Below are positions 1 through 64,000 of a DNA stretch of 64,000 nucleotides, in pieces. Position numbers and translations under genes: made by a program. Under the pieces are notes generated by a model. The model had not been told where the DNA came from. It saw only the letters and a program-made list of their open reading frames with translations, and ran no database searches. This DNA comes from Eudoraea chungangensis (GTDB lineage: Bacteria; Bacteroidota; Bacteroidia; Flavobacteriales; Flavobacteriaceae), in NCBI RefSeq assembly GCF_029360665.1, contig NZ_JARDUB010000003.1, forward strand, positions 248,001-312,000. Direction: 5' to 3'. Positions within the stretch are counted from its first letter, which is position 1. Each line of letters starts with the position of its first letter.

Positions 1-639
1 CTATTCCTATTTGTTTTTTTTCTTTTCTGTTTGTTGAGTGTTGTGGCACAAGAAAAACAGAATGCGGTAAGCTCCGATAGTCTTGTACCAGCTGAGGCCA
101 ACTTAGAAACAGAAGAAATAGTGGTTAAAGGGAAAAAAGAAAAATCCAAGGAAATAAACCCTCTTGCCCCAAGTAAAGCTGCGTTTTATTCGGCCATTCT
201 GCCTGGATTAGGCCAAATCTATAATAAGCGGTATTGGAAAGTACCAATTGTTTATGCTGCCATTGGCACTGGCGTTTATGCTTATATCTATAACGACGAT
301 TTATACGATAGGTTCCGAACCGCATTTAAAAGAAGGCGAGCAGGTTTTACAGATGATGAATTCTACGACCTAAACGGCTCTGGGATTATACCAGGCAGCC
401 CCGATTTTTCCGATGAGGCTCTCCAAGATGCCCAAGAAAGATACCAACGGGATAGAGATCTTGCACTTTTTATTACTTTAGGCCTATACGCCCTAAACAT
501 TATCGATGCCAATGTTGATTCACATCTCAAACAGTTTAACGTTGATGACGATTTAAGTATGGATATTCAACCCTATTTAGATTACCATCCGGTTTTCGCT
601 GATCCGTCTTACGGAGTGGCATTTACTATAAAATTTTAA
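1..639 (+). CDS. DUF5683-family membrane protein (5' end outside window)
   Basis: The reading frame is open from base 1. Before the first in-window start-like codon (TTG at 31) it reads as a hydrophobic stretch ending in VVAQ, typical of a signal peptide, so the true start lies upstream and the gene is partial. The mature part carries the DUF5683 hallmark PGLGQIYNKRYWKVP (about residues 58-72 counting from the TTG), followed by two hydrophobic segments (VPIVYAAIGTGVYAYIY and LALFITLGLYALNI). The family's biochemical function is unknown. In Bacteroidota it usually sits between parB and dapB, and here dapB follows after 2 bases, so cotranscription is likely. The family call is firm; the role is unknown. 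Confidence 0.8.
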   Translation, partial: LFLFVFFLFCLLSVVAQEKQNAVSSDSLVPAEANLETEEIVVKGKKEKSKEINPLAPSKAAFYSAILPGLGQIYNKRYWKVPIVYAAIGTGVYAYIYNDDLYDRFRTAFKRRRAGFTDDEFYDLNGSGIIPGSPDFSDEALQDAQERYQRDRDLALFITLGLYALNIIDANVDSHLKQFNVDDDLSMDIQPYLDYHPVFADPSYGVAFTIKF

Positions 640-641
640 TT

Positions 642-1343
642 ATGAGAATAGCATTATTCGGATATGGTAAAATGGGAAAAAAAATTGAAAAGATAGCTTT
701 AGAGCGTAACCATACCGTAGTAGCAAAAATAGACATCGACACCAAAAATATAGACTACAATACGATGGATATTGCCATCGACTTTAGTAAGCCTGAAGCC
801 GCCTTTGAAAATATTAAATCCTGTCTAACACATAAGGTTCCCGTAATTTCAGGCACCACAGGTTGGCTCGAAAATTATACTGAAGCCGTTGAACTGTGTA
901 AAAAAAATGATGGCGCTTTTATTTATGCTTCTAATTTTAGCCTTGGAGTGAATATTTTTTTCGAATTAAATCGGTATTTGGCAAAACTTATGGCAGGGCA
1001 AGAAGAATATAAGGTTTCCATAGAGGAAACGCATCATATTCATAAATTAGACGCCCCAAGTGGCACGGCTATTAGCCTTGCGGAAGACGTAATAGATAAT
1101 TCGGCATATAAAGACTGGAAACTTGGAAAATCTGCCAATAATGCCCTGCAAATAGAATCCTTCAGGGAAGGCGAGGATTTCGGAACACATGAAGTAAAAT
1201 ACCAGGCAAAAGTGGATGAAATTACCATTAAGCATAAAGCACATAACCGCGACGGATTTGCCCTTGGAGCTGTAATTGCAGCAGAGTGGTTGCTAACTAA
1301 GAAAGGCGTATTTACAATGAAAGACGTGTTAAATCTGGGTTAA
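642..1343 (+). CDS. dapB: 4-hydroxy-tetrahydrodipicolinate reductase
   Basis: This enzyme reduces the dihydrodipicolinate precursor with NAD(P)H in the diaminopimelate/lysine pathway, supplying peptidoglycan and lysine. The N-terminus has the Rossmann loop GYGKMGKK (residues 7-14). The catalytic and substrate-binding segment ETHHIHKLDAPSGTA lies in the middle, and FGTHEVKY follows. At 233 residues it is shorter than the 270-residue enterobacterial enzyme but normal for Bacteroidota. It starts 2 bases after the DUF5683 gene, and lepB follows after 51 bases. A second gene of the same pathway, dapD, lies at 45089. Assignment is by clear motif match. Confidence 0.95.
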   Translation: MRIALFGYGKMGKKIEKIALERNHTVVAKIDIDTKNIDYNTMDIAIDFSKPEAAFENIKSCLTHKVPVISGTTGWLENYTEAVELCKKNDGAFIYASNFSLGVNIFFELNRYLAKLMAGQEEYKVSIEETHHIHKLDAPSGTAISLAEDVIDNSAYKDWKLGKSANNALQIESFREGEDFGTHEVKYQAKVDEITIKHKAHNRDGFALGAVIAAEWLLTKKGVFTMKDVLNLG

Positions 1344-1394
1344 TTTCAGTAACATAGCAGATTAGAATGCGACTCAACAAAGAAATAACAACAT

Positions 1395-3101
1395 ATGAAT
1401 AGTACAAATTGGATCCTTTTTATACTCTTAATACAGCTTATCCATTTTCTTGGGACTTGGAAATTGTATATTAAAGCGGGAAGAAAACCATGGGAGGCGG
1501 CCATTCCTATTTACAATGCCATCGTCTTAATGCAAATAATTAAGAGACCAAAATGGTGGGTGATTTTATTATTTATTCCAATTATTAACCTTCTCATGTT
1601 CCCGGTAGTTTGGGTAGAAACCATTAGAAGTTTTGGCAGAAATAGCCTAATGGATACTTGGCTTGTAATTCTCACTCTCGGCTTTTACATATATTACGTA
1701 AACTATTTTGTAGAGGTTAGCTATGTCCCTGATAGAAGTCTGCACCCAAAAAGTGCTATCGGAGAATGGGTAAGTTCCATTGTATTTGCCGTTGTAGCAG
1801 CCACCCTTGTGCATACATATTTTATACAACCTTATGTTATACCAACAGGTTCCTTAGAAAGAACGCTGAGGATTGGGGATCTCCTCTTTGTGAGTAAATT
1901 TCATTTTGGCGCAAGGGCACCGATGACTACCGTTGCAGCGCCAATGGTTCATGATACAATTCCTGTTTTAGGGATAAGATCCTATCTAAAAAAACCACAA
2001 TTACCTTATTTTAGACTTCCGGGTTTTGAAAAGGTAAAGAAAAATGACATTGTTGTATTTAGTTGGCCGGCAGATACCGTAAGGGTGTTTTTTAAAAAGG
2101 AAGAAGGTGTTAAAAAGCCCATTGATAAGAAATCTAATTATGTAAAGCGATGCGTAGGAACGCCGGGGGATTCTTTATCTGTTATAGATGGTATCGTTTT
2201 TATTAATGGGAAAGAGTTACAATTATCAGATAGAGCCAAACCGCAATACGATTATAAGGTCTACTCTCAAAAAGGCGTTTCTTCGAAATTACTTTTAAGC
2301 TTAGGAGTTGAGGAATTTACGAGAAAGTATATTTCAGGTCCTTTAAACCAAGGCCAGTTTGAAGCCATTAACACTTATTTAGTTGGGGGTGGGCAAAATG
2401 CAAACGGAGATATTGAGTTAATCACCCGTGCTACAGGTATTCCAATGAAGGTGATAAGAAGGGCCGGACTATCCTTAAAGGAAGAAACCGGACGAGAAAG
2501 AATAGCCACCATGACCAATGACATGGTAGCTGCGCTCAGAGCTAATACCTCCATCGATTCTGTAGTAAAACAAATTGAACCAAAAGGGGTTGCAGGTTAT
2601 AATATATTTCCTCAGAATCCAAACTACCCATGGAATAATGACAATTTTGGTCCTATTTATATTCCTAAAGCCGGTACCACCATCAAATTAAGTCCTGAGG
2701 TGCTTCCACTTTACAAAAAGATTATCAGGGACTACGAGGGGAAGTCAATCGCTGTATCTGGAAATCAAATTAGTATAAATGGAGAAACGGTAGACAGCTA
2801 CACTTTTGAACAGGATTATTATTGGATGATGGGTGATAATAGGGATCATTCTGAAGATAGCAGAAGTTGGGGCTACGTACCAGCTAACCATGTGGTTGGA
2901 AAGCCTATTTTTATCTGGTTGAGTTTTGATAACTTCAAGCAAGGAATTACCAATTGGAGGCCAAGATGGGACAGAATATTTACCACAGTTGGTGGCGATG
3001 GGGAACCCAGGTCTTATTTCAAACACTTTCTTATTGCACTTGTTGCCTGGTTTGCTTTCGACTATTTTTGGAAGAGAAGAAAACGTTCTAAAAAGGAATA
3101 G
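1395..3101 (+). CDS. lepB: Signal peptidase I, large Bacteroidota type with N-terminal DUF5684-like membrane domain
   Basis: This membrane protease removes signal peptides from exported proteins. Residues 1-105 hold three hydrophobic segments with a GRKPWEAAIPIYN motif, resembling the DUF5684 domain often fused to signal peptidases in this phylum. A further membrane anchor follows (about 125-147), then the catalytic Ser153 in IPTGSLERTL and the general-base Lys251 in NYVKRCVGTPGD. The conserved MGDNRDHSEDSR box is near residue 478. Roughly 200 residues separate the Lys motif from that box, a large insertion that brings the protein to 568 residues against about 320 in E. coli. The residue after the catalytic Ser is Leu rather than the usual Met. 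A last hydrophobic segment and a basic tail end the protein. Confidence 0.93.
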   Translation: MNSTNWILFILLIQLIHFLGTWKLYIKAGRKPWEAAIPIYNAIVLMQIIKRPKWWVILLFIPIINLLMFPVVWVETIRSFGRNSLMDTWLVILTLGFYIYYVNYFVEVSYVPDRSLHPKSAIGEWVSSIVFAVVAATLVHTYFIQPYVIPTGSLERTLRIGDLLFVSKFHFGARAPMTTVAAPMVHDTIPVLGIRSYLKKPQLPYFRLPGFEKVKKNDIVVFSWPADTVRVFFKKEEGVKKPIDKKSNYVKRCVGTPGDSLSVIDGIVFINGKELQLSDRAKPQYDYKVYSQKGVSSKLLLSLGVEEFTRKYISGPLNQGQFEAINTYLVGGGQNANGDIELITRATGIPMKVIRRAGLSLKEETGRERIATMTNDMVAALRANTSIDSVVKQIEPKGVAGYNIFPQNPNYPWNNDNFGPIYIPKAGTTIKLSPEVLPLYKKIIRDYEGKSIAVSGNQISINGETVDSYTFEQDYYWMMGDNRDHSEDSRSWGYVPANHVVGKPIFIWLSFDNFKQGITNWRPRWDRIFTTVGGDGEPRSYFKHFLIALVAWFAFDYFWKRRKRSKKE

Positions 3102-3127
3102 CCAATAGATTGTCCAAATACTTTTTT

Positions 3128-3760
3128 ATGGATACTTTAATCCATCCAACATATTTACCCAGCATTCCCTGTTTTGCTTTACTTTCCCAAAAGAGCATTA
3201 TATGGGAGGTTTGTGATAACTATCAGAAGCAAACCTACAGAAACAGGGCATATATTTGCACAGATCAGGGGAAATACATGCTTTCGATACCAATAAATCA
3301 TAAAGGAAAGAAACAAGGAAGGCAGCTTTATAAAGAAGTTGAACTGGAAAATGAGTCTAGATGGCAAAGACAACATTGGCGTACCTTACAAACTGCCTAC
3401 AGAACCTCTCCTTTTTTTGAATACTATGAGGATGAATTTGAACCGCTATATTCAAAGAATTTTAAATATTTAATGGATTTTAATTTTACAACCATTGAAG
3501 TATTGGCTAGTTGTTTTCAAATAGAATTAGATTTTTTTAGAACTGAAGAGTATTTGGATAAAGCAGAAAACTTAGTTGATGCAAGAAATCTTGTAAATGC
3601 CAAATCAAAGCTAAGTATAGAACAACTGGGCTATGTTCAAGTATTTCAAAACAAACATGGGTTTATACCAAATTGCAGTGCCATTGATTTATTATTTAAT
3701 GAAGGCCCTGCTGCCCTGAGTTATCTCCAGAACTTTAAGCTAGGTTTTTTAAATGCTTAG
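3128..3760 (+). CDS. WbqC-like family protein
   Basis: The protein resembles the WbqC family, members of which occur in polysaccharide and lipopolysaccharide gene clusters without a settled enzymatic role. The N-terminus IHPTYLPSIPCFALL matches the family's opening 'QPTYLPWLGYF' signature. It is followed by the conserved block NYQKQTYRNRAYI and the strand IPINHKGKKQ. I chose ATG 3128 because it puts this signature at the very N-terminus; an in-frame TTG at 3110 would add six residues. The gene lies 26 bases after lepB and overlaps the next gene by 8 bases, so the run from dapB to DUF6122 is probably one operon. Confidence 0.8.
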   Translation: MDTLIHPTYLPSIPCFALLSQKSIIWEVCDNYQKQTYRNRAYICTDQGKYMLSIPINHKGKKQGRQLYKEVELENESRWQRQHWRTLQTAYRTSPFFEYYEDEFEPLYSKNFKYLMDFNFTTIEVLASCFQIELDFFRTEEYLDKAENLVDARNLVNAKSKLSIEQLGYVQVFQNKHGFIPNCSAIDLLFNEGPAALSYLQNFKLGFLNA

Positions 3761-4064
3761 ATTTATTCTTCATTACGGCTTTCATTTTATAGTTCCAATT
3801 GCTGTTGGGTTATTTTTTTATAGAAAAAACACCGTTCTGGTTGTTACAATACTTCTTTCCGCAATAATTATAGATATGGATCATTTATGGGCAGATCCTG
3901 TTTTTGACCCTAATAGATGCAGTATTAATTTTCATCCTTTGCATTCGTATTTGGCCATAGGGGTTTATTTTGTCCTATTTCTCCTGAGGAAAACTAGAAT
4001 TATTGGCCTAGCACTCCTACTGCATATCCTTGCCGACACTATAGATTGTTATTTAATGTCCTAG
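3753..4064 (+). CDS. DUF6122 small membrane protein
   Basis: A 103-residue protein with three or four hydrophobic segments. Conserved polar residues sit at membrane boundaries: HYGFH near the start, DMDHLW after the second segment, HPLHSY in the middle and LLHILADTIDCYL near the end. This pattern of His and Asp resembles a miniature version of the YdjM-type membrane metal-dependent hydrolases, which is an inference only. The start overlaps the WbqC-like gene by 8 bases, suggesting translational coupling. Its stop overlaps the end of the convergent gene at 4061 by 4 bases. Confidence 0.75.
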   Translation: MLRFILHYGFHFIVPIAVGLFFYRKNTVLVVTILLSAIIIDMDHLWADPVFDPNRCSINFHPLHSYLAIGVYFVLFLLRKTRIIGLALLLHILADTIDCYLMS

Positions 4065-5071
4065 AGCTTAATAGTAGCCATTACAGGTTCGTGATCGGAG
4101 AGTTTTACTTCAAAATTTTGATGTTTCTTTACCTCCATAGACTTGTCTATTAGTAGGAAGTCTATCCTAAATGGCAATATGTTTATATCATATGTCATTC
4201 CAACGCCCAGGCCCTGTTCGTCGAACGTATCTACCAAATTGTTTTTAACCAAGCGATAAACATTAGAGTATGGGGTATTGTTTAAATCGGCACATACGAT
4301 TTTTCGATAGGGAGCGGCAGTAAAATGTTCGTTAAAGATTTCAGCCTGTTCTTCCTGCTTTAAAAAAGTAGCTTCCATTCTTCCATAAAACCTAAATGGA
4401 TTTTTCGACTTTTTTATTCTGCCGGGTATTATTTTAAAGGATTGCAAATGCAGGTTATAAATTCTTAAAGTGTCTTTGCCTACAACAATATCGGCATAAA
4501 TCGCATTATTTGCAGTCTCAGGAAAGTTTAAAGAACCCTTATCAATGATAGGATATTTGGAATAAATTCCTTGCATAGACCTCTGAGCATCATAAGGGGT
4601 AACATAATTATAGGGATAGTGTTTTAAATCTTTATGCCTAATTCTACTAGTCTCCTGAAGGCACAACACATCAGGGTCTTTCTCTAGTAAAAAAGATTTT
4701 AAGCGGTTTCCTTCTTTATCCTTGATTGTGGCACGATCATTAAAATTTCCCGTATTAAAGGTCATTAGGGTAAGTCCATCAGATCCCATATAGACAGAAT
4801 TATCTTCAAAACGATAGAAGGAACCAAATACTATGTACGATATAAAAAGACTTATTAATGGGACTAGCCCAGCTCTATTCCATTTAACAAGCCAATAGGT
4901 TAAGATTACAAAGTTACTTATTACTAAAAAAGGTAATACTAAACTAAAAAAAGCAATTATTGGCAGTACTCTAACAGGCATGTAAAAAGCAATACATCCA
5001 AAAATTAATAGCATAGCTATGAAATAGGTGGCAAAGACCAACCAAGTCTTTATGGAAAAAATGTGTTTCAC
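4061..5071 (-). CDS. Endonuclease/exonuclease/phosphatase (EEP) family membrane protein
   Basis: The first 110 residues contain three hydrophobic segments, and the rest is an EEP-fold domain. Family motifs are visible in order: LMTFNTGNF (metal/Asn), DVLCLQETSR (the metal-binding Glu), the NLHLQ strand, CADLNNTPYSNVY (the Asp-x-Asn pair), and the terminal SDHEPV with the catalytic Asp-His. All key residues are present, so it should be an active phosphodiesterase. Its substrate (nucleic acid, phospholipid or other) cannot be told from sequence. It is the last gene of the 8830-4061 operon, 3 bases after the second rhomboid gene. Confidence 0.85.
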   Translation of the reverse strand: MKHIFSIKTWLVFATYFIAMLLIFGCIAFYMPVRVLPIIAFFSLVLPFLVISNFVILTYWLVKWNRAGLVPLISLFISYIVFGSFYRFEDNSVYMGSDGLTLMTFNTGNFNDRATIKDKEGNRLKSFLLEKDPDVLCLQETSRIRHKDLKHYPYNYVTPYDAQRSMQGIYSKYPIIDKGSLNFPETANNAIYADIVVGKDTLRIYNLHLQSFKIIPGRIKKSKNPFRFYGRMEATFLKQEEQAEIFNEHFTAAPYRKIVCADLNNTPYSNVYRLVKNNLVDTFDEQGLGVGMTYDINILPFRIDFLLIDKSMEVKKHQNFEVKLSDHEPVMATIKL

Positions 5072-5074
5072 TGA

Positions 5075-5950
5075 CTACTCGTCTTTACCCGCCTTAAAAA
5101 GAAAGTCTTTTTCTACTTGGGAGAGACTTTCGTATCCCGATTTACTGATTTTATCCAAAATAGAATCAATCTTGCGCTGCTTACTCTCTTTATCATAGTC
5201 TACCTTTGATCGGGTATTTCTAGCCTTATTTCTATAGACCGTTTTTAAGGGAGCTTTCTTTTCTCTTGGTTTAAAAAACCCAAAAAAACTTTCGCTAAGC
5301 TGCCCAAAACCTTCACCAATATCTCTTCCCTTTAAAAGTTGCCGCGCATATACATAACCTAACAGGGCACCGCCCAGATGTGCTAAATGGCCACCAGCAT
5401 TTCCACTACTAGGAATCTGAATAAGATCCACTAAAACAAAAAACGCACCTATATACCATAGTTTAAGGTTAAAAATGAATAGTCGAACCTCCTGATTCGG
5501 TATATAAGTACAAACGAAAATCAGGACAGCTGTAACTCCTGCAGAAGCTCCTATGAGGGCTGTGTTGGTTGCTATAAATGCAGGGAAAACATTATAACTC
5601 AGCAGAAATACCAGTCCACCTGCTATTACTCCTAAAAAGTAAACATTACTGAACCTCTTAGGTCCAAAAAGATTAAGAAATATGCGTCCTGTAAAATACA
5701 ACATTATCATATTCCAGAATAAATGCCATATCCCCCCATGAAAGAAAGAATATGTTATTAAAGACCAGGGTTGTAAAATAAACTCATTAAACTCCTTGGG
5801 CAATTCAAACCATTTCACAAAAGTATTGGGAGATAAGCCCATAAGAAATGTGACCAGCGCATTGGTAATAAAAACAATTACGTTAATTGCAATTAACTTC
5901 TCTGCCGTATTTAAACTTGCGTACTGGTATTTTAAGTTTCCTCCGTTCAT
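5075..5950 (-). CDS. Rhomboid-family intramembrane serine protease with C-terminal DUF6576-like tail
   Basis: A polytopic protein with the rhomboid catalytic elements: HGGIWHLFWNMIML (conserved His and Asn region), GASAGV (nucleophile Ser) and GGHLAHLGGALLG (catalytic His). The last 70 residues are soluble and basic, ending in a helical segment (KIDSILDKISKSGYESLS) like the DUF6576 tails seen on flavobacterial rhomboids. I chose the ATG at 5950, one base after the stop of the preceding rhomboid gene and preceded by a GGTGGGA stretch. An in-frame ATG at 5980 would overlap that gene and add ten residues. Physiological substrates are unknown. Confidence 0.88.
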   Translation of the reverse strand: MNGGNLKYQYASLNTAEKLIAINVIVFITNALVTFLMGLSPNTFVKWFELPKEFNEFILQPWSLITYSFFHGGIWHLFWNMIMLYFTGRIFLNLFGPKRFSNVYFLGVIAGGLVFLLSYNVFPAFIATNTALIGASAGVTAVLIFVCTYIPNQEVRLFIFNLKLWYIGAFFVLVDLIQIPSSGNAGGHLAHLGGALLGYVYARQLLKGRDIGEGFGQLSESFFGFFKPREKKAPLKTVYRNKARNTRSKVDYDKESKQRKIDSILDKISKSGYESLSQVEKDFLFKAGKDE

Positions 5951-5951
5951 C

Positions 5952-6695
5952 TTAATCCCACCTATTTTTATTGAATTCATTCTTCTTCCAATACCACATC
6001 ATCAAGAAACCAAATAGAGCCCCACCAATATGTGCAAAGTGGGCTATCCCATCACCGAAAATGGAATATCCTGTTACCCCAGAAAACAAGTCCAGCCCAA
6101 TTAAAACGGGAATAAAGTATTTAGCCTTTATGGGAATTGGTAAGAAAATAAGAAATAATTCACTATTGGGATAGGACATTCCAAAGGCTACTAATATTCC
6201 ATATATAGCACCTGAAGCTCCAACCGCCGGTGTATTATATGCGCTTAAGAAATTATCGATAACACTCTGAGAGGCATAATTGTACCAGTCCGGACTATAT
6301 TGGCCTTGTGAGATAATTTCCATTACCTGAATTTTAGTCATTCCAGCATTTACTAATGCCTCCATTCCCTGATTGAAATAATAAAAATTTACTCCGGTAT
6401 GAATTAAGGCTGCACCAAGGCCTGCCGAAAAATAGAAGAAAAGAAACTTATTGCGACCCCACATTCTCTCCAAGGGAGTTCCAAAAGCCCATAAGGCATA
6501 CATATTAAATAATATATGCGTAAAGCCTCCGTGCATAAACATATGCGATACTATCTGCCACCACTCAAAATTTGCATTTTCAGGAAACCAGAGGGAAAAC
6601 CATTGGTACATTTGATCTCCATAAATATTGGTTGCTATAAAAAACAGCACATTTATTATCAGTAGATGCTTTATAGCATCGGTCAGTCTTCCCAT
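5952..6695 (-). CDS. Rhomboid-family intramembrane serine protease
   Basis: A second, independent rhomboid. Motifs seen are HGGFTHILFNMYALW, GASGAIYG with the nucleophile Ser, and HFAHIGGALFG with the catalytic His. At 247 residues it is close to a bare six-helix rhomboid core. There is a longer loop between the early helices (NYFNQG to SPDWYN region), and it lacks the soluble tail of its neighbour. It begins directly after mutL, whose stop codon ends at the preceding base, and continues into the second rhomboid. The pair is probably cotranscribed with mutL. Confidence 0.9.
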   Translation of the reverse strand: MGRLTDAIKHLLIINVLFFIATNIYGDQMYQWFSLWFPENANFEWWQIVSHMFMHGGFTHILFNMYALWAFGTPLERMWGRNKFLFFYFSAGLGAALIHTGVNFYYFNQGMEALVNAGMTKIQVMEIISQGQYSPDWYNYASQSVIDNFLSAYNTPAVGASGAIYGILVAFGMSYPNSELFLIFLPIPIKAKYFIPVLIGLDLFSGVTGYSIFGDGIAHFAHIGGALFGFLMMWYWKKNEFNKNRWD

Positions 6696-8540
6696 TTATA
6701 AAAATTTATTTTCTATTTCTAAATCTGTGATTGTAATATAAATTAGCTTATTAAACGGGCTAATTTTGGATTCTTTACAGCCAAATAAAGAATTTACTAA
6801 AGCTTGTTGCGATTCAAGGTCAAGTATGTCTCCAGTTTTTACTGCTAAGGATTTACAAAGGGCTTTTGACAGAATTTCAGATTCTGTATAGCCTTCTGAT
6901 TTTATTTCACTTTGATAATCCGAAATTAATTCATCTAAAATTGTAGGTAATTCACTTTCTTTCACCAAAGGAGGAATACCACTTATTTCAATCCTTGTGT
7001 CAGAAATAAATTCTAATGCAAATCCCAAAGCAATTAGACTTTCTTTAATTTCTCTAATGGCTGTAATCTCTGACTTACTAAACTCCAAAGATATAGGGAA
7101 TAATAATTGCTGACTTATTGTTTTTCTTATAGTAATACTGCTCAGAAACTTTTCATACAATATACGCTGATGTGCTCGTCCTTGATCTATAATCAACATT
7201 CCGGATTTTATCGTAGACACAAGGTATTTCCTTTTTAACTGAAAAGTGGGAACTCCTATTCTATCTATACCCTCCCTCTCTGTAAAAATAGAACCTGAAA
7301 TAAGCTCGGATTCTACGGTAAAAGAACTGAAGTCGTCCTTCTCTTCTTCTTTCCCCTCTAAATCTAAAAACATCCCTTCCCACTGGCCAGTATGTTTTTT
7401 AAAACCACCAAGTTTTTTTTTGTCTTCAGAAGTACTAAAAGGATTAAACGTTCTATCTACACTTACCATAGGGGGAATTCCAAACTGCTGAGTGCTGGCA
7501 TACGATGTATCTAAATTTGGATCCTTATTGAAATCTAAAACCGGTCTTATATTAAATTGTCCAAGACTATGCTTAATACACGATTTCAAAATAGCATACA
7601 AGCTGTGCTCATCATCAAATTTTATCTCAGTTTTGGTAGGATGTATATTTATATCAATAGATTCAGGATCAACTTCTAAAAAAATAAAGTAACCTGGATA
7701 CGTATCCGGTTTTAACAAGCCCTCGAAAGCTGAATTTACGGCATGATGGAGATATGGGCTTTTTACAAATCTATTGTTTACGAAGAAAAACTGTTCTCCT
7801 CTACTCTTCTTAGCGTACTCGGGCTTAATTACAAACCCATCAATGACGACTAGTTGAGTTTCTTCTTTTATCGGGACAAGTTTTTCATTGGTCTTCTGTC
7901 CAAAAATTCTAACAATCCGTTTTTTCAGATTAACTGCAGGCAGATTAAATAATTCACTTCCATTTGAATAGAAGTAAAACTGAATTGATGGATGCGCAAT
8001 TGCCACCCTGTGAAATTCGTCGACTATATGTCTATGCTCTACTTGGGTCGACTTTAAGAACTTTCGTCTCGCCGGAATATTAAAAAAAAGATTTTTTACT
8101 GCTATAGAAGTCCCTTTTGGAGTTACCACTACTTCTTGGGTAATAAGGTCTCCTCCTTCTATCCTGATCATCGTGCCCACTTCATCTATCTCCTGGCGTG
8201 TTTGCATTTCTAGGTGGGCAATGGCGGCAATGGAAGCCAGAGCTTCTCCCCTAAAACCTTTAGTATTTAAATGAAATAAATCGTCTGCAGAAGTTATTTT
8301 GGAGGTCGCATGCCGTTCCAAACTCATTCTGGCATCTGTAACACTCATTCCTCTGCCATTATCAACTACCTGAATAAGGGTTTTACCTCCTTCTTTTACG
8401 ATAAGTTTTATAATAGTGGCCTCTGCATCTATGGCATTCTCTAATAATTCTTTAACCACCGACGCCGGTCGTTGAACAACTTCTCCAGCGGCAATTTGAT
8501 TGGCCACATTATCTGGCAAAAGCTGTATAATATCTCCCAT
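6696..8540 (-). CDS. mutL: DNA mismatch repair protein MutL
   Basis: MutL couples mismatch recognition by MutS to downstream strand processing. The N-terminal GHKL ATPase is intact: IAAGEVVQRPASVVKELLENAIDA with the Mg-binding Glu and Asn, DNGRGM, and TKGFRGEALASI, followed by the transducer domain. The C-terminal dimerisation domain is present (to residue 614). However, its endonuclease-type motifs look degenerate: IDQGRAHQRILYE near residue 450 in place of DQHA-x2-E-x4-E, and SPFNKLIYITI near the end where a CPHGRP box would sit. The ATG overlaps the stop of the upstream small membrane gene by one base (TAATG), which suggests translational coupling. Confidence 0.95.
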   Translation of the reverse strand: MGDIIQLLPDNVANQIAAGEVVQRPASVVKELLENAIDAEATIIKLIVKEGGKTLIQVVDNGRGMSVTDARMSLERHATSKITSADDLFHLNTKGFRGEALASIAAIAHLEMQTRQEIDEVGTMIRIEGGDLITQEVVVTPKGTSIAVKNLFFNIPARRKFLKSTQVEHRHIVDEFHRVAIAHPSIQFYFYSNGSELFNLPAVNLKKRIVRIFGQKTNEKLVPIKEETQLVVIDGFVIKPEYAKKSRGEQFFFVNNRFVKSPYLHHAVNSAFEGLLKPDTYPGYFIFLEVDPESIDINIHPTKTEIKFDDEHSLYAILKSCIKHSLGQFNIRPVLDFNKDPNLDTSYASTQQFGIPPMVSVDRTFNPFSTSEDKKKLGGFKKHTGQWEGMFLDLEGKEEEKDDFSSFTVESELISGSIFTEREGIDRIGVPTFQLKRKYLVSTIKSGMLIIDQGRAHQRILYEKFLSSITIRKTISQQLLFPISLEFSKSEITAIREIKESLIALGFALEFISDTRIEISGIPPLVKESELPTILDELISDYQSEIKSEGYTESEILSKALCKSLAVKTGDILDLESQQALVNSLFGCKESKISPFNKLIYITITDLEIENKFL

Positions 8541-8830
8541 TATTTTGTGAAAAATATGCTTAGATCGAAATCGATAATATAAAGGAAAATCAATATGAGC
8601 ACAGCGGTTATTATTATCATTCTAAGCCTTAGATTTCTATCTCCGGTTTTCCGCATATCCGACATTGCGCTACTAAACTTTCCCTTTAAGCCTCTTGGTG
8701 CATCTACAGTAGTCCGAAACTTATCCAGTTTTGGCTGCATTTTATACGGACTACCCTCACCCTTATCGTCATAATAACGAGGAGAATAATTATACTTTCT
8801 GTTTTTTCTAAGCTTTGAAAACTTTCCCAT
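8540..8830 (-). CDS. Small single-span membrane protein of unknown function between ribH and mutL
   Basis: A 96-residue protein with a basic, Tyr- and Lys-rich soluble N-terminus (KFSKLRKNRKYNYSPRYY) and one C-terminal membrane segment (MIIITAVLILIFLYIIDF). I recognise the arrangement from Flavobacteriaceae, where such proteins are sometimes labelled riboflavin synthase beta subunit. Nothing in the sequence supports that label, which probably comes from the nearby ribH gene. It has its own -7 box at 8844-8851 and its stop overlaps the mutL start by one base, so it is the first gene of the operon running to 4061. Function unknown. Confidence 0.72.
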   Translation of the reverse strand: MGKFSKLRKNRKYNYSPRYYDDKGEGSPYKMQPKLDKFRTTVDAPRGLKGKFSSAMSDMRKTGDRNLRLRMIIITAVLILIFLYIIDFDLSIFFTK

Positions 8831-8843
8831 AGACTTGTAGTCT

Positions 8844-8871
8844 CAAAGTTACTTAAAATGCAAAAAAGCAA
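8844..8871 (-). promoter_or_regulatory. Bacteroidota-type promoter for the small membrane protein-mutL-rhomboid operon
   Basis: On the minus strand, TAACTTTG (8844-8851) matches the TAnnTTTG -7 element. A TTG at 8869-8871 lies 17 bases upstream as the -33 element. The start codon is 13 bases downstream. Confidence 0.55.
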
Positions 8872-8952
8872 GGGGTTTTACTTCCCAAAAATTGTTAACA
8901 CTTTAAGACCAAAGAAATTGGCCTAAATAAACTACAAATATTGGAAAACCGA

Positions 8953-9429
8953 TTAACGAGAGACCATTTTTATGGCGGCTATGGCTGCTTCGGCACCTTT
9001 GTTCCCATGCTTTCCACCGGATCTGTCTTTTGCCTGTTGAAAAGTATTATCGGTAAGGACGCAAAAAATTACCGGAATGTCTAATTGAAGATTAACATCC
9101 ATTATGCCCTGTGCAGTAGCACTACAAACAAAGTCAAAATGTTTGGTTTCACCCTGAATTAAGCTTCCGATAGCCACCACAGCATCTACTTTTTCTTCCA
9201 GAATCATACGTTTACATCCTAAAGGCAATTCAAAGCTCCCGGGAACATTTAATCGAATGATATTCTTTTTCTCCACCTTACAATCCAGTAAGGTCAACTC
9301 AGCTCCATCAAAAAGTGCTTCTGTAATTTCAGAATTCCACTCGGATACCACCAAGCCAATTTTAAAATTTCTAGCGTCCGGCAAGGAAGCTTTATCATAA
9401 AAGGATAGATTCTTTCCCGCTGTAGCCAT
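8953..9429 (-). CDS. ribH: 6,7-dimethyl-8-ribityllumazine synthase
   Basis: This enzyme condenses ribityl-aminouracil with dihydroxybutanone phosphate in the penultimate step of riboflavin synthesis and usually forms an icosahedral shell. Family motifs seen are SEWNSEIT (substrate-binding Trp), VPGSFELPLGCKRM, AIGSLIQGETKHFDFV with the conserved GE-T-HF block and catalytic His, and FCVLTDNTFQQAKDRSGGKHGNKGAEAA near the end (described here in two overlapping parts). Its 158 residues are the usual length. It starts 6 bases after the TPR gene and probably shares that gene's promoter. Confidence 0.96.
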   Translation of the reverse strand: MATAGKNLSFYDKASLPDARNFKIGLVVSEWNSEITEALFDGAELTLLDCKVEKKNIIRLNVPGSFELPLGCKRMILEEKVDAVVAIGSLIQGETKHFDFVCSATAQGIMDVNLQLDIPVIFCVLTDNTFQQAKDRSGGKHGNKGAEAAIAAIKMVSR

Positions 9430-9435
9430 TAGAAC

Positions 9436-10197
9436 CTAATTTTTTGCCATTCCAATGAAGGCATCGATAGTTTTGGCTTCCTCTGACTCTGGAAATTCAT
9501 CTTTGATTCTAACAAAATACTCCAAAGCCTTTTGTTTTTGCCCTAAATCTAAAGAAGTGACTCCGGCCTTATACAAATATCTTGGAGTTGTAAAACTATT
9601 TAAATCATGATTAAAAGCTCTCTCATAATAGGTCAAGGCCTCAGATGCTTGATCTAATTGCATAAATGCATCTCCTATACCTCCCTTGGCTAAAGCACCC
9701 AATATGGCATCATCTGAAGAAAACTTCTCTAAATGCATTATAGCCTCTTGGTATTGCTTCATATTTAAATAAGCCATTCCGGCAGAATAACTGGATAAAT
9801 TAGCGGCCTTAGTTCCTTTGTATTCGTCAATAATATCAAGAAACCCATATTTACCTTGCGCCCCATTCAAAGAAAGATTAAATAAAGAGTCCTTTTGTGT
9901 GGTGCTGTTTAAAGCTTGGTCGAAGTATTGTTGTGGATAGAACATTTCATTGGCAGCCATTGTCTCCTTTGGCTTTTGAATAAACTGGCTATAGGCCAAA
10001 TAGCCCAGAACTGCCACAGCAATCACTCCAATTATTCCTAAAATGTAATTCTGATTCCTAGCTACCCATTGTTCTGATCTAGAGGCACTCTCATCTAAGC
10101 TACTAAAAACTTCAGCCGTTGCGCTATTCTGCATATCCAACTCATTCTCTTCGGCTTTATTCTTTGGTTTGTAACCTCTTTTCTTATATGTTGCCAT
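9436..10197 (-). CDS. TPR-containing single-span membrane protein (YfgM-like)
   Basis: A basic cytoplasmic N-terminus (KKRGYKPKNKAEENE) is followed by one membrane segment (YILGIIGVIAVAVLGYLAY, about residues 51-69). A soluble region then holds about four TPR-like helical pairs, such as SAGMAYLNMKQYQEAIMHLEKF and GDAFMQLDQASEALTYYERA. The layout resembles YfgM, an ancillary subunit of the secretion translocon, and the type commonly found upstream of ribH in flavobacteria. The role is inferred from layout only. It has a good -7 box upstream and is followed by ribH after 6 bases. Confidence 0.75.
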   Translation of the reverse strand: MATYKKRGYKPKNKAEENELDMQNSATAEVFSSLDESASRSEQWVARNQNYILGIIGVIAVAVLGYLAYSQFIQKPKETMAANEMFYPQQYFDQALNSTTQKDSLFNLSLNGAQGKYGFLDIIDEYKGTKAANLSSYSAGMAYLNMKQYQEAIMHLEKFSSDDAILGALAKGGIGDAFMQLDQASEALTYYERAFNHDLNSFTTPRYLYKAGVTSLDLGQKQKALEYFVRIKDEFPESEEAKTIDAFIGMAKN

Positions 10198-10217
10198 GAT
10201 TTACTTTATTGGTCGCG

Positions 10218-10247
10218 CAAAAATAAAGTTTTTATCCAAAACCAAAA
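10218..10247 (-). promoter_or_regulatory. Bacteroidota-type promoter for TPR gene-ribH
   Basis: On the minus strand TATTTTTG (10218-10225) matches TAnnTTTG, with TTTTG at 10243-10247 as the -33 element after a 17-base spacer. The ATG at 10197 is 20 bases downstream. It is divergent from, and close to, the recF box at 10262. Confidence 0.55.
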
Positions 10248-10261
10248 GCCAAATTATTCGT

Positions 10262-10269
10262 TATTTTTG
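10262..10269 (+). promoter_or_regulatory. Putative -7 box for recF
   Basis: TATTTTTG matches TAnnTTTG, 43 bases before the recF ATG. No convincing -33 TTG was seen at the usual distance. Confidence 0.4.
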
Positions 10270-10312
10270 GATAATTTGCATGTTTCATTTATACCGCTAA
10301 TTGCCTGCCCGA

Positions 10313-11392
10313 ATGTTTCTCCGAAATCTATCCCTTGTAAACTATAAAAACTTCGATTCTCAAAGCTTCGAATTTGACGCTAAAATTAACTGTTTTGTTG
10401 GGGCAAATGGGATAGGCAAAACAAATATTCTCGATGCTATTTATCATTTAGCCATCGGTAAAAGTTATTTTAATCCAATGGCCAGTCAGAATATTAGACA
10501 TGGGGAAGACTTTTTTATGATAGAAGGCACCTTTGAGATTAAAGATAGACCAGAAAAAGTAGTTTGCAGTTTTAAAAGAGGAGTAAAGAAAATAATTAAA
10601 AGGAACAATAAAGTATATGAAAGATTATCAGACCATGTGGGTTTGGTTCCTCTTGTAATCATCTCTCCTGTAGACAGGAATTTAATCTTAGAAGGCAGCG
10701 ACGTCCGTCGAAAGTTTATTGACAGTGTAATTTCACAGTCAGACCGACTTTATCTAGACACCCTAATTAAGTACAACAGAACCTTGCAACAACGCAATAC
10801 TTTACTTAAATACTTTGCCCTTAACCACACCTTCGACCTAGACACATTAACAGTTTACGATGAACAATTAGACGTATATGGCACGGAAATATTTATAAAA
10901 CGCAAACAGTTCATTGAAGAATTTACACCAATTTTTAAACAGCAATACCTCTCTATTTCGGGAGGCAAAGAAGATGTTAGTATCGTATATGACAGTAAAC
11001 TAAAGACTGAAAATTTAAAAAGTCTATTGCAACGAAGTTTGGAGAAAGATAGAAATCTTCAATATAGCTCTGTTGGAATCCACAAAGATGATCTGCTTTT
11101 TGAAATTAAAGATTATCCGGTAAAAAAATTTGGCAGTCAAGGGCAACAAAAATCATTCCTTATTGCTTTAAAATTTGCACAATTTCAGTTCTTGAAATCC
11201 CATGCCACTTCTTCTCCTTTATTGCTGCTTGATGATATTTTCGACAAACTGGATGAACATAGGGTAAGACATATAATAACCTTGGTTGACGAAGAGAATT
11301 TTGGTCAAATTTTTATAAGTGATACCCACCCTGAGCGTACAGAAGAAATAGTTAAATCTATCCATCAGTCTTATAAAATTTTTAAATTGTAG
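10313..11392 (+). CDS. recF: DNA replication and repair protein RecF
   Basis: RecF is an SMC-like ATPase that helps load RecA at single-strand gaps. Walker A is GANGIGKT (residues 30-37). The ABC-type signature region is [17 protein letters not shown], and Walker B is [12 protein letters not shown]. The protein is 359 residues from ATG 10313, the usual length. I prefer this ATG over an in-frame TTG at 10301 because the family starts about 10 residues before NYKNF. It heads a three-gene run with a lipoprotein 1 base downstream and a DUF721 protein. Confidence 0.95.
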
Positions 11393-11393
11393 T

Positions 11394-11807
11394 ATGAAAA
11401 AATTCTTTGGCGTCGCTTTTCTATTATTGATCTCTTGTGCCGAAAAAGTCACCCAAGAATCCTTGGCTTTATTGAATGGATACTGGGAAATAAAAGAAGT
11501 GCGTTTTCCAGATGGACAGACCAAAGAATACGAAATCAATCCAACGGTAGACTATTATTTTTTACGAGAAACGACAGGTTATAAAAAAAAAGTGAAACCA
11601 AGAATGGACGGAACTTTTACCATAACCGCAGATTCAGAAGAATTTGAAATACATAGTAGTAAGGAGGAGTTCTGGATCAGCTACAGTAATAATTTGTCAT
11701 CGAGAGAAGAGCAGCTTATTGAAATTTCCAATAATATAATGGTACTGAAGGATAAAGATGGTCTAAGCTATAGGTACAGCCGCTATAATCCTGATAAAAC
11801 ACATTGA
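11394..11807 (+). CDS. Lipoprotein of unknown function (lipocalin-like size)
   Basis: A 137-residue predicted lipoprotein: short basic start, hydrophobic segment and lipobox LLISC with Cys at about residue 15. The mature part begins with an LLNGYWEIKEVRFPDG segment typical of small beta-barrel lipocalin-like proteins ('GxWxI'), followed by alternating strands. I do not recognise a named family. It starts one base after the recF stop, and its stop codon lies two bases before the DUF721 start, so all three genes are likely cotranscribed. Confidence 0.7.
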   Translation: MKKFFGVAFLLLISCAEKVTQESLALLNGYWEIKEVRFPDGQTKEYEINPTVDYYFLRETTGYKKKVKPRMDGTFTITADSEEFEIHSSKEEFWISYSNNLSSREEQLIEISNNIMVLKDKDGLSYRYSRYNPDKTH

Positions 11808-11809
11808 CG

Positions 11810-12103
11810 ATGGCACAGAAAAAAGGCGAGCAACCCCTTAGTAAAATACTCCAAAATTTTATCCAAAAGAATAAACTGCAAGAGGGAATAGACAAAGTAT
11901 TGGTAAATGATGTTTGGAAAAAAACTATGGGTAAAGGGGTGGCAAACTATACTACCGCCATAGAGCTTAGAAGAGGGACACTATTCGTTTCCTTATCTTC
12001 ATCAGTACTTAGAGAAGAGCTCAGCCTGGGGAATTCTAAAATAATTAATATGCTCAACGAAGAATTGGGCAAAGACTTGATTAAGAAACTAGTTTTGCGA
12101 TAA
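11810..12103 (+). CDS. DUF721 (DciA-like) protein
   Basis: A 97-residue protein matching DUF721: LSKILQNFIQKNKLQEGIDKV, then the conserved VWKKTMG...ANYT block, and the strand GTLFVSLSSSVLREELSL. Proteins of this family include DciA, a loader or partner of the replicative helicase in bacteria lacking DnaC. Its place in a recF operon fits a DNA-replication role but does not prove it. ATG 11810 was chosen over TTG 11804, which lies inside the previous gene. Confidence 0.82.
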   Translation: MAQKKGEQPLSKILQNFIQKNKLQEGIDKVLVNDVWKKTMGKGVANYTTAIELRRGTLFVSLSSSVLREELSLGNSKIINMLNEELGKDLIKKLVLR

Positions 12104-12110
12104 AGAGCAA

Positions 12111-12134
12111 CGATAGCATTATCTTATGCTATCG
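12111..12134 (+). terminator. Hairpin downstream of the recF operon
   Basis: CGATAGCAT (12111-12119) and ATGCTATCG (12126-12134) form a perfect 9-bp stem with a 6-base loop, 8 bases after the DUF721 stop. No U-run follows, so it may be a weak or factor-assisted terminator, or an mRNA 3' stabiliser. Confidence 0.4.
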
Positions 12135-12309
12135 AGGACAAACTCCTCTACTAACCATAAGGTAACCTTATACGTTCAAACTTCCTCACTACTAGTCACT
12201 TCTATAAACAACCTAAGAAGAACTGCAGTGTGATAGAATTAATACTTATAAAACCTCAATAAATTGAAGAGTAAGAAAAAACCTAGTATAAGTAAGCCGA
12301 AATAGTGAA

Positions 12310-12729
12310 CTAATAAATCTCACGTCCTGAAAAATGAAAACTACCCTCTATTAAGGCATTCTCATCACTATCAGAACCGTGCACCGCATTTTCGCCTATA
12401 TCTTTCGCAAATAATTTACGAATTGTTCCTTCAGCCGCTTCTTCGGGATTGGTTGCACCAATTAAAGCTCTAAAATCTTCAACTGCATTATCTTTTTCCA
12501 AGATTGCAGAAACTATCGGACCTCTTGTCATAAAAGATACTAATTCTCCAAAGAATGGCCTCTCGCGATGTATGGCATAGAATTCCTGTGCATCTCTCAA
12601 ACTTAATTGCGTATATTTCATGGCCACAATTTTAAAACCAGCAGAAGTTATTTTTTCTAAAATTGCTCCTATATGTCCGTTCTCAACGGCGTCCGGCTTA
12701 ATCATTGTAAATGTTCTGTTCCCTGTCAT
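12310..12729 (-). CDS. ndk: Nucleoside diphosphate kinase
   Basis: The enzyme transfers phosphate from ATP to nucleoside diphosphates through a phosphohistidine. The start [17 protein letters not shown] is the family N-terminus, and the active-site His117 lies in [17 protein letters not shown] and [10 protein letters not shown] match nucleotide-binding segments. I chose the ATG at 12729, which gives 139 residues, the normal length. The longer frame to 12768 would add 13 residues and start upstream of the -7 box. It is followed on its 3' side by a 206-bp gap with two hairpins. Confidence 0.95.
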
Positions 12730-12744
12730 TCTATAAATTTTGCG

Positions 12745-12752
12745 CAAAAGTA
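12745..12752 (-). promoter_or_regulatory. Putative -7 box for ndk
   Basis: TACTTTTG on the minus strand matches TAnnTTTG and lies 15 bases before the ndk ATG, implying a very short leader. A TTG at 12773-12775 is 20 bases upstream of it. Confidence 0.45.
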
Positions 12753-12777
12753 CGTTTTCTTCAAGCAACCCACAACA

Positions 12778-13827
12778 TTAATACTGTTGTCTTATTTCCA
12801 AAGGAATTTTTCCCTCGTCTTCTATTATTTGAAATTGAATCTCTCTAGTAATAAAATTTAATTTTACCAGGCCAAAGCTTTCATTAAAGACCACATGTCC
12901 TATTCTATATGGGTTTGCTTCGCCCTTGAAATCTTTATAGGCATGTGTTAAACCACTACTAGTAAAATCAACCAAAGGATAGGGTAACCCAGGTATCTCA
13001 GTTTTTGAAAATTCTGAAATATGACGATCGCCCGATAATACAAAAACTCCTTGTGCATCAGATGATACCAATAGTCTTTTAAAACGATCTATTTCATGAG
13101 GAAAATTTCCCCAGCATTCAAAACCGTGCTCGTTTGATAAAAACTGAATACTACTAATAATTATATTGAAATCTGCTTTAGAAGACCTGAGTTCTTTAGA
13201 AAACCAAGTCCATTGCTTCTCTCCCAGTAATTCACCCTGTCCATAGGAATTAGGGCTAATTCTTTTATTGGTCAAAGTATCCGGAGTTAGGGGAGTTCTA
13301 AAATAGCGCGTATCTAGGACAAGAATCTTTACACTGCCCATTTCTCCTTGGTAAGAATAAGAATGATAAATTCCTTCCTGTAAACGACGTGGGTGATTAG
13401 CAGGAACTTCTAAAAAATCTAAAAACGCCTGCTGACTTCCTCTCTTTGAAACAAACTCCTTTCCACCATCGTTAAGCCCGTAGTCATGATCGTCCCAAGT
13501 TCCAATTACTTGTGTCTTTCTTTTTAGCTTTTTATACCCTTTTATGTTATTCTGAGCCTCGTACATTGCTCTGATCTCATTCACGTCTTCCGTGTCTGCA
13601 TAAATATTATCGCCGCCCCAAATCCATAAAACAGGTTTACTTTTAAGAATATCATCCCAAAGCAAATTCTCTATATCCACTTTATTACAAGAGCCAAAAG
13701 CAATTGTTAATTCGGATCCTGGAACGGGTGTATCTGTAAGATCTTTTTTAGTTGAACAGGAAACTAATAATAGAATTAGTAAAAAGAGAAGACTCGGTTT
13801 GCCAAAAATGTATTGTTTTTTTATCAC
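12778..13827 (-). CDS. PhoD-like phosphatase/phosphodiesterase lipoprotein
   Basis: A 349-residue predicted lipoprotein (lipobox LLVSC near residue 24) of the PhoD-like metallophosphatase family. Metal-ligand blocks are visible in order: GSCNK, WGGDNIYAD, GTWDDHDYGLND and LSGDRHISEF. These point to an active phosphodiesterase or phosphomonoesterase on the periplasmic or outer-membrane side, perhaps for phosphorus scavenging. The specific substrate is not determinable. It ends 48 bases upstream of ndk, which has its own -7 box, so the two need not be cotranscribed. Confidence 0.87.
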   Translation of the reverse strand: MIKKQYIFGKPSLLFLLILLLVSCSTKKDLTDTPVPGSELTIAFGSCNKVDIENLLWDDILKSKPVLWIWGGDNIYADTEDVNEIRAMYEAQNNIKGYKKLKRKTQVIGTWDDHDYGLNDGGKEFVSKRGSQQAFLDFLEVPANHPRRLQEGIYHSYSYQGEMGSVKILVLDTRYFRTPLTPDTLTNKRISPNSYGQGELLGEKQWTWFSKELRSSKADFNIIISSIQFLSNEHGFECWGNFPHEIDRFKRLLVSSDAQGVFVLSGDRHISEFSKTEIPGLPYPLVDFTSSGLTHAYKDFKGEANPYRIGHVVFNESFGLVKLNFITREIQFQIIEDEGKIPLEIRQQY

Positions 13828-13913
13828 TATTTAGTTTTACTGAGGGTAGTTGTTAAAATTAGAAAATAGACATGAAAGACCGAACAATTTCTATTATTTA
13901 ATTTTGGTTATAA

Positions 13914-13941
13914 TTGCTATAACTATTTAGTTGTATCTTTG
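13914..13941 (+). promoter_or_regulatory. Promoter for the DHH phosphoesterase-gldI-PPIase operon
   Basis: TATCTTTG (13934-13941) matches TAnnTTTG, with TTG at 13914-13916 after a 17-base spacer. Only 5 bases (CGCGC) separate the box from the ATG at 13947, so the transcript may have no leader. Confidence 0.6.
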
Positions 13942-13946
13942 CGCGC

Positions 13947-14963
13947 ATGAATTCTGAGGACGTTAAAGCCGTGAGAGCCTTGCTCTCCAAACCACAAAGA
14001 ATAGTAATAATACCTCATAAAAATCCCGATGGAGATGCTATCGGTTCTTGTCTGGGGTTATGGCATTACTTAAAAAACCTAGGACTGGAAGCTACTGTGG
14101 TTGCACCAAACGATTACCCTAAATTTCTTAAATGGATGCCCGGTACAGAAAGTATTCTAAACTTTGAAAAACAAAACAGTCAGGCACTAGAAGTTTTAGA
14201 AGCGGCAAGCCTTTGTTTTACCTTAGATTTTAACGATTTAAGCAGAGTTGGCCAGCTTACCCCTATTTTATTAAAAAGTACGGCAAAGTTTATTATGATC
14301 GATCATCACAGATCACCAGATAACTACGCTACAATAACTTATTCTGATCCAAAAATGAGCTCAACCTGTGAAATGATTTACCATTTCATAACTAAGCTCG
14401 ATGGGAAAGATAAAATCACAGAAGACATTGCCAATTGCTTGTATTCTGGAATAGTTACGGATACCGGATCCTTTAAATTTGCAGCTACTACAAGTACAAC
14501 ACACCGAACTGCTGCTACCTTAATGGAAAAAGGCGCGGATAACGCCCTGATTCAAAATCGTATTTTCGACACAAATTCTCCCGAAAGATTACAGCTTTTA
14601 GGTTGTGCACTTAAAAATATGGTTATAATAAAAGAATTTCACACGGCATATACTTTTTTAACGCAAGAAGAGTTAGATACACATAACTATAAAAAAGGAG
14701 ATACTGAAGGCTTCGTAAATTACGGACTTACCATAGAAAGTATTAAGTTTGCGGTCATTTTTATTGAAAACAAAGAAGAGGGTATCATTAAGATTTCCTT
14801 TAGGTCCCAAGGGCAGTTTTCTGTAAATGAATTTGCTAGGGCTCATTTTCATGGGGGAGGACATACCAATGCGGCTGGGGGTAAATCCGATTCCGATATG
14901 AGCACAGCCATTTCTAGATTCACTAAGCTTTTAAATGACTATAAAGACGAATTAAATTCATGA
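13947..14963 (+). CDS. DHH-family phosphoesterase (NrnA-like nanoRNase/pAp phosphatase)
   Basis: A two-domain DHH/DHHA1 phosphoesterase of 338 residues. The metal-binding motifs are IPHKNPDGDAIGS (about residues 22-34), LDFND, MIDHHRSP (the DHH signature) and YSGIVTDTGSF. The C-terminal DHHA1 substrate-binding motif is HFHGGGHTNAAGG. Bacterial relatives such as NrnA degrade very short RNAs and/or dephosphorylate pAp, or cleave cyclic dinucleotide products; which of these applies cannot be told here. It overlaps gldI by 4 bases (ATGA). Confidence 0.9.
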   Translation: MNSEDVKAVRALLSKPQRIVIIPHKNPDGDAIGSCLGLWHYLKNLGLEATVVAPNDYPKFLKWMPGTESILNFEKQNSQALEVLEAASLCFTLDFNDLSRVGQLTPILLKSTAKFIMIDHHRSPDNYATITYSDPKMSSTCEMIYHFITKLDGKDKITEDIANCLYSGIVTDTGSFKFAATTSTTHRTAATLMEKGADNALIQNRIFDTNSPERLQLLGCALKNMVIIKEFHTAYTFLTQEELDTHNYKKGDTEGFVNYGLTIESIKFAVIFIENKEEGIIKISFRSQGQFSVNEFARAHFHGGGHTNAAGGKSDSDMSTAISRFTKLLNDYKDELNS

Positions 14964-15502
14964 AAAGACTGGCATTTCTATCCTTTTTAGTGATCCTTAT
15001 ATCCTGCGGAGGTCCGGAACCGCGCAAACCAATTGAGGCCAGATCTGGTAGCTTTATTAAAGAATCGGTAGAGCGAAACAAAAAGTTACTGAAACAAGAA
15101 GAGGCGCTTTTTAAGCAAATTATAGAAAGAGACAGCTCTCACAACTATTTAAGCACCTCCTTCGGAGCTTACTATTATTATAATCTAGTAGGAGATAGTA
15201 TAGGATATACTCCAGTGGAAGATGACCTGGTAAGACTAACATACAATATTAGAAGCATAACCAATGACACCCTATATAGTATGGTAGATATAGGAATCTT
15301 GGATTACAAAGTAGATAAGCAAGAGTTATTTCCCGGTTTGCGATCTGGGGTTAAACTCTTAAAAGCAAATGAAACTGCAACTTTTTTACTTCCTTCAGCC
15401 CAGGCTTACGGATATCATGGAGATAATAATAAAATAGAACCTAATACACCTATTTTTACCACCATAAAAATTATAGAAATAACAAAAAAAGAAAATTTAT
15501 AA
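14960..15502 (+). CDS. gldI: Gliding motility-associated FKBP-type peptidyl-prolyl isomerase lipoprotein GldI
   Basis: A 180-residue lipoprotein with lipobox LLISC at about residue 16. It carries the GldI-type N-terminus (EARSGSFIKESVERNKKLLKQEE) and an FKBP-like domain ending LLPSAQAYGYHGD...PNTPIFTTIKIIEI. GldI is required for gliding and type IX secretion in Flavobacterium johnsoniae and has FKBP similarity. Its start overlaps the DHH gene, and a second prolyl isomerase follows after 18 bases. The giant type B substrate at 52285 and its PorP/SprF partner fit the same secretion/gliding system. Confidence 0.85.
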   Translation: MKRLAFLSFLVILISCGGPEPRKPIEARSGSFIKESVERNKKLLKQEEALFKQIIERDSSHNYLSTSFGAYYYYNLVGDSIGYTPVEDDLVRLTYNIRSITNDTLYSMVDIGILDYKVDKQELFPGLRSGVKLLKANETATFLLPSAQAYGYHGDNNKIEPNTPIFTTIKIIEITKKENL

Positions 15503-15520
15503 AGATTCAAAATAGAAAAA

Positions 15521-16639
15521 ATGAGAAAACTAAATGTTGTAATAGTACTTGCACTTATTTTATTTGGAAGCTGCACCTCCAGTAAATTTAAAGATTTAGG
15601 CGATGGTTTGTTTGCGGATATTAATACAAATAAAGGCGATATCATCGTTAAACTTGAAATGGACAAGACTCCGGTAACGGTAGCAAATTTTGTCTCTTTG
15701 GCTGAAGGTAATAATCCTTTCGTAAGCGAGCAATACAAAGAACGTAAGTATTACGATGGAATAATTTTTCACCGTGTTATAAAAGACTTTATGATTCAGG
15801 GTGGAGATCCGACGGGTACAGGCCAAGGGAATCCAGGATATAGATTTAAAGATGAGTTTAACGATTCTTTGGTACATGATAAAGCCGGTATCTTGTCTAT
15901 GGCCAATGCCGGGCCCAAAACTAATGGAAGTCAGTTTTTTATAACGCATAAAGAAACACCCTTCTTAAATGGAAGACATACTGTTTTTGGGGAAGTAGTT
16001 AAGGGTTTAGATGTAGTAGATTCAATAGCCAATGTTAAAACTTTTCAGGAGCCTAATAGAAAAGACAAACCTATGGAAGACGTTGTTATGAATTCTATGG
16101 TTATTATACGAAATGGAAAAGAGGCTAAAAACTTCGATGCAGTTAAAGTAATGACCGATTATTTTGCCGAAGAAGAGGCTTTAGTAGCAGCAGAAAGAAA
16201 AGTTAGAATAGATTTTGTTACAGAAATTTCTGAGCAAAAAGCCAACGCCACAGAACTTCCTTCAGGACTTCGAATTTTTACGCTTCAAGAAGGACAAGGT
16301 AAGAAGCCAAGTATTGGTGAAAAAGTTTTGGTTAATTATGCAGGATGGCTAACAGACGGCACCTTGTTCGACAGTAATTATGAAGAAGTAGCGCTTAAAT
16401 TTGGCAAATTCGATGCCAGAAGAAAAGCGGGTAAAGGTTATGAGGCCATCCCCATGGATTACAGCCCGGAATCTCAATTAATTGCTGGATTCAAAGAAGG
16501 TCTACTTAGTATGAAGGTCGGTGATAAAATTAGAGTTTTTATCCCCCCCCATCTTGGATATGGGCCTCAAGGCGGAGGTCCTATACCGCCAAACGCTGAA
16601 TTAGTTTTCGACCTTGAAATTGTCGGAATAACAGAATAA
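15521..16639 (+). CDS. Cyclophilin-FKBP fusion peptidyl-prolyl isomerase lipoprotein
   Basis: A predicted lipoprotein (LILFGSC, Cys near residue 19) with two different isomerase folds in one chain. Residues about 30-200 are a cyclophilin domain: FHRVIKDFMIQGGDPTGTG, LSMANAGPKTNGSQFFIT and FLNGRHTVFGEV contain the catalytic Arg and conserved core. Residues about 240-372 are an FKBP domain: GEKVLVNYAGWLTDGTLFDSN, a flap region with a long insertion, and IPPHLGYGPQGGGPIPPNAELVFDLEIV (described in parts). Acting in the periplasm next to GldI, it may help fold type IX or outer-membrane proteins; that is inference. Confidence 0.9.
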   Translation: MRKLNVVIVLALILFGSCTSSKFKDLGDGLFADINTNKGDIIVKLEMDKTPVTVANFVSLAEGNNPFVSEQYKERKYYDGIIFHRVIKDFMIQGGDPTGTGQGNPGYRFKDEFNDSLVHDKAGILSMANAGPKTNGSQFFITHKETPFLNGRHTVFGEVVKGLDVVDSIANVKTFQEPNRKDKPMEDVVMNSMVIIRNGKEAKNFDAVKVMTDYFAEEEALVAAERKVRIDFVTEISEQKANATELPSGLRIFTLQEGQGKKPSIGEKVLVNYAGWLTDGTLFDSNYEEVALKFGKFDARRKAGKGYEAIPMDYSPESQLIAGFKEGLLSMKVGDKIRVFIPPHLGYGPQGGGPIPPNAELVFDLEIVGITE

Positions 16640-16640
16640 A

Positions 16641-16670
16641 AAAAATCCCGATAGAAATATCGGGATTTTT
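16641..16670. terminator. Bidirectional intrinsic terminator between the PPIase gene and pepD
   Basis: ATCCCGAT (16645-16652) pairs with ATCGGGAT (16659-16666) around a 6-base loop. The stem extends by A-T pairs on both sides (16641-16644 with 16667-16670), giving a T-run on either strand. It sits exactly between two convergent stop codons. Confidence 0.85.
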
Positions 16671-18125
16671 TTATGGTGTATTTTTTAGAATTTCCAAAAG
16701 GTATTTCCAAAATTTCTGTACGGAGGAAATAGATACTCTTTCATCCGGAGAATGTGCCCCTTTTATCGTAGGTCCAAAACTTATCATATCCAGGTTTGGA
16801 TAATGTTGCCCTAGAATACCACACTCTAAGCCAGCATGGCAGGCAACCACCTTTGGCTTTTCATTAAACAGACTAGTGTATTGTTCTTTAAGTATTTTTA
16901 AAATTGGTGATTTTGGATTTGGTTGCCACCCGGGATATTCTCCCGAGAGACGAATTTCGCAGCCTGCCAATTCAAAAACACTTTGTAAAGAAGTAGCCAA
17001 ATCATTTTTGGAAGACTCTATGGAGGATCTGGTTAAGCACCCAATATGGATATTTCCATCACCTATTCGAACTCGTGCTATATTGTTAGATGTAGCCACC
17101 AAATCGGGAATGGCCGTACTCATTAAATAGACACCATTATGTGCTGCATATATGGCCCTTAATACTTTATTCTGTATTAAAGGGTCCATAATTGCTTCGG
17201 GTAGTGCAACAACTTCTAATTCTAATTGCATTTGTTTTTCAACAATGGCAAACTCCCTTTTTATTTCAATTGCCAAGGCTTCAAAGTCTCTGACAAAAGC
17301 GGTTTCGTTTTCTTCCGAAACTACAATAATGGAGACACTCTCTCTTGGTATAGCATTTCTAAGACTTCCGCCATCAATTTTGGCAATACCTATATTATGA
17401 CTATTGACAGAGCCCAGTAATAATCGATTCATGATTTTATTGGCATTTCCAAGGCCTTTATGAATATCCATTCCGCTATGCCCGCCTTGCAAACCCTTAA
17501 CAATTACTTTATAAGCACTAGAATTTGTTGGTGTGGAAATTTGCGGATAGGTACGAGACGCTGTAATGTCTATTCCCCCGGCGCAACCTATATCAATTTC
17601 ATCATCCTCCTCTGTGTCTAAATTTAAGAGAATTTCTCCCTGCAGAACACCGGGCTTTAAACCCTGGGCTCCCGTCATTCCAGTCTCTTCATCGATAGTA
17701 AATAATGCCTCTAAAGGTGGATGTGGAATACTAGTGCTCTCGAGAAGACTTAGGATTGCCGCAACTCCCATACCATTGTCGGCACCCAGAGTTGTTCCCT
17801 TAGCCTTTACCCAATCATCTTCGGCCAACATCGCTATACCCTGCGTCTCAAAGTCGAAAACTGTGTCATTATTTTTCTGATGAACCATATCTAAATGGGA
17901 CTGTAAGGTAATCATCTTGCGATTTTCCATCCCCGTGGTTGCAGGCTTGCGAATAATCACATTCCCTACCTCGTCTTTAAAAGTTTCTAAACCCAAAGAC
18001 TTGCCAAAATCCATAGCAAACTGAATCACTCTTTCTTCTCTTTTAGAAGGTCTAGGCACTGCATTCAATTTGGAAAAATTTTTCCAAACTACCTTGGGTT
18101 CTAATTCTAATATTTCCTTGTTCAT
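16671..18125 (-). CDS. pepD: Aminoacyl-histidine dipeptidase (peptidase D, M20 family)
   Basis: A cytosolic zinc dipeptidase of family M20C that splits dipeptides such as beta-alanyl-histidine. Motifs in order: LQSHLDMVHQ (zinc His and catalytic Asp), GADNGMGVAA (bridging Asp), FTIDEETGMTGA (catalytic Glu pair), GGHSGMDIHKG in the lid/dimerisation domain, and VACHAGLECGILG near the C-terminus. The 484 residues match the family. It has its own promoter box and is not linked to a neighbour on the same strand. Confidence 0.93.
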   Translation of the reverse strand: MNKEILELEPKVVWKNFSKLNAVPRPSKREERVIQFAMDFGKSLGLETFKDEVGNVIIRKPATTGMENRKMITLQSHLDMVHQKNNDTVFDFETQGIAMLAEDDWVKAKGTTLGADNGMGVAAILSLLESTSIPHPPLEALFTIDEETGMTGAQGLKPGVLQGEILLNLDTEEDDEIDIGCAGGIDITASRTYPQISTPTNSSAYKVIVKGLQGGHSGMDIHKGLGNANKIMNRLLLGSVNSHNIGIAKIDGGSLRNAIPRESVSIIVVSEENETAFVRDFEALAIEIKREFAIVEKQMQLELEVVALPEAIMDPLIQNKVLRAIYAAHNGVYLMSTAIPDLVATSNNIARVRIGDGNIHIGCLTRSSIESSKNDLATSLQSVFELAGCEIRLSGEYPGWQPNPKSPILKILKEQYTSLFNEKPKVVACHAGLECGILGQHYPNLDMISFGPTIKGAHSPDERVSISSVQKFWKYLLEILKNTP

Positions 18126-18141
18126 AATATTATTAAAACGT

Positions 18142-18149
18142 CAAAAATA
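18142..18149 (-). promoter_or_regulatory. Putative -7 box for pepD
   Basis: TATTTTTG on the minus strand, 16 bases before the pepD ATG, matches TAnnTTTG. It is divergent from the box at 18182. Confidence 0.45.
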
Positions 18150-18181
18150 CATATTGAAATTAAACCTAGCTAGATAAATAG

Positions 18182-18189
18182 TATTTTTG
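18182..18189 (+). promoter_or_regulatory. Putative -7 box for the DUF3810 gene, 5 bases from its ATG
   Basis: TATTTTTG matches TAnnTTTG, and only AGTGC separates it from the ATG at 18195. This is the same spacing as at 13941/13947 and suggests a leaderless mRNA. Confidence 0.5.
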
Positions 18190-18194
18190 AGTGC

Positions 18195-19274
18195 ATGAAG
18201 AACAGATTTAAAAATTGGATTGCCATAGCACTATTGCCTCAAATTCTACTTGTAAAATGGATTGGTCATTACCCTGAATTTGTAGATGCATATTATAGCC
18301 AAGGTTTTTACCAACTTATTTCGCAGTTCTTTAGAAGCCTATTAGGTTGGTCATCTATTTCTTTTGGAGATCTAATCTATTGTTTGCTCTTTATACTTAG
18401 CGTTCGATATGTAATTTTAAATTGGAAAAAAATAAAGGATAAACCGAAAGTCTTCTTTCGAGACTTCGTAATGGTTCTCTCGGTAGCATACTTCACTTTT
18501 CATTTAACATGGGGACTTAATTACTACAGGGTTCCATTGGCTAAGTCTTTAGAACTCAAGGAGACCTATTCCTTCTCTGAACTTGAGGAAATTACGAAGT
18601 CCTTAATTAAAAAAACCAACCAATTACAATTTGAAATCAGTAAGGATTCTACGGAAAAAATAAACATACCTTATACGCATAAAGAGTTCTTTGACCTTAC
18701 CATCGATGGATATCAAAAATTGGAACAAAAGCTTCCTCAATTTGCCTATAAAAAGCCCAGTATAAAAAACTCCTTATTAAGTACAATGTTGAGTTATATG
18801 GGCTATGGAGGGTATTTAAACCCTTTTACAAATGAGGCGCAAGTTAATGCTAAGGTACCGAGCTTTAGGTTTCCCATAATTGCTGGTCATGAAATTGGAC
18901 ATCAAATAGGCTATTCTGCAGAAAATGAAGTGAATTTCATTGGATATCTAGTAACCTCCAATAATGATAATATCTATTTCAAATATGCCGCTTACGCCTA
19001 TGCAGCCAGTTACTGTCTCAGTGAAATTAAACGTCGTGACAAAACCAAGGCCGCAACCCTATATGCAACTTTTAATCTAGGCGTGAAGAAAAATTTTGAT
19101 GCTTACTACACCTTTTGGAAAGCCTATGATAATCCATTGGAGCCTGTTTTTAAAAATGTTTTTAATACTTTCCTAAAAGCCAATAATCAAAAAGATGGTA
19201 TAAAAAGCTATTACAAAATTGTCACCTACCTCGTGGCATATCACTTAAAATATCCAATTGAATTTAAAAGCTAA
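18195..19274 (+). CDS. DUF3810 membrane zinc metalloprotease-like protein
   Basis: A 359-residue protein of the DUF3810 type. Three hydrophobic segments in the first 120 residues anchor it. The soluble part contains a zincin motif, HEIGHQ (His232), with a downstream Glu in AENEVNFIGYL that could serve as third ligand. MLSYMGYGGYLNPFTNEAQVN precedes the motif and is characteristic of the family. It is probably a membrane-attached peptidase facing the periplasm, with unknown substrates. It is monocistronic and convergent with the lipoprotein gene at 19291. Confidence 0.82.
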   Translation: MKNRFKNWIAIALLPQILLVKWIGHYPEFVDAYYSQGFYQLISQFFRSLLGWSSISFGDLIYCLLFILSVRYVILNWKKIKDKPKVFFRDFVMVLSVAYFTFHLTWGLNYYRVPLAKSLELKETYSFSELEEITKSLIKKTNQLQFEISKDSTEKINIPYTHKEFFDLTIDGYQKLEQKLPQFAYKKPSIKNSLLSTMLSYMGYGGYLNPFTNEAQVNAKVPSFRFPIIAGHEIGHQIGYSAENEVNFIGYLVTSNNDNIYFKYAAYAYAASYCLSEIKRRDKTKAATLYATFNLGVKKNFDAYYTFWKAYDNPLEPVFKNVFNTFLKANNQKDGIKSYYKIVTYLVAYHLKYPIEFKS

Positions 19275-19290
19275 TAAAAAGAACAGTACA

Positions 19291-20091
19291 CTAAGACTTT
19301 TTTACTATTGCTGCGTCAGAGGGTTTATCATAAAAACCCTTAGTTTTACTTTTAGTTGATAGCTCGGCGTTTTCAAATATTCTGGTGCTTTTCTTTTCCT
19401 TAATAATTCTACCCTCATAGGCATACCAACTTAAGCTTGATGGAAGCAAAATTCCATCAATAGTTCTCCAGTCATTATAGCGTATCCATTTTATATTGTC
19501 TGATTTTTCTCCAGTTCGGTAAGTTACGGTGTAACCCAACCATTTCATTTCGTAGGTAACAGGATCATAGTGAACAAAATACTGGTCTTTTGGAGATGTT
19601 CCCACGCCTGTTTCGTAACCAATTTGTATTCCAGGATACGATTTATCTTCAAAAATAAGAGGCACTGTTTCTTCATATACAATACCCGGATCAGCTAAAA
19701 CAAAGGGCATGGCATAGAAGTAGAACATAAGGTTATGATAAAATACGGCATCCCCTGTGTATGCGTTTTTAGGGTCTAATAACCATACCTCTTCACCGTC
19801 AAACCCCATGGAATAATCATTAAACTCTATTTTATCCTTCCTAGACTTTAAGTCTATTGTATGTCTTTCCGTCAACTCGCCCTTTTTAAGAACGAACTGC
19901 AAAGTGTGCTGGTTTTTCCAACTTTCGATACCCCCATGCGCTAAAAGAACACTGTCTAAGGCACTTGGAAAGGTAGCCTGTTCCAATTCGGATGAGGCCT
20001 CTTGAGATTCTTTTAAATTTACAGCTGTATTAGACTTATCTTTACAAGAGATAAGAACAGAAAGCAGAAATAAGACTAAAAATCGGTTCAT
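19291..20091 (-). CDS. Lipoprotein, DUF6503-like, unknown function
   Basis: A 266-residue predicted lipoprotein (LLSVLISC, Cys at about 16). After a linker the mature part starts ALDSVLLAHGGIESWKN, a helix typical of DUF6503-type periplasmic proteins, and continues with long beta strands (LTERHTIDLKSRKDKIEF, YTVTYRTGEKSDNIKWI, DGILLPSSLSW). The fold is probably a LolA/LppX-like open barrel that could bind a lipid or hydrophobic ligand, which is inference. It stands alone between convergent and divergent neighbours. Confidence 0.68.
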   Translation of the reverse strand: MNRFLVLFLLSVLISCKDKSNTAVNLKESQEASSELEQATFPSALDSVLLAHGGIESWKNQHTLQFVLKKGELTERHTIDLKSRKDKIEFNDYSMGFDGEEVWLLDPKNAYTGDAVFYHNLMFYFYAMPFVLADPGIVYEETVPLIFEDKSYPGIQIGYETGVGTSPKDQYFVHYDPVTYEMKWLGYTVTYRTGEKSDNIKWIRYNDWRTIDGILLPSSLSWYAYEGRIIKEKKSTRIFENAELSTKSKTKGFYDKPSDAAIVKKS

Positions 20092-20166
20092 TTTTATTAT
20101 TTTAAGATTAAGAATGTCTTGGTCGATTTTACCATGGAAAGTTTACATCTTTGCTAAAACTATTTT

Positions 20167-20988
20167 ATGACAGGGGTAAAAAGAGTTACAAGTATACACA
20201 ATCCTACCATCAAAAAATATCTTACGCTTAGAGAGAAAGCCAGAGATAGAAAAAAACTAGGTTTATTTGTTCTAGAAGGAAAACGAGAACTGGAACTTGC
20301 CTTAAAAAAAGGATATAGCATAGACACCCTATTTTACTGTCCAGAGATTATTACGGATTCCGAAACTCTCGCACTAATTAAAATTGGATCCCAAAGGCCA
20401 GAGATAATCGAAATTTCATTAGAGGTATATAAAAAGTTAGTAGTAAGAAAAACCACTGAGGGTGTAATTGCAATTGTAGAAAGCAAGGAACATTCGCTAA
20501 AATCTTTATTGGTACGGCGCAAAACCCCTTTAATACTCGTTGCTGAAGCTCCCGAAAAACCAGGTAATATAGGGGCTCTGTTAAGAACTGCTGATGCCGC
20601 CAAACTTGATGCGGTTTTAATTGCTGATTATGCAGGAGATCTATATAACCCTAATGTTATTCGTTCTAGCGTTGGCTGTGTTTTCACTGTTCCTATCGCC
20701 ATTGGAAGTTCAAAAGAAATCCTGCACTTTTTAAAGGATCGTAATATTCCTCTTTTTGCTGCGGCCTTAACCGCATCTACCCACTACGACAAGGTAGATT
20801 TTTCTGAAGGAGGGGCAATTGCAGTAGGTACTGAAGCAAAAGGACTAACACAGGAATTTCTTATGGCCTCTCAACAGAATATTATTATTCCGATGGAAGG
20901 GGAAATTGATTCAATGAATGTCTCGGTCTCCGCGGCAATTATTATATTTGAAGCAAAAAGACAAAGAGGATTATTTTCGAATAAATAA
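20167..20988 (+). CDS. TrmH/SpoU-family RNA 2'-O-methyltransferase
   Basis: A SPOUT-class methyltransferase of 273 residues. The N-terminal substrate-binding domain contains KYLTLREKARDRKKLGLFVLEGKREL. The C-terminal knotted domain has the three SpoU motifs: PGNIGALLRTADA (motif 1, catalytic Arg), GTEAKGLT (motif 2) and IPMEGEIDSMNVSVSAAI (motif 3). It likely methylates a ribose in rRNA or tRNA; the exact nucleotide is not determinable from sequence. An M48 protease gene follows after 69 bases. Confidence 0.9.
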   Translation: MTGVKRVTSIHNPTIKKYLTLREKARDRKKLGLFVLEGKRELELALKKGYSIDTLFYCPEIITDSETLALIKIGSQRPEIIEISLEVYKKLVVRKTTEGVIAIVESKEHSLKSLLVRRKTPLILVAEAPEKPGNIGALLRTADAAKLDAVLIADYAGDLYNPNVIRSSVGCVFTVPIAIGSSKEILHFLKDRNIPLFAAALTASTHYDKVDFSEGGAIAVGTEAKGLTQEFLMASQQNIIIPMEGEIDSMNVSVSAAIIIFEAKRQRGLFSNK

Positions 20989-21057
20989 GAGACTTTTAAT
21001 CTAAGGCCCAAGCTACTTTGTCGATCTACATAACCAAAAATCTTTAACCACCCACCT

Positions 21058-22290
21058 ATGGATAGTACGAATCTATTTTACCTTATCATTGGCATAATAC
21101 TACTTCAATTTTTAATTGAAACGGTTTTGGATTTTCTAAATTTTCGTAGGTTCAATGACGCCATACCTCCAGAATTACAAGATGTTTTTGACCAAGAAGA
21201 ATACCTAAAATCGCAGGAATATAAAATGTACAATTACAAATTTGGATTACTTACATCTATCTTTTCCCTGGGATTAATGTTGGGTTTTTTAAGTTTTGGT
21301 GGTTTTGAATGGGTAGATCAAATAGTTAGGTCTGTTACAGACAATTCTATTCTTATGACTCTGTTGTTTTTTGGCATAATTGCTATAGGTTCAGACTTGT
21401 TATCTTTACCATTCTCCTATTATCAAACCTTTGTTATTGAAGAAAAGTTTGGCTTCAATAAAAGTACCGTCAGACTCTTTATTTTGGATAAACTTAAAGG
21501 ATGGATGATGCTGGTGCTATTGGGTGGCATCTTATTATCTGCCATAGTTTGGTTTTATGAATGGAGTGGGGCCGCATTTTGGCTCTATGCGCTTGGAATT
21601 ATTGCCTTGTTTACAATAAGCATGAATCTCTTTTACAGCAGATTAATTGTTCCACTTTTTAATAAACAGAGTCCGTTAGAAGATGGAGAGCTCAAGGATA
21701 AAATAAGCGCCTATGCCGCAAATGTAGGTTTTAGTCTTAGACAGGTATTTGTATTAGACGGCTCTAAAAGAAGTACAAAAGCCAATGCCTATTTTTCGGG
21801 CTTTGGTAAAGAGAAACGAGTTACCCTGTTCGACACCCTCATAAACGACTTGGAACAAGAAGAAATTGTAGCTGTTCTGGCACATGAGGTAGGGCATTAT
21901 AAAAAACATCATATCATTATTAACTTAGTACTTTCCCTACTTCTAACAGCTATTACGCTCTACCTGCTATCTCTTTTTATTTCAAATCCTGCTTTTTCCT
22001 ATGCCATTGGAGTAAGCAACCCAAGCTTTCACGCAGCCTTAATTTGCTTTGGCATTTTATATAGCCCTATTTCAGAAGTCAGTGGTTTGGCAATGAATAT
22101 CTTGTCTAGGAAGTTTGAATTTCAGGCAGATGACTATGCCAAAAACACCTACCATAGCAGCTATTTAATTAGCTCTCTGAAGAAGCTCTCCAAGAACAGC
22201 CTCAGCAATCTTAGTCCACATCCTGCCTATGTGTTTTTACACTACTCACACCCTCCTTTAATTCAAAGAATCAGGAATCTTAAGGCATGA
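21058..22290 (+). CDS. M48-family (Ste24-type) membrane metalloprotease
   Basis: A 410-residue polytopic protease resembling CAAX prenyl protease 1. The N-terminus is the family's extended membrane domain (LNFRRFNDAIPPELQ, FSYYQTFVIEEKFGFNKST). The zinc motif HEVGHYKKHH lies near residue 276, and the third ligand Glu lies in SRKFEFQADDYA. Bacteria lack CAAX prenylation, so it more likely acts in membrane-protein quality control, as HtpX does. The next gene on the same strand is rsh, 41 bases downstream. Confidence 0.9.
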   Translation: MDSTNLFYLIIGIILLQFLIETVLDFLNFRRFNDAIPPELQDVFDQEEYLKSQEYKMYNYKFGLLTSIFSLGLMLGFLSFGGFEWVDQIVRSVTDNSILMTLLFFGIIAIGSDLLSLPFSYYQTFVIEEKFGFNKSTVRLFILDKLKGWMMLVLLGGILLSAIVWFYEWSGAAFWLYALGIIALFTISMNLFYSRLIVPLFNKQSPLEDGELKDKISAYAANVGFSLRQVFVLDGSKRSTKANAYFSGFGKEKRVTLFDTLINDLEQEEIVAVLAHEVGHYKKHHIIINLVLSLLLTAITLYLLSLFISNPAFSYAIGVSNPSFHAALICFGILYSPISEVSGLAMNILSRKFEFQADDYAKNTYHSSYLISSLKKLSKNSLSNLSPHPAYVFLHYSHPPLIQRIRNLKA

Positions 22291-22331
22291 TTTTTGTTGG
22301 TAACTACAAAAGAATGTGGTATTTTTAATAT

Positions 22332-24539
22332 ATGGGGGTAGATACAGTTTTAGAGAAGGAAAACAAGGAAATCGCCAAACAGTATAAGGAACTTCTGCGC
22401 ATTAGCTATCAAACTTTAAGCGCTCAAGACAAAAAACTGATAAGGTCTGCTTTTGACGTTGCGGTAGACGCACATAAAAACCAGAGGAGAAAGTCGGGTG
22501 AAGCCTATATTTTTCATCCTATTGCGGTAGCTAAAATAGTTGCCTCGGAAATTGGCTTGGATGCGGTTTCTATTGCCGCGGCTTTACTACATGACGTGGT
22601 GGAGGATACCGAATATACCTTAGATGATATTGAACGTATGTTTGGGGAAACTATCGCTCGTATCGTAGACGGCCTGACTAAAATAGCCCATCTTAAAAAG
22701 GACATGAATATCTCGCAGCAGGCCGAGAACTTCAGAAAAATGCTTCTCACGCTTCACGATGATGTCAGAGTCATTATAATAAAAATAGCAGATCGATACC
22801 ACAATATGCTTACCATGGACGCCATGCCAGAGCACAAGCAGGTTAAGATGGCTTCTGAGACCTTATATATCTACGCCCCTTTAGCACATAGAATAGGGCT
22901 TTACAATATTAAAACCGAGCTAGAAGACTTAAGTCTAAAGTACACAGAACCGGAGGTATATAAGGACATTCAAGAGAAAATTGAGAAAACCAAAGAGGAA
23001 CAACTAGATTATATAGATCAGTTTTCTAAAGTTATTCGAGACTCTTTAGATAAAGAAGGATTAGAATACGACATCAAAGGAAGGATGAAGTCTATCTACT
23101 CTATCCGAAGAAAAATGCTCACGCAGAATGTCACCTTTGATGAGATCTATGATAAATTTGCGATAAGGATTATTTATAAATCCGATAAACAAAATGAAAA
23201 ATTTCTGGCTTGGAAAATATACTCTATTGTAACCGACCATTTTACACCTAACCCTATACGTCTTCGCGATTGGATTTCGTCTCCTAAATCGACGGGGTAT
23301 GAAGCATTGCATATAACAGTAATGGGTCCGGAAGGAAGATGGGTAGAAGTGCAGATACGCAGTGAAAGAATGCATGAAATTGCAGAAAAGGGATATGCTG
23401 CTCATTTTAAGTACAAGCACGGCGATCAGAAAGAACAGGGTATTGAAATATGGCTAAACAAATTACAAGAGGCTCTAGAGACTTCTAATGGAAGTGCCGT
23501 TGATTTTGTTGAAGAGTTTAAATTAAATCTGTATTCCAAAGAAATATTTGTTTTCACCCCTCAAGGCGAGCTAAAATCCTTACCAAAAGATGCTACGCCC
23601 TTAGATTTTGCTTTCAATATTCATACAGAAGTTGGTATGAAAACAAGGGGGGCCAAGGTTAATGGTAAGTTAGTTCCCTTAAACACCTCCTTAAAAAGCG
23701 GAGACCAGGTAGAGATTATTACTTCAGAAAAGGCTAAGCCAAATCAAAATTGGCTAGACTACGCCACTACGGCCAGAGCACGATCTAAAATAAGATCATC
23801 TCTTCGGGATGAGCAGAAAGAAGTAGCTGCAGAAGGGAAAGACATATTAAGAAGAAAATTAAAATCCCAAAAAATAAATTTAAATGAGGATGCCATAAAC
23901 AAAATGGTAGTCTACTTTAAGCTTAACACCAGTTTAGATTTGTTTTACAGGGTCGGAGTTGGGGCCATAGACAATCAAATGATTAAGGACTTTGCTTCCT
24001 CTTACAACAATGCCTTTATTAGTTTTTTCAAAAACAAAATTAGAAGAAAGCCTGTCCCTGAAGATATCAACAAAGATGAAATCACTTCGAAGTACGACTT
24101 ATTGGTGTTTGGCAAAGAAGAAGAAAAGTTAAGCTATACACTTTCTAAATGCTGTAGTCCTATTCCAGGTGATGAAGTATTTGGTTTTGTCAGTGTAAAT
24201 GAAGGTATTAAAGTACACAAGAAGAATTGCCCCAATGCTATCGCTTTGCAATCTAATTATGCCTATAGAATTATAAGTGCAAAATGGATAGATTCCAGTC
24301 AGGAAGAGTTTTTATCCGAAATCAGACTAACTGGCATCGATAATATTGGTCTGGTAAACGAAATCACCAAGGTAATTTCCGATAACATGCATGTAAACAT
24401 TCGTAATCTAAATTTCAGTACGGATGGGGGTACTTTTACCGGAAAAATTACAGTGGTTGTAAAGAACAAATCCATTTTGAAAAAACTTATTAACAACCTT
24501 AAACAAATAGGAGGTATAGAAAAAGTAACTCGGGCATAA
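22332..24539 (+). CDS. Bifunctional (p)ppGpp synthetase/hydrolase, RelA/SpoT family
   Basis: This is the stringent-response enzyme (rsh/spoT). The N-terminal HD hydrolase domain is intact (AALLHDVVEDTEYTLDDI with His87-Asp88). The synthetase domain has GRMKSIYSIRRKM, DKFAIRII and STGYEALHITV. TGS (IFVFTPQGELKSLPKDATPLDFAF), a zinc-finger-like CCSPIPGDEVFGF...HKKNC segment and a C-terminal ACT domain follow. Length 735 is normal. With both catalytic sites intact it should make and degrade ppGpp. It is followed by fur-like and purA genes, an order common in flavobacteria; purA product activity is itself a known ppGpp target. Confidence 0.94.
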   Translation: MGVDTVLEKENKEIAKQYKELLRISYQTLSAQDKKLIRSAFDVAVDAHKNQRRKSGEAYIFHPIAVAKIVASEIGLDAVSIAAALLHDVVEDTEYTLDDIERMFGETIARIVDGLTKIAHLKKDMNISQQAENFRKMLLTLHDDVRVIIIKIADRYHNMLTMDAMPEHKQVKMASETLYIYAPLAHRIGLYNIKTELEDLSLKYTEPEVYKDIQEKIEKTKEEQLDYIDQFSKVIRDSLDKEGLEYDIKGRMKSIYSIRRKMLTQNVTFDEIYDKFAIRIIYKSDKQNEKFLAWKIYSIVTDHFTPNPIRLRDWISSPKSTGYEALHITVMGPEGRWVEVQIRSERMHEIAEKGYAAHFKYKHGDQKEQGIEIWLNKLQEALETSNGSAVDFVEEFKLNLYSKEIFVFTPQGELKSLPKDATPLDFAFNIHTEVGMKTRGAKVNGKLVPLNTSLKSGDQVEIITSEKAKPNQNWLDYATTARARSKIRSSLRDEQKEVAAEGKDILRRKLKSQKINLNEDAINKMVVYFKLNTSLDLFYRVGVGAIDNQMIKDFASSYNNAFISFFKNKIRRKPVPEDINKDEITSKYDLLVFGKEEEKLSYTLSKCCSPIPGDEVFGFVSVNEGIKVHKKNCPNAIALQSNYAYRIISAKWIDSSQEEFLSEIRLTGIDNIGLVNEITKVISDNMHVNIRNLNFSTDGGTFTGKITVVVKNKSILKKLINNLKQIGGIEKVTRA

Positions 24540-24603
24540 GACATGGAGTTTAAGGCTTCGCTTAATCTTCCTTTTTAGAGGATTAAAATTCGCATTTTAA
24601 ATG

Positions 24604-24611
24604 TACATTTG
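24604..24611 (+). promoter_or_regulatory. Putative -7 box for the Fur-family gene
   Basis: TACATTTG matches TAnnTTTG. It lies just inside a longer open frame (ATG 24601), so initiation here would produce an mRNA whose first in-frame ATG is 24634. This helps choose the start of the regulator. Confidence 0.4.
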
Positions 24612-24633
24612 CCCTAAAGATGATGTAGACATT

Positions 24634-25089
24634 ATGGGGACCACACAGGACCAGGAAACAGTAAAAAACGTATTCACAGCTTTTTTAGAAGAAAAAGGTC
24701 ATAGACGCACTCCTGAGCGCTATGCTATTCTGCAGGAAATTTATGAAAGCGACGATCATTTTGATATAGAATCTTTGTATATCAATATGAAAAACAAAAA
24801 TTATAGGGTTAGTAGAGCTACCCTCTATAACACCATTGAATTGTTGATGGAGTGCAAACTGGTTCGCAAACATCAGTTTGGTAAAAACCAGGCCCAATAC
24901 GAAAAGTCCTATTTTGACAGGCAGCACGACCATGTAATTCTCACAGATACTGGTGAAGTTGTAGAATTTTGTGATCCGCGAATTCAATCTATAAAACAAA
25001 CCATTGAAGAGATATTTGATATAAAAATCAATAACCACTCTTTGTACTTCTATGGTACAAGAAATACGAAAGAAAATAATACTAATTAA
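24634..25089 (+). CDS. Fur-family transcriptional regulator
   Basis: A metal-responsive winged-helix repressor of the Fur family, about 151 residues from ATG 24634. The DNA-binding domain includes [18 protein letters not shown] and [21 protein letters not shown]. The dimerisation domain includes [23 protein letters not shown], with the HDH metal site. The usual C-terminal Cys pair is not evident. The frame could start at 24601, but homologues begin close to 24634 and a -7 box lies between. Which metal or signal it senses (Fe, Zn, peroxide) is not determinable. It lies between rsh and purA. Confidence 0.88.
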
Positions 25090-25104
25090 CCAATACGATA
25101 TTTA

Positions 25105-26376
25105 ATGGCCGTAGATTTGCTACTGGGTCTTCAATGGGGAGACGAAGGAAAAGGAAAAATTGTTGATGTACTTACCAAAGACTACAATATTATAGCCAGA
25201 TTTCAAGGTGGCCCCAACGCAGGGCATACCTTAGAATTTGATGGAATAAAACATGTGTTACATACCATTCCTTCAGGTATTTTCCACGATAGCGCAACAA
25301 ATGTAGTTGGTAATGGAGTTGTCATAGACCCTGTTATCTTTAAAAAAGAATTAGACAATCTTAAGAAGTTTAATTTAGATATAAAATCCAAATTACTTAT
25401 TTCAAGAAAAGCGCATTTAATTCTACCTACACATCGCTTGCTAGACGCCGCCTCAGAAGCCTCCAAAGGAAAAGCCAAAATAGGCTCTACGCTTAAAGGA
25501 ATTGGCCCTACTTATATGGACAAAACAGGCAGAAATGGTATGCGCATTGGAGATTTGGAACTCTCTAATTGGAAAGAAAAGTACCGGGCACTAGCCAACA
25601 AACACGAGGCAATGATCGACTATTATGACGTTGCCATAGAATATGATTTAAAAGAACTGGAGAACGACTTTTTTAAGGCTATCAAGGAACTAAAGGAATT
25701 GACATTTATCGATAGTGAGGAATATCTTTACCAAGCCCAGAAAAAAGATCAAAAAATACTTGCAGAGGGAGCTCAGGGGTCACTGTTGGATATAGACTTT
25801 GGCACCTATCCCTATGTTACCTCATCGAATACAACAGCTGCAGGTGCATGCACAGGATTAGGCATACCGCCAAATCAGATTGGAGAAGTCTACGGTATAT
25901 TTAAAGCATATACCACCAGAGTTGGCAGCGGTCCATTCCCTACAGAACTTTTTGACAAAGTAGGTGCCAGAATGGGAAAAGTTGGGAATGAATTTGGCGC
26001 AACCACGGGAAGACCAAGACGTTGCGGATGGCTAGACCTTGTAGCTTTGAAATATGCGGTAAGAATAAACGGAGTTACCCAATTAATGATGATGAAGGCA
26101 GATGTATTAAGTGGTTTTGACAGCTTAAAAGTATGTACGGCCTACGATTATAAAGGAGATGAAGTAACTCATTTGCCTTTTAATATTGAAGCAGAAAACG
26201 TTAAACCGATTTACAAAGAACTAAAGGGTTGGTCTCAGGACTTAACCACTATGACAGATAAAACCCAGTTACCGGATACTCTAATGGATTATATCTCTTT
26301 TCTTGAGGAAGAATTAGAAGTACCCATTAAGATAGTTTCCGTAGGACCCGACAGAAAGCAAACTATTTTAAGATAA
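25105..26376 (+). CDS. purA: Adenylosuccinate synthase
   Basis: Catalyses GTP-dependent joining of IMP and aspartate, the first committed step to AMP. The P-loop-like WGDEGKGK (residues 11-18) and QGGPNAGHT supply the catalytic Asp and His. EGAQGSLLDIDFGTYPYVTSS and GVTKAYTTRVG-type segments (here GIFKAYTTRVGSGPFPTE) match the IMP and loop regions. The 423 residues are standard. It starts 15 bases after the fur-like gene and probably shares its transcript. Confidence 0.96.
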   Translation: MAVDLLLGLQWGDEGKGKIVDVLTKDYNIIARFQGGPNAGHTLEFDGIKHVLHTIPSGIFHDSATNVVGNGVVIDPVIFKKELDNLKKFNLDIKSKLLISRKAHLILPTHRLLDAASEASKGKAKIGSTLKGIGPTYMDKTGRNGMRIGDLELSNWKEKYRALANKHEAMIDYYDVAIEYDLKELENDFFKAIKELKELTFIDSEEYLYQAQKKDQKILAEGAQGSLLDIDFGTYPYVTSSNTTAAGACTGLGIPPNQIGEVYGIFKAYTTRVGSGPFPTELFDKVGARMGKVGNEFGATTGRPRRCGWLDLVALKYAVRINGVTQLMMMKADVLSGFDSLKVCTAYDYKGDEVTHLPFNIEAENVKPIYKELKGWSQDLTTMTDKTQLPDTLMDYISFLEEELEVPIKIVSVGPDRKQTILR

Positions 26377-26492
26377 AAAGCTTTTTGTAAACATTTTCTC
26401 TTTTAAAAGAATCTCTTTTTAGAGCCTTTAAATTCTTATCTTTAAAGGTATTTATTCGCCTCCCTCCCCTAGGGCATACTAAAGAATTCTTT

Positions 26493-27557
26493 ATGGAACC
26501 TGAATATTTTAAAAGAAGAAAATTCTTAAAAGACTCCTTGAGTTTAGGCCTTGGATCAATTGTTTTACCCCAAATAGCATTTTCGAAAAGGCACCCTCAA
26601 ATTTATAATGATGGTGACTTAGTGGGTCATGGTGATTTTACCTACAAGGTAGATAAGTCATGGGCCCTGCAAGATCCTTCCAAAACACCAGTAAATGACT
26701 GCCACGAGATGGTTTTAGATAAAAAGGGTTTAATTTACATGACCACAACTGGAGAAACCAACAACAATATAATAGTCTATGATCGGAGTGGAAAGGTGTT
26801 AAACTCTTGGGGTAAAAACTTTAATGGAGCGCACGGCTTAACCTTATCACAAGAAGGCACAGAAGAGTTTTTATTTATAACCGACCCAGACGCTGGCAGG
26901 GTATATAAAACAACTTTGAAGGGAGATATACTTCTTACCCTAGACACGCCTAAAGAATTCTCTCATTACAATTCAGAAAAGCTTTATAAACCTACAGAAA
27001 CTGCTATTGGACCTAAGGGGGACATTTATATTGCGGACGGATATGGGGAGAATTTTATTGTACAATACAGTTCTAAAGGGGAGTATATTAGACATTTTGG
27101 CGGCAAAGGTAAAGGAGATTCGAAATTTGATTGTTGCCATGGCATTACGCTAGATACGAGAGTTCCCAACTCTCCTACCCTTCTTATTACCTCCAGGGCC
27201 ACACAAGAATTTAAAAGATTTACCCTAGAAGGGGAATTCATAGAATCTATCTCACTTCCAGGCTGTTCGGTTTGCAGACCTGTCTTAGATGGAGAATATT
27301 TATATTTTGCCGTAATTATTACGAATAGTTGGGAAAGCTATGATGGTATGCTGGCCGTTTTGGATAAAAACAATAAAGTAATTTCTTTTCCCGGTGGTAC
27401 CGCACCTAAATATGAGAATGGTATTCTTAAAAAACCAATATACGACGGTAAGACTTTTTTGAATCCTCATGATGTATTGGTAGACAATGACCATAGTCTT
27501 TATGTACCCCAATGGAACTCTGGCAAGACATTCCCCATTAAATTAACTCGTGTATAA
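26493..27557 (+). CDS. Tat-exported NHL/six-bladed beta-propeller protein
   Basis: The N-terminus holds a twin-arginine-type signal (KRRKFLKDSLSLGLGS), suggesting export of a folded protein. The body is a series of NHL-like blades: HEMVLDKKGLIYMT, IIVYDRSGKVLNSWG, AIGPKGDIYIADGYGENFIVQY, GEYIRHFGGKGKGDSKF and HDVLVDNDHSLYVPQW. Two Cys pairs, FDCCHG and PGCSVC, lie in the C-terminal half and could form disulfides or a metal site. Similar propellers act as binding scaffolds or as lyases; no catalytic function can be assigned. It is monocistronic, with 116 bases upstream and 172 downstream. Confidence 0.78.
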   Translation: MEPEYFKRRKFLKDSLSLGLGSIVLPQIAFSKRHPQIYNDGDLVGHGDFTYKVDKSWALQDPSKTPVNDCHEMVLDKKGLIYMTTTGETNNNIIVYDRSGKVLNSWGKNFNGAHGLTLSQEGTEEFLFITDPDAGRVYKTTLKGDILLTLDTPKEFSHYNSEKLYKPTETAIGPKGDIYIADGYGENFIVQYSSKGEYIRHFGGKGKGDSKFDCCHGITLDTRVPNSPTLLITSRATQEFKRFTLEGEFIESISLPGCSVCRPVLDGEYLYFAVIITNSWESYDGMLAVLDKNNKVISFPGGTAPKYENGILKKPIYDGKTFLNPHDVLVDNDHSLYVPQWNSGKTFPIKLTRV

Positions 27558-27632
27558 AAAGTGTCATGGGTATAAGCTGGTTTTAGGCTGCCTAAATAAA
27601 AAATCCCTTGCTAAGCTTAACTAAGTTGGTTG

Positions 27633-27654
27633 TTGCCTAAAAACATATAGGCAA
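27633..27654 (+). terminator. Weak hairpin between the propeller gene and the OstA-like gene
   Basis: TTGCCTA (27633-27639) and TAGGCAA (27648-27654) form a 7-bp stem with an 8-base loop. No clear U-run follows, so terminator function is tentative. Confidence 0.3.
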
Positions 27655-27712
27655 TAATTCCCAAAAGCAAGCCAATAACTATGCAGGGCTTACAAATTAT
27701 CCTATTTTTGAA

Positions 27713-27720
27713 TAAAATTT
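27713..27720 (+). promoter_or_regulatory. Putative -7 box for the OstA-like gene
   Basis: TATTTTTG matches TAnnTTTG and lies 9 bases before the ATG at 27730. Confidence 0.45.
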
Positions 27721-27729
27721 AAGGCCGTC

Positions 27730-29418
27730 ATGAAACGACTTCAATTGGTAATTTTTATACTTGTTCTCGTGGAATTAAGCGCACAAGACGCCAATGATCA
27801 GGAACGACAAATAAACATTGTTTATGGGGCTAATTTCACTAAAGATGAAGTCCAATTTCCCGGAGCCTCTATTTTTAGTAAGGACGACAAACAAGTTCAA
27901 TTTGAGCACCAAGGAGCGGATCTATGGTGTGATATTGCTATTTTTTATCAAAAGGAAAACAGACTAAAAGCTATAGGAAATATCCGTTTAAACCAAGGAG
28001 ATTCTATACAGATGACCAGTGGTAAAATTAACTACGATGGGAATACTAAATTAGCGAAGGCCTGGGAAAACGTGGTCTTAAATAATTCGGACATGACCCT
28101 TCGCACAGATACTTTATATTTTAATCGTGAAAAGCAGGAGTCTTATTACAATAGCTCAGGGACAATCGTTGACACGGCTAATACTCTAACCAGCACTATT
28201 GGCCGGTATTATATGATTCCAAAAAAGTATCAATTTATTAATGATGTCTATATTAAAAACCCGGAATACACTATTGAATCTGAGCAATTAGATTATTACA
28301 CTTCTTCTAGAAATGCCTATATGTATGGGCCTTCCACAATTACCGGAAAAACCTACAAAATTTATTGCGAGCGCGGTTTTTATGACACAACTATTGAAAG
28401 TGGTTATGGCATTAAAAACACTAGGATTGATTATAATAATAGAATAATTGAAGGAGATAGTGTTTATTTTGACAAGGCCACCGAATTTGCATCGGCAACC
28501 AATAATATCACGGTCACAGACACCATAAATAATGGAATTATACGAGCACATTATGCAGAAGTATTTAAGGCCAAAGATTCTCTCTTCGCAACTAAGAGGG
28601 CAGTCTCCATCAGTTTGGTAGAACAGGACTCCCTCTATATGCATGGGGATACGCTTATGCTTACGGGAAAACCCGAACAACGTATTTTACGAGCCTTTCG
28701 AAACGCAAAGTTTTATAAGACCGATTTAAGCGGAAAATGTGATTCTATTCATTTTGACCAGACAACAGGGATAACACAATTGATTACAGATCCCATTTTA
28801 TGGAATTTAGAAAATCAAATGACAGGAGACAGTATCCATTTAATATCCGACTTAGAAACAGAAAAACTTGATTCTTTAAAAGTAATCAACAATGCCTTTA
28901 TTATCTCCCAAGATACTATCGGAAAAACTGGTTTTAATCAGGCAAAAGGGAAAGATCTATTTGGAAAATTTATTGAAAATGAATTAAAGATAATTGATTT
29001 AGTGAAGAATACGGAGGTCATCTATTACATGTATAATGACGATGATGAACTCTTAGGAATTAACAAAACAATTTGCAGCTCGATCCGCCTACTTATGGCC
29101 GAAAATGATATTGAAGACATTACCTTCTACACGGAACCGGATGGTGATATTTTCCCAGAAAAAGACCTTCCAAAAAGTAGCCGAAAACTCAAAGGATTTA
29201 TCTGGAGAGGAGAAGAAAGAATTCGAAAAAAAGAAGATATTTTTGACGAAGACGACAATAACATACAACTCGTCAAAATCAATGGAATTGACTTACCTAT
29301 GGATTCTGAAGAAGTCCAAGATACAACTCCTGAAGAGCCCGGACCAATAAATTCGACTACTAAAAATGCAAAGGCAACAGAGGTAAAGAAGCCAGAAATT
29401 CGAAAAAAGACACCTTAG
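27730..29418 (+). CDS. OstA-like (LptA-family) periplasmic protein
   Basis: A 562-residue exported protein with a short signal peptide (VIFILVLVELSAQ). Long runs of beta strands follow, of the OstA/LptA beta-jellyroll type: GNIRLNQGDSIQMTSGKINYDGNTKLAKAWENVVL is one repeat region (described across two strands), followed by similar LRTDTLYFN and EGDSVYFDKA elements. LptA-type proteins bridge the periplasm in lipopolysaccharide transport; this larger Bacteroidota form is likely to serve a related role. The C-terminus is a Pro/Glu/Lys-rich tail (EEVQDTTPEEPGP). The aminotransferase gene starts 8 bases after its stop. Confidence 0.8.
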   Translation: MKRLQLVIFILVLVELSAQDANDQERQINIVYGANFTKDEVQFPGASIFSKDDKQVQFEHQGADLWCDIAIFYQKENRLKAIGNIRLNQGDSIQMTSGKINYDGNTKLAKAWENVVLNNSDMTLRTDTLYFNREKQESYYNSSGTIVDTANTLTSTIGRYYMIPKKYQFINDVYIKNPEYTIESEQLDYYTSSRNAYMYGPSTITGKTYKIYCERGFYDTTIESGYGIKNTRIDYNNRIIEGDSVYFDKATEFASATNNITVTDTINNGIIRAHYAEVFKAKDSLFATKRAVSISLVEQDSLYMHGDTLMLTGKPEQRILRAFRNAKFYKTDLSGKCDSIHFDQTTGITQLITDPILWNLENQMTGDSIHLISDLETEKLDSLKVINNAFIISQDTIGKTGFNQAKGKDLFGKFIENELKIIDLVKNTEVIYYMYNDDDELLGINKTICSSIRLLMAENDIEDITFYTEPDGDIFPEKDLPKSSRKLKGFIWRGEERIRKKEDIFDEDDNNIQLVKINGIDLPMDSEEVQDTTPEEPGPINSTTKNAKATEVKKPEIRKKTP

Positions 29419-29426
29419 CTCGGACG

Positions 29427-30599
29427 ATGGAAGATTTTTATAAATATCAGGCACAGACCACGCCCCATCCTCTAGCACTGGAAATTTCTCATGCGAAAGG
29501 CAGTTATATTTTTGATAAACAAGGTCTGGCACATTTAGATTTTATTGCAGGAGTATCTGCCTGCACACTAGGACATTGCCATCCAGGCATCGTAGAAGCA
29601 ATTACAAATCAGGCGAACACCTACATGCATGTCATGGTATATGGGGAGTTTATTTGTTGGCCTGCCCTAGAATACGCCAAACTTTTAGCCTCAATACTGC
29701 CAGCACCCTTAGAAAACACCTATTTGGTAAATTCAGGCACAGAAGCTATGGAAGGTGCGATAAAACTAGCACGAAGATTTACAGGTCGTTCTGAATTAAT
29801 TGCCGCAAAAAACGCCTATCATGGCAATACCATGGGAAGTCTTAGTTTAATGGATTTTGAAGAACGCAAAAAACCCTTTAAACCTTTGATTCCAAGCGTT
29901 AAACACCTTGAATTTAATTCAGAAGAAGATATATCCTTAATTTCAGAGCATACTGCCGCTGTTATATTAGAGACAATCCAAGGGGGAGCAGGATTTATTA
30001 TACCCGAGATTGACTTCCTAAAAAAAGTAAAACAAAGGTGTATTGAGACCGGGGCATTACTAATTTTGGATGAAATTCAACCTGGTTTTGGCAGAACAGG
30101 GAAAATGTTCGCCTTTGAGCATTTTAAGGTGGTGCCCGATATACTGGTTATTGGTAAGGGGATGGCATCTGGCTTACCTGTCGGAGCATTCACCTCTTCG
30201 GTTGAAATAATGCATAGCCTTAAAGATTCCCCGAGTTTAGGACATATTACAACCTTTGGAGGTAACCCGCTAATTGCCGCCGCAGCTTTGGCCACCCTAA
30301 AAGAGTTATTAAAGGGATCCTATATAAAAGATGCTCTAGCCAAAGAGAAACTAATACGAAATAGACTTAAACATTCTAAAATAAAGGAAATTAGAGGTAA
30401 AGGTTTAATGCTTGCTTTAATCTTGGAAGATGAAGAAGTGGTTAATAGTGTCATAAAATATTGTGCCAAAAAAAAATTAATTCTATTTTGGCTGCTTTTT
30501 GAAAAAAAGGCGGTTCGTATAACCCCTCCGCTTACCATTAGTAATAAGGAAATACATTTGGGTTGTGACATAATCCTAGAAGCCCTAAACTCTGTTTAG
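29427..30599 (+). CDS. Class III pyridoxal-phosphate aminotransferase
   Basis: A PLP enzyme of the acetylornithine/4-aminobutyrate aminotransferase group. NSGTEAMEGAIKLARRFTGR binds the cofactor phosphate, LILDEIQPGFGRTG holds the cofactor Asp, and Lys244 in VIGKGMASGLPVGAF is the Schiff-base lysine. THFGGNP-type closing residues appear as TTFGGNPL. At 390 residues it is typical. The amino donor and acceptor cannot be fixed from sequence, and no lysine or arginine pathway gene is adjacent. It lies 8 bases downstream of the OstA-like gene and is probably cotranscribed with it. Confidence 0.88.
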   Translation: MEDFYKYQAQTTPHPLALEISHAKGSYIFDKQGLAHLDFIAGVSACTLGHCHPGIVEAITNQANTYMHVMVYGEFICWPALEYAKLLASILPAPLENTYLVNSGTEAMEGAIKLARRFTGRSELIAAKNAYHGNTMGSLSLMDFEERKKPFKPLIPSVKHLEFNSEEDISLISEHTAAVILETIQGGAGFIIPEIDFLKKVKQRCIETGALLILDEIQPGFGRTGKMFAFEHFKVVPDILVIGKGMASGLPVGAFTSSVEIMHSLKDSPSLGHITTFGGNPLIAAAALATLKELLKGSYIKDALAKEKLIRNRLKHSKIKEIRGKGLMLALILEDEEVVNSVIKYCAKKKLILFWLLFEKKAVRITPPLTISNKEIHLGCDIILEALNSV

Positions 30600-30703
30600 C
30601 AATAATTTGTTAACTATTTTGTTAATAATAAAGACCCCATCACGAATTAAAAACTGTTTCAAAAAACTATTTTTAATTCCATAGAAAAATCAATATCGCT
30701 CTT

Positions 30704-32104
30704 ATGGCGTTAGATCCTAACGAGAAACCAAGTCAACCAGTAATCAAATTTGAATCAATGCTTAAGACAGATGATGTCTATTTTTTTGATTCAGAAGATT
30801 TTCAAGATATTATTCATTATTATCTAAATAATGGTAAGATTTCTTTGGCAAAGAAGGCTATTTCAATAGGGTTACGGCAACATCCAGACGTTTTAGACTT
30901 AAAATTATTAGATATTGAAGTCCTTGTATTTGAGAACCAGCTAGATGTAGCTGAAAAACTCTTGGATGATCTTCAAATAATGGATAGTACCAACGAAGAA
31001 ATCTATATTCAACGTGCTAACATCTATTCAAAGAAAGATAATCACGAAGCGGCCGTCGATATGCTTCAAAAAGCTCTAAACCTTACAGAGGACAATTTAG
31101 ACATCTATTCTCTCTTGGGCATGGAGTACTTATTCATGGATAATTTTGAAAAAGCAAAACAGAATTTTATCCGATGTGTTTCTTTTGATGAAAGGGATTA
31201 CTCTTCCTTATATAATGTGGTCTACTGCTTTGAATTTTTGGAGGATCACGAAGGAGCTATTTCATTTCTAAATGATTTTTTAGAGAGAAACCCATATTCC
31301 CAGGTTGCCTGGCATCAATTAGGGAAACAATATGTTTTCCTAGAAATGTTGCCTGAAGCCCTCGCGGCTTTTGATTTTGCAATTATAGCAGATGACTCTT
31401 TTATTGGGGCGTATTTTGAAAAAGGCAAGGTCCTTGAAAAAATGGGGAAACACAATGAGGCTATAGACAATTATGAGACCACAATAAAAATTGAAGACCC
31501 AACTTCTCATGCGTATTTACGTATTGGAAAATGCCATGAAAAACTTCAAAATGATGATCTTGCTAAGTTTTACTTTTATCAGACAGTTCACGAAGATCCA
31601 CTATTAGACAAAGGCTGGTTAGCAATAACAGATTTTTACTATCGCAAAGAAAAATTTGATAAAGCACTATTTTATATAAACAAAGCAATAAATATCGACG
31701 GAGAAAATGCTTTATACTGGAAAAAATGCGCCAAGATTCATACTTCTTTAAAGAACTTTGATGAAGCCGATTTTTCTTTTAAACAAGCAGTAGACTTGGG
31801 AAATTATGAGCTAGACACTTGGATTCAATGGGCAGGAGTTGTGACCCAGAACGAAGATATTCCTTCAGCCATTCAAATATTATCACAAGGACTTGAATTC
31901 TATCCTGAAGAAGCCATAATTGAATACACACTTGCAGGGCTTTATCTTATGCTTAGTGACTCGGAACAAGCAAGAAATAGCCTTACCAATGCCCTCCGAA
32001 TAAACATAGAACAACTGAGTTGTTTCGAACAGGCATATCCAGAATTTTACCAGTCTATATGGACCCAAAACATTATAGCCGATATTAAAAAGGCTTCAAA
32101 ATAA
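30704..32104 (+). CDS. TPR-repeat protein
   Basis: A 466-residue cytoplasmic-looking protein without signal peptide, made almost wholly of TPR helical pairs. Examples are AAVDMLQKALNLTEDNLDIYS, FEKAKQNFIRCVSFDERDYSS, PEALAAFDFAIIADDSFIG and FDKALFYINKAINIDGENALY, giving about ten repeats. It is markedly acidic. Proteins of this type act as interaction scaffolds; no partner can be inferred beyond position. It precedes the DUF368 pair by 30 bases. Confidence 0.85.
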   Translation: MALDPNEKPSQPVIKFESMLKTDDVYFFDSEDFQDIIHYYLNNGKISLAKKAISIGLRQHPDVLDLKLLDIEVLVFENQLDVAEKLLDDLQIMDSTNEEIYIQRANIYSKKDNHEAAVDMLQKALNLTEDNLDIYSLLGMEYLFMDNFEKAKQNFIRCVSFDERDYSSLYNVVYCFEFLEDHEGAISFLNDFLERNPYSQVAWHQLGKQYVFLEMLPEALAAFDFAIIADDSFIGAYFEKGKVLEKMGKHNEAIDNYETTIKIEDPTSHAYLRIGKCHEKLQNDDLAKFYFYQTVHEDPLLDKGWLAITDFYYRKEKFDKALFYINKAINIDGENALYWKKCAKIHTSLKNFDEADFSFKQAVDLGNYELDTWIQWAGVVTQNEDIPSAIQILSQGLEFYPEEAIIEYTLAGLYLMLSDSEQARNSLTNALRINIEQLSCFEQAYPEFYQSIWTQNIIADIKKASK

Positions 32105-32110
32105 AAGAAC

Positions 32111-32118
32111 TACTTTTG
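32111..32118 (+). promoter_or_regulatory. Putative -7 box for the DUF368 pair
   Basis: TACTTTTG matches TAnnTTTG, 16 bases before the ATG at 32135 and in the short gap after the TPR gene. Confidence 0.4.
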
Positions 32119-32134
32119 TTTTTTTATTTTTAAA

Positions 32135-33058
32135 ATGGGTCAGCGCAATCTACTTAACTACCTCATTATAGCTCTTAAGGGTATGGCTATGGGAGCCGCC
32201 GATGTTGTTCCCGGTGTATCAGGAGGTACCATTGCCTTTATATCCGGTATATACGAAGAGTTACTAAATTCTATTAATGCCTTAAACTTTTCTTTACTAA
32301 GTGTTTGGAAAAAAGAAGGTTTTAGAACGGTTTGGAAGCAAGTAAACGGAAACTTTCTTTTATCTCTTTTTGTTGGAATTGGAATTAGTATTTTTTCATT
32401 AGCCAAAGTATTAAGTTGGCTTTTAACCAACCAACCTATTCTCTTGTGGGCCTTCTTTTTTGGGTTGGTATTAGCTAGTGTGATTTTTGTTGCAAGGGCA
32501 ATAGATAAATGGCAATTAAATACTATTACCGTTTTTATCCTTGGTGCATTACTAGCATTTTATATTACAACACTTCCGGTTTCTGATAATTCCGATAGCC
32601 TTCCATATCTGTTTCTCTCAGGAGCTTTAGCTGTATGTGCCATGATTTTGCCCGGTATTTCCGGAGCGTTTATTTTGGTATTATTAGGTTCTTATAAAAC
32701 CATTTTAGACGCCGTTCATGAAAAAGATTTTTTAATTATATCCACTGTGGGCGTTGGAGCCGTAGTAGGTCTTCTTAGTTTTGCAAGACTACTTAAATGG
32801 ATGTTTAACCGCTATAAAAATACCACCCTAGCACTGCTTACAGGGTTTATTTTAGGGTCTTTAAATAAAATCTGGCCTTGGAAAAAAGTATTACTCTTTA
32901 AAAATTTTGGTGATAAGATAATCCCGGTAAAGGAAGCAAATATTTTGCCTTCCAACTTTGAAGGAGATCCGCAGTTGCTCTATGCAGTCTTATTAGGGCT
33001 AGTCGGATTTTCACTTATTTTTATACTCGAAAATTTAGCAAAAAAAGAAGAAAAATAA
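32135..33058 (+). CDS. DUF368 (PopT-type) undecaprenyl-phosphate translocase, copy 1
   Basis: A polytopic membrane protein of 307 residues. DUF368 proteins (PopT) were recently shown in other bacteria to return the lipid carrier undecaprenyl phosphate across the cytoplasmic membrane, supporting cell-wall and surface-glycan synthesis. The two family repeats are visible: MGAADVVPGVSGGTIAFISG (residues 19-38) and MILPGISGAFILVLLGSY in the second half. Conserved Asp23 precedes the first PGVSGG. It is followed after 2 bases by a second DUF368 gene, so the two are cotranscribed. Confidence 0.88.
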   Translation: MGQRNLLNYLIIALKGMAMGAADVVPGVSGGTIAFISGIYEELLNSINALNFSLLSVWKKEGFRTVWKQVNGNFLLSLFVGIGISIFSLAKVLSWLLTNQPILLWAFFFGLVLASVIFVARAIDKWQLNTITVFILGALLAFYITTLPVSDNSDSLPYLFLSGALAVCAMILPGISGAFILVLLGSYKTILDAVHEKDFLIISTVGVGAVVGLLSFARLLKWMFNRYKNTTLALLTGFILGSLNKIWPWKKVLLFKNFGDKIIPVKEANILPSNFEGDPQLLYAVLLGLVGFSLIFILENLAKKEEK

Positions 33059-33060
33059 TA

Positions 33061-34080
33061 ATGCATAAGCAAAGGACCCCCTTAGACAAAGTTTTTCTTG
33101 TGGTAAAAGGCTTAGGCATGGGAGCGGCCAATAAAGTACCAGGTGTATCTGGTGGGATTGTAGCCTTTGTGGCAGGTTTCTATGAAGAGTTTATATATTC
33201 CTTACAAAAGATCAATGCGAAAGCTTTTAAGTTGCTTCTAAATGGTCGTTTTAAGAGCTGCTACAGATATATAAATGGGCCATTCCTTTCCTTACTGATA
33301 TTTGGAATGCTGGTGAGCTATTTTAGCGTTTCTAAACTCCTGGATTATTTCTTAGAACGAGAAGAATTGTTAGTTTGGTCTACCTTTTTTGGCATGATAA
33401 TCGGGTCTATTTACTATATAGGGAAAGACTTTAAGCATTGGAATAAAGTAACCGTTATTTCTGGAGTAATTGGTCTAATGATTGGAATATCCTTAAGTTT
33501 CTTAAGTCCAGCAAAAGAGAACGACAATCTATTTTTTATCTTTTTATGTGGAATCATAAGTGTTTCCGGCATGACACTGCCTGGACTGTCTGGTTCTTTT
33601 ATTCTGATTCTATTGGGAAATTACGTCTTACTCTTAGTTGATTCTGTAAACGCGTTGTACGATACTATTGCAGAAATACTAATTGGAGATTTTGGTTTTA
33701 TAAATAATCCGGATAGAATACAGACGCTAAAAATTTTAACCGTTTTTACAATAGGTTCTTCGGTAGGATTAGTAACCTTATCCCATTTATTAGGATATGT
33801 TTTAAAGCATTACCGTTATGTTACTTCTGCGGTAATTATCGGTTTTATTACTGGATCCCTTGGAGTGGTATGGCCTTGGAAAAATCCTATTTATTTGTTG
33901 GACACTTCAGGAAAGGAGGCTTTGGACTCTAATGGAGCCAAAATTTTAGTTAATTACGAACGTTACTTTCCGGATTTAACCTTAGCAACAAATTGGTGGG
34001 CAGTATTTTATATTTTTATGGGAATAACCTTATTGGTGGTATTAGAATGGTATGGAAAAAAAAGAGCAGCAACAAAGTAA
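33061..34080 (+). CDS. DUF368 (PopT-type) membrane protein, copy 2
   Basis: A second, diverged DUF368 protein of 339 residues. The first repeat reads MGAANKVPGVSGGIVAFVAG, with Asn24 where copy 1 has Asp, and the second reads MTLPGLSGSFILILLGNY. A longer loop between later helices (GDFGFINNPDRIQTLK) and an extra C-terminal loop (DTSGKEALDSNGAKI) account for the greater length. Function is presumed similar to copy 1, possibly with a different lipid or direction; that is inference. Its 3' end overlaps the aroE start by 29 bases. Confidence 0.85.
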   Translation: MHKQRTPLDKVFLVVKGLGMGAANKVPGVSGGIVAFVAGFYEEFIYSLQKINAKAFKLLLNGRFKSCYRYINGPFLSLLIFGMLVSYFSVSKLLDYFLEREELLVWSTFFGMIIGSIYYIGKDFKHWNKVTVISGVIGLMIGISLSFLSPAKENDNLFFIFLCGIISVSGMTLPGLSGSFILILLGNYVLLLVDSVNALYDTIAEILIGDFGFINNPDRIQTLKILTVFTIGSSVGLVTLSHLLGYVLKHYRYVTSAVIIGFITGSLGVVWPWKNPIYLLDTSGKEALDSNGAKILVNYERYFPDLTLATNWWAVFYIFMGITLLVVLEWYGKKRAATK

Positions 34081-34804
34081 ATTCGGGTTAATTGGTAGAA
34101 ATATTAACTACTCCTTTTCAAAAACGTATTTCACCAAAAAATTTGGCAATCTTAGTCTGCAGGATTATTATTACGACAATTTCCATCTCGATGCTATTTC
34201 AGAATTACCCAATTTGCTTCGGGATAATCGAGGTCTCAAAGGGCTAAATGTTACCATACCCTATAAAGAAGAAGTTATTAAGTATTTAGACAGGCTCGAT
34301 GAAGAAGCATCTAAAATTGGGGCAGTAAACACCATTCGTTTTACCCCATCTGGACTAAAAGGATACAATACAGATGCCTTTGGATTCAGAGAATCACTGC
34401 TTCCTCATTTAAAATCTGAACACCAAAAGGCTCTAATCTTAGGTACTGGAGGAGCTTCAAAGGCCATAGCATATGTTCTGGGTAAACTAAACATTACCTA
34501 CACTTTTGTTTCTCGTAATCCGACAAAAGATCAATTAGCTTATACCGACTTAACAAAAGAGGTTATAGAGGCCAATAAACTTTGTATAAACTGTACCCCT
34601 CTAGGTACACATCCCAATATTTTAGACAAGCCTTCCCTTCCCTATGAATATTATGGCAAAGAACATCTATTATACGATTTAATATATAATCCTTCCAAGA
34701 CCGCCTTTCTTTTAGAAGGTGAAAAGAGAGGGGCTACAATTATAAATGGACTCTCCATGCTAGAACTACAGGCCGAAAAGTCTTGGGAGATTTGGAATTT
34801 ATAA
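34052..34804 (+). CDS. aroE: Shikimate dehydrogenase
   Basis: Reduces 3-dehydroshikimate with NADPH in aromatic amino-acid synthesis. The substrate site includes SFSKTYF (the family's S-x-S motif) and GLNVTIPYKEEV with the catalytic Lys, plus AVNTI. The nucleotide site is LGTGGASKAIAYVLG, and YNTDAFGF and NGLSMLELQAEKSW are typical. At 250 residues it is slightly short. ATG 34052 lies 29 bases inside the DUF368 copy 2 frame and puts the start about 10 residues before FGLIGRNINYSFS, as in relatives, so the overlap looks real. Confidence 0.92.
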   Translation: MEKKEQQQSKFGLIGRNINYSFSKTYFTKKFGNLSLQDYYYDNFHLDAISELPNLLRDNRGLKGLNVTIPYKEEVIKYLDRLDEEASKIGAVNTIRFTPSGLKGYNTDAFGFRESLLPHLKSEHQKALILGTGGASKAIAYVLGKLNITYTFVSRNPTKDQLAYTDLTKEVIEANKLCINCTPLGTHPNILDKPSLPYEYYGKEHLLYDLIYNPSKTAFLLEGEKRGATIINGLSMLELQAEKSWEIWNL

Positions 34805-34831
34805 ACTACTAATTCTCCTCTTTTTCATTTC

Positions 34832-34848
34832 AAACCACCCCGTGGTTT
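34832..34848 (+). terminator. Hairpin after aroE
   Basis: AAACCAC and GTGGTTT form a perfect 7-bp stem with a 3-base loop, followed by AAAAGTAATTTT. Probably a weak terminator separating aroE from the DUF349 gene. Confidence 0.4.
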
Positions 34849-34947
34849 AAAAGTAATTTTATTGATGCTTCGGACTAGTTTATGTACCTTTGTTAAGGAT
34901 TAATACTCTCGTAGAATAGCGTATGTCTATTGAAATAATAAGAAATA

Positions 34948-37176
34948 TTGGAAAATAAGGATCACAAACTGCAGCAAGCTGCAGAAGTAATAAAAAAGTC
35001 GGAAACTACGGAAGCTTCAAAAGTGGATGAGAAAAGCACCGAATTAAAAAAGGAGTTAGCTATAGCTGAGACTAAAAAGGTACAGGATACGAATTCCTTA
35101 GATAAAACAGCTAAGGAAGAAGTGGTAAAAACTACTCCTAAGACCTTAGCCACAGAAGACAAAAAACAAGAAAAGGAGGCCAAAGAATCATCAGCAAATG
35201 TGGAAGTAGTTGAAATAGAAAAAAAATCTGAGAAGCCTAATAGTATAAAAAAAGAGACGGCAGAAGAAGTTAAGGCAGAGTCGGAAGAGAAACAAGACGT
35301 AATTGATTCAGGAGTACAAGAAGAAATAGATGAATCCAATGCAGAAGATGCGGAGGATGAAGATAATCAAGAGAGGCATCATATTGCCATCTTAGACTAC
35401 CATTCCATGTCCATGGAAAATTTAGTGGGTGAACTTCAAAAGCTAGTCAAAAACGAAAAGGTACAGGCTATAAAAAAACATGTAGATAGTATCAAATATG
35501 AATTCGACCAAAAGTTTACGGAATTTCTTGAGCACAAGAAGGATGAATTTGTTGAAAAAGGCGGTAATGAAATCGACTTTAGATATAATTCTGTAACCAA
35601 AAGACAGTTTAATGAGGTCTATTCGGAGTATCGTGAAAAAAGAAATGCCTATTATAAAAATTTAGAGCAAAACCTTCATGAGAATTTAAAAATTAGACAG
35701 GATCTCATAGAAGAGCTAAAAGGGCTTGTTAACATAGAAGAAGACATTAACACGACCTATAAAAATTTTAAAGGTATCCAGGAAAGATGGCGAAATGCGG
35801 GTTCTATTCCAAGAAATGCCTATAACGATGTTTGGAGAACGTATCACCATCACATAGAAATATTTTACGATTTTTTACATCTAAATAGGGAACTTCGCGA
35901 CTTAGACTTTAAGCATAACTATGAAGAAAAACTGAAGTTGGTCATAAGAGCTGAGGCCTTAGCTGATGAAGAAGACTTAAATAAAGGTTTTAGAGAACTT
36001 CAAACACTGCATAAAGTTTGGAAGGAAGATATTGGACCGGTAGGAAAAGAACATCGAGAAGAGATTTGGGAACGCTTTAGCAATGCCACTAAGGTAATGC
36101 ACCAACGAAGACAAGAGTATTTTAATACTCTGGAAAAAGTCTACGAAGAAAATCTTTTAAAAAAGCAGGAGATTATAGAGAATATCCTGTCTATAGGAGC
36201 TAAACCTGCAACAAGCCATAAGGCATTACAACAGCAAATTGCTCAAATTGAAAAACAAAGGGATCTTTTTTTTAAGGCGGGTAAAGTTCCTCAAAAAGTA
36301 AACGAAAAAACTTGGACAGAGTTTAAGGAGGCTGTTAGAAGTTTTAACAAGACAAAAAACAATTACTACAAAAATCTCAAAAAAGAGCAGCAGCTTAACT
36401 TTGAAAAGAAAAAAACTCTGTTAGCGAGAGCGGTAGAAATAAAAGATAGTGAAGATTGGGATTCAACGACGGAGGAACTAAAAAAAATTCAAAGAGAATG
36501 GAAAGCTATTGGGCATGTACCGCGAAAATACTCTGATAGCATATGGAATGAATTTAAGGCAGCTTGCAACCATTATTTTGATCGTTTTCACGCCTTAAAA
36601 AATAAGGCACACAAAGAAGAGTCAGACAATCTAAAAAAGAAAATGGTAAGTCTTGAAAAGCTAAAGTCTTTCAAATTATCCGGAGATAAGGAAAAGGATT
36701 TAATGGTAATAAAGAAACTGATTGACGAATGGAAAGCCAGTGGCAGAGTACCATATCATAAGAAAAATATCAATAGTAAGTTTAATGTTATTCTTGACGC
36801 AATTTTTAAGAAATTAGATGTTAGTTTACAAGAAGCCGAATTATTAAAATATGGCGATAAACTAAAAAAACTCGCTGGCTCCGATAATGAGAGCGCTTTG
36901 AGGAACGAACGAACTTTTATTAGAAGAAAAATTGAAGAGAGTTTATCGGAAATAAGACAATTAGAAAACAACCTGCAATTTTTTACAAATGTTTCCGAAG
37001 AAAATCCTATTGTTAAAGACGTAGTAAAAAAAATAGATCGACAAAAAGAAGCCTTGGCTACATGGAAGGCCAAATTAAAGAATTTGAATATCCTACAGCA
37101 CAGTCTAACAAAAGAACAGATCGAGGAGGATACAGAATCCAAGTCGGACGAAGGTACAGAAGAAGAGACCTCCTAG
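34948..37176 (+). CDS. DUF349 helical-repeat protein with Glu/Lys-rich N-terminus
   Basis: A 742-residue protein. The first 145 residues are low-complexity, rich in Glu and Lys (for example KKQEKEAKESSANVEV), and probably disordered. The rest is a series of DUF349 helical repeats marked by W-K/R-x-x-G-x-[VI]-P motifs: ERWRNAGSIPRNAY, KVWKEDIGPVGKEH, DLFFKAGKVPQKV, REWKAIGHVPRKYS and DEWKASGRVPYHKK. Its function is unknown. No ATG exists near the frame's start, so TTG 34948 is the best in-window start. A nearby ATG (34923) is in another frame that stops after 11 codons. Confidence 0.85.
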   Translation: MENKDHKLQQAAEVIKKSETTEASKVDEKSTELKKELAIAETKKVQDTNSLDKTAKEEVVKTTPKTLATEDKKQEKEAKESSANVEVVEIEKKSEKPNSIKKETAEEVKAESEEKQDVIDSGVQEEIDESNAEDAEDEDNQERHHIAILDYHSMSMENLVGELQKLVKNEKVQAIKKHVDSIKYEFDQKFTEFLEHKKDEFVEKGGNEIDFRYNSVTKRQFNEVYSEYREKRNAYYKNLEQNLHENLKIRQDLIEELKGLVNIEEDINTTYKNFKGIQERWRNAGSIPRNAYNDVWRTYHHHIEIFYDFLHLNRELRDLDFKHNYEEKLKLVIRAEALADEEDLNKGFRELQTLHKVWKEDIGPVGKEHREEIWERFSNATKVMHQRRQEYFNTLEKVYEENLLKKQEIIENILSIGAKPATSHKALQQQIAQIEKQRDLFFKAGKVPQKVNEKTWTEFKEAVRSFNKTKNNYYKNLKKEQQLNFEKKKTLLARAVEIKDSEDWDSTTEELKKIQREWKAIGHVPRKYSDSIWNEFKAACNHYFDRFHALKNKAHKEESDNLKKKMVSLEKLKSFKLSGDKEKDLMVIKKLIDEWKASGRVPYHKKNINSKFNVILDAIFKKLDVSLQEAELLKYGDKLKKLAGSDNESALRNERTFIRRKIEESLSEIRQLENNLQFFTNVSEENPIVKDVVKKIDRQKEALATWKAKLKNLNILQHSLTKEQIEEDTESKSDEGTEEETS

Positions 37177-37190
37177 TCTTTAATCTTTCG

Positions 37191-37766
37191 CTACTCTATA
37201 TTTTTTAATTTTATATTCCGAAAGCGGATTCGCCCTGGTTCGGCAACCTGTAAGGCAATATAGCCTTCGACTAGCTCGTCGTTTAATATATCGGCAGTTA
37301 ATTGATCGTTAATCCATGTCTTTATCTCGTTTCCATCGCATACAATTTTATAAGTATTCCATTTGCCAACCGTATTGACAAAAGTCAGAGGTTCTGTTCT
37401 AGTTACAATAGAACCCGTTCTGAATTTTTGATTCGGGTGAATATCCCAAATATTCATTTCATAGCAATCAGTATTAGAGATAACCGAATTTTTACATCGA
37501 ACAAATACGCCAGAATTAACTAATTCATCGGGATAGAATTCAAGAGTAAGAACAAAGTTTGAAAAGGTGTTTTTAGTCATTACAAAACCTGTTGATCCCA
37601 TAGATGTAGCTATAAGGACACCATTGTCATATTCCCAAGAAGGTTTTCCAGTAACCACCCAATCCTCCGAGCCTTCAATAAATATGGCCTTTCCCCCTTC
37701 AGAGCACGATGACAAAACCAGAAGGAACAAAAATATGAATTGATAGATATTGGACTTTTTAAACAT
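37191..37766 (-). CDS. DUF1080 (3-keto-disaccharide hydrolase-type) lipoprotein
   Basis: A 191-residue lipoprotein (LLVLSSC, Cys near residue 22) with a concanavalin-like beta-sandwich of the DUF1080 family. Signature strands are WEYDNGVLIAT, FSNFVLTLEFYPDELVNSGVFVRC (described across two strands), GKWNTYKIVCDGNEIKTWIND and EGYIALQVAEPGRIRFRNIKLK. Members have been linked to hydrolysis of 3-keto sugars or to carbohydrate binding. It is convergent with the DUF349 gene, 14 bases apart, and follows the DUF5916 gene's promoter region divergently only at distance. Confidence 0.82.
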   Translation of the reverse strand: MFKKSNIYQFIFLFLLVLSSCSEGGKAIFIEGSEDWVVTGKPSWEYDNGVLIATSMGSTGFVMTKNTFSNFVLTLEFYPDELVNSGVFVRCKNSVISNTDCYEMNIWDIHPNQKFRTGSIVTRTEPLTFVNTVGKWNTYKIVCDGNEIKTWINDQLTADILNDELVEGYIALQVAEPGRIRFRNIKLKNIE

Positions 37767-37840
37767 GTAAACAAATTTTAAAAATTAAAAATACAATTCT
37801 TCGTTGTACTACTCAAATATTGAAACAACACAAAATACGG

Positions 37841-40051
37841 TTATTTTACCAGATCAAATATACGGGTATACTTAACTATAAAACTATGGTTAAGCGGATC
37901 GTTTTCTTGTAGGTTGTAATTATAGACCACAAAGAGACCTGTATTTGCTCTTTGCAGCCAACTAAACCTAAGATTTACAGCCCATAAATTATTTACCGTG
38001 TTATTTTGTACTAATCCCTGAACAAAGACATTGGGTTTAAACGAATAACTAAGTCTTGTACTGAAAATATTCTTAGTAAAATTTCCACCAGGCAAGTCGA
38101 AGTAATTGTATTGGTATCCTATATCTGTATTAAACTTCTCTCCTTTTCTAAGACTTAAGGTAGCACTATTTAGATACCTATGGCCACCAAAAGAACCGCC
38201 AAAAACCGATCTGAGATTTATGGAGATTGGTTTTGAGGCATTGGTAAAAAATACCAATTGACCTTCGGCATGTTTATATGTTCCTGGTTCCACAAATACG
38301 CCTTCATCTATCTCAAAAGGCACTAATAACCCTTCCGTCGTAAAGTTGATTCCCGTATGGAATTCCATTCCCGTTTTATACTCAAAATGATTATCAATAT
38401 GCAAAAATCCAGTTTCTTGAAAACCATTAAAATCCCAATAGCCCCTATAGGCAACATGCGGTCTAAGCTCCAAAATTTTAGAATTTTCATTTTTAGGCCT
38501 GAGATGATACAACACTCTTCCTTCTGGCTTTTTAAAAGCAGAGCGGAGCAAGAACCCCACCTCAGGATTAAAACCCTGACCTACTTCCGTATATGCTCCT
38601 TGAAATTCCCAATTATCCCATATATAATCCGCTTGAAATTTAAATGAGTGTTCGTTTATTGTATCATTTGGCCCAGCAGTTTTCGCATAAAATCCCGATA
38701 ACCTGGCCTTTGTTCCAAGGCCTAACTTCCCATCAATGGCGTAAGTGCGGTTATAATCATTTTTTGCCTCTAACCCCACTCGATTTATGAAAACTGCTCC
38801 TAAAGCGCTTCTTCCTTTAAACTCGTGATTCACCCTTGCCACAGAAAAGTTATTCTGTTGTATGCCTACCTCATCTACGTCATCCGTGAACATAGAGAGT
38901 ATTCCAACATTGGTTCTATTTAGTTTTCCTGACATACGAGCCCCACCTATTATGGGAACAATATTTCCATCATCCCCTATTCCTATACGCCTGCTAAAGA
39001 AAAGGTCCACTTCTCCTGGGCTACCAACGGTAAACAATCCAGCATTCTCTAGGAAAAAGGGTCGTTTTTCAGGAAAAAACAAGTTAAACCGGTCTAAGTT
39101 CACCTGCTGATCATCCACTTCCACCTGGGCAAAATCTGTGTTATAGGTGAGGTCTAGTGTTAAACTAGGAGTTATACTATACTTAATGTCTCCTCCAATT
39201 TCAGGGGTAAATTCTGTTTCTGGATCAATCTCAGTATAGTCTTTGTCTAAACGTCCAAGTACATAAGGAATTAACTTTAAATTCCCTGGACTTTTAAGAT
39301 CCAAATCTGTGAGTGTGCCGGCCAATGAAAGCCTGTTGATTGTAAAACCGATGGGAATAGGTGCCCAATACACAATCTCGTTTGTTTTTCTGATATTTCG
39401 TCGAAAATTAATACCCCAATCCTTTCCTGCTTGAAAACGAATGGTTCTGAGAGGAATTGCAAATTCGGCACTCCAGCCATAATTTGTAACTTTTGTCTTT
39501 ACATTAAAAGCGGCATCCCAATTTAAATTAAACCCACCTATGGTTCCACCTTGTTGTCTGTTCGCATTAAAATTACCTTGTCCTTCATTATCAACCTGAG
39601 CATCGTACTCAATTCCTAAGGAATTGGTTCCGAAAACGAAACCGTTTTGACCATCTTTATACGTGTCAATAATAAAAATAAAAGCATCGGTATTATCTAA
39701 ATTCGCATCTCTTCTGGGATCGGAAACTACCAGTTTATGTGGTTGAGAATCATAACATATTACAGAAAGGAAAAAAGTTTCCTTGGTATAAGCAATTCTA
39801 ATCTCCGTTTTCTCTGAAGCCGGAAAACCAAAATTTGGTTGAAGTTGGGTAAAATCCCCAAATGGTATTACGTTTTGCCATACCGGATCTTCTAAGACCT
39901 CCCCATCTATAATGGGATCAACATCAATAATCACAGCGCTGGCAGTAGGTCTGTTTTCTTTGCTATACTCTTTATTCTTATCCTGACTATTTACAGACAA
40001 GCAAACAAAAAGTAAAAAGAATATTCCAAAGGAAACATTCTGAAAATTCAT
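37841..40051 (-). CDS. DUF5916 outer-membrane protein with CBM9-like N-terminal domain
   Basis: A 736-residue exported protein with a signal peptide ending VCLSVNSQ. Residues about 40-240 are a carbohydrate-binding family 9-like domain (IDGEVLEDPVWQNV, FLSVICYDSQP, GWSAEFAIPLRTIRF, WGINFRRNIRKTNE). The remainder is DUF5916, with alternating amphipathic strands of a probable outer-membrane beta barrel ending FIVKYTRIFDLVK. Such proteins often occur near surface-glycan or metal-uptake genes, but their function is not established. It transcribes away from the esterase-hexosaminidase cluster. Confidence 0.83.
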   Translation of the reverse strand: MNFQNVSFGIFFLLFVCLSVNSQDKNKEYSKENRPTASAVIIDVDPIIDGEVLEDPVWQNVIPFGDFTQLQPNFGFPASEKTEIRIAYTKETFFLSVICYDSQPHKLVVSDPRRDANLDNTDAFIFIIDTYKDGQNGFVFGTNSLGIEYDAQVDNEGQGNFNANRQQGGTIGGFNLNWDAAFNVKTKVTNYGWSAEFAIPLRTIRFQAGKDWGINFRRNIRKTNEIVYWAPIPIGFTINRLSLAGTLTDLDLKSPGNLKLIPYVLGRLDKDYTEIDPETEFTPEIGGDIKYSITPSLTLDLTYNTDFAQVEVDDQQVNLDRFNLFFPEKRPFFLENAGLFTVGSPGEVDLFFSRRIGIGDDGNIVPIIGGARMSGKLNRTNVGILSMFTDDVDEVGIQQNNFSVARVNHEFKGRSALGAVFINRVGLEAKNDYNRTYAIDGKLGLGTKARLSGFYAKTAGPNDTINEHSFKFQADYIWDNWEFQGAYTEVGQGFNPEVGFLLRSAFKKPEGRVLYHLRPKNENSKILELRPHVAYRGYWDFNGFQETGFLHIDNHFEYKTGMEFHTGINFTTEGLLVPFEIDEGVFVEPGTYKHAEGQLVFFTNASKPISINLRSVFGGSFGGHRYLNSATLSLRKGEKFNTDIGYQYNYFDLPGGNFTKNIFSTRLSYSFKPNVFVQGLVQNNTVNNLWAVNLRFSWLQRANTGLFVVYNYNLQENDPLNHSFIVKYTRIFDLVK

Positions 40052-40263
40052 TTGGTTAGGTTGATTACGTATAGCTAAAGGTATAAATTTTTAATGGAAA
40101 CCTAGGGAGGCTTGGCTACCCACAAAACAGTTTTTACACTTTTATTCTCACAAGTAAATCTAGCCCCTTTTTCTTCAAATATTGACTAGCCCGCCACAAA
40201 TTTTAGTATAACAATTGAGTAGAATTTCAAAAGACAGATTCATTACTTAAATTAGCCTTAAAT

Positions 40264-40271
40264 TACCTTTG
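40264..40271 (+). promoter_or_regulatory. Putative -7 box for the esterase-SGNH-GH20 cluster
   Basis: TACCTTTG matches TAnnTTTG, 26 bases before the ATG at 40298, in the 246-bp divergent intergenic region shared with the DUF5916 gene. Confidence 0.45.
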
Positions 40272-40297
40272 TTTAGCTTTCTAATTCAACTAAAACT

Positions 40298-41182
40298 ATG
40301 ACTGCCAACAAAACAATAATACTTCTAATTACCCTACTGATGACTAGCACCGTGATTAACGCACAAGAAATAATTAATCTTCCTTTTGAACCTGCATCAG
40401 AGGTTGAATGGATTGGCAATGAAAAAAACTATTATTCTACCATTTGGGAAAATCAAGTTGTAACGAATGTATCTTCTCCAAGTATGCAGGTGTTTAGGCC
40501 AGAGCCATCAGTTGCAAACGGTACTTCCGTAATTATTGCCCCCGGAGGAGGCCTATATGCCCTTAGCATAGAAAGCGAAGGTAATGAAGTGGCTAAATGG
40601 CTTAACACAAAAGGGATTACGGCTTTTGTACTTAAATACAGGCTAGTTCCAACTGGGAAAGATGGTGTTGCCGAAATAACTAATGGAGGAGATGAAGTAT
40701 TGAAGAAAGTAGCGCAAGTGCTTCCTTTATCGTATCAGGATGGACTTACCGCTTTGAACTTTGTAAGACAGAACGCACATAAGTGGCAGTTAGATTCAGA
40801 AAAAATAGGGTTTATGGGATTTAGCGCCGGCGGAGCAGTAGCAATGGGCGTAGCTTATAACTATAGCTTAGAGAATAGACCAAATTTTATTATACCCATA
40901 TATCCCTGGACCACGGCAATGCCAGTGCAAGATTGCCCCACCGATGCACCTCCAATACTCATAGTTTGTGCTACGGACGATCCACTAAACCTAGCACCAG
41001 GAAGTATTGCCTTATATAACTCCTGGTTAGATGGAAAGAAGCCTGTTGGCCTTCATATGTATTCTAAAGGCGGACATGGCTTTGGAATGAAACAACAAGG
41101 ACTTCCGTCAGACAAATGGATTTTGCGCACTTATGAATGGCTGCTTGCTGAAGGTCTAACGGAAGAAAGTAATTCTAATTAA
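40298..41182 (+). CDS. Exported alpha/beta hydrolase (carbohydrate esterase-like)
   Basis: A 294-residue hydrolase with a signal peptide (LLMTSTVINAQ). Catalytic elements are the nucleophile elbow GFSAGG (Ser176), the Asp in IVCATDDPL and the His in SKGGHGFGM. The oxyanion segment IIAPGGGLYALS precedes them. The sequence resembles the BD-FAE/acetyl-esterase group, which removes acetyl or other acyl groups from sugars. The downstream neighbours are an SGNH hydrolase and a GH20 hexosaminidase, consistent with handling an acylated amino-sugar polymer; that link is inference. Confidence 0.85.
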   Translation: MTANKTIILLITLLMTSTVINAQEIINLPFEPASEVEWIGNEKNYYSTIWENQVVTNVSSPSMQVFRPEPSVANGTSVIIAPGGGLYALSIESEGNEVAKWLNTKGITAFVLKYRLVPTGKDGVAEITNGGDEVLKKVAQVLPLSYQDGLTALNFVRQNAHKWQLDSEKIGFMGFSAGGAVAMGVAYNYSLENRPNFIIPIYPWTTAMPVQDCPTDAPPILIVCATDDPLNLAPGSIALYNSWLDGKKPVGLHMYSKGGHGFGMKQQGLPSDKWILRTYEWLLAEGLTEESNSN

Positions 41183-41229
41183 AATATTCTTTTGAGGAAG
41201 TCCTGATTTAAAGTATCTTGCTGCGCATT

Positions 41230-41883
41230 ATGCAAAGACTATTATTCTTTCTCTTCGTAATTGCAGCTTTTTGTGCTACTCCAGAAATTTATGCCCAGAG
41301 ACTTTTTGATAAAGAAGTATTAAATATCCAAAAAAGATATGATAGCCTATGGGACTCTACTAAAAATACTATTGTCTTTACAGGAAGTTCTAGCATACGC
41401 ATGTGGAAAGATGTACAAGAGCGTTTTCCAGAGCAACAAATTGTAAATTCAGGTTTTGGTGGTTCAGAAGCCACTGATTTGTATGAGTATTTAGAGGAAT
41501 TGGTCCTAAATTTTAATCCTTCTAAAGTCTTTATTTATGAAGGTGACAACGATATCAACGCAGGAAAATCTTCTAAAGAAATTTTAAGGGTCACAGAAAG
41601 TATTCTAGATCGAATATTAGAACACAATCCAAAAACTGAAATTATACTTATTTCAGCTAAGCCAAGTATAGCCCGATGGCAATTAAAAAGGAAATACAGG
41701 AAATTCAATAGACGTCTGGCCAAATTGAGTGAAAGAAACAATCTAATTAACTTTGCAGATGTTTGGAGTCCAATGGTAGAAAATAAAAAAATCAAAAAAG
41801 ATCTTTTTATTGAAGACGACCTACATATGAATGCCAAAGGTTATGAACTTTGGTACCACGTAATAAAAAACTATATTAAATAA
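41230..41883 (+). CDS. Exported SGNH/GDSL-family hydrolase
   Basis: A 217-residue SGNH hydrolase with a signal peptide ending TPEIYAQ. Block I is FTGSSSIRMW (nucleophile Ser), block II has NSGFGGSEA, block III is YEGDNDINAG (Asn) and block V is DDLHMNAKGYELW with the Asp-x-x-His dyad. I chose ATG 41230 because an in-frame TTG at 41218 adds four residues ahead of the signal peptide. It probably acts as an esterase on sugars. It is 47 bases after the alpha/beta hydrolase and 6 bases before the hexosaminidase. Confidence 0.87.
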   Translation: MQRLLFFLFVIAAFCATPEIYAQRLFDKEVLNIQKRYDSLWDSTKNTIVFTGSSSIRMWKDVQERFPEQQIVNSGFGGSEATDLYEYLEELVLNFNPSKVFIYEGDNDINAGKSSKEILRVTESILDRILEHNPKTEIILISAKPSIARWQLKRKYRKFNRRLAKLSERNNLINFADVWSPMVENKKIKKDLFIEDDLHMNAKGYELWYHVIKNYIK

Positions 41884-41889
41884 TCCAAA

Positions 41890-43506
41890 ATGATTAAATC
41901 AGCTTTTTCAAAATACCTTATTATTTCAATTATATTGCTGGCCGTTATAGGATGCACTGAAAAGAAGAAGAGAATATTAAACTTACCTTCTACGGACATG
42001 GCTGAGGCAAGTCTAATCCCTAAACCGTTAAAGATTATCGCTACGAACGAGGCTTTTGGCTTAGACCACACTACTTCTATTTATACTTCTGCAAACGATA
42101 AAAATTTCGAAAAAGTTGGATTGTTTTTAGCAGACAAAATTAAAAGTAAGACCAACTTAAGACTGGCCGTTAACGACCCAGAAGTACCTGAGGTTAATGG
42201 GGTAATCTATATAAACCAATCCGACAGTGATGAGCTTACAACCGCCGAGGCCTACCAATTGTATATTACTAAAGATTCCATTATCCTCAATGCAAAGACT
42301 GCAGAAGGAGCCTTCCGAGGAATACAGACTATAAGACAACTCATTCCCGAAATCAGCAATGATACCATTACCGAATTGCCTGTTTGGGTTGTACCTACAG
42401 GAAAAATTTTGGATATACCAAACTTTGAATTTAGGGGCTCTATGTTAGACGTAGCTCGTCATTTCTTTAGTGTAGAAGATGTCAAAAAATATATTGACCT
42501 CCTTTCTTATTATAAAATAAACGCCCTGCATTTGCACCTTACAGACGATCAGGGCTGGAGGATAGAAATTAAATCTTGGCCAAAATTAACCGAGATTGGT
42601 GGAAGTACAGAAGTAGGTGGTGAAGCAGGCGGTTTTTTTACACAGGAAGACTACAAAGAAATAGTTGCCTATGCAGCAGATCGATATATGATGATTATCC
42701 CTGAAGTAGATATGCCCGGACATACTAATGCTGCCTCCGTTTCTTATCCTATATTAAATGGAAATGGCAAGACCCCTAAATTATATGAAGGAACACATGT
42801 TGGCTTCAGTACTTTTGATGCCAGAAAAGATACGGTTTATAGCTTTATAGATGATGTTGTCAGAGAAATTAGTGCCTTAAGTCCTAGTCCATATTTTCAT
42901 ATTGGTGGAGATGAAAGTCATGTCACTAAAAAGAGCGACTATATATATTTTGTAAACAGGGTAGAGAAAATCGTTCAAAAATATGGAAAACAGATGATAG
43001 GCTGGGACGAAGTGGCACAGGCCGATGTTTCCAGCTCGTCTATTGCTCAGTTTTGGGACAGTGAAGAAAATGCTCAGGAAGCCGTAAAAAAGGGTATGAA
43101 AGTAATTATTTCTCCTGCGAAGAAAGCTTATTTAGATATGCAGTACGATACACTTTCCAAGCATGGACTTCATTGGGCAGCATTTATCCCTGTAGATACG
43201 GCATATGTGTGGTCTCCAGAAAAATATGCGGGAATTCCTAAAGAGAATATCCTAGGAGTAGAAGCTCCCCTTTGGTCAGAAACTATTAGTAATTTAGAAG
43301 AACTTGAATATTTAGCCTTTCCTAGGGTAATAGGGTATTCCGAATTAAGTTGGAGCACTCAAGAAAACCGGGACTGGGATAATTTTAAAGTGCGACTTGG
43401 AAATCAGGCACCTTATTTAGATCGTATGAATGTAAAATATTATCCCTCTGAGCTAATCGATTGGAAAGAAAGCAAATTTACTTACAAAGAGATTAAAAAG
43501 GACTAG
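41890..43506 (+). CDS. Beta-N-acetylhexosaminidase lipoprotein (GH20)
   Basis: A 538-residue GH20 enzyme that removes terminal beta-linked N-acetylhexosamines. A lipobox (AVIGC, Cys near residue 22) anchors it. The non-catalytic GH20b domain spans about 40-160, and the catalytic barrel begins RGSMLDVARHFFSVEDVKKYID. The catalytic Asp341-Glu342 pair lies in FHIGGDES, and HLHLTDDQGWRIEI and IPEVDMPGHTNA are also typical. The C-terminal WSEL-like ELSWSTQENRDW contains the conserved Trp. It is the last gene of the three-gene hydrolase cluster and probably cleaves chitooligosaccharides or peptidoglycan-derived sugars. Confidence 0.93.
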   Translation: MIKSAFSKYLIISIILLAVIGCTEKKKRILNLPSTDMAEASLIPKPLKIIATNEAFGLDHTTSIYTSANDKNFEKVGLFLADKIKSKTNLRLAVNDPEVPEVNGVIYINQSDSDELTTAEAYQLYITKDSIILNAKTAEGAFRGIQTIRQLIPEISNDTITELPVWVVPTGKILDIPNFEFRGSMLDVARHFFSVEDVKKYIDLLSYYKINALHLHLTDDQGWRIEIKSWPKLTEIGGSTEVGGEAGGFFTQEDYKEIVAYAADRYMMIIPEVDMPGHTNAASVSYPILNGNGKTPKLYEGTHVGFSTFDARKDTVYSFIDDVVREISALSPSPYFHIGGDESHVTKKSDYIYFVNRVEKIVQKYGKQMIGWDEVAQADVSSSSIAQFWDSEENAQEAVKKGMKVIISPAKKAYLDMQYDTLSKHGLHWAAFIPVDTAYVWSPEKYAGIPKENILGVEAPLWSETISNLEELEYLAFPRVIGYSELSWSTQENRDWDNFKVRLGNQAPYLDRMNVKYYPSELIDWKESKFTYKEIKKD

Positions 43507-43529
43507 AAAAAGAGTTTAAACCTCTTTTT
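43507..43529. terminator. Bidirectional terminator between the GH20 and DUF5606 genes
   Basis: AAAAAGAG (43507-43514) pairs with CTCTTTTT (43522-43529), with a T-run continuing to 43532 on the plus strand. It sits between two convergent stops and overlaps the last codons of the DUF5606 gene. Confidence 0.6.
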
Positions 43530-43941
43530 TTTCGTCGGTAGATTCTTCCGGCTCCTTAAAGTCGGTCACTCCATTATCATGGAGAATGTTATACCACTGA
43601 ATAATCTTTTTAATATCGCTCACATATACTCTATCCTCATCATAGTTAGGAAGAATTTCAAAAAAATATTCCTCTAATTTTAACTTATCATCCTTGTGTT
43701 TTACAGAAGTCTTAGCTCCATCTTCTTTGGAATAAATCTTCTCAAAAACAGCTCTTAACGGTAGCTCTTCCTCCAGTGTAAATATGGCTATTTCAGAAAG
43801 CACGCTCACGTTGCTGCTCATCCCAACAGTTATCTTTCTTTTGTCTAATAATGATTCTGCAACTAAACCCGTCCTTGTTTGAGTAAGTAATTTAAACAGG
43901 CCAGGTCTGCCTCCAATAGCTAGAATTTTATCTAATGTCAT
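43516..43941 (-). CDS. DUF5606 protein
   Basis: A 141-residue cytoplasmic protein of the Bacteroidota DUF5606 family. Its N-terminus LDKILAIGGRPGLFKLLTQTRTGLVAESL is typical (described across two elements), with a small beta domain (GLVAESLLDKRKITVGMSSNVSVLSEIAIFT region) and a C-terminal helical part (DEDRVYVSDIKKIIQWYNIL). Function is unknown. It sits downstream of def but has its own -7 box, and the next gene on its 3' side is convergent. Confidence 0.85.
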   Translation of the reverse strand: MTLDKILAIGGRPGLFKLLTQTRTGLVAESLLDKRKITVGMSSNVSVLSEIAIFTLEEELPLRAVFEKIYSKEDGAKTSVKHKDDKLKLEEYFFEILPNYDEDRVYVSDIKKIIQWYNILHDNGVTDFKEPEESTDEKKEV

Positions 43942-43960
43942 ATACTTTAATTAAAAGTCG

Positions 43961-43968
43961 CAAATATA
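43961..43968 (-). promoter_or_regulatory. Putative -7 box for the DUF5606 gene
   Basis: TATATTTG on the minus strand matches TAnnTTTG, 19 bases before the ATG at 43941 and within the 41-bp gap after def. Confidence 0.45.
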
Positions 43969-43982
43969 CTAATGCGAATTAA

Positions 43983-44573
43983 TTATCTTCCTTTTTTTAT
44001 AGCAGGAAAACGCATTTTATAATCAACCTTTATTTTACCTTTGGAAATATTTCCCAACTTACCCTTTAAAAGTCTTTTTTTAAGAGTGGATAGTTTATCC
44101 GTAAACAAGATTCCTTCGATATGGTCGTACTCGTGCTGTATAACCCTAGCCAAAAGGCCATCATATTCTTCTACCTGTTCATTAAAATTCTCATCGAAAT
44201 AACGAATACGAATAGTGTCTTGTCTCGCAACATCTTCTCTTATGTCGGGAATACTGAGACAACCTTCGTTAAACGACCAAGGGCTACCTTTTTCTTCAAT
44301 TATTTCAGCATTTATAAAAACCTTCTTAAAGGTTTTTAGCTTTTGTTGTTCTTCTGAATTTAGTTCTTCATCTTCTGAAAAAGGCTCGGTATCGACTAAG
44401 AACAAGCGTATAGGCAGTCCAATTTGTGGAGCAGCAAGACCAACCCCACTTGCATTATACATAGTATCCCACATATTACTTATTAGCTCTTTTAAATTTG
44501 GATATTCCTTGGAAATAGAGGTGCCCACTTTTCTAAGGACTGGATCTCCATAAGCCACAATTGGTAAAATCAT
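43983..44573 (-). CDS. def: Peptide deformylase
   Basis: A metalloenzyme that removes the formyl group from nascent proteins. The three signature motifs are present: GVGLAAPQIG, EGCLSIPD (Cys ligand) and QHEYDHIEG (two His ligands and the catalytic Glu). The 196 residues include a basic C-terminal tail (KGKIKVDYKMRFPAIKKGR). The ATG lies one base downstream of the ruvX stop, so the two genes are likely cotranscribed. Confidence 0.96.
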   Translation of the reverse strand: MILPIVAYGDPVLRKVGTSISKEYPNLKELISNMWDTMYNASGVGLAAPQIGLPIRLFLVDTEPFSEDEELNSEEQQKLKTFKKVFINAEIIEEKGSPWSFNEGCLSIPDIREDVARQDTIRIRYFDENFNEQVEEYDGLLARVIQHEYDHIEGILFTDKLSTLKKRLLKGKLGNISKGKIKVDYKMRFPAIKKGR

Positions 44574-44574
44574 T

Positions 44575-44988
44575 TTATTGTATTCTGTTTAAGTAAGCCT
44601 GTAGGATTAGTGTTGCACTAATCTCATCCACCAAAGCTTTATTCATTCTCTTTTTTTTCTTGGTCCCTCCTTCTATCAATGTTCTATTTGCCATTTTAGA
44701 AGTAAATCTTTCATCCTGCCGGACAATATTAACCGTCGGTAAAGCTACTTTGAGTCCTTTAAGAAAAACCTGAATGAATGCCTCAGACTCTGAAGGAGAA
44801 CCATCCATCTGTCTAGGTTCACCGACAACTATTGTTTTCACTTTCTCTTCCTTTACATAGCGAACCAAAAAAGCCAATAGATTATGCGTTTCTACGGTAT
44901 TTAATCCACTTGCAATAATTTGCAATGGGTCCGTAACCGCTATTCCCGTTCTTTTTATTCCATAATCTAAAGCCAGGATTCTTCCCAT
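44575..44988 (-). CDS. ruvX: Putative pre-16S rRNA nuclease / Holliday-junction resolvase-like protein
   Basis: The YqgF/RuvX family, an RNase H fold. Motifs are LALDYGIKRTGIAV (first catalytic Asp), VVGEPRQMDGSPSES (Glu) and QDERFTSKMA with the second acidic residue. Length 137 is standard. Members are considered pre-16S rRNA processing nucleases, with older annotation as Holliday junction resolvases. It is the first gene of a two-gene run with def and has a clear upstream -7 box. Confidence 0.92.
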   Translation of the reverse strand: MGRILALDYGIKRTGIAVTDPLQIIASGLNTVETHNLLAFLVRYVKEEKVKTIVVGEPRQMDGSPSESEAFIQVFLKGLKVALPTVNIVRQDERFTSKMANRTLIEGGTKKKKRMNKALVDEISATLILQAYLNRIQ

Positions 44989-45001
44989 TCTACATTTTTG
45001 C

Positions 45002-45009
45002 CAAAAATA
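45002..45009 (-). promoter_or_regulatory. Putative -7 box for ruvX-def
   Basis: TATTTTTG on the minus strand matches TAnnTTTG, 13 bases before the ATG at 44988. Confidence 0.45.
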
Positions 45010-45088
45010 AGCCTTAATTTGTTATGCCTATAAAAATTAGAGATTAATTAAGACACACCGAGTATATTTACCCAAATTTTAAAAGTAT

Positions 45089-45904
45089 ATGACTTCGCTA
45101 CAAAAGACTATAGAAAAAGCATGGGAAAACAGAGAACTTCTAAAGGAAGAAAAGACCCAAAAAGCAATACGAGGAGTAATTGATTTAATTGATCTTGGGG
45201 AATTGCGCTGTGCCGAACCTAAGGGTGGTGGCTGGAAGATTAACGACTGGGTTAAGAAAGCCGTGATAATGTACTTTCCCATTCAGCAAATGGAAACATA
45301 TGAAGTCGGTATTTTTGAATACCACGATAAAATTCCATTAAAAAAGGACTATAAAAATAAAGGAATTCGCGTGGTACCCAATGCTGTAGCTAGACATGGT
45401 GCGTATATATCTCCAGGGGTAATCCTAATGCCCAGCTATGTAAACATTGGTGCCTATGTAGATGAAGGAACTATGGTTGATACTTGGGCGACTGTTGGAA
45501 GTTGTGCACAAATTGGTAAAAATGTGCATCTCAGTGGCGGAGTTGGTATTGGGGGTGTTTTGGAACCGGTACAAGCAGCGCCCGTAATTATTGAGGACAA
45601 CGCATTTATTGGGAGTAGATGTATTGTAGTAGAAGGTGTTAAGATTGGAAAAGAAGCAGTACTAGGTGCCAATGTTGTTTTAACCGCATCTACTAAAATC
45701 ATAGATGTATCCGGTAATGAAGCTAGGGAGAGTAAAGGATATATCCCTCCCAGATCCGTCGTTATCCCAGGTTCTTATACCAAAAGTTTTGCTGCCGGAG
45801 ATTATCAGGTGCCATGTGCATTGATTATTGGAAAAAGAAAAGAAAGTACCGATAAGAAAACTTCCTTAAACGAAGCACTAAGAGAATATAACGTCTCCGC
45901 TTAG
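45089..45904 (+). CDS. dapD: 2,3,4,5-tetrahydropyridine-2,6-dicarboxylate N-succinyltransferase
   Basis: Transfers succinyl from succinyl-CoA in the lysine/diaminopimelate pathway. The N-terminal helical domain contains LDLGELRCAEP-like LIDLGELRCAEPKGG. The body is a left-handed beta helix of hexapeptide repeats: VARHGAYISPGVILMPSYV, VDTWATVGSCAQIGKNVHLSGGVGIGGVLEP (described as successive coils) and VVVEGVKIGKEAVLGANV-like coils. The length of 271 residues is standard. It works in the same pathway as dapB at 642 but is not linked to it. Its presence implies the succinylase branch rather than the dehydrogenase branch. Confidence 0.95.
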   Translation: MTSLQKTIEKAWENRELLKEEKTQKAIRGVIDLIDLGELRCAEPKGGGWKINDWVKKAVIMYFPIQQMETYEVGIFEYHDKIPLKKDYKNKGIRVVPNAVARHGAYISPGVILMPSYVNIGAYVDEGTMVDTWATVGSCAQIGKNVHLSGGVGIGGVLEPVQAAPVIIEDNAFIGSRCIVVEGVKIGKEAVLGANVVLTASTKIIDVSGNEARESKGYIPPRSVVIPGSYTKSFAAGDYQVPCALIIGKRKESTDKKTSLNEALREYNVSA

Positions 45905-45954
45905 ACTTTTAAGATTTTTTTGCAAAATATACTTTTTACTTTCTTTTGGAGTTA

Positions 45955-45962
45955 TAACTTTG
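45955..45962 (+). promoter_or_regulatory. Putative -7 box for the first glycosyltransferase
   Basis: TAACTTTG matches TAnnTTTG, 40 bases before the ATG at 46003, in the gap after dapD. Confidence 0.45.
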
Positions 45963-46002
45963 TAAGTATAATAGAAGTTTCCCCTTTTATTAATTTTGTT
46001 AA

Positions 46003-46797
46003 ATGACCGAACCTACTTCAAAAATAACCGCCTTAATTATTACCTATAACGAAATGGGTTATATAGAAAGGTGTATAGAATCTGTTAGTTTTGCGGATGA
46101 AATAATTGTAGTTGATTCCTATAGCAGCGATGGCACATACGAATATTTAAAAAGCCTTGACCATGTGAAGGTCTTGCAACACCCCTTTGAAAATTTTACT
46201 TTACAAAAGTCTTTCGCCCTTAAACAGGCTTCCAATGATTGGGTGTTGTTTTTAGATTCTGATGAAGTGGTATCTGAAAATTTAAAGCAGGAAATAAATA
46301 AAACAGTGCAATCGAATCCGGAACATGCCGCATATTGGTTTTACAGGAAATTTATGTTTAAAAAAGAAGTTCTTCGTTTTAGTGGATGGCAGACCGATAA
46401 AAACTTTAGACTTTTTCGAAAAAGTAAAGCCAAGTTTTCTGATGAAAAATTAGTACATGAAACACTTGAAGTGGATGGTAGTACAGGAATTTTCAAAGAA
46501 AAACTGATACATTACTGCTATAAGAATTACGACGACTATAGAAATAAAATGTTAAAATATGGCCGCTTAAAGGCTAAAGAGGCCTTCTATAAGGAAAAAC
46601 GTTTCAACTATTTATCAATGGTATTAAAACCGAGTTGGAAGTTTTTCAATCATTACCTTCTTAGGTTTGGAATCCTCGATGGGAAAAAAGGAATAACTAT
46701 TTCCTATTTAAATGCCTTAGGCGTTTTAGAAAGATATCGTGAATTAAAACGACTTGAAAAGAAAAACGAATTGGTCTATTATTTGGTTATGCCGTAG
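46003..46797 (+). CDS. GT2 glycosyltransferase, WaaE/KdtX-like
   Basis: A 264-residue GT-A glycosyltransferase. The N-terminus SKITALIITYNEMGYIERC and EIIVVDSYSSDGT are the nucleotide-sugar binding elements, and the DxD equivalent is LFLDSDEVVS. The WaaE/KdtX group adds a sugar to the lipopolysaccharide inner core, and features such as HETLEV and the basic C-terminal helix fit it. It probably acts on the inner face of the cytoplasmic membrane. It converges with the next gene, their coding ends overlapping by 19 bases. Confidence 0.88.
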   Translation: MTEPTSKITALIITYNEMGYIERCIESVSFADEIIVVDSYSSDGTYEYLKSLDHVKVLQHPFENFTLQKSFALKQASNDWVLFLDSDEVVSENLKQEINKTVQSNPEHAAYWFYRKFMFKKEVLRFSGWQTDKNFRLFRKSKAKFSDEKLVHETLEVDGSTGIFKEKLIHYCYKNYDDYRNKMLKYGRLKAKEAFYKEKRFNYLSMVLKPSWKFFNHYLLRFGILDGKKGITISYLNALGVLERYRELKRLEKKNELVYYLVMP

Positions 46798-47591
46798 TAC
46801 GTCCAAACGCTTCTTTTTTGTCTTACTTCTTTTCTTATTACCATATTTCTGGCTATAGCCTCTGGAGTTTTATAGCCTCTTTCATGGTCCAAATGAACAC
46901 AAACTGCGCTATACCTAAGTTGCTTGGACTTGATCCCGAAGTTTAACAGTCTTTCTCCGAATTCTCTGTCTTCTCCACCGTACCTCATTCTCTCATCAAA
47001 TCCATTTACATTTAAGATATCTCTTTTCCAACCAGAAGAATTATGGCCATTCCAACTAGAATTTGTAGGTGTGAAAGTGTTAAATAGTTTTGAGACGAAA
47101 CCCTTGGCTGTAAGCTTATTATTTTTAAATGTTTTTGGAATACCCATATCCTTTAACCATTGAATATTAAAACAATTTTGTTCCTCTATATCCTTTTTGG
47201 TTATTGCCTTAGAAATATTCATTGGTAACATATAATATCCCCCTGAGATAAAAGTAGCAGGCTCTTTATTGATATAGTGAACCTGAACAAAGTCTTCTCT
47301 GGGAATACAATCCCCATCTGTCATTATAATATAATCAGAGTCCGTAGCTACGATCGCCTTATTCAAAATTTTGCATTTTTGAAAACCATCATCTTCTTGC
47401 CAAACATGTTTTATGTTGTAATGCAAATGCGGTTTCAGGTCGTCTATCAATTCCTTAGTGTTAGGTTTAGAACCATCATCCGCAACAACCATTTCGAAAT
47501 CCCTATAGGTCTGACAATTAAAGCCCCACAAAACATTTTCTAACCATTTAGGATTATTATAAGTACTGACGATCACACTTACGGACTTCAT
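46779..47591 (-). CDS. GT2 glycosyltransferase with galactosyltransferase-like C-terminal domain
   Basis: A 270-residue GT-A enzyme. VSVIVSTYNNPKWLENVL and EMVVADDGSKPNT bind the nucleotide sugar, and the DxD motif is IIMTDGDCIPRED. The C-terminal GHNSSGWKRDILNVNGFDERM and YGGEDREFGERLL match the Glyco_transf_7C domain with its conserved W-G-x-E-D block, which binds the acceptor. The exact sugar is not determinable. It is divergent from the GT9 gene and overlaps the end of the WaaE-like gene by 19 bases. Confidence 0.87.
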   Translation of the reverse strand: MKSVSVIVSTYNNPKWLENVLWGFNCQTYRDFEMVVADDGSKPNTKELIDDLKPHLHYNIKHVWQEDDGFQKCKILNKAIVATDSDYIIMTDGDCIPREDFVQVHYINKEPATFISGGYYMLPMNISKAITKKDIEEQNCFNIQWLKDMGIPKTFKNNKLTAKGFVSKLFNTFTPTNSSWNGHNSSGWKRDILNVNGFDERMRYGGEDREFGERLLNFGIKSKQLRYSAVCVHLDHERGYKTPEAIARNMVIRKEVRQKRSVWTYYGITK

Positions 47592-47619
47592 AATAACATA
47601 TTATTTTTTGCTACTTTTA

Positions 47620-47649
47620 CAAATGTAGTTTTTTGCCTTTCATATCCAA
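47620..47649 (-). promoter_or_regulatory. Promoter for the minus-strand GT2 gene
   Basis: TACATTTG on the minus strand (47620-47627) matches TAnnTTTG, with TTG at 47647-47649 after a 19-base spacer. It lies in the 248-bp divergent region before the GT9 gene; I see no gene or convincing plus-strand promoter in the remainder. Confidence 0.5.
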
Positions 47650-47839
47650 GAGCAATTAAGACTTTTACATTTTTTTTTGCATATAATTAATCTTGATATA
47701 TTCAGAATAAACTGCCTTACATTTTAATCCCTTATACAGCTAAACGACCTTGCTGCATATTTCAAAACTCACACCTGTTCTGGATGCGATATTTATCAGA
47801 AGAAATACTCCATATTCATTGCGCTACATACTTCGTTAA

Positions 47840-48907
47840 ATGAAAATTCTAGTTATTCAACAAAAAATGATTGGAGATGTCTTGGCTAGTACTATTATTT
47901 GCCAAAACCTAAAACGAATTTACCCAACAGCCAACATTCACTACGTAGTCAATTCTAACACCTTGGCAGTTTTAGAAAACAACCCATATATAGATAAGGC
48001 AATTCCTTTTCTAAAGGAATACCAAAGTAATAAGAAAGTCTTACTTAATTTCTTATGGAGCATAAAAAAACAGAAATATGATATAGTTATTGACGCCTAT
48101 GGAAAATTAGAAAGTAACCTTATCAGTTTTTTCTCTAAAGCCGAAATTAAGATCTCTCAATATAAATGGTATACTTCCTGGATTTATACAGAAACCGTAA
48201 AGGAAGACTTAGGATTTGGGCCCTCCTTCCCCCTGGCATATAAGAATCGTAATAATTTGCTGCAAAGTCTAAATAAGAATCATGTGGCTTTGATTAGTAG
48301 ACCAACTTTGCACCTTAGTGAATCAGAGCGATTACTTGCACAAAATTTAAAAAAAGATCTGCTGAGCAAGCTTTACAGCACTTTGATTATGGTTACTATT
48401 TTGGGCAGTGACCAATTAAAAACCTATCCGGCGAAATATATGGCTTCAATTTTGGATGAAATATGTATGGCTACAAAAAATGCTAGCTTGTTGTTAAACT
48501 TTATGCCTGAGGAAAAAAATAAGGTTCTAAAAGTTTATAACTTATGCAATGAACATACAAAGACTCGCATTAATCTAGGCTATAGTGCATCTAGCTTAAG
48601 AGATCTTATTGTAATTCTGTCGGTATGTGACGCAGTAATTGGCAACGAAGGCGGGGTAATTAATATGGCAAAGGCACTAAATATCTCTACCTTTGCAATA
48701 TTTAGCCCATGGATCAGAAAAGATGCTTGGCACATAGATTTTGAGGATAGAGAAATTGCAGTTCATTTAAAGGACTATTTTCCTCAATATTATGCAAATA
48801 AAACTGAAAAAGAACTTAAAAAGTATGTACAGAAAAAGTATGCCGATTTTATTCCCACACTTTTTCTAGAGAAATTGAAAAAGTTTCTCAAAACTAACGG
48901 CTTATAA
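47840..48907 (+). CDS. GT9-family glycosyltransferase (heptosyltransferase-like)
   Basis: A 355-residue GT-B enzyme of the ADP-heptose:lipopolysaccharide heptosyltransferase family. The N-terminus MKILVIQQKMIGDVLASTI contains the family's early motif with the catalytic-region Asp. NIHYVVNSNTLAVLE follows, and the second domain holds VTILGSDQLKTYP, a GYSASSLRDLIVILSVCDAVIGNEGGVINMAKAL donor-binding region (described in parts) and FAIFSPWIRKDAW. It probably builds the lipopolysaccharide core together with the neighbouring GT2 enzymes. Confidence 0.87.
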   Translation: MKILVIQQKMIGDVLASTIICQNLKRIYPTANIHYVVNSNTLAVLENNPYIDKAIPFLKEYQSNKKVLLNFLWSIKKQKYDIVIDAYGKLESNLISFFSKAEIKISQYKWYTSWIYTETVKEDLGFGPSFPLAYKNRNNLLQSLNKNHVALISRPTLHLSESERLLAQNLKKDLLSKLYSTLIMVTILGSDQLKTYPAKYMASILDEICMATKNASLLLNFMPEEKNKVLKVYNLCNEHTKTRINLGYSASSLRDLIVILSVCDAVIGNEGGVINMAKALNISTFAIFSPWIRKDAWHIDFEDREIAVHLKDYFPQYYANKTEKELKKYVQKKYADFIPTLFLEKLKKFLKTNGL

Positions 48908-48936
48908 CTATCTGACTAAAAAAGAAGTTGCCTTCT

Positions 48937-49866
48937 ATGCTATTTGACCTCGCCATAATTATTATCAATTATAATTCTTCAGAATATACCATTGCCTGTC
49001 TTCACAGTATTCTAAATAATACATCCAAGAATTTGTCGTATCAAATAATTGTTATTGACAATAGTTCGGTAAAAAGGGACTATCAGAACTTAGAACACAA
49101 GATTAAAAAAATTCCGTTCCCAGACCTGCAGCTTTATCGTTCTAGAATAAACACTGGTTTTGGTGGTGGAAATATGATGGGTGTGCAATATGCCAAAGCC
49201 AACTATTATCTGTTTATAAACAACGACACCATTTTGGTTAAAGACCCAATTAGCATATGTTATGAGTTTATGGAATCCACTCCCGGGGCAGCAGTTTGTG
49301 GGATACAGATACTAGATGATAATAAAATACCTCAAGTTAGCTTTGATCATTTCACTTCGTTTTCACGAGAAGTTTTTGGAAAAAACATTCTTGAACTACT
49401 ACAACCTAAAACCAAACCAAAAAGAAAGAAAAAGTATTCTGAACCTATAATGGTGAACTATGTGAATGGAAGTTTTATGTTTTTTAGAGCAAAAGATTTT
49501 GAGGATGTGGGTGGCTTTGACAACAACATATTCCTTTACTTTGAAGAGAGTGATATTTGTTTCAGACTCCTCAATAATGGCAAGAAAACCTTTTTTATAC
49601 CAAACGCATCCTACCAACATTTTCAAGGTAAAAGCGTGGATAGTACAGATTGGCGTATTAAAACGAAAATTGAGCTTAAAACCTCTATGTTTTATGTGAT
49701 TAGAAAAAATTATGGCTACTTACATTACCAAGCTCTCAGAATTGTATTTCTTTTGCGCTATGCTATAGTTTCATTAGTTAAACCCAAATACTTTAAATTG
49801 TGGTATAGAATACTTTTAGGAATGCCGATTAGTAAATCTTTAAAACAAGAACAAAAATTACACTAA
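48937..49866 (+). CDS. GT2 glycosyltransferase, rhamnosyltransferase-like
   Basis: A 309-residue GT2 enzyme of the type often called rhamnosyltransferase. DLAIIIINYNSSEYTIACL and VIDNSSVKRDY are the donor-binding segments, LFINNDTILVKD holds the DxD-like motif, and VNYVNGSFMFFRAKDFEDVGGFD and LYFEESDICFRL (with the conserved E-D) follow. The C-terminus has a basic, membrane-associating region. I chose ATG 48937 over TTG 48928. It lies 29 bases after the GT9 gene and is probably cotranscribed. Confidence 0.86.
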   Translation: MLFDLAIIIINYNSSEYTIACLHSILNNTSKNLSYQIIVIDNSSVKRDYQNLEHKIKKIPFPDLQLYRSRINTGFGGGNMMGVQYAKANYYLFINNDTILVKDPISICYEFMESTPGAAVCGIQILDDNKIPQVSFDHFTSFSREVFGKNILELLQPKTKPKRKKKYSEPIMVNYVNGSFMFFRAKDFEDVGGFDNNIFLYFEESDICFRLLNNGKKTFFIPNASYQHFQGKSVDSTDWRIKTKIELKTSMFYVIRKNYGYLHYQALRIVFLLRYAIVSLVKPKYFKLWYRILLGMPISKSLKQEQKLH

Positions 49867-49902
49867 AATCTTCTAATTAGTTAGAAATTGAACGACAAAC
49901 AT

Positions 49903-50463
49903 ATGCAGGAAGACATTAACGCTGCTATTGAAGTATTAAAAAATGATGGGATAATTCTATATCCAACGGATACCGTCTGGGGTATTGGCTGTGATGCAAC
50001 CTCAAAAGAAGCTGTTTCAAAAATATATGCTATTAAAAAAAGGGAAGAAAGTAAGGCAATGATATGTCTGGTGGCCGATCAGTTTATGTTAGAACAGTAT
50101 GTGGAAAAAGTTCCGGATACTGCATATGACATTATCGATTTCTCAGAAAAACCGGTTACTATAATCTACGACAAACCTAAAAACGTAGCACATAATCTAA
50201 TTGCTCAGGATAATACCTTAGCCATAAGGGTGGCTTCAGATAAATTTTGTCAGAGATTAATTAAATCTTTTAAAAAACCCCTTGTTTCAACCTCCGCTAA
50301 TATCGCCGGCCAACCAACACCAACTAGTTTTGTGGAGATTGATCTAGACATATCCGGGGCGGTTGACTACGTAGCCAAATCAGGAAGAGATTCCATCAAC
50401 AAATCCGCTTCAACCATTATTAAACTAGGTAATGACGGCCTTGTAAAAATTATTAGAAAATAG
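49903..50463 (+). CDS. L-threonylcarbamoyladenylate synthase (TsaC/Sua5/YrdC family)
   Basis: Makes threonylcarbamoyl-AMP for the t6A modification of tRNAs that read ANN codons. YPTDTVWGIGCDA and IYAIKKREESKAMICLV supply the conserved Lys/Arg and substrate-binding elements. PVTIIYD, LAIRVASD and PLVSTSANIAGQPTPT complete the fold. At 186 residues it is the short TsaC type without a Sua5 domain. ATG 49903 was preferred to TTG 49888. The CCA-adding enzyme gene, also a tRNA gene, follows. Confidence 0.9.
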   Translation: MQEDINAAIEVLKNDGIILYPTDTVWGIGCDATSKEAVSKIYAIKKREESKAMICLVADQFMLEQYVEKVPDTAYDIIDFSEKPVTIIYDKPKNVAHNLIAQDNTLAIRVASDKFCQRLIKSFKKPLVSTSANIAGQPTPTSFVEIDLDISGAVDYVAKSGRDSINKSASTIIKLGNDGLVKIIRK

Positions 50464-50486
50464 ACAGTGAAACTATTTTGTTCTTT

Positions 50487-50494
50487 TAAATTTG
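50487..50494 (+). promoter_or_regulatory. Putative -7 box for the CCA nucleotidyltransferase gene
   Basis: TAAATTTG matches TAnnTTTG, 42 bases before the ATG at 50537. No -33 element was convincing. Confidence 0.35.
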
Positions 50495-50536
50495 CAGCGC
50501 AAATCATAGGACTAAATAATTACAAGAGAGTATTTT

Positions 50537-51970
50537 ATGACAAGAAAGAATTTCAAACAAGAACTCCAAGACGAGGTCTTTCCAATAATCGCAAAATCAG
50601 CTGCGGATATTGGTATAGATTGCTATGTTATTGGAGGGTTTGTTAGAGATCTAATGCTTCACAAGAAAATACCAAAAGACATTGACATTGTAGCCGTAGG
50701 AAGTGGAATAGCACTGGCCAAAAAGGTTGCGGAAGCAATACCTGGAAAACCAAAAATTTCTGTTTTTAAAAACTTTGGAACTGCTATGATCAGGCACAAG
50801 GCTTTAGAGCTAGAATTTGTAGGTGCAAGAACAGAAAGTTATCAGGCAGACAGCAGAAAGCCCTTTGTAGAGAACGGAAGTTTGTTTGAAGATCAAGAAA
50901 GAAGAGACTTTACCATCAATACAATGGCCATTTCTCTAAACCAAGAAAACTATGGGGATTTAATCGATCCATTTGACGGCATAAAAGATCTCAAACAAAA
51001 ACTTCTTAAAACACCTTTAGAGCCTAATATCACCTACTCAGATGATCCTTTACGGATGATGAGGGCTATTCGTTTTGCCACGCAACTAGGTTTTACTATT
51101 CAAGACGAGTCTTTACTCGCCATAAGCTCTAACAGAGACCGAATTAAAATTGTTTCTAAAGAACGTATTATCGACGAGTTTAATAAAATACTATTAAGTC
51201 CTGTGCCATCTGTTGGAATAGTACTCCTTCATGAAACAGGTCTTCTTCCCTTGCTTTTCCCTGAATTAAAGGCGCTTCAGGGTATAGAAGAAATAGAAGG
51301 TCAACGACATAAAGATAACTTTTGGCATACACTAGAGGTTGTAGATAACATCTCAAAAGCCACTGATAATCTTTGGCTGAGATGGGCCGCCCTGTTGCAT
51401 GATATCGGAAAAGCCCCAACAAAAAAGTTCGATAAGAAAGTTGGGTGGACTTTCCACGGTCATGAATTTGTGGGATCAAAAATGGTATACAAACTTTTTC
51501 GAAGACTCCACCTTCCCCTAAATGAAAAAATGAAATTTGTACAAAAAATGGTACGAATGAGTTCAAGACCAATAATTTTGGCGGAAGATCATATTACAGA
51601 TTCTGCCATTAGAAGGTTGGTTTTTGACGCCGGTAATCATGTAGAGGATCTAATGACCCTTTGTGAAGCAGATATAACCACAAAAAACCCAAGAAAACAA
51701 CAACGATATAAAAATAATTTTAAACGCGTAAGAAATAAAATAGTAGAAGTTGAAGCCCGGGATAGCCTTAGAAATTTTCAACCTCCTGTCAGTGGTGAAG
51801 AAATTATGAAAACTTTTAATTTGAAACCCTCAAGGGAGATTGGTATTATTAAAGAAGCTATTAAAGAAGCAATTCTAGAAGGAGAAATACCTAATGATCA
51901 TGATAAGGCTTTCGAGTATATGTTAAAAAAAGGGGAAAAACTAGGTCTGAAAGTAAATCCGAAAAGGTAA
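50537..51970 (+). CDS. CCA tRNA nucleotidyltransferase with HD domain
   Basis: Adds or repairs the CCA end of tRNAs. The class II nucleotidyltransferase head includes YVIGGFVRDLML, KDIDIVAVG (catalytic Asp-x-Asp), RRDFTINTMAI and DPLRMMRAIRFATQLGF. An HD phosphohydrolase domain follows: RWAALLHDIGKAPTKKFD and FHGHEFVGSKM. The C-terminal helical domain contains EARDSLRNFQPPVSGEEI. At 477 residues it is the long bacterial form. The next gene on the strand is the giant surface protein 314 bases later. Confidence 0.92.
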   Translation: MTRKNFKQELQDEVFPIIAKSAADIGIDCYVIGGFVRDLMLHKKIPKDIDIVAVGSGIALAKKVAEAIPGKPKISVFKNFGTAMIRHKALELEFVGARTESYQADSRKPFVENGSLFEDQERRDFTINTMAISLNQENYGDLIDPFDGIKDLKQKLLKTPLEPNITYSDDPLRMMRAIRFATQLGFTIQDESLLAISSNRDRIKIVSKERIIDEFNKILLSPVPSVGIVLLHETGLLPLLFPELKALQGIEEIEGQRHKDNFWHTLEVVDNISKATDNLWLRWAALLHDIGKAPTKKFDKKVGWTFHGHEFVGSKMVYKLFRRLHLPLNEKMKFVQKMVRMSSRPIILAEDHITDSAIRRLVFDAGNHVEDLMTLCEADITTKNPRKQQRYKNNFKRVRNKIVEVEARDSLRNFQPPVSGEEIMKTFNLKPSREIGIIKEAIKEAILEGEIPNDHDKAFEYMLKKGEKLGLKVNPKR

Positions 51971-52284
51971 TTGCAAACAGTTAAATTTAGGAAATTAACA
52001 GTATATGTCCTTAATATCGAACTTGTGTATTTATGAAAACGAGTCAATCAACGACCAATTATCCCATACATATAAAATATATTTAGACCTAACAAACTAA
52101 TAGTAACTTTACCAACAAGATTAAGTACAGACCCCAATCTATGCGAACAAATACCTATACCAACATGCTATCTTCATCGATACCATATATTCTTTTAGGT
52201 ATTTACTATACTTTGTAACCACTGTAATCGTTATAAAGGGAGTTCATCTTAATTTTCATTTAAAAGAACTTGAAATTCGAGAGA
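51971..52284 (+). other. Intergenic region upstream of the giant surface-protein gene
   Basis: This 314-bp AT-rich gap contains no convincing gene, tRNA or exact TAnnTTTG box. TATACTTTG at about 52208-52216 is one base too long to match. The promoter of the giant gene is probably in here but I cannot place it. Confidence 0.5.
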
Positions 52285-55200
52285 ATGCAATATTTAATTG
52301 AAAATATAAAGTCAGTATCCAAAATCCTTAAAGTAGCATTTTTAAGGCCCATAACTGAATGGCAATATTTAAGACAGACCAGTCCTTCAGAAACACAACA
52401 AAAAGACTTATTCAGGACCCGATATTCTAATCCAAGTGTAATTCTTTTGCTGGTAAGTATTCTATTCTTAGCAAACATGAATTCTGGTCTCGCTCAATGC
52501 TCAGACACCTCTCCTTTGGCAGATTGTGATGGGGATGGGGTACTAAATGGAGCAGACCTCGATGACGATAACGATGGTATCTTGGATACTAATGAATACG
52601 ATTGCACCCCTGGCTCTCTGCTTTGGGGAGCATCTACCTGGACTGGAGGTGATCCTGACGATGATTTTGCCTCCAGTGCCACAACAACTATAAATGGAAT
52701 TGATATTGTAGCCGACAATAGCGCTACTAACTTTGGTGTTCTTAGTACCTATTCTGCCTTAGAAGGAACTACCTTTAATGGAAAAAATGGCCTGCTTCTT
52801 CAGGCAGATATCGGACAACTAGACGACGAACCTATTCTTTATAATTTAAGTTTTGATACTCCTGTAACCAATCTAAGTTTTAGCCTGGTAGATGTTGATA
52901 AAAGAATACCTACCGACCTGCCTGCTGGGGATACCTATACAGATCAAGTAGTCGTTGTAGCTTCCAATAACGGTACCAATGTAATTCTGACTCCAGGAGT
53001 AGACTATACTGTAGGTAGTGCAGTGGATGACTTAACCGGAGGTGTCTTCCAGGGGAATGCTTTGGTGGGTAATGTAAACACCACAGACGCCGATGTAATT
53101 TTTACCATTAGTGAACCTGTAGACAACATCTCTATTGCTTTTAGTAATACCATCCCCAGCACGGGTACCGACAATACCGCCCTACTTATTTCAGACCTGA
53201 GCTGGAGCTGTAACTTTAGAGATACCGATAATGATACCTTTCCCGATAATGTAGATAACGATAGTGATGGAGATGGATGTGCCGATGCTCTGGAAGGTAA
53301 CGGAGGATTTGTCTTAGCAGATCTTAATCCGGATCAGAGCCTTTCCGGGGCTATTAACTTAACCAATGGAATTCCTGTTATTGCAGTAGGAGGGCAGGCA
53401 GATGTAAGTAGTACGAATAATACCATTACTTCACCAGAATGCGACGACGACGGAGATACCGTAAGCAATGCTTTAGATGTATGTGACGGTGGAAATGACA
53501 CTTTAGATGCAGACCTGGATGGCGTTCCTAATGCCTGTGACCTCGATGACGATAACGATGGTATCTTGGATACTAATGAATACGATTGCACCCCTGGCTC
53601 TCTGCTTTGGGGAGCATCTACCTGGACTGGAGGTGATCCTGACGATGATTTTGCCTCCAGTGCCACAACAACTATAAATGGAATTGATATTGTAGCCGAC
53701 AATAGCGCTACTAACTTTGGTGTTCTTAGTACCTATTCTGCCTTAGAAGGAACTACCTTTAATGGAAAAAATGGCCTGCTTCTTCAGGCAGATATCGGAC
53801 AACTAGACGACGAACCTATTCTTTATAATTTAAGTTTTGATACTCCTGTAACCAATCTAAGTTTTAGCCTGGTAGATGTTGATAAAAGAATACCTACCGA
53901 CCTGCCTGCTGGGGATACCTATACAGATCAAGTAGTCGTTGTAGCTTCCAATAACGGTACCAATGTAATTCTGACTCCAGGAGTAGACTATACTGTAGGT
54001 AGTGCAGTGGATGACTTAACCGGAGGTGTCTTCCAGGGGAATGCTTTGGTGGGTAATGTAAACACCACAGACGCCGATGTAATTTTTACCATTAGTGAAC
54101 CTGTAGACAACATCTCTATTGCTTTTAGTAATACCATCCCCAGCACGGGTACCGACAATACCGCCCTACTTATTTCAGACCTGAGCTGGAGCTGTAACTT
54201 TAGAGATACCGATAATGATACCTTTCCCGATAATGTAGATAACGATAGTGATGGAGATGGATGTGCCGATGCTCTGGAAGGTAACGGAGGATTTGTCTTA
54301 GCAGATCTTAATCCGGATCAGAGCCTTTCCGGGGCTATTAACTTAACCAATGGAATTCCTGTTATTGCAGCAGGAGGGCAGGCAGATGTAAGTAGTACGA
54401 ATAATACCATTACTTCACCAGAATGCGACGACGATAATGACGGCCTTACCAACGGAGAAGAAGCAATTCTATTAACCGATCCAGATAATCCAGATACGGA
54501 TTCTGACAACCTAAACGACGGCGACGAAGTAAATGTAGAAAATACAGACCCTTTAGATCCGGATACAGATGGAGATGGCGAGATCGATGGAGATGAAGTC
54601 TTGGCAACCACAGATCCTTTAGACCCATGCGACCCTGTACAAGCAGCAGGATATACAGGATACGATGCTGCCAACCCTATTTGGGCAGCCGCCGATTGTG
54701 ATAGCGATGGTGTAACTAATGGCGACGAAGATACCAATGGTACCGATCCTTATTTGGCTTCAGGAGATACCGATGGAGATGGTATCATTGACGATATCGA
54801 AATTAATGATGGTAATGATCCCAATGATCCTTGTGATCCTGTACAAGTGGCAGGATATACCGGCTATGATGCAGCCAATCCAATTTGGGCTGCAGCCGAC
54901 TGCGATAGTGACGGGGTTACTAACGGCGATGAAGATACCAACGGAACAGATCCCTATGCCGTATCAGGGGATACTGACGGTGATGGAATAGATGACGATA
55001 ACGAAACAAATCTGGCGACCGATATTAACGATCCTTGTGATCCGGTACAAGTGGCAGGCTATACAGGCTATGATGCAGCCAATCCTATTTGGGCTGCAGC
55101 CGACTGCGATAGTGATGGGGTTACCAACGGGGATGAAGATACCAACGGAACAGATCCCTATGCCGTATCAGGGGATACTGACGGTGATGGAATAGACGAC

Positions 55201-58200
55201 GATAACGAAACAAATCTGGGGACCGATATTAACGATCCGTGTGATCCAGGACAGCTTGCAGGCTATACAGGCTACGATGCAGCCAATCCTATTTGGGCTG
55301 CAGCCGACTGCGATAGTGACGGGGTTACCAATGGCGATGAAGATACCAACGGAACAGATCCCTATGCCGTATCGGGGGATACTGACGGTGATGGAATAGA
55401 CGACGATAACGAAACAAATCTGGCGACCGATATTAACGATCCTTGTGATCCGGTACAAGTGGCGGGCTATACAGGCTACGATGCAGCCAATCCTATATGG
55501 GTGGCAGCCGACTGCGATAGTGATGGGGTTACCAACGGAGATGAAGATACCAACGGAACTGATCCTTATGCCGTATCCGGGGATACCGACGGTGACGGGG
55601 TGGATGATGATAACGAAACAAATCTGGGAACCGATATTAACGATCCTTGTGATCCGGTACAGCTTGCTGGCTATAATGGCTACGATGCAGCCAACCCTAT
55701 TTGGGCAGCGGCAGACTGTGATGGCGATGGGGTTACCAATGGGGATGAGGATACCAACGGAACAGATCCTTACGCCGTATCAGCCGATACTGATGGCGAT
55801 GGAATAGACAATGATAATGAAATTAACGATGGCACCGACTTAAATGTCCCTTGTGATCCTGTACAAGCTCCAGGCTATACAGGCTACGACGCAGCCAATC
55901 CAATTTGGGCTGGGGCAGACTGCGATAGTGATGGCGTTACCAACGGCGAAGAAGACACCAATGGTACCGATCCTTATTTCGCTTCAGGAGATACCGATGG
56001 AGATGGTATCATTGACGACATTGAAATTAATAATGGTACCGATCCAAATGCTCCATGTGATCCTGTACAAGCTCCAGGCTATACTGGCTATGATGCAGCC
56101 AATCCAATTTGGGCTGCGGCCGACTGCGATAGCGATGGGGTTACCAACGGAGATGAAGATACCAACGGAACTGATCCTTATGCTGTATCGGGAGATACCG
56201 ACGGCGATGGCGTAGATGATGATAATGAAATAAATCTGGGCACCGATATTAACGATCCTTGTGACCCTGCACAGTTGGCTGGTTATACGGGCTACGATGC
56301 AGCCAATCCAATTTGGGCGGCAGCTGACTGCGATAGTGATGGGGTTGCCAATGGCGATGAAGACACCAATGGTACCGATCCTTATTTTGCTTCAGGAGAT
56401 ACCGATGGAGATGGCATCATTGACGATATCGAAATTAATGATGGTAATGATCCAAATGATCCTTGTGATCCTGTTCAAGTGGCAGGCTATACCGGCTATG
56501 ATGCAGCCAATCCTATTTGGGCTGCAGCCGACTGCGATAGTGACGGGGTTACTAACGGCGATGAAGATACCAACGGAACAGATCCGTATGCGGTATCCGG
56601 AGATACAGACGGTGATGGGGTAGACAACGACAATGAAATAAATCTGGGCACCGATATTAACGATCCTTGTGATCCGGCACAGTTGGCTGGTTATACGGGC
56701 TACGATGCAGCCAATCCTATTTGGGCTGCAGCTGATTGCGATATGGATGGGGTAACTAACGGAAATGAAGATACCAATGGAACTGATCCTTATGAAATAT
56801 CTGGAGATACTGATGGAGATGGAATCATTGACGACATTGAAATTAATAATGGTAACGATCCAAATGATCCTTGTGATCCTTTACAAGTGGCAGGATATAT
56901 CGGCTATGATGCAGCCAATCCAATTTGGGCGGCAGCAGATTGCGATGGCGACAGTGTAAGCAACGGCGATGAAGACACTAATGGAACAGATCCCTATTTC
57001 GCTTCAGGAGATACCGATGGAGATGGCATCATTGACGACATTGAAATTAATGATGGCAACGACCCCAATGATCCATGTGATCCCGCACAAGTGGCAGGTT
57101 ATACCGGCTACGACGCGGCCAACCTCATTTGGGCGGCAGCCGACTGCGATAGTGATGGAGTTACCAACGGCGATGAAGATACCAACGGAACTGATCCCTA
57201 TGCCGTATCTGCCGATACCGATGGTGACGGAGTTGACGACGATAATGAAATAAATCTGGGGACCGATATTAACGATCCTTGTGACCCTGTACAGGTGGCA
57301 GGATATACCGGCTACGACGCAGCCAATCCAATTTGGGCGGCGGCAGACTGTGATAGTGATGGGGTTACCAATGGCAATGAAGATACCAACGGAACTGATC
57401 CCTATGCCGTATCTACTGATACCGATGGTGACGGAGTAGACGACGATAACGAAATAAATTTAGGGACCGATATTAACGATCCTTGTGACCCTGTACAGGT
57501 TGCAGGATATACCGGCTACGACGCAGGCAATCCTATTTGGGCAGCAGCAGACTGTGATAATGATGGGGTTTCCAACGGGGATGAAGATACCAACGGAACA
57601 GATCCTTATGCCGTATCCGGAGATACTGATGGTGACGGGGTTGATGATGACAACGAAATTAACAATACAACAGATCCTAATGCCCCATGTGATCCTGTAC
57701 AAGTAGCAGGCTATACTGGCTACGACGCAGCCAATCCAATTTGGGCGGCGGCAGACTGCGATGGCGATGGCGTAACCAATGGAGATGAAGATACTAACGG
57801 AACAGATCCATACGCCGTATCGGCCGATACCGATGGTGACGGGGTGGATGATGATAACGAAATAAATTTAGGGACTGATATTAACGATCCTTGTGATCCA
57901 TTACAGTTGGCAGGCTATACCGGCTACGATGCAGCCAATTCTATTTGGGCAGCGGCAGACTGTGATGGTGATGGCGTAACCAACGGCGATGAAGATACTA
58001 ACGGTACGGATCCATACGCCGTATCAGCAGATACCGATGGAGATGGCTTAGAGAATGACATTGAAACAAATAATGGCACCGATCCGAATGACCCTTGTGA
58101 CCCTGTGCAAGTGGCAGGCTATGCGGGCTACGATGCTGCCAATCCTATTTGGGCCGCAGCTGATTGTGATGGTGACGGCGTTACCAACGGCGATGAAGAC

Positions 58201-59430
58201 ACCAATGGTACTGATCCTTATGCTGTATCAGGGGATACCGACGGCGATGGAGTAGACGACGACAACGAAATTAGTCTGGGGACAGATATTAATAATCCCT
58301 GTGATCCGGTACAAGTGGCAGGTTATACAGGCTACGATCCAGCCAATCCAATTTGGGCTGCAGCTGATTGCGATATGGATGGGGTAACCAATGGCGATGA
58401 AAATACCAATGGTACTGATCCTTACCTTGCATCTGCAGACACCGATGGAGATGGCATTATAGACGACATTGAAATTAACAATGGCACGGATCCGAATGCA
58501 CCTTGTGACCCAATACAGCTTGTAGGCTACACGGGTTATGACGCAGCCAATCCTATTTGGGCCGCAGCTGATTGCGATAGCGACGGACTAACAAATGGGG
58601 ATGAGGATACCAATGGTACCGATCCTTATTTGCCAAATATTGATACGGATGGCGACGGTATTGATGACAATGTTGAAACAGACAATGGAACAGATCCTAA
58701 CAATCCTTGCGATCCGGCACAAACTTCTGGCTATACAGGCTATGATTCTAACAACAATATTTGGGGAAGTGCTGATTGTGACCAAGATGGTCTGACTAAT
58801 CAGGAAGAATTTGTCTTGGGCACCGATCCTTATAATCCTGATACCGATGGGGATACTATAAATGATGGGCAGGAAGTTCTTGATAATACAAATCCATTTG
58901 ATGACTGTGATTCTATAGGAGGAACCCCACTTCCTACAAGTATTTGTAATACAGATTCTGACGGAGACGGTCTAACCGATACTCAAGAAGAGGCGCTAGG
59001 AACGGATCCAAATAATCCAGATACCGATGGTGATACAATAAATGATGGACAAGAAGTCGCAAATAATACCGATCCATTAAACCCTTGTGATTCTCTAGGG
59101 GGAACACCTCCAGAAGGCTCTGTTTGTGAAATAACCATTGGAAATACAATTATAACGGCAGATGGTGATGGAATTAACGACTATTTCAATATCATAGATA
59201 TTGAGTCATTTCCTGTAAACGAAGTGGAAATATTCAATAGATGGGGAGCCAGTGTATTTAAAGCTTCAGGATATGACAATACTACAAAAGTATTTAGAGG
59301 GATTTCTGAAGGAAGTGGCACCATTAATAAGGGAGATGGATTACCACCAGGTGTATACTTCTATATCATTAAATACTTTAACAACAATAATCCGCAGAAC
59401 CTATCAGGGTATTTATATATAAACAGATAG
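52285..59430 (+). CDS. Giant thrombospondin type 3-like repeat surface protein with type B type IX secretion signal
   Basis: A 2381-residue, highly acidic exported protein. The N-terminus is a 50-residue polar leader, then a hydrophobic core (about 51-63) and likely cleavage near Ala70. Residues 91-389 and 419-717 are two nearly identical modules, each with a beta-rich segment (GDPDDDFASSATTTING) framed by Ca-binding-type motifs. Residues 782-2141 are 20 repeats of 68 residues, each with CDP, GYTGYDAANPIW, an ADCDSDGVTNGDED motif and a DTDGDGxxDDxE motif. A degenerate repeat and more such motifs follow. The last ~95 residues (TADGDGINDYFN, VEIFNRWGASVF, PPGVYFYIIKY) are a gliding motility-associated type B sorting domain. 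ATG 52285 was preferred to TTG 52270. It is probably a cell-surface adhesin. Confidence 0.88.
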   Translation: MQYLIENIKSVSKILKVAFLRPITEWQYLRQTSPSETQQKDLFRTRYSNPSVILLLVSILFLANMNSGLAQCSDTSPLADCDGDGVLNGADLDDDNDGILDTNEYDCTPGSLLWGASTWTGGDPDDDFASSATTTINGIDIVADNSATNFGVLSTYSALEGTTFNGKNGLLLQADIGQLDDEPILYNLSFDTPVTNLSFSLVDVDKRIPTDLPAGDTYTDQVVVVASNNGTNVILTPGVDYTVGSAVDDLTGGVFQGNALVGNVNTTDADVIFTISEPVDNISIAFSNTIPSTGTDNTALLISDLSWSCNFRDTDNDTFPDNVDNDSDGDGCADALEGNGGFVLADLNPDQSLSGAINLTNGIPVIAVGGQADVSSTNNTITSPECDDDGDTVSNALDVCDGGNDTLDADLDGVPNACDLDDDNDGILDTNEYDCTPGSLLWGASTWTGGDPDDDFASSATTTINGIDIVADNSATNFGVLSTYSALEGTTFNGKNGLLLQADIGQLDDEPILYNLSFDTPVTNLSFSLVDVDKRIPTDLPAGDTYTDQVVVVASNNGTNVILTPGVDYTVGSAVDDLTGGVFQGNALVGNVNTTDADVIFTISEPVDNISIAFSNTIPSTGTDNTALLISDLSWSCNFRDTDNDTFPDNVDNDSDGDGCADALEGNGGFVLADLNPDQSLSGAINLTNGIPVIAAGGQADVSSTNNTITSPECDDDNDGLTNGEEAILLTDPDNPDTDSDNLNDGDEVNVENTDPLDPDTDGDGEIDGDEVLATTDPLDPCDPVQAAGYTGYDAANPIWAAADCDSDGVTNGDEDTNGTDPYLASGDTDGDGIIDDIEINDGNDPNDPCDPVQVAGYTGYDAANPIWAAADCDSDGVTNGDEDTNGTDPYAVSGDTDGDGIDDDNETNLATDINDPCDPVQVAGYTGYDAANPIWAAADCDSDGVTNGDEDTNGTDPYAVSGDTDGDGIDDDNETNLGTDINDPCDPGQLAGYTGYDAANPIWAAADCDSDGVTNGDEDTNGTDPYAVSGDTDGDGIDDDNETNLATDINDPCDPVQVAGYTGYDAANPIWVAADCDSDGVTNGDEDTNGTDPYAVSGDTDGDGVDDDNETNLGTDINDPCDPVQLAGYNGYDAANPIWAAADCDGDGVTNGDEDTNGTDPYAVSADTDGDGIDNDNEINDGTDLNVPCDPVQAPGYTGYDAANPIWAGADCDSDGVTNGEEDTNGTDPYFASGDTDGDGIIDDIEINNGTDPNAPCDPVQAPGYTGYDAANPIWAAADCDSDGVTNGDEDTNGTDPYAVSGDTDGDGVDDDNEINLGTDINDPCDPAQLAGYTGYDAANPIWAAADCDSDGVANGDEDTNGTDPYFASGDTDGDGIIDDIEINDGNDPNDPCDPVQVAGYTGYDAANPIWAAADCDSDGVTNGDEDTNGTDPYAVSGDTDGDGVDNDNEINLGTDINDPCDPAQLAGYTGYDAANPIWAAADCDMDGVTNGNEDTNGTDPYEISGDTDGDGIIDDIEINNGNDPNDPCDPLQVAGYIGYDAANPIWAAADCDGDSVSNGDEDTNGTDPYFASGDTDGDGIIDDIEINDGNDPNDPCDPAQVAGYTGYDAANLIWAAADCDSDGVTNGDEDTNGTDPYAVSADTDGDGVDDDNEINLGTDINDPCDPVQVAGYTGYDAANPIWAAADCDSDGVTNGNEDTNGTDPYAVSTDTDGDGVDDDNEINLGTDINDPCDPVQVAGYTGYDAGNPIWAAADCDNDGVSNGDEDTNGTDPYAVSGDTDGDGVDDDNEINNTTDPNAPCDPVQVAGYTGYDAANPIWAAADCDGDGVTNGDEDTNGTDPYAVSADTDGDGVDDDNEINLGTDINDPCDPLQLAGYTGYDAANSIWAAADCDGDGVTNGDEDTNGTDPYAVSADTDGDGLENDIETNNGTDPNDPCDPVQVAGYAGYDAANPIWAAADCDGDGVTNGDEDTNGTDPYAVSGDTDGDGVDDDNEISLGTDINNPCDPVQVAGYTGYDPANPIWAAADCDMDGVTNGDENTNGTDPYLASADTDGDGIIDDIEINNGTDPNAPCDPIQLVGYTGYDAANPIWAAADCDSDGLTNGDEDTNGTDPYLPNIDTDGDGIDDNVETDNGTDPNNPCDPAQTSGYTGYDSNNNIWGSADCDQDGLTNQEEFVLGTDPYNPDTDGDTINDGQEVLDNTNPFDDCDSIGGTPLPTSICNTDSDGDGLTDTQEEALGTDPNNPDTDGDTINDGQEVANNTDPLNPCDSLGGTPPEGSVCEITIGNTIITADGDGINDYFNIIDIESFPVNEVEIFNRWGASVFKASGYDNTTKVFRGISEGSGTINKGDGLPPGVYFYIIKYFNNNNPQNLSGYLYINR
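52555..53450 (+). repeat. 896-bp direct repeat, copy 1
   Basis: The segment recurs at 53539-54434 with a constant offset of 984 bases. In my reading the only difference is T at 53387 against C at 54371, changing Val to Ala. It lies wholly within the giant gene and keeps the frame. Confidence 0.9.
53539..54434 (+). repeat. 896-bp direct repeat, copy 2
   Basis: Second copy of 52555-53450. The two copies are separated by 88 unique bases coding for a TSP3-like linker (DVCDGGNDTLDADLDGVPNA). Copy 2 leads into a different sequence (DDDNDGLTNGEEAIL), whereas copy 1 leads into the linker. Confidence 0.9.
54628..58707 (+). repeat. Tandem array of 20 in-frame 204-bp repeats
   Basis: The array is exactly 20 x 204 bp; each unit begins with a TGC/TGT Cys codon of CDP. 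The first unit starts at 54628, the second at 54832 and the twentieth at 58504. No unit contains an indel. A degenerate 21st unit starts at 58708 (CDPAQTSGYTGYDSNNNIW). The first half of each unit is nearly constant, and the second half exists in a few variants. Confidence 0.92.
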
Positions 59431-59431
59431 C

Positions 59432-60388
59432 ATGAAAAACAAAAGCATTTCTATAGTAAAATTTGGCATTTTGTTGCTTCCATTCTTCTTAATAAATATA
59501 GGAGAAGTAAAAGCACAGCAAGATCCGAATTATACACAATACATGTTAAATACCATGGTAATTAACCCTGCCTATGTCGGATCCAGGGGTGTTGTCAGTG
59601 TTGGGGGACTCTATAGATCCCAATGGATGGGATTAGAAGGAGCGCCAAAAACCCAAACCTTTAACGTAGAAACACCTGTTGGAGAAAATATGGGTCTTGG
59701 TTTTTCGATAGTTAACGACAATATTGGCGATGGCACCGTCCAAGAAACTTATTTTGATGTGGCCTTTTCTTATACCATAAAAGTAAATGATGAAAGTAAT
59801 TTGGCCTTTGGAATAAATGCCGGTGGTGATCTGTTAAACATAGATTTTACCAACCTAATTAATTATGGGATTGAGCCAAATTTAACCAATATTGACAACA
59901 AATTTTCTCCAAATTTTGGAGTTGGAGCCTATTACTATACGGAAAAGTTTTATGCAGGAATCTCAGTTCCCAGTTTATTAGAAACGGAACATTTTGAAAA
60001 CTCAGATGACAGCAGTAGTTCTTTCTTAGCTACTGAACGAATGAACTTCTACTTCACTTCTGGTTATATCTTTGAATTAGATAGAAAGACTAAACTTAGG
60101 CCGAGTGTTCTAGTAAAGGCTGTTAGTGGGGCACCAGTACAAGTAGATTTGTCTGCGAACTTTCTTTTTAATGAGAAATTTACCGCAGGGGCGGCTTATC
60201 GATTCGGTTCGTCTTTAAGCGCTCTCTTCGGTTTTCAAATTACTGAAAAACTAATGTTAGGACTGGCTTACGATGTCGCTACTACACAATTAGGAAGCAC
60301 TACCTTCAACGACGGATCCTTTGAAGTATTTTTGCGTTTCGACTTTATATCTAGATACAGACGAGAGGTAACTAATAAATTCTTTTAA
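59432..60388 (+). CDS. PorP/SprF-family type IX secretion outer-membrane protein
   Basis: A 318-residue protein with a signal peptide (LLPFFLINIGEVKAQ) and the PorP/SprF opening QDPNYTQYMLNTMVINPAYVGSRG (described across two elements). GLYRSQWMGLEGAPKTQTF, GLGFSIVNDNIGDGT and alternating outer-membrane strands follow, ending in a terminal aromatic-rich strand (EVFLRFDFIS). SprF is needed for surface export of the SprB adhesin, and such proteins are usually paired with type B substrates. It starts 1 base after the giant gene's stop, so it is probably that protein's dedicated partner. Confidence 0.9.
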   Translation: MKNKSISIVKFGILLLPFFLINIGEVKAQQDPNYTQYMLNTMVINPAYVGSRGVVSVGGLYRSQWMGLEGAPKTQTFNVETPVGENMGLGFSIVNDNIGDGTVQETYFDVAFSYTIKVNDESNLAFGINAGGDLLNIDFTNLINYGIEPNLTNIDNKFSPNFGVGAYYYTEKFYAGISVPSLLETEHFENSDDSSSSFLATERMNFYFTSGYIFELDRKTKLRPSVLVKAVSGAPVQVDLSANFLFNEKFTAGAAYRFGSSLSALFGFQITEKLMLGLAYDVATTQLGSTTFNDGSFEVFLRFDFISRYRREVTNKFF

Positions 60389-60489
60389 CATTATACCTCT
60401 GGCATTTTAAAGACATACATCTTTGTTATCCAACCTGCATTCTCGAATAAATGTCCTCTTATTTCACTGATAAAAATAATTAAGTGTAG

Positions 60490-60497
60490 TATTTTTG
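60490..60497 (+). promoter_or_regulatory. Putative -7 box for ctaA
   Basis: TATTTTTG matches TAnnTTTG, 19 bases before the ATG at 60517. Confidence 0.45.
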
Positions 60498-60516
60498 TAG
60501 TCCCTTAAGTTACTGC

Positions 60517-61551
60517 ATGCAACGACACTTTATTAAAATTGCGAAAATTTCCTTGATACTGGTCTATTTAGTAATTATTGCGGGAGCAGTAGTTAGAATG
60601 ACGGGCAGTGGTATGGGTTGTCCCGATTGGCCCAAGTGTTTTGGATATTATATTCCTCCAACAGACATCGAGCAATTGATCTGGAAGTCTAATCACAACT
60701 ATAAAAGTGGTCAGGTCATTATCCTAAATGAATCTTTATTTGTAGCTAGGGACAACTTTTCATCCGGGACAATTCTAGATCCAATAAATTGGGAGGTCTA
60801 TTCAAAACACGACTACGCTGTCTTTAATGCTTCCCATACTTGGATAGAGTTTATCAATCGTTTATTTGGTGCTTTGGCCGGAATCGCGACCTTGATAACG
60901 GCAATAATTTCAATCACATTTTGGAAACAAAATAAAAAAATCACCTTAATTTCCTGGTTTATAGTGTTTTGCATGGGGTTTCAAGCCTGGCTAGGCGCAA
61001 CTGTGGTGTATTCTGTTTTAGAACCTGTTAAAATTAGCATACATATGTTAATGGCTTTATTAATAGTTGCCTTATTAATCTATCTAATCCATTATAGCTC
61101 TCACAAAAAAACTAGGGCAGTATTGAGCCGTTTGGATTTTAGGTTATTAGGCGTGGCTTTTGGTTTAACGATTATTCAGATTGTGTTTGGTATACAGGTT
61201 AGACAGTTTATAGATGAGCAGGGAGAGCTTCTTGGGTTAGATCTAAAAGCCTTCTTTCTTCAAGACCCAATTTGGTCGTTTTACGTGCATAGATCTTTAT
61301 CAATCTTAGTCTTTCTGGTGAATATTTTTTTGGCAAGGTCAATTTTTAAGAAAGCGCCGAGCTATCCTCAAATGAAATGGATTCTTTTGTTACTTTTCAT
61401 GGAAATTGGAACGGGAATACTCATGTACTATATGGCTTTTCCTTTTGGCAGTCAACCTTTGCATCTCATTTTTGCCGCACTTCTATTTGGCATACAATTT
61501 CATTTTGTTTTGGAAGCTAGAGAACGACAAAATACTGGTATTTCTTTGTAA
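60517..61551 (+). CDS. ctaA: Heme A synthase (COX15/CtaA family)
   Basis: Oxidises heme O to heme A for cytochrome aa3-type terminal oxidases. It is a polytopic protein of 344 residues with the family start VRMTGSGMGCPDWPKCFG, which holds a Cys pair. Heme-ligand His residues lie in ASHTWIEFINRLFGAL, ISIHMLMALLI, YVHRSLSI and QPLHLIFAAL, and LGATVVYSVLEP is typical. The long first loop (residues about 50-105) is usual for Bacteroidota. It is not linked to other oxidase genes in the window. Confidence 0.92.
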   Translation: MQRHFIKIAKISLILVYLVIIAGAVVRMTGSGMGCPDWPKCFGYYIPPTDIEQLIWKSNHNYKSGQVIILNESLFVARDNFSSGTILDPINWEVYSKHDYAVFNASHTWIEFINRLFGALAGIATLITAIISITFWKQNKKITLISWFIVFCMGFQAWLGATVVYSVLEPVKISIHMLMALLIVALLIYLIHYSSHKKTRAVLSRLDFRLLGVAFGLTIIQIVFGIQVRQFIDEQGELLGLDLKAFFLQDPIWSFYVHRSLSILVFLVNIFLARSIFKKAPSYPQMKWILLLLFMEIGTGILMYYMAFPFGSQPLHLIFAALLFGIQFHFVLEARERQNTGISL

Positions 61552-61556
61552 CTTTG
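61549..61556 (+). promoter_or_regulatory. Putative -7 box for the pRiA4b ORF-3-like gene
   Basis: TAACTTTG overlaps the ctaA stop codon and lies 24 bases before the ATG at 61581. It matches TAnnTTTG. Confidence 0.4.
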
Positions 61557-61580
61557 CCCCCTATTTAAGATTTAGAGAAC

Positions 61581-62072
61581 ATGGTATATAAAATCAGGAT
61601 CATTCTAGACACCGAAGAAGATATATTTCGAGATATTGAAATTGAACAAGATGTAAGTTTAGAAGATTTTCACAATGCAATTACCCAAGCATTTGGATTC
61701 CTTGGAAATGAGATGGCCTCTTTCTATACCTGTGATGAGAATTGGAACCAGGATGAAGAAATTCCGTTATTTGATACAAGCGAAGGGGACTCCCCTACTC
61801 GACTAATGCAAGACATCCCATTGTCTTCACTTGTTACTGAGAGTACGCCCAAATTAATTTATGTTTATGACTTTCTGAGTATGTGGACATTTTTTGTAGA
61901 GTTGGCGGATATCGTAGATAAGGAGGATGGAAGGGCTTATCCAAATGTTCTTTTTAGTTTTGGAGAGCTCCCGGAGTCACCACCTGAAAAAAACTTTGAA
62001 GCGGATTCAAGTCCGGAATTTGACACATTCGATAATTATGAGGATTTAGATTTTGATGAAAATTGGAACTAA
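61581..62072 (+). CDS. pRiA4b ORF-3-like (IS1096 passenger TnpR-like) protein
   Basis: A 163-residue soluble protein resembling the plasmid pRiA4b ORF-3 domain: VYKIRIILDTEEDIFRDIEIEQDVSLEDFHNAI (described across two strands), AFGFLGNEMASFYTCDENW and YVYDFLSMWTFFVEL. The C-terminus is acidic and low-complexity (DNYEDLDFDENWN). Databases also label this domain IS1096 element passenger TnpR, but no transposon is present here. Function is unknown. It lies between ctaA and a nucleoid-associated protein gene. Confidence 0.8.
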   Translation: MVYKIRIILDTEEDIFRDIEIEQDVSLEDFHNAITQAFGFLGNEMASFYTCDENWNQDEEIPLFDTSEGDSPTRLMQDIPLSSLVTESTPKLIYVYDFLSMWTFFVELADIVDKEDGRAYPNVLFSFGELPESPPEKNFEADSSPEFDTFDNYEDLDFDENWN

Positions 62073-62159
62073 ATACTTAATTACATCTTATACCTTACAT
62101 AGAATACATAAGACATCAACTAATAATTTTTATCCATATTCACTTAATTCCCAAAACTT

Positions 62160-63218
62160 ATGATTAACCTTTTCAACGCTCAGATTGAAAAAATAGCCCT
62201 TCACAAAATAGGCAATAAAAGCAAAGCAGAACCTATATTTCTATCTAAAGAAAATTTACGCCTTGATGATGAGACTAATGGGGTTTTAAAAGAATTTTTT
62301 CTCAAACCATTTAGAGAAAAAGAGGAAAACTATTACCAGTTAACACATGAGGTGGATGTTGAATTTAACGAAGTCTATAAGACGGCTAAATTACTGTTTG
62401 AAAATCCTGAAGAATTACATGACGCCTCCATTGATATCACAAAACACCTATATGCGCAGTCAAATCATCCACATATTAAAAGCGGTGAAATTTTTGTTGT
62501 ACACTTTACCAATATACTTTTAGACAATAAAAAAACGGAGGCTTTAGGGATTTTCAAAAGTGAATTAAAACACGATTTTCTTCAATTCAAAGAGAAAGAA
62601 GACAACTTAGAGCTTCATATTAAACAGGGAATAAACACCTCAAAATTAGATAAAGGATGTCTGGTTTTTAATGTATCCGTAGAAGAAGGTTATAAGGTTC
62701 TTTCTGTAGACAGCAATAGGTATGACACAAAGTATTGGCTAGAAGATTTTCTTGGGGTGAATGTGCTGGCAGATGAAAATTTCTACACAAAAAACTATTT
62801 AAAGTTCTGTCAAAATTTTGCCAAAGACGTTGTACTACCAGCAGAAGACAAAAAAGAGGAAGTAATGTTTATGAATAGGGCTGTTAATCATTTTGCCAAA
62901 AATGATGCCTTTGAAGAATCTTCCTTTCTGAATGAAGTTATGGATAATCCAGAGCTTATACCAGAATTTAAACACTATAAAACAGAGAAAGGTCCCAAAT
63001 ATAGTATAGAAGATATTTCTAGTTTCGATATAGCAAATAAAGCGGTATCAGATTCTCGAAAAAAGATGAAAAACGTCATTGAACTAGATACCAATATTCA
63101 GATAAAAATGGACTTTATTAATCCAGAATCTGCTGAGAAATTTGTAGAAAAAGGATGGGATGAGGAGAAACAAATGTATTATTATCTGGTCTACTTCAAT
63201 AAAGAACAAAAATCCTAA
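62160..63218 (+). CDS. 37-kDa nucleoid-associated protein (NdpA/YejK-like)
   Basis: A 352-residue protein of the nucleoid-associated protein family, which binds DNA non-specifically in enterobacteria. Family features are an N-terminal IEKIALHKIGNKSKAEPIFLS, the middle LEDFLGVN segment, NYLKFCQNFAKDVV and a C-terminal IKMDFINPESAEKFVEKGWDEEKQMYYYLVYFN region (described in parts). The family match is by overall pattern and size, so moderate confidence. It converges with the truncated gene at the window end, with 3 bases between stops. Confidence 0.78.
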   Translation: MINLFNAQIEKIALHKIGNKSKAEPIFLSKENLRLDDETNGVLKEFFLKPFREKEENYYQLTHEVDVEFNEVYKTAKLLFENPEELHDASIDITKHLYAQSNHPHIKSGEIFVVHFTNILLDNKKTEALGIFKSELKHDFLQFKEKEDNLELHIKQGINTSKLDKGCLVFNVSVEEGYKVLSVDSNRYDTKYWLEDFLGVNVLADENFYTKNYLKFCQNFAKDVVLPAEDKKEEVMFMNRAVNHFAKNDAFEESSFLNEVMDNPELIPEFKHYKTEKGPKYSIEDISSFDIANKAVSDSRKKMKNVIELDTNIQIKMDFINPESAEKFVEKGWDEEKQMYYYLVYFNKEQKS

Positions 63219-63221
63219 GAC

Positions 63222-64000
63222 TTAAGTTAGATTTATCCTCTTTTCAATTATTTGTTTCATACTTACGTCCTGATAATTACGTTTTACGAAATCTAACGCA
63301 AGGTCTAAGATTTGTCCCATGGTCTTACACTTCTTAAAACTTGCATCCAGAGTCAGGTCATAAATCTGTTTACTCAAAAACGTTATATTCTCGGGAAGAG
63401 AAATTTCGTCTTCCTTACAAATATCCACCAATCTGTTAATTCTGCGTCCAGAACTAATTATTCGTTTGGCCACGATGGATCGCTCCTCTATTTTATACTG
63501 GTCTACAGAGTCTCGCTGAAGCTTTTTCTGCACATTCTGTACCATGGTAAAATTTTCTTTAAAAAATTGTGGTCTGTATACCTTTAAATTTCCTTCGAAG
63601 CTCTGTTGATCAAAATCAATTGCTCTAATTTTATATACTACATGATCAAAATCGTGCATTGGAACAATTACATAATTATAAGAACGCATATCCCCCAAAA
63701 GTCTAATCATACAACGTTCATTGAACTTAACGAATTCTTTTGCTAATTGTGCCTTGTCACTTTCGGAACAGTTTGGCAGCATTTCTTTAATAAAAACGTC
63801 TCCTGGAATACCTGCAATATGCTCCTCAATAATGGTATCTTTATGTACCAAAAAGTTTAGATTATAAGGCGACAGCAAATGCTCTAATTCCAGTCCATAG
63901 ACTCTTGAAGCATCGGCTTTTTTAATATAGAAATACAGGAAATTATCGTTCAATATATTACGAACTTTAATTCGAAATGGCTTGGAATTCCCAAACGTAC
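63222..64000 (-). CDS. Protein of unknown function with kinase-like motifs (5' end outside window)
   Basis: The frame runs open to the right edge of the window; the only start-like codon inside (TTG at 63953) is preceded in frame by TFGNSKPFRIKVRNIL, so the gene is 5'-truncated. I do not recognise a named family. Counting from that TTG, GDMRSYN (Asp88, Asn93) followed by IRAIDFD (Asp113) recalls the catalytic loop and metal-binding motif of protein-kinase-like and aminoglycoside-phosphotransferase folds, in which the loop Asp and Asn are five residues apart and an Asp-Phe-x motif follows. The glycine-rich nucleotide loop would lie in the missing or N-terminal part. This is motif reading, not a family assignment. 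Confidence 0.6.
   Translation of the reverse strand, partial: TFGNSKPFRIKVRNILNDNFLYFYIKKADASRVYGLELEHLLSPYNLNFLVHKDTIIEEHIAGIPGDVFIKEMLPNCSESDKAQLAKEFVKFNERCMIRLLGDMRSYNYVIVPMHDFDHVVYKIRAIDFDQQSFEGNLKVYRPQFFKENFTMVQNVQKKLQRDSVDQYKIEERSIVAKRIISSGRRINRLVDICKEDEISLPENITFLSKQIYDLTLDASFKKCKTMGQILDLALDFVKRNYQDVSMKQIIEKRINLT

Follow-up and report, generated by a model that had tools for sequence, protein, structure and literature searches.

The window, as the whole stretch of 64,000 nucleotides of Eudoraea chungangensis DNA analysed is called here, holds a gene for a 2386-residue protein built around 20 tandem units of 68 residues, and directly downstream a gene of the PorP/SprF family. The best explanation, which we hold to be probable, is that the large protein is a type B cargo of the type IX secretion system (T9SS), a non-gliding, calcium-stiffened adhesin stalk with a beta-rich head. 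The repeat, the domains, the gene pair and the missing cysteine motif of the carrier can be read directly in the sequence. Its kind of repeat is a known one, of which the protein is an example unusual for its length and regularity; the points of interest are the unbroken regularity of the array, the missing cysteines of the carrier, and the fresh duplication of the head.

In the mechanism proposed, the protein would be exported by Sec, and T9SS would then read the C-terminal CHU_C domain and hand the cargo to the PorP/SprF-family protein encoded by the next gene, so that it would be held in the outer membrane. The stalk would consist of the 20 units and the cap, stabilised by Ca2+ and braced by disulfides, and would keep the probable adhesive head, which is the duplicated beta-rich domain, at a distance from the cell. 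Unit number would change by gain or loss of inner units, edge units being kept.

Reading frame, repeat units and predicted folds

The features of the locus are listed in Table 1. The listed start of the cargo ORF is a TTG, with an in-frame ATG 5 codons downstream; a hydrophobic signal-like stretch, VILLLVSILFLANMNSGLAQ, was recognized by eye.

Table 1. Features of the cargo gene and of the adjacent carrier gene (positions in the window)
Feature	Position	Strand	Evidence or remark
Cargo ORF, 2386 aa	52270..59430	+	ORF list; Pfam TSP3_bac and CHU_C
Head duplication, copy 1, with a beta-rich domain of ~207 aa	52555..53450	+	895/896 identical to 53539-54434
Head duplication, copy 2	53539..54434	+	AlphaFold pLDDT 89.8, mainly strands
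Acidic TSP3-like lead-in, irregular, ahead of the array	54424..54627	+	
20 tandem 68-aa units, each with 2 Cys and a pair of acidic loops at EF-hand spacing	54628..58707	+	
Cap, a diverged 21st unit	58708..58905	+	more like a unit from L041 than those of its array
Irregular C-terminal TSP3_bac repeats	58906..59130	+	best TSP3_bac stretch at residues 2229-2250
CHU_C / T9SS type B sorting domain	59137..59421	+	PF13585 1.7e-21, residues 2290-2384
PorP/SprF-family carrier, 318 aa, cysteine-free	59432..60388	+	PF11751 2.3e-87; TIGR03519 3.8e-81

Tandem Repeats Finder delimits a 204-bp array at 54634-58629, with 80% matches and 0% indels. The first-pass annotation had described 20 in-frame 204-bp units without any indel, and both this result and the register count from 54628, which yields 20 units of 68 residues, agree with it. 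That there are exactly 20 is a choice of register, given the diverged 21st unit that starts at 58708; over 63 residues this unit matches the unit HMM with 66.5 bits, whereas the other 20 score 122.5-134.9 bits. Units are on average 79% identical at the DNA and 85% at the protein level (190 pairs).

Two cysteines and two Asp-rich motifs had been assigned to each 68-residue unit, and all 20 units have them. Cys1 and Cys24 are invariant, as are Asp23, Asp25, Asp27, Asn31 and Glu34 in the first acidic loop and Asp47, Asp49, Asp51 and Glu58 in the second, residue 55 being Asp in 17 units and Asn in 3. Ligands of EF-hands are spaced 1, 3, 5, 9, 12, and both loops fit this spacing in all 20 units when Asn is allowed for Asp at residue 55; the hydrophobic residue of the array loops is at loop position 7, versus 8 in the EF-hand rule. 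EF-hand-spaced loops number 56 in the whole protein, 40 of them in the array, while 500 residue shuffles of the protein gave 3.1 on average and never more than 9. The array loops are thus spaced as calcium ligands, and their sequence suggests that they bind calcium; disulfides between the cysteines and stiffness of the array are likewise expected.

The motifs, earlier called TSP3-like, are of the bacterial type: TSP3_bac matches the protein with an E value of 1.5e-48 (162.6 bits vs a Pfam cut-off of 25). The likeness does not extend to classical TSP_3 (PF02412), which has no match in the ORF at E<=0.001 in a profile search of the own genome; the only match in this genome at that threshold lies in contig C1, under the cut-off of the family. 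A LytB_SH3 match (Pfam, 2.3e-06, 28 bits, cut-off 25.8) was ascribed to repeated composition; no stretch passes by itself, and the best one spans 13 residues within the array. The repeat of this array is not described in the titles or abstract openings among the literature matches listed.

Three units were modelled with AlphaFold from a 74-row alignment, without calcium. Adjacent units are confidently predicted to fold (pLDDT 96.1, pTM 0.79), short helices ending each acidic loop. The PDB fold search returned no chain at E<=0.001 and three matches at E<=10 for this model; the best of them, the periplasmic part of a Capnocytophaga OmpA (E 0.06, TM 0.18), was set aside. The unit profile found nothing at 0.01 among PDB sequences, and at E<=10 six weak, non-significant matches (best 0.078), to proteins having EF-hands. 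With its invariant ligands, confident predicted fold and no significant PDB match, the repeat offers a clean model unit for bacterial TSP3 stalks.

The two head copies, absent from the first-pass annotation, form an 896-bp in-frame duplication upstream of the array, with a longest exact stretch of 832 bp and an in-frame spacer between the copies; judged by this near-identity, it is the freshest rearrangement of the locus. A single head copy is present in each of six other named-record ORFs (L018, L020, L022, L023, L041, L043), and two diverged copies in the relative G086, which showed no units over the stretch read. The head domain, modelled as 53584-54204, is predicted to be mainly beta (pTM 0.88). 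No PDB fold match reached E<=0.001, yet the first 11 rows are all antigen I/II V-region structures (best E 3.1e-3), matched only weakly, at TM 0.36-0.44; PrgB ranks 13 and GbpC 22, with carbohydrate-binding modules lower. Domains of the V-region kind are polymer adhesins built on a beta-sandwich core (PMC7726212). Because of these weak fold matches to V-region adhesin domains, the model suggests a role of the head in adhesion. The head profile gave one weak match among PDB sequences, an ADP-ribosyltransferase (E 0.083), treated as due to chance.

Sorting domain, carrier gene and genomic setting

The CHU_C domain (PF13585) closing the protein scores 76.5 bits against a Pfam cut-off of 27; TIGR04131 scores 27.6 bits at the same end, under its NCBIfam cut-off of 35. 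The carrier gene begins one base after the ORF (PF11751, 293.5 bits). PorP-like carriers are binding partners of type B proteins (PMC9143113), and two type B proteins depend on cognate carriers for secretion (PMC12618676). By analogy, the CHU_C domain and the adjacent PorP/SprF gene would mark a T9SS type B surface protein, and export of the 2386-residue protein to the cell surface by T9SS is likely on the same grounds; the first-pass annotation, which spoke of a giant surface protein, is supported by both features. In the own genome, profile searches detected SprA_N, 14 CHU_C matches and 9 PorP/SprF matches. Contig C9 of this genome (8260 bases; L143, G000:C9:1-3000) starts within an open frame that ends in CHU_C, and a PorP/SprF gene comes next; the assembly may have truncated a second large cargo here.

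The association holds for many relatives carrying the unit. Among 43 array-gene C-termini, that of Eudoraea included, 32 match CHU_C and 4 Por_Secre_tail (E<=0.001), and 11 are without CHU_C. When the 38 array ORFs having a stop and >1.5 kb of downstream sequence were considered (the Eudoraea ORF among them), a PorP-like ORF was found at <=600 bp in 23 and none within 600 bp in 15. Fragmented or tandemly copied genes account for some of the array ORFs without a nearby PorP-like ORF or CHU_C.

SprF, the carrier of SprB, is connected with GldK through its Cys-X-Cys tail, and helical movement is not sustained without this tail (PMC12635249). A scan for cysteines found none in the 318 residues of the Eudoraea carrier, which is therefore devoid of the SprF motif tying adhesins to the gliding track, and the cargo is, because of this, probably not towed along the track like SprB. 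The own-genome carrier paralogs L014 and L015 do bear a C-terminal Cys-X-Cys. The operons of static type B proteins are associated with a PorE-like gene (PMC12618676), but the gene after the Eudoraea carrier is CtaA/COX15 (Pfam), not PorE-like, so the argument for a lack of gliding movement comes solely from the missing carrier cysteines. A gliding adhesin like SprB, which its carrier moves along the cell, would also have a type B C-terminal domain, a PorP/SprF carrier and SprA_N in the genome, and dynamic F. johnsoniae substrates likewise have no PorE-like gene directly after the pair (PMC12618676); set against a carrier with zero cysteines, in a genome where two other carriers have the tail, this alternative appears distinctly unlikely. 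The Cys-X-Cys tail of carriers might separate type B adhesins that glide from those that are static. A testable rule is sharpened in this way, namely whether cysteine-free PorP/SprF carriers mark stationary, not gliding, T9SS adhesins.

The cargo-carrier pair resides between the genes for a CCA nucleotidyltransferase, upstream, and CtaA (51970-60517). In all seven congeners where CCA was found, this gene directly adjoins CtaA, with no carrier match between; CCA had no match at threshold in two less complete congeners. In Croceivirga lutea (L028), a 13-unit array ORF and a carrier lie between CCA and CtaA, as in Eudoraea; the Eudoraea head domain has no match in L028. The pair may have been lost in the congeners, or inserted in an ancestor.

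Distribution of the unit and variation in array length

A three-unit scan of named genomes detected 62 loci, mostly from Flavobacteriaceae by title. They occur in Muricauda/Flagellimonas, Maribacter, Zobellia, Croceivirga and Cellulophaga, which we take to belong to this family, and a few in Lewinella, Phaeodactylibacter and Saprospiraceae. At 1e-20 the unit matches 11 of 198 genomes, the own genome counted, and none of the 9 congeners.

Arrays were compared in 54 ORFs with >=3 units from 46 sources, the Eudoraea window included. The commonest unit spacings are 62 aa (203 cases) and 68 aa (128 cases). Units of the two lengths share the first ~42 residues and differ in the region of the second loop; two cysteines are found in 202/203 of the former and 122/128 of the latter. 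More units than in Eudoraea (21, cap included) were counted in 5 of the 53 other ORFs (23 to 36), in interrupted series. The Eudoraea array is the longest unbroken run, with 21 units at exact period vs 17 elsewhere, or vs 20 elsewhere if steps of 60-72 are allowed. Unit counts are lower bounds for 22 of the 54 ORFs, which are cut by a contig end. These broken genes, and the 832 exact bases of the head duplication, which are beyond short reads, could point to an assembly artefact in the Eudoraea unit count or in the duplication; the array, however, lies within contig C3, contains no repeated 72-mer and keeps the frame throughout, and the head copies differ by one base with an in-frame spacer between them, which makes an artefact highly improbable.

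Natural arrays vary widely in length, and include old (Eudoraea) and apparently freshly rearranged examples. Units, cap included, number 10 in L018, 9 in L023, 9 in L041, 6 in L022 and 4 in L043, ORFs sharing the head with Eudoraea. In the closest pair, L018 and L020, carriers are 99.0% and front parts 95.6% identical, and the arrays have 10 vs 5 units. The first (93%), penultimate (91%) and cap (97%) units match in position, so inner units were lost or gained. The short count of L020 may reflect assembly collapse, because the array includes a frame break and an odd step of 254 bp, not a multiple of 204. When L018:10001-12037 and L020:10265-11331 are compared, the frame break of L020 can be read as a sequencing fault or a true frameshift. 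Exact stretches shared within arrays reach 121 bp in L018, 355 bp in L023 and 848 bp in L027 (Flavobacteriaceae bacterium MAR_2010_72, protein of 3365 aa), and such stretches are apparently signs of recent exchange.

The Eudoraea array looks older, because synonymous differences are high (190 pairs: mean pS 0.63, mean pN 0.09, median dS 1.28) and no exact repeat exceeds 71 bp. A part of it is younger, since identity among units 1 to 3 (numbering from zero) is 94-95%. For 20 of the 21 units the nearest neighbour at the DNA level, in comparisons without gaps, is in the same gene, and the array therefore expanded, or was homogenised, in its own lineage; the exception is the cap, 72% identical to a unit of L041 and 54% to its own array. 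Own-gene neighbours are rare in Maribacter (3/30 units in L032, 0/18 in L045), where the pattern differs because sister species were in the comparison set. Over 3462 aa, L030 and L032 of Maribacter share 95.3% identity without a unit-sized gap, the difference between the automatic counts (34 vs 35) being due to the scoring of a divergent stretch. In the Zobellia proteins L031 and L033 (>5000 aa, 90% identical), two 108-aa blocks differ outside the 62-aa run, and constitute a separate length-variable repeat. The likeness of adjacent Eudoraea units (lag 1) was reached by 455 of 5000 shuffles, and is not clearly above that of a shuffled order. Higher-order blocks of units were rejected, signals at lag 2 (106/5000 shuffles) and lag 8 (134/5000) being too weak among the ten lags.

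The idea that stalk length changes by recombination thus agrees with the different lengths found in relatives, L018/L020 included, but is more weakly supported for the Eudoraea copy, given its short exact repeats and high pS and the lack of a unit-sized gap in the Maribacter pair. The same data bear on a contingency locus, in which unit number would often change in the population by slippage or unequal recombination, tuning the length of the stalk. The halved array of L020 at near-identical carriers, its matching edge and missing inner units, the long exact stretches in L018, L023 and L027, and in Eudoraea itself the own-gene neighbours and the close likeness of units 1 to 3 would all suit such a locus. 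We consider it unlikely, as the L020 count may be an assembly fault, L030/L032 show no unit-sized gap, adjacent Eudoraea units are not clearly more alike than shuffled ones, and synonymous divergence far exceeds nonsynonymous; near-identical units, the mark of a phase-variable locus, are not found in the Eudoraea array (79% mean identity, exact repeats <=71 bp).

A static adhesin stalk changing in length by its inner units is preferred, and a bolder reading of the same array, which we regard as very unlikely, makes of it a ruler of nearly fixed length. If true, selection would hold 68 residues and two calcium sites per unit, while synonymous sites diverge, by drift or under selection of their own; this divergence would protect the array from unequal recombination, of which relatives with long exact repeats still show signs. 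Adaptation would take place at the other end of the protein, where heads are duplicated and swapped, and carriers free of cysteine would mark out, as a class of their own, T9SS stalks that are static and do not glide.

Comparison with known systems

RTX adhesins and SiiE, which has calcium sites, differ from the Eudoraea protein in secretion route and repeat fold. They are likened to it by function, since they work as tandem calcium-binding stalks (PMC7493085, PMC6272769). CHU_C is the anchor in 134 fibrillar-adhesin-like proteins, all from Bacteroidetes, according to PMC8286594, the main text of which contains neither 'TSP3' nor 'thrombospondin'. Of the traits of fibrillar adhesins, the Eudoraea protein has the tandem stalk and the anchor, and a head whose fold match to V-domains is weak.

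Acidic, EF-hand-spaced loops are common to the Eudoraea protein and bacterial TSP3 repeat proteins (TSP3_bac), from which it differs for the strict length of the unit, 68 aa, and a conserved Cys/Tyr/Trp stretch. NCBIfam matches to CglD (78.4 bits, cut-off 400) and MtsD (26.2 bits, cut-off 800) are sub-threshold. The first ~42 residues of the unit are shared with L018, L022, L023, L041, L043, L028 and the Maribacter loci L030, L032 and L037. A PorP-like gene is directly next in 8 of these 9 loci, the contig of L030 ending 182 bp after the gene. Unit number differs from that of Eudoraea in these loci, and units are mostly of 62 aa in the three from Maribacter; Eudoraea has two head copies, versus one in L018, L022, L023, L041 and L043, and none found in L028.

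The closest parallels in organization are SprB-SprF, Fjoh_3952-Fjoh_3951 and PG1035-PorP, in which, as in the Eudoraea pair, a cargo gene ending in CHU_C is followed directly by a gene of the PorP/SprF family. Relative to these systems, the Eudoraea carrier is without the SprF Cys-X-Cys tail, and the stalk is made up of 68-aa units of the TSP3 type.
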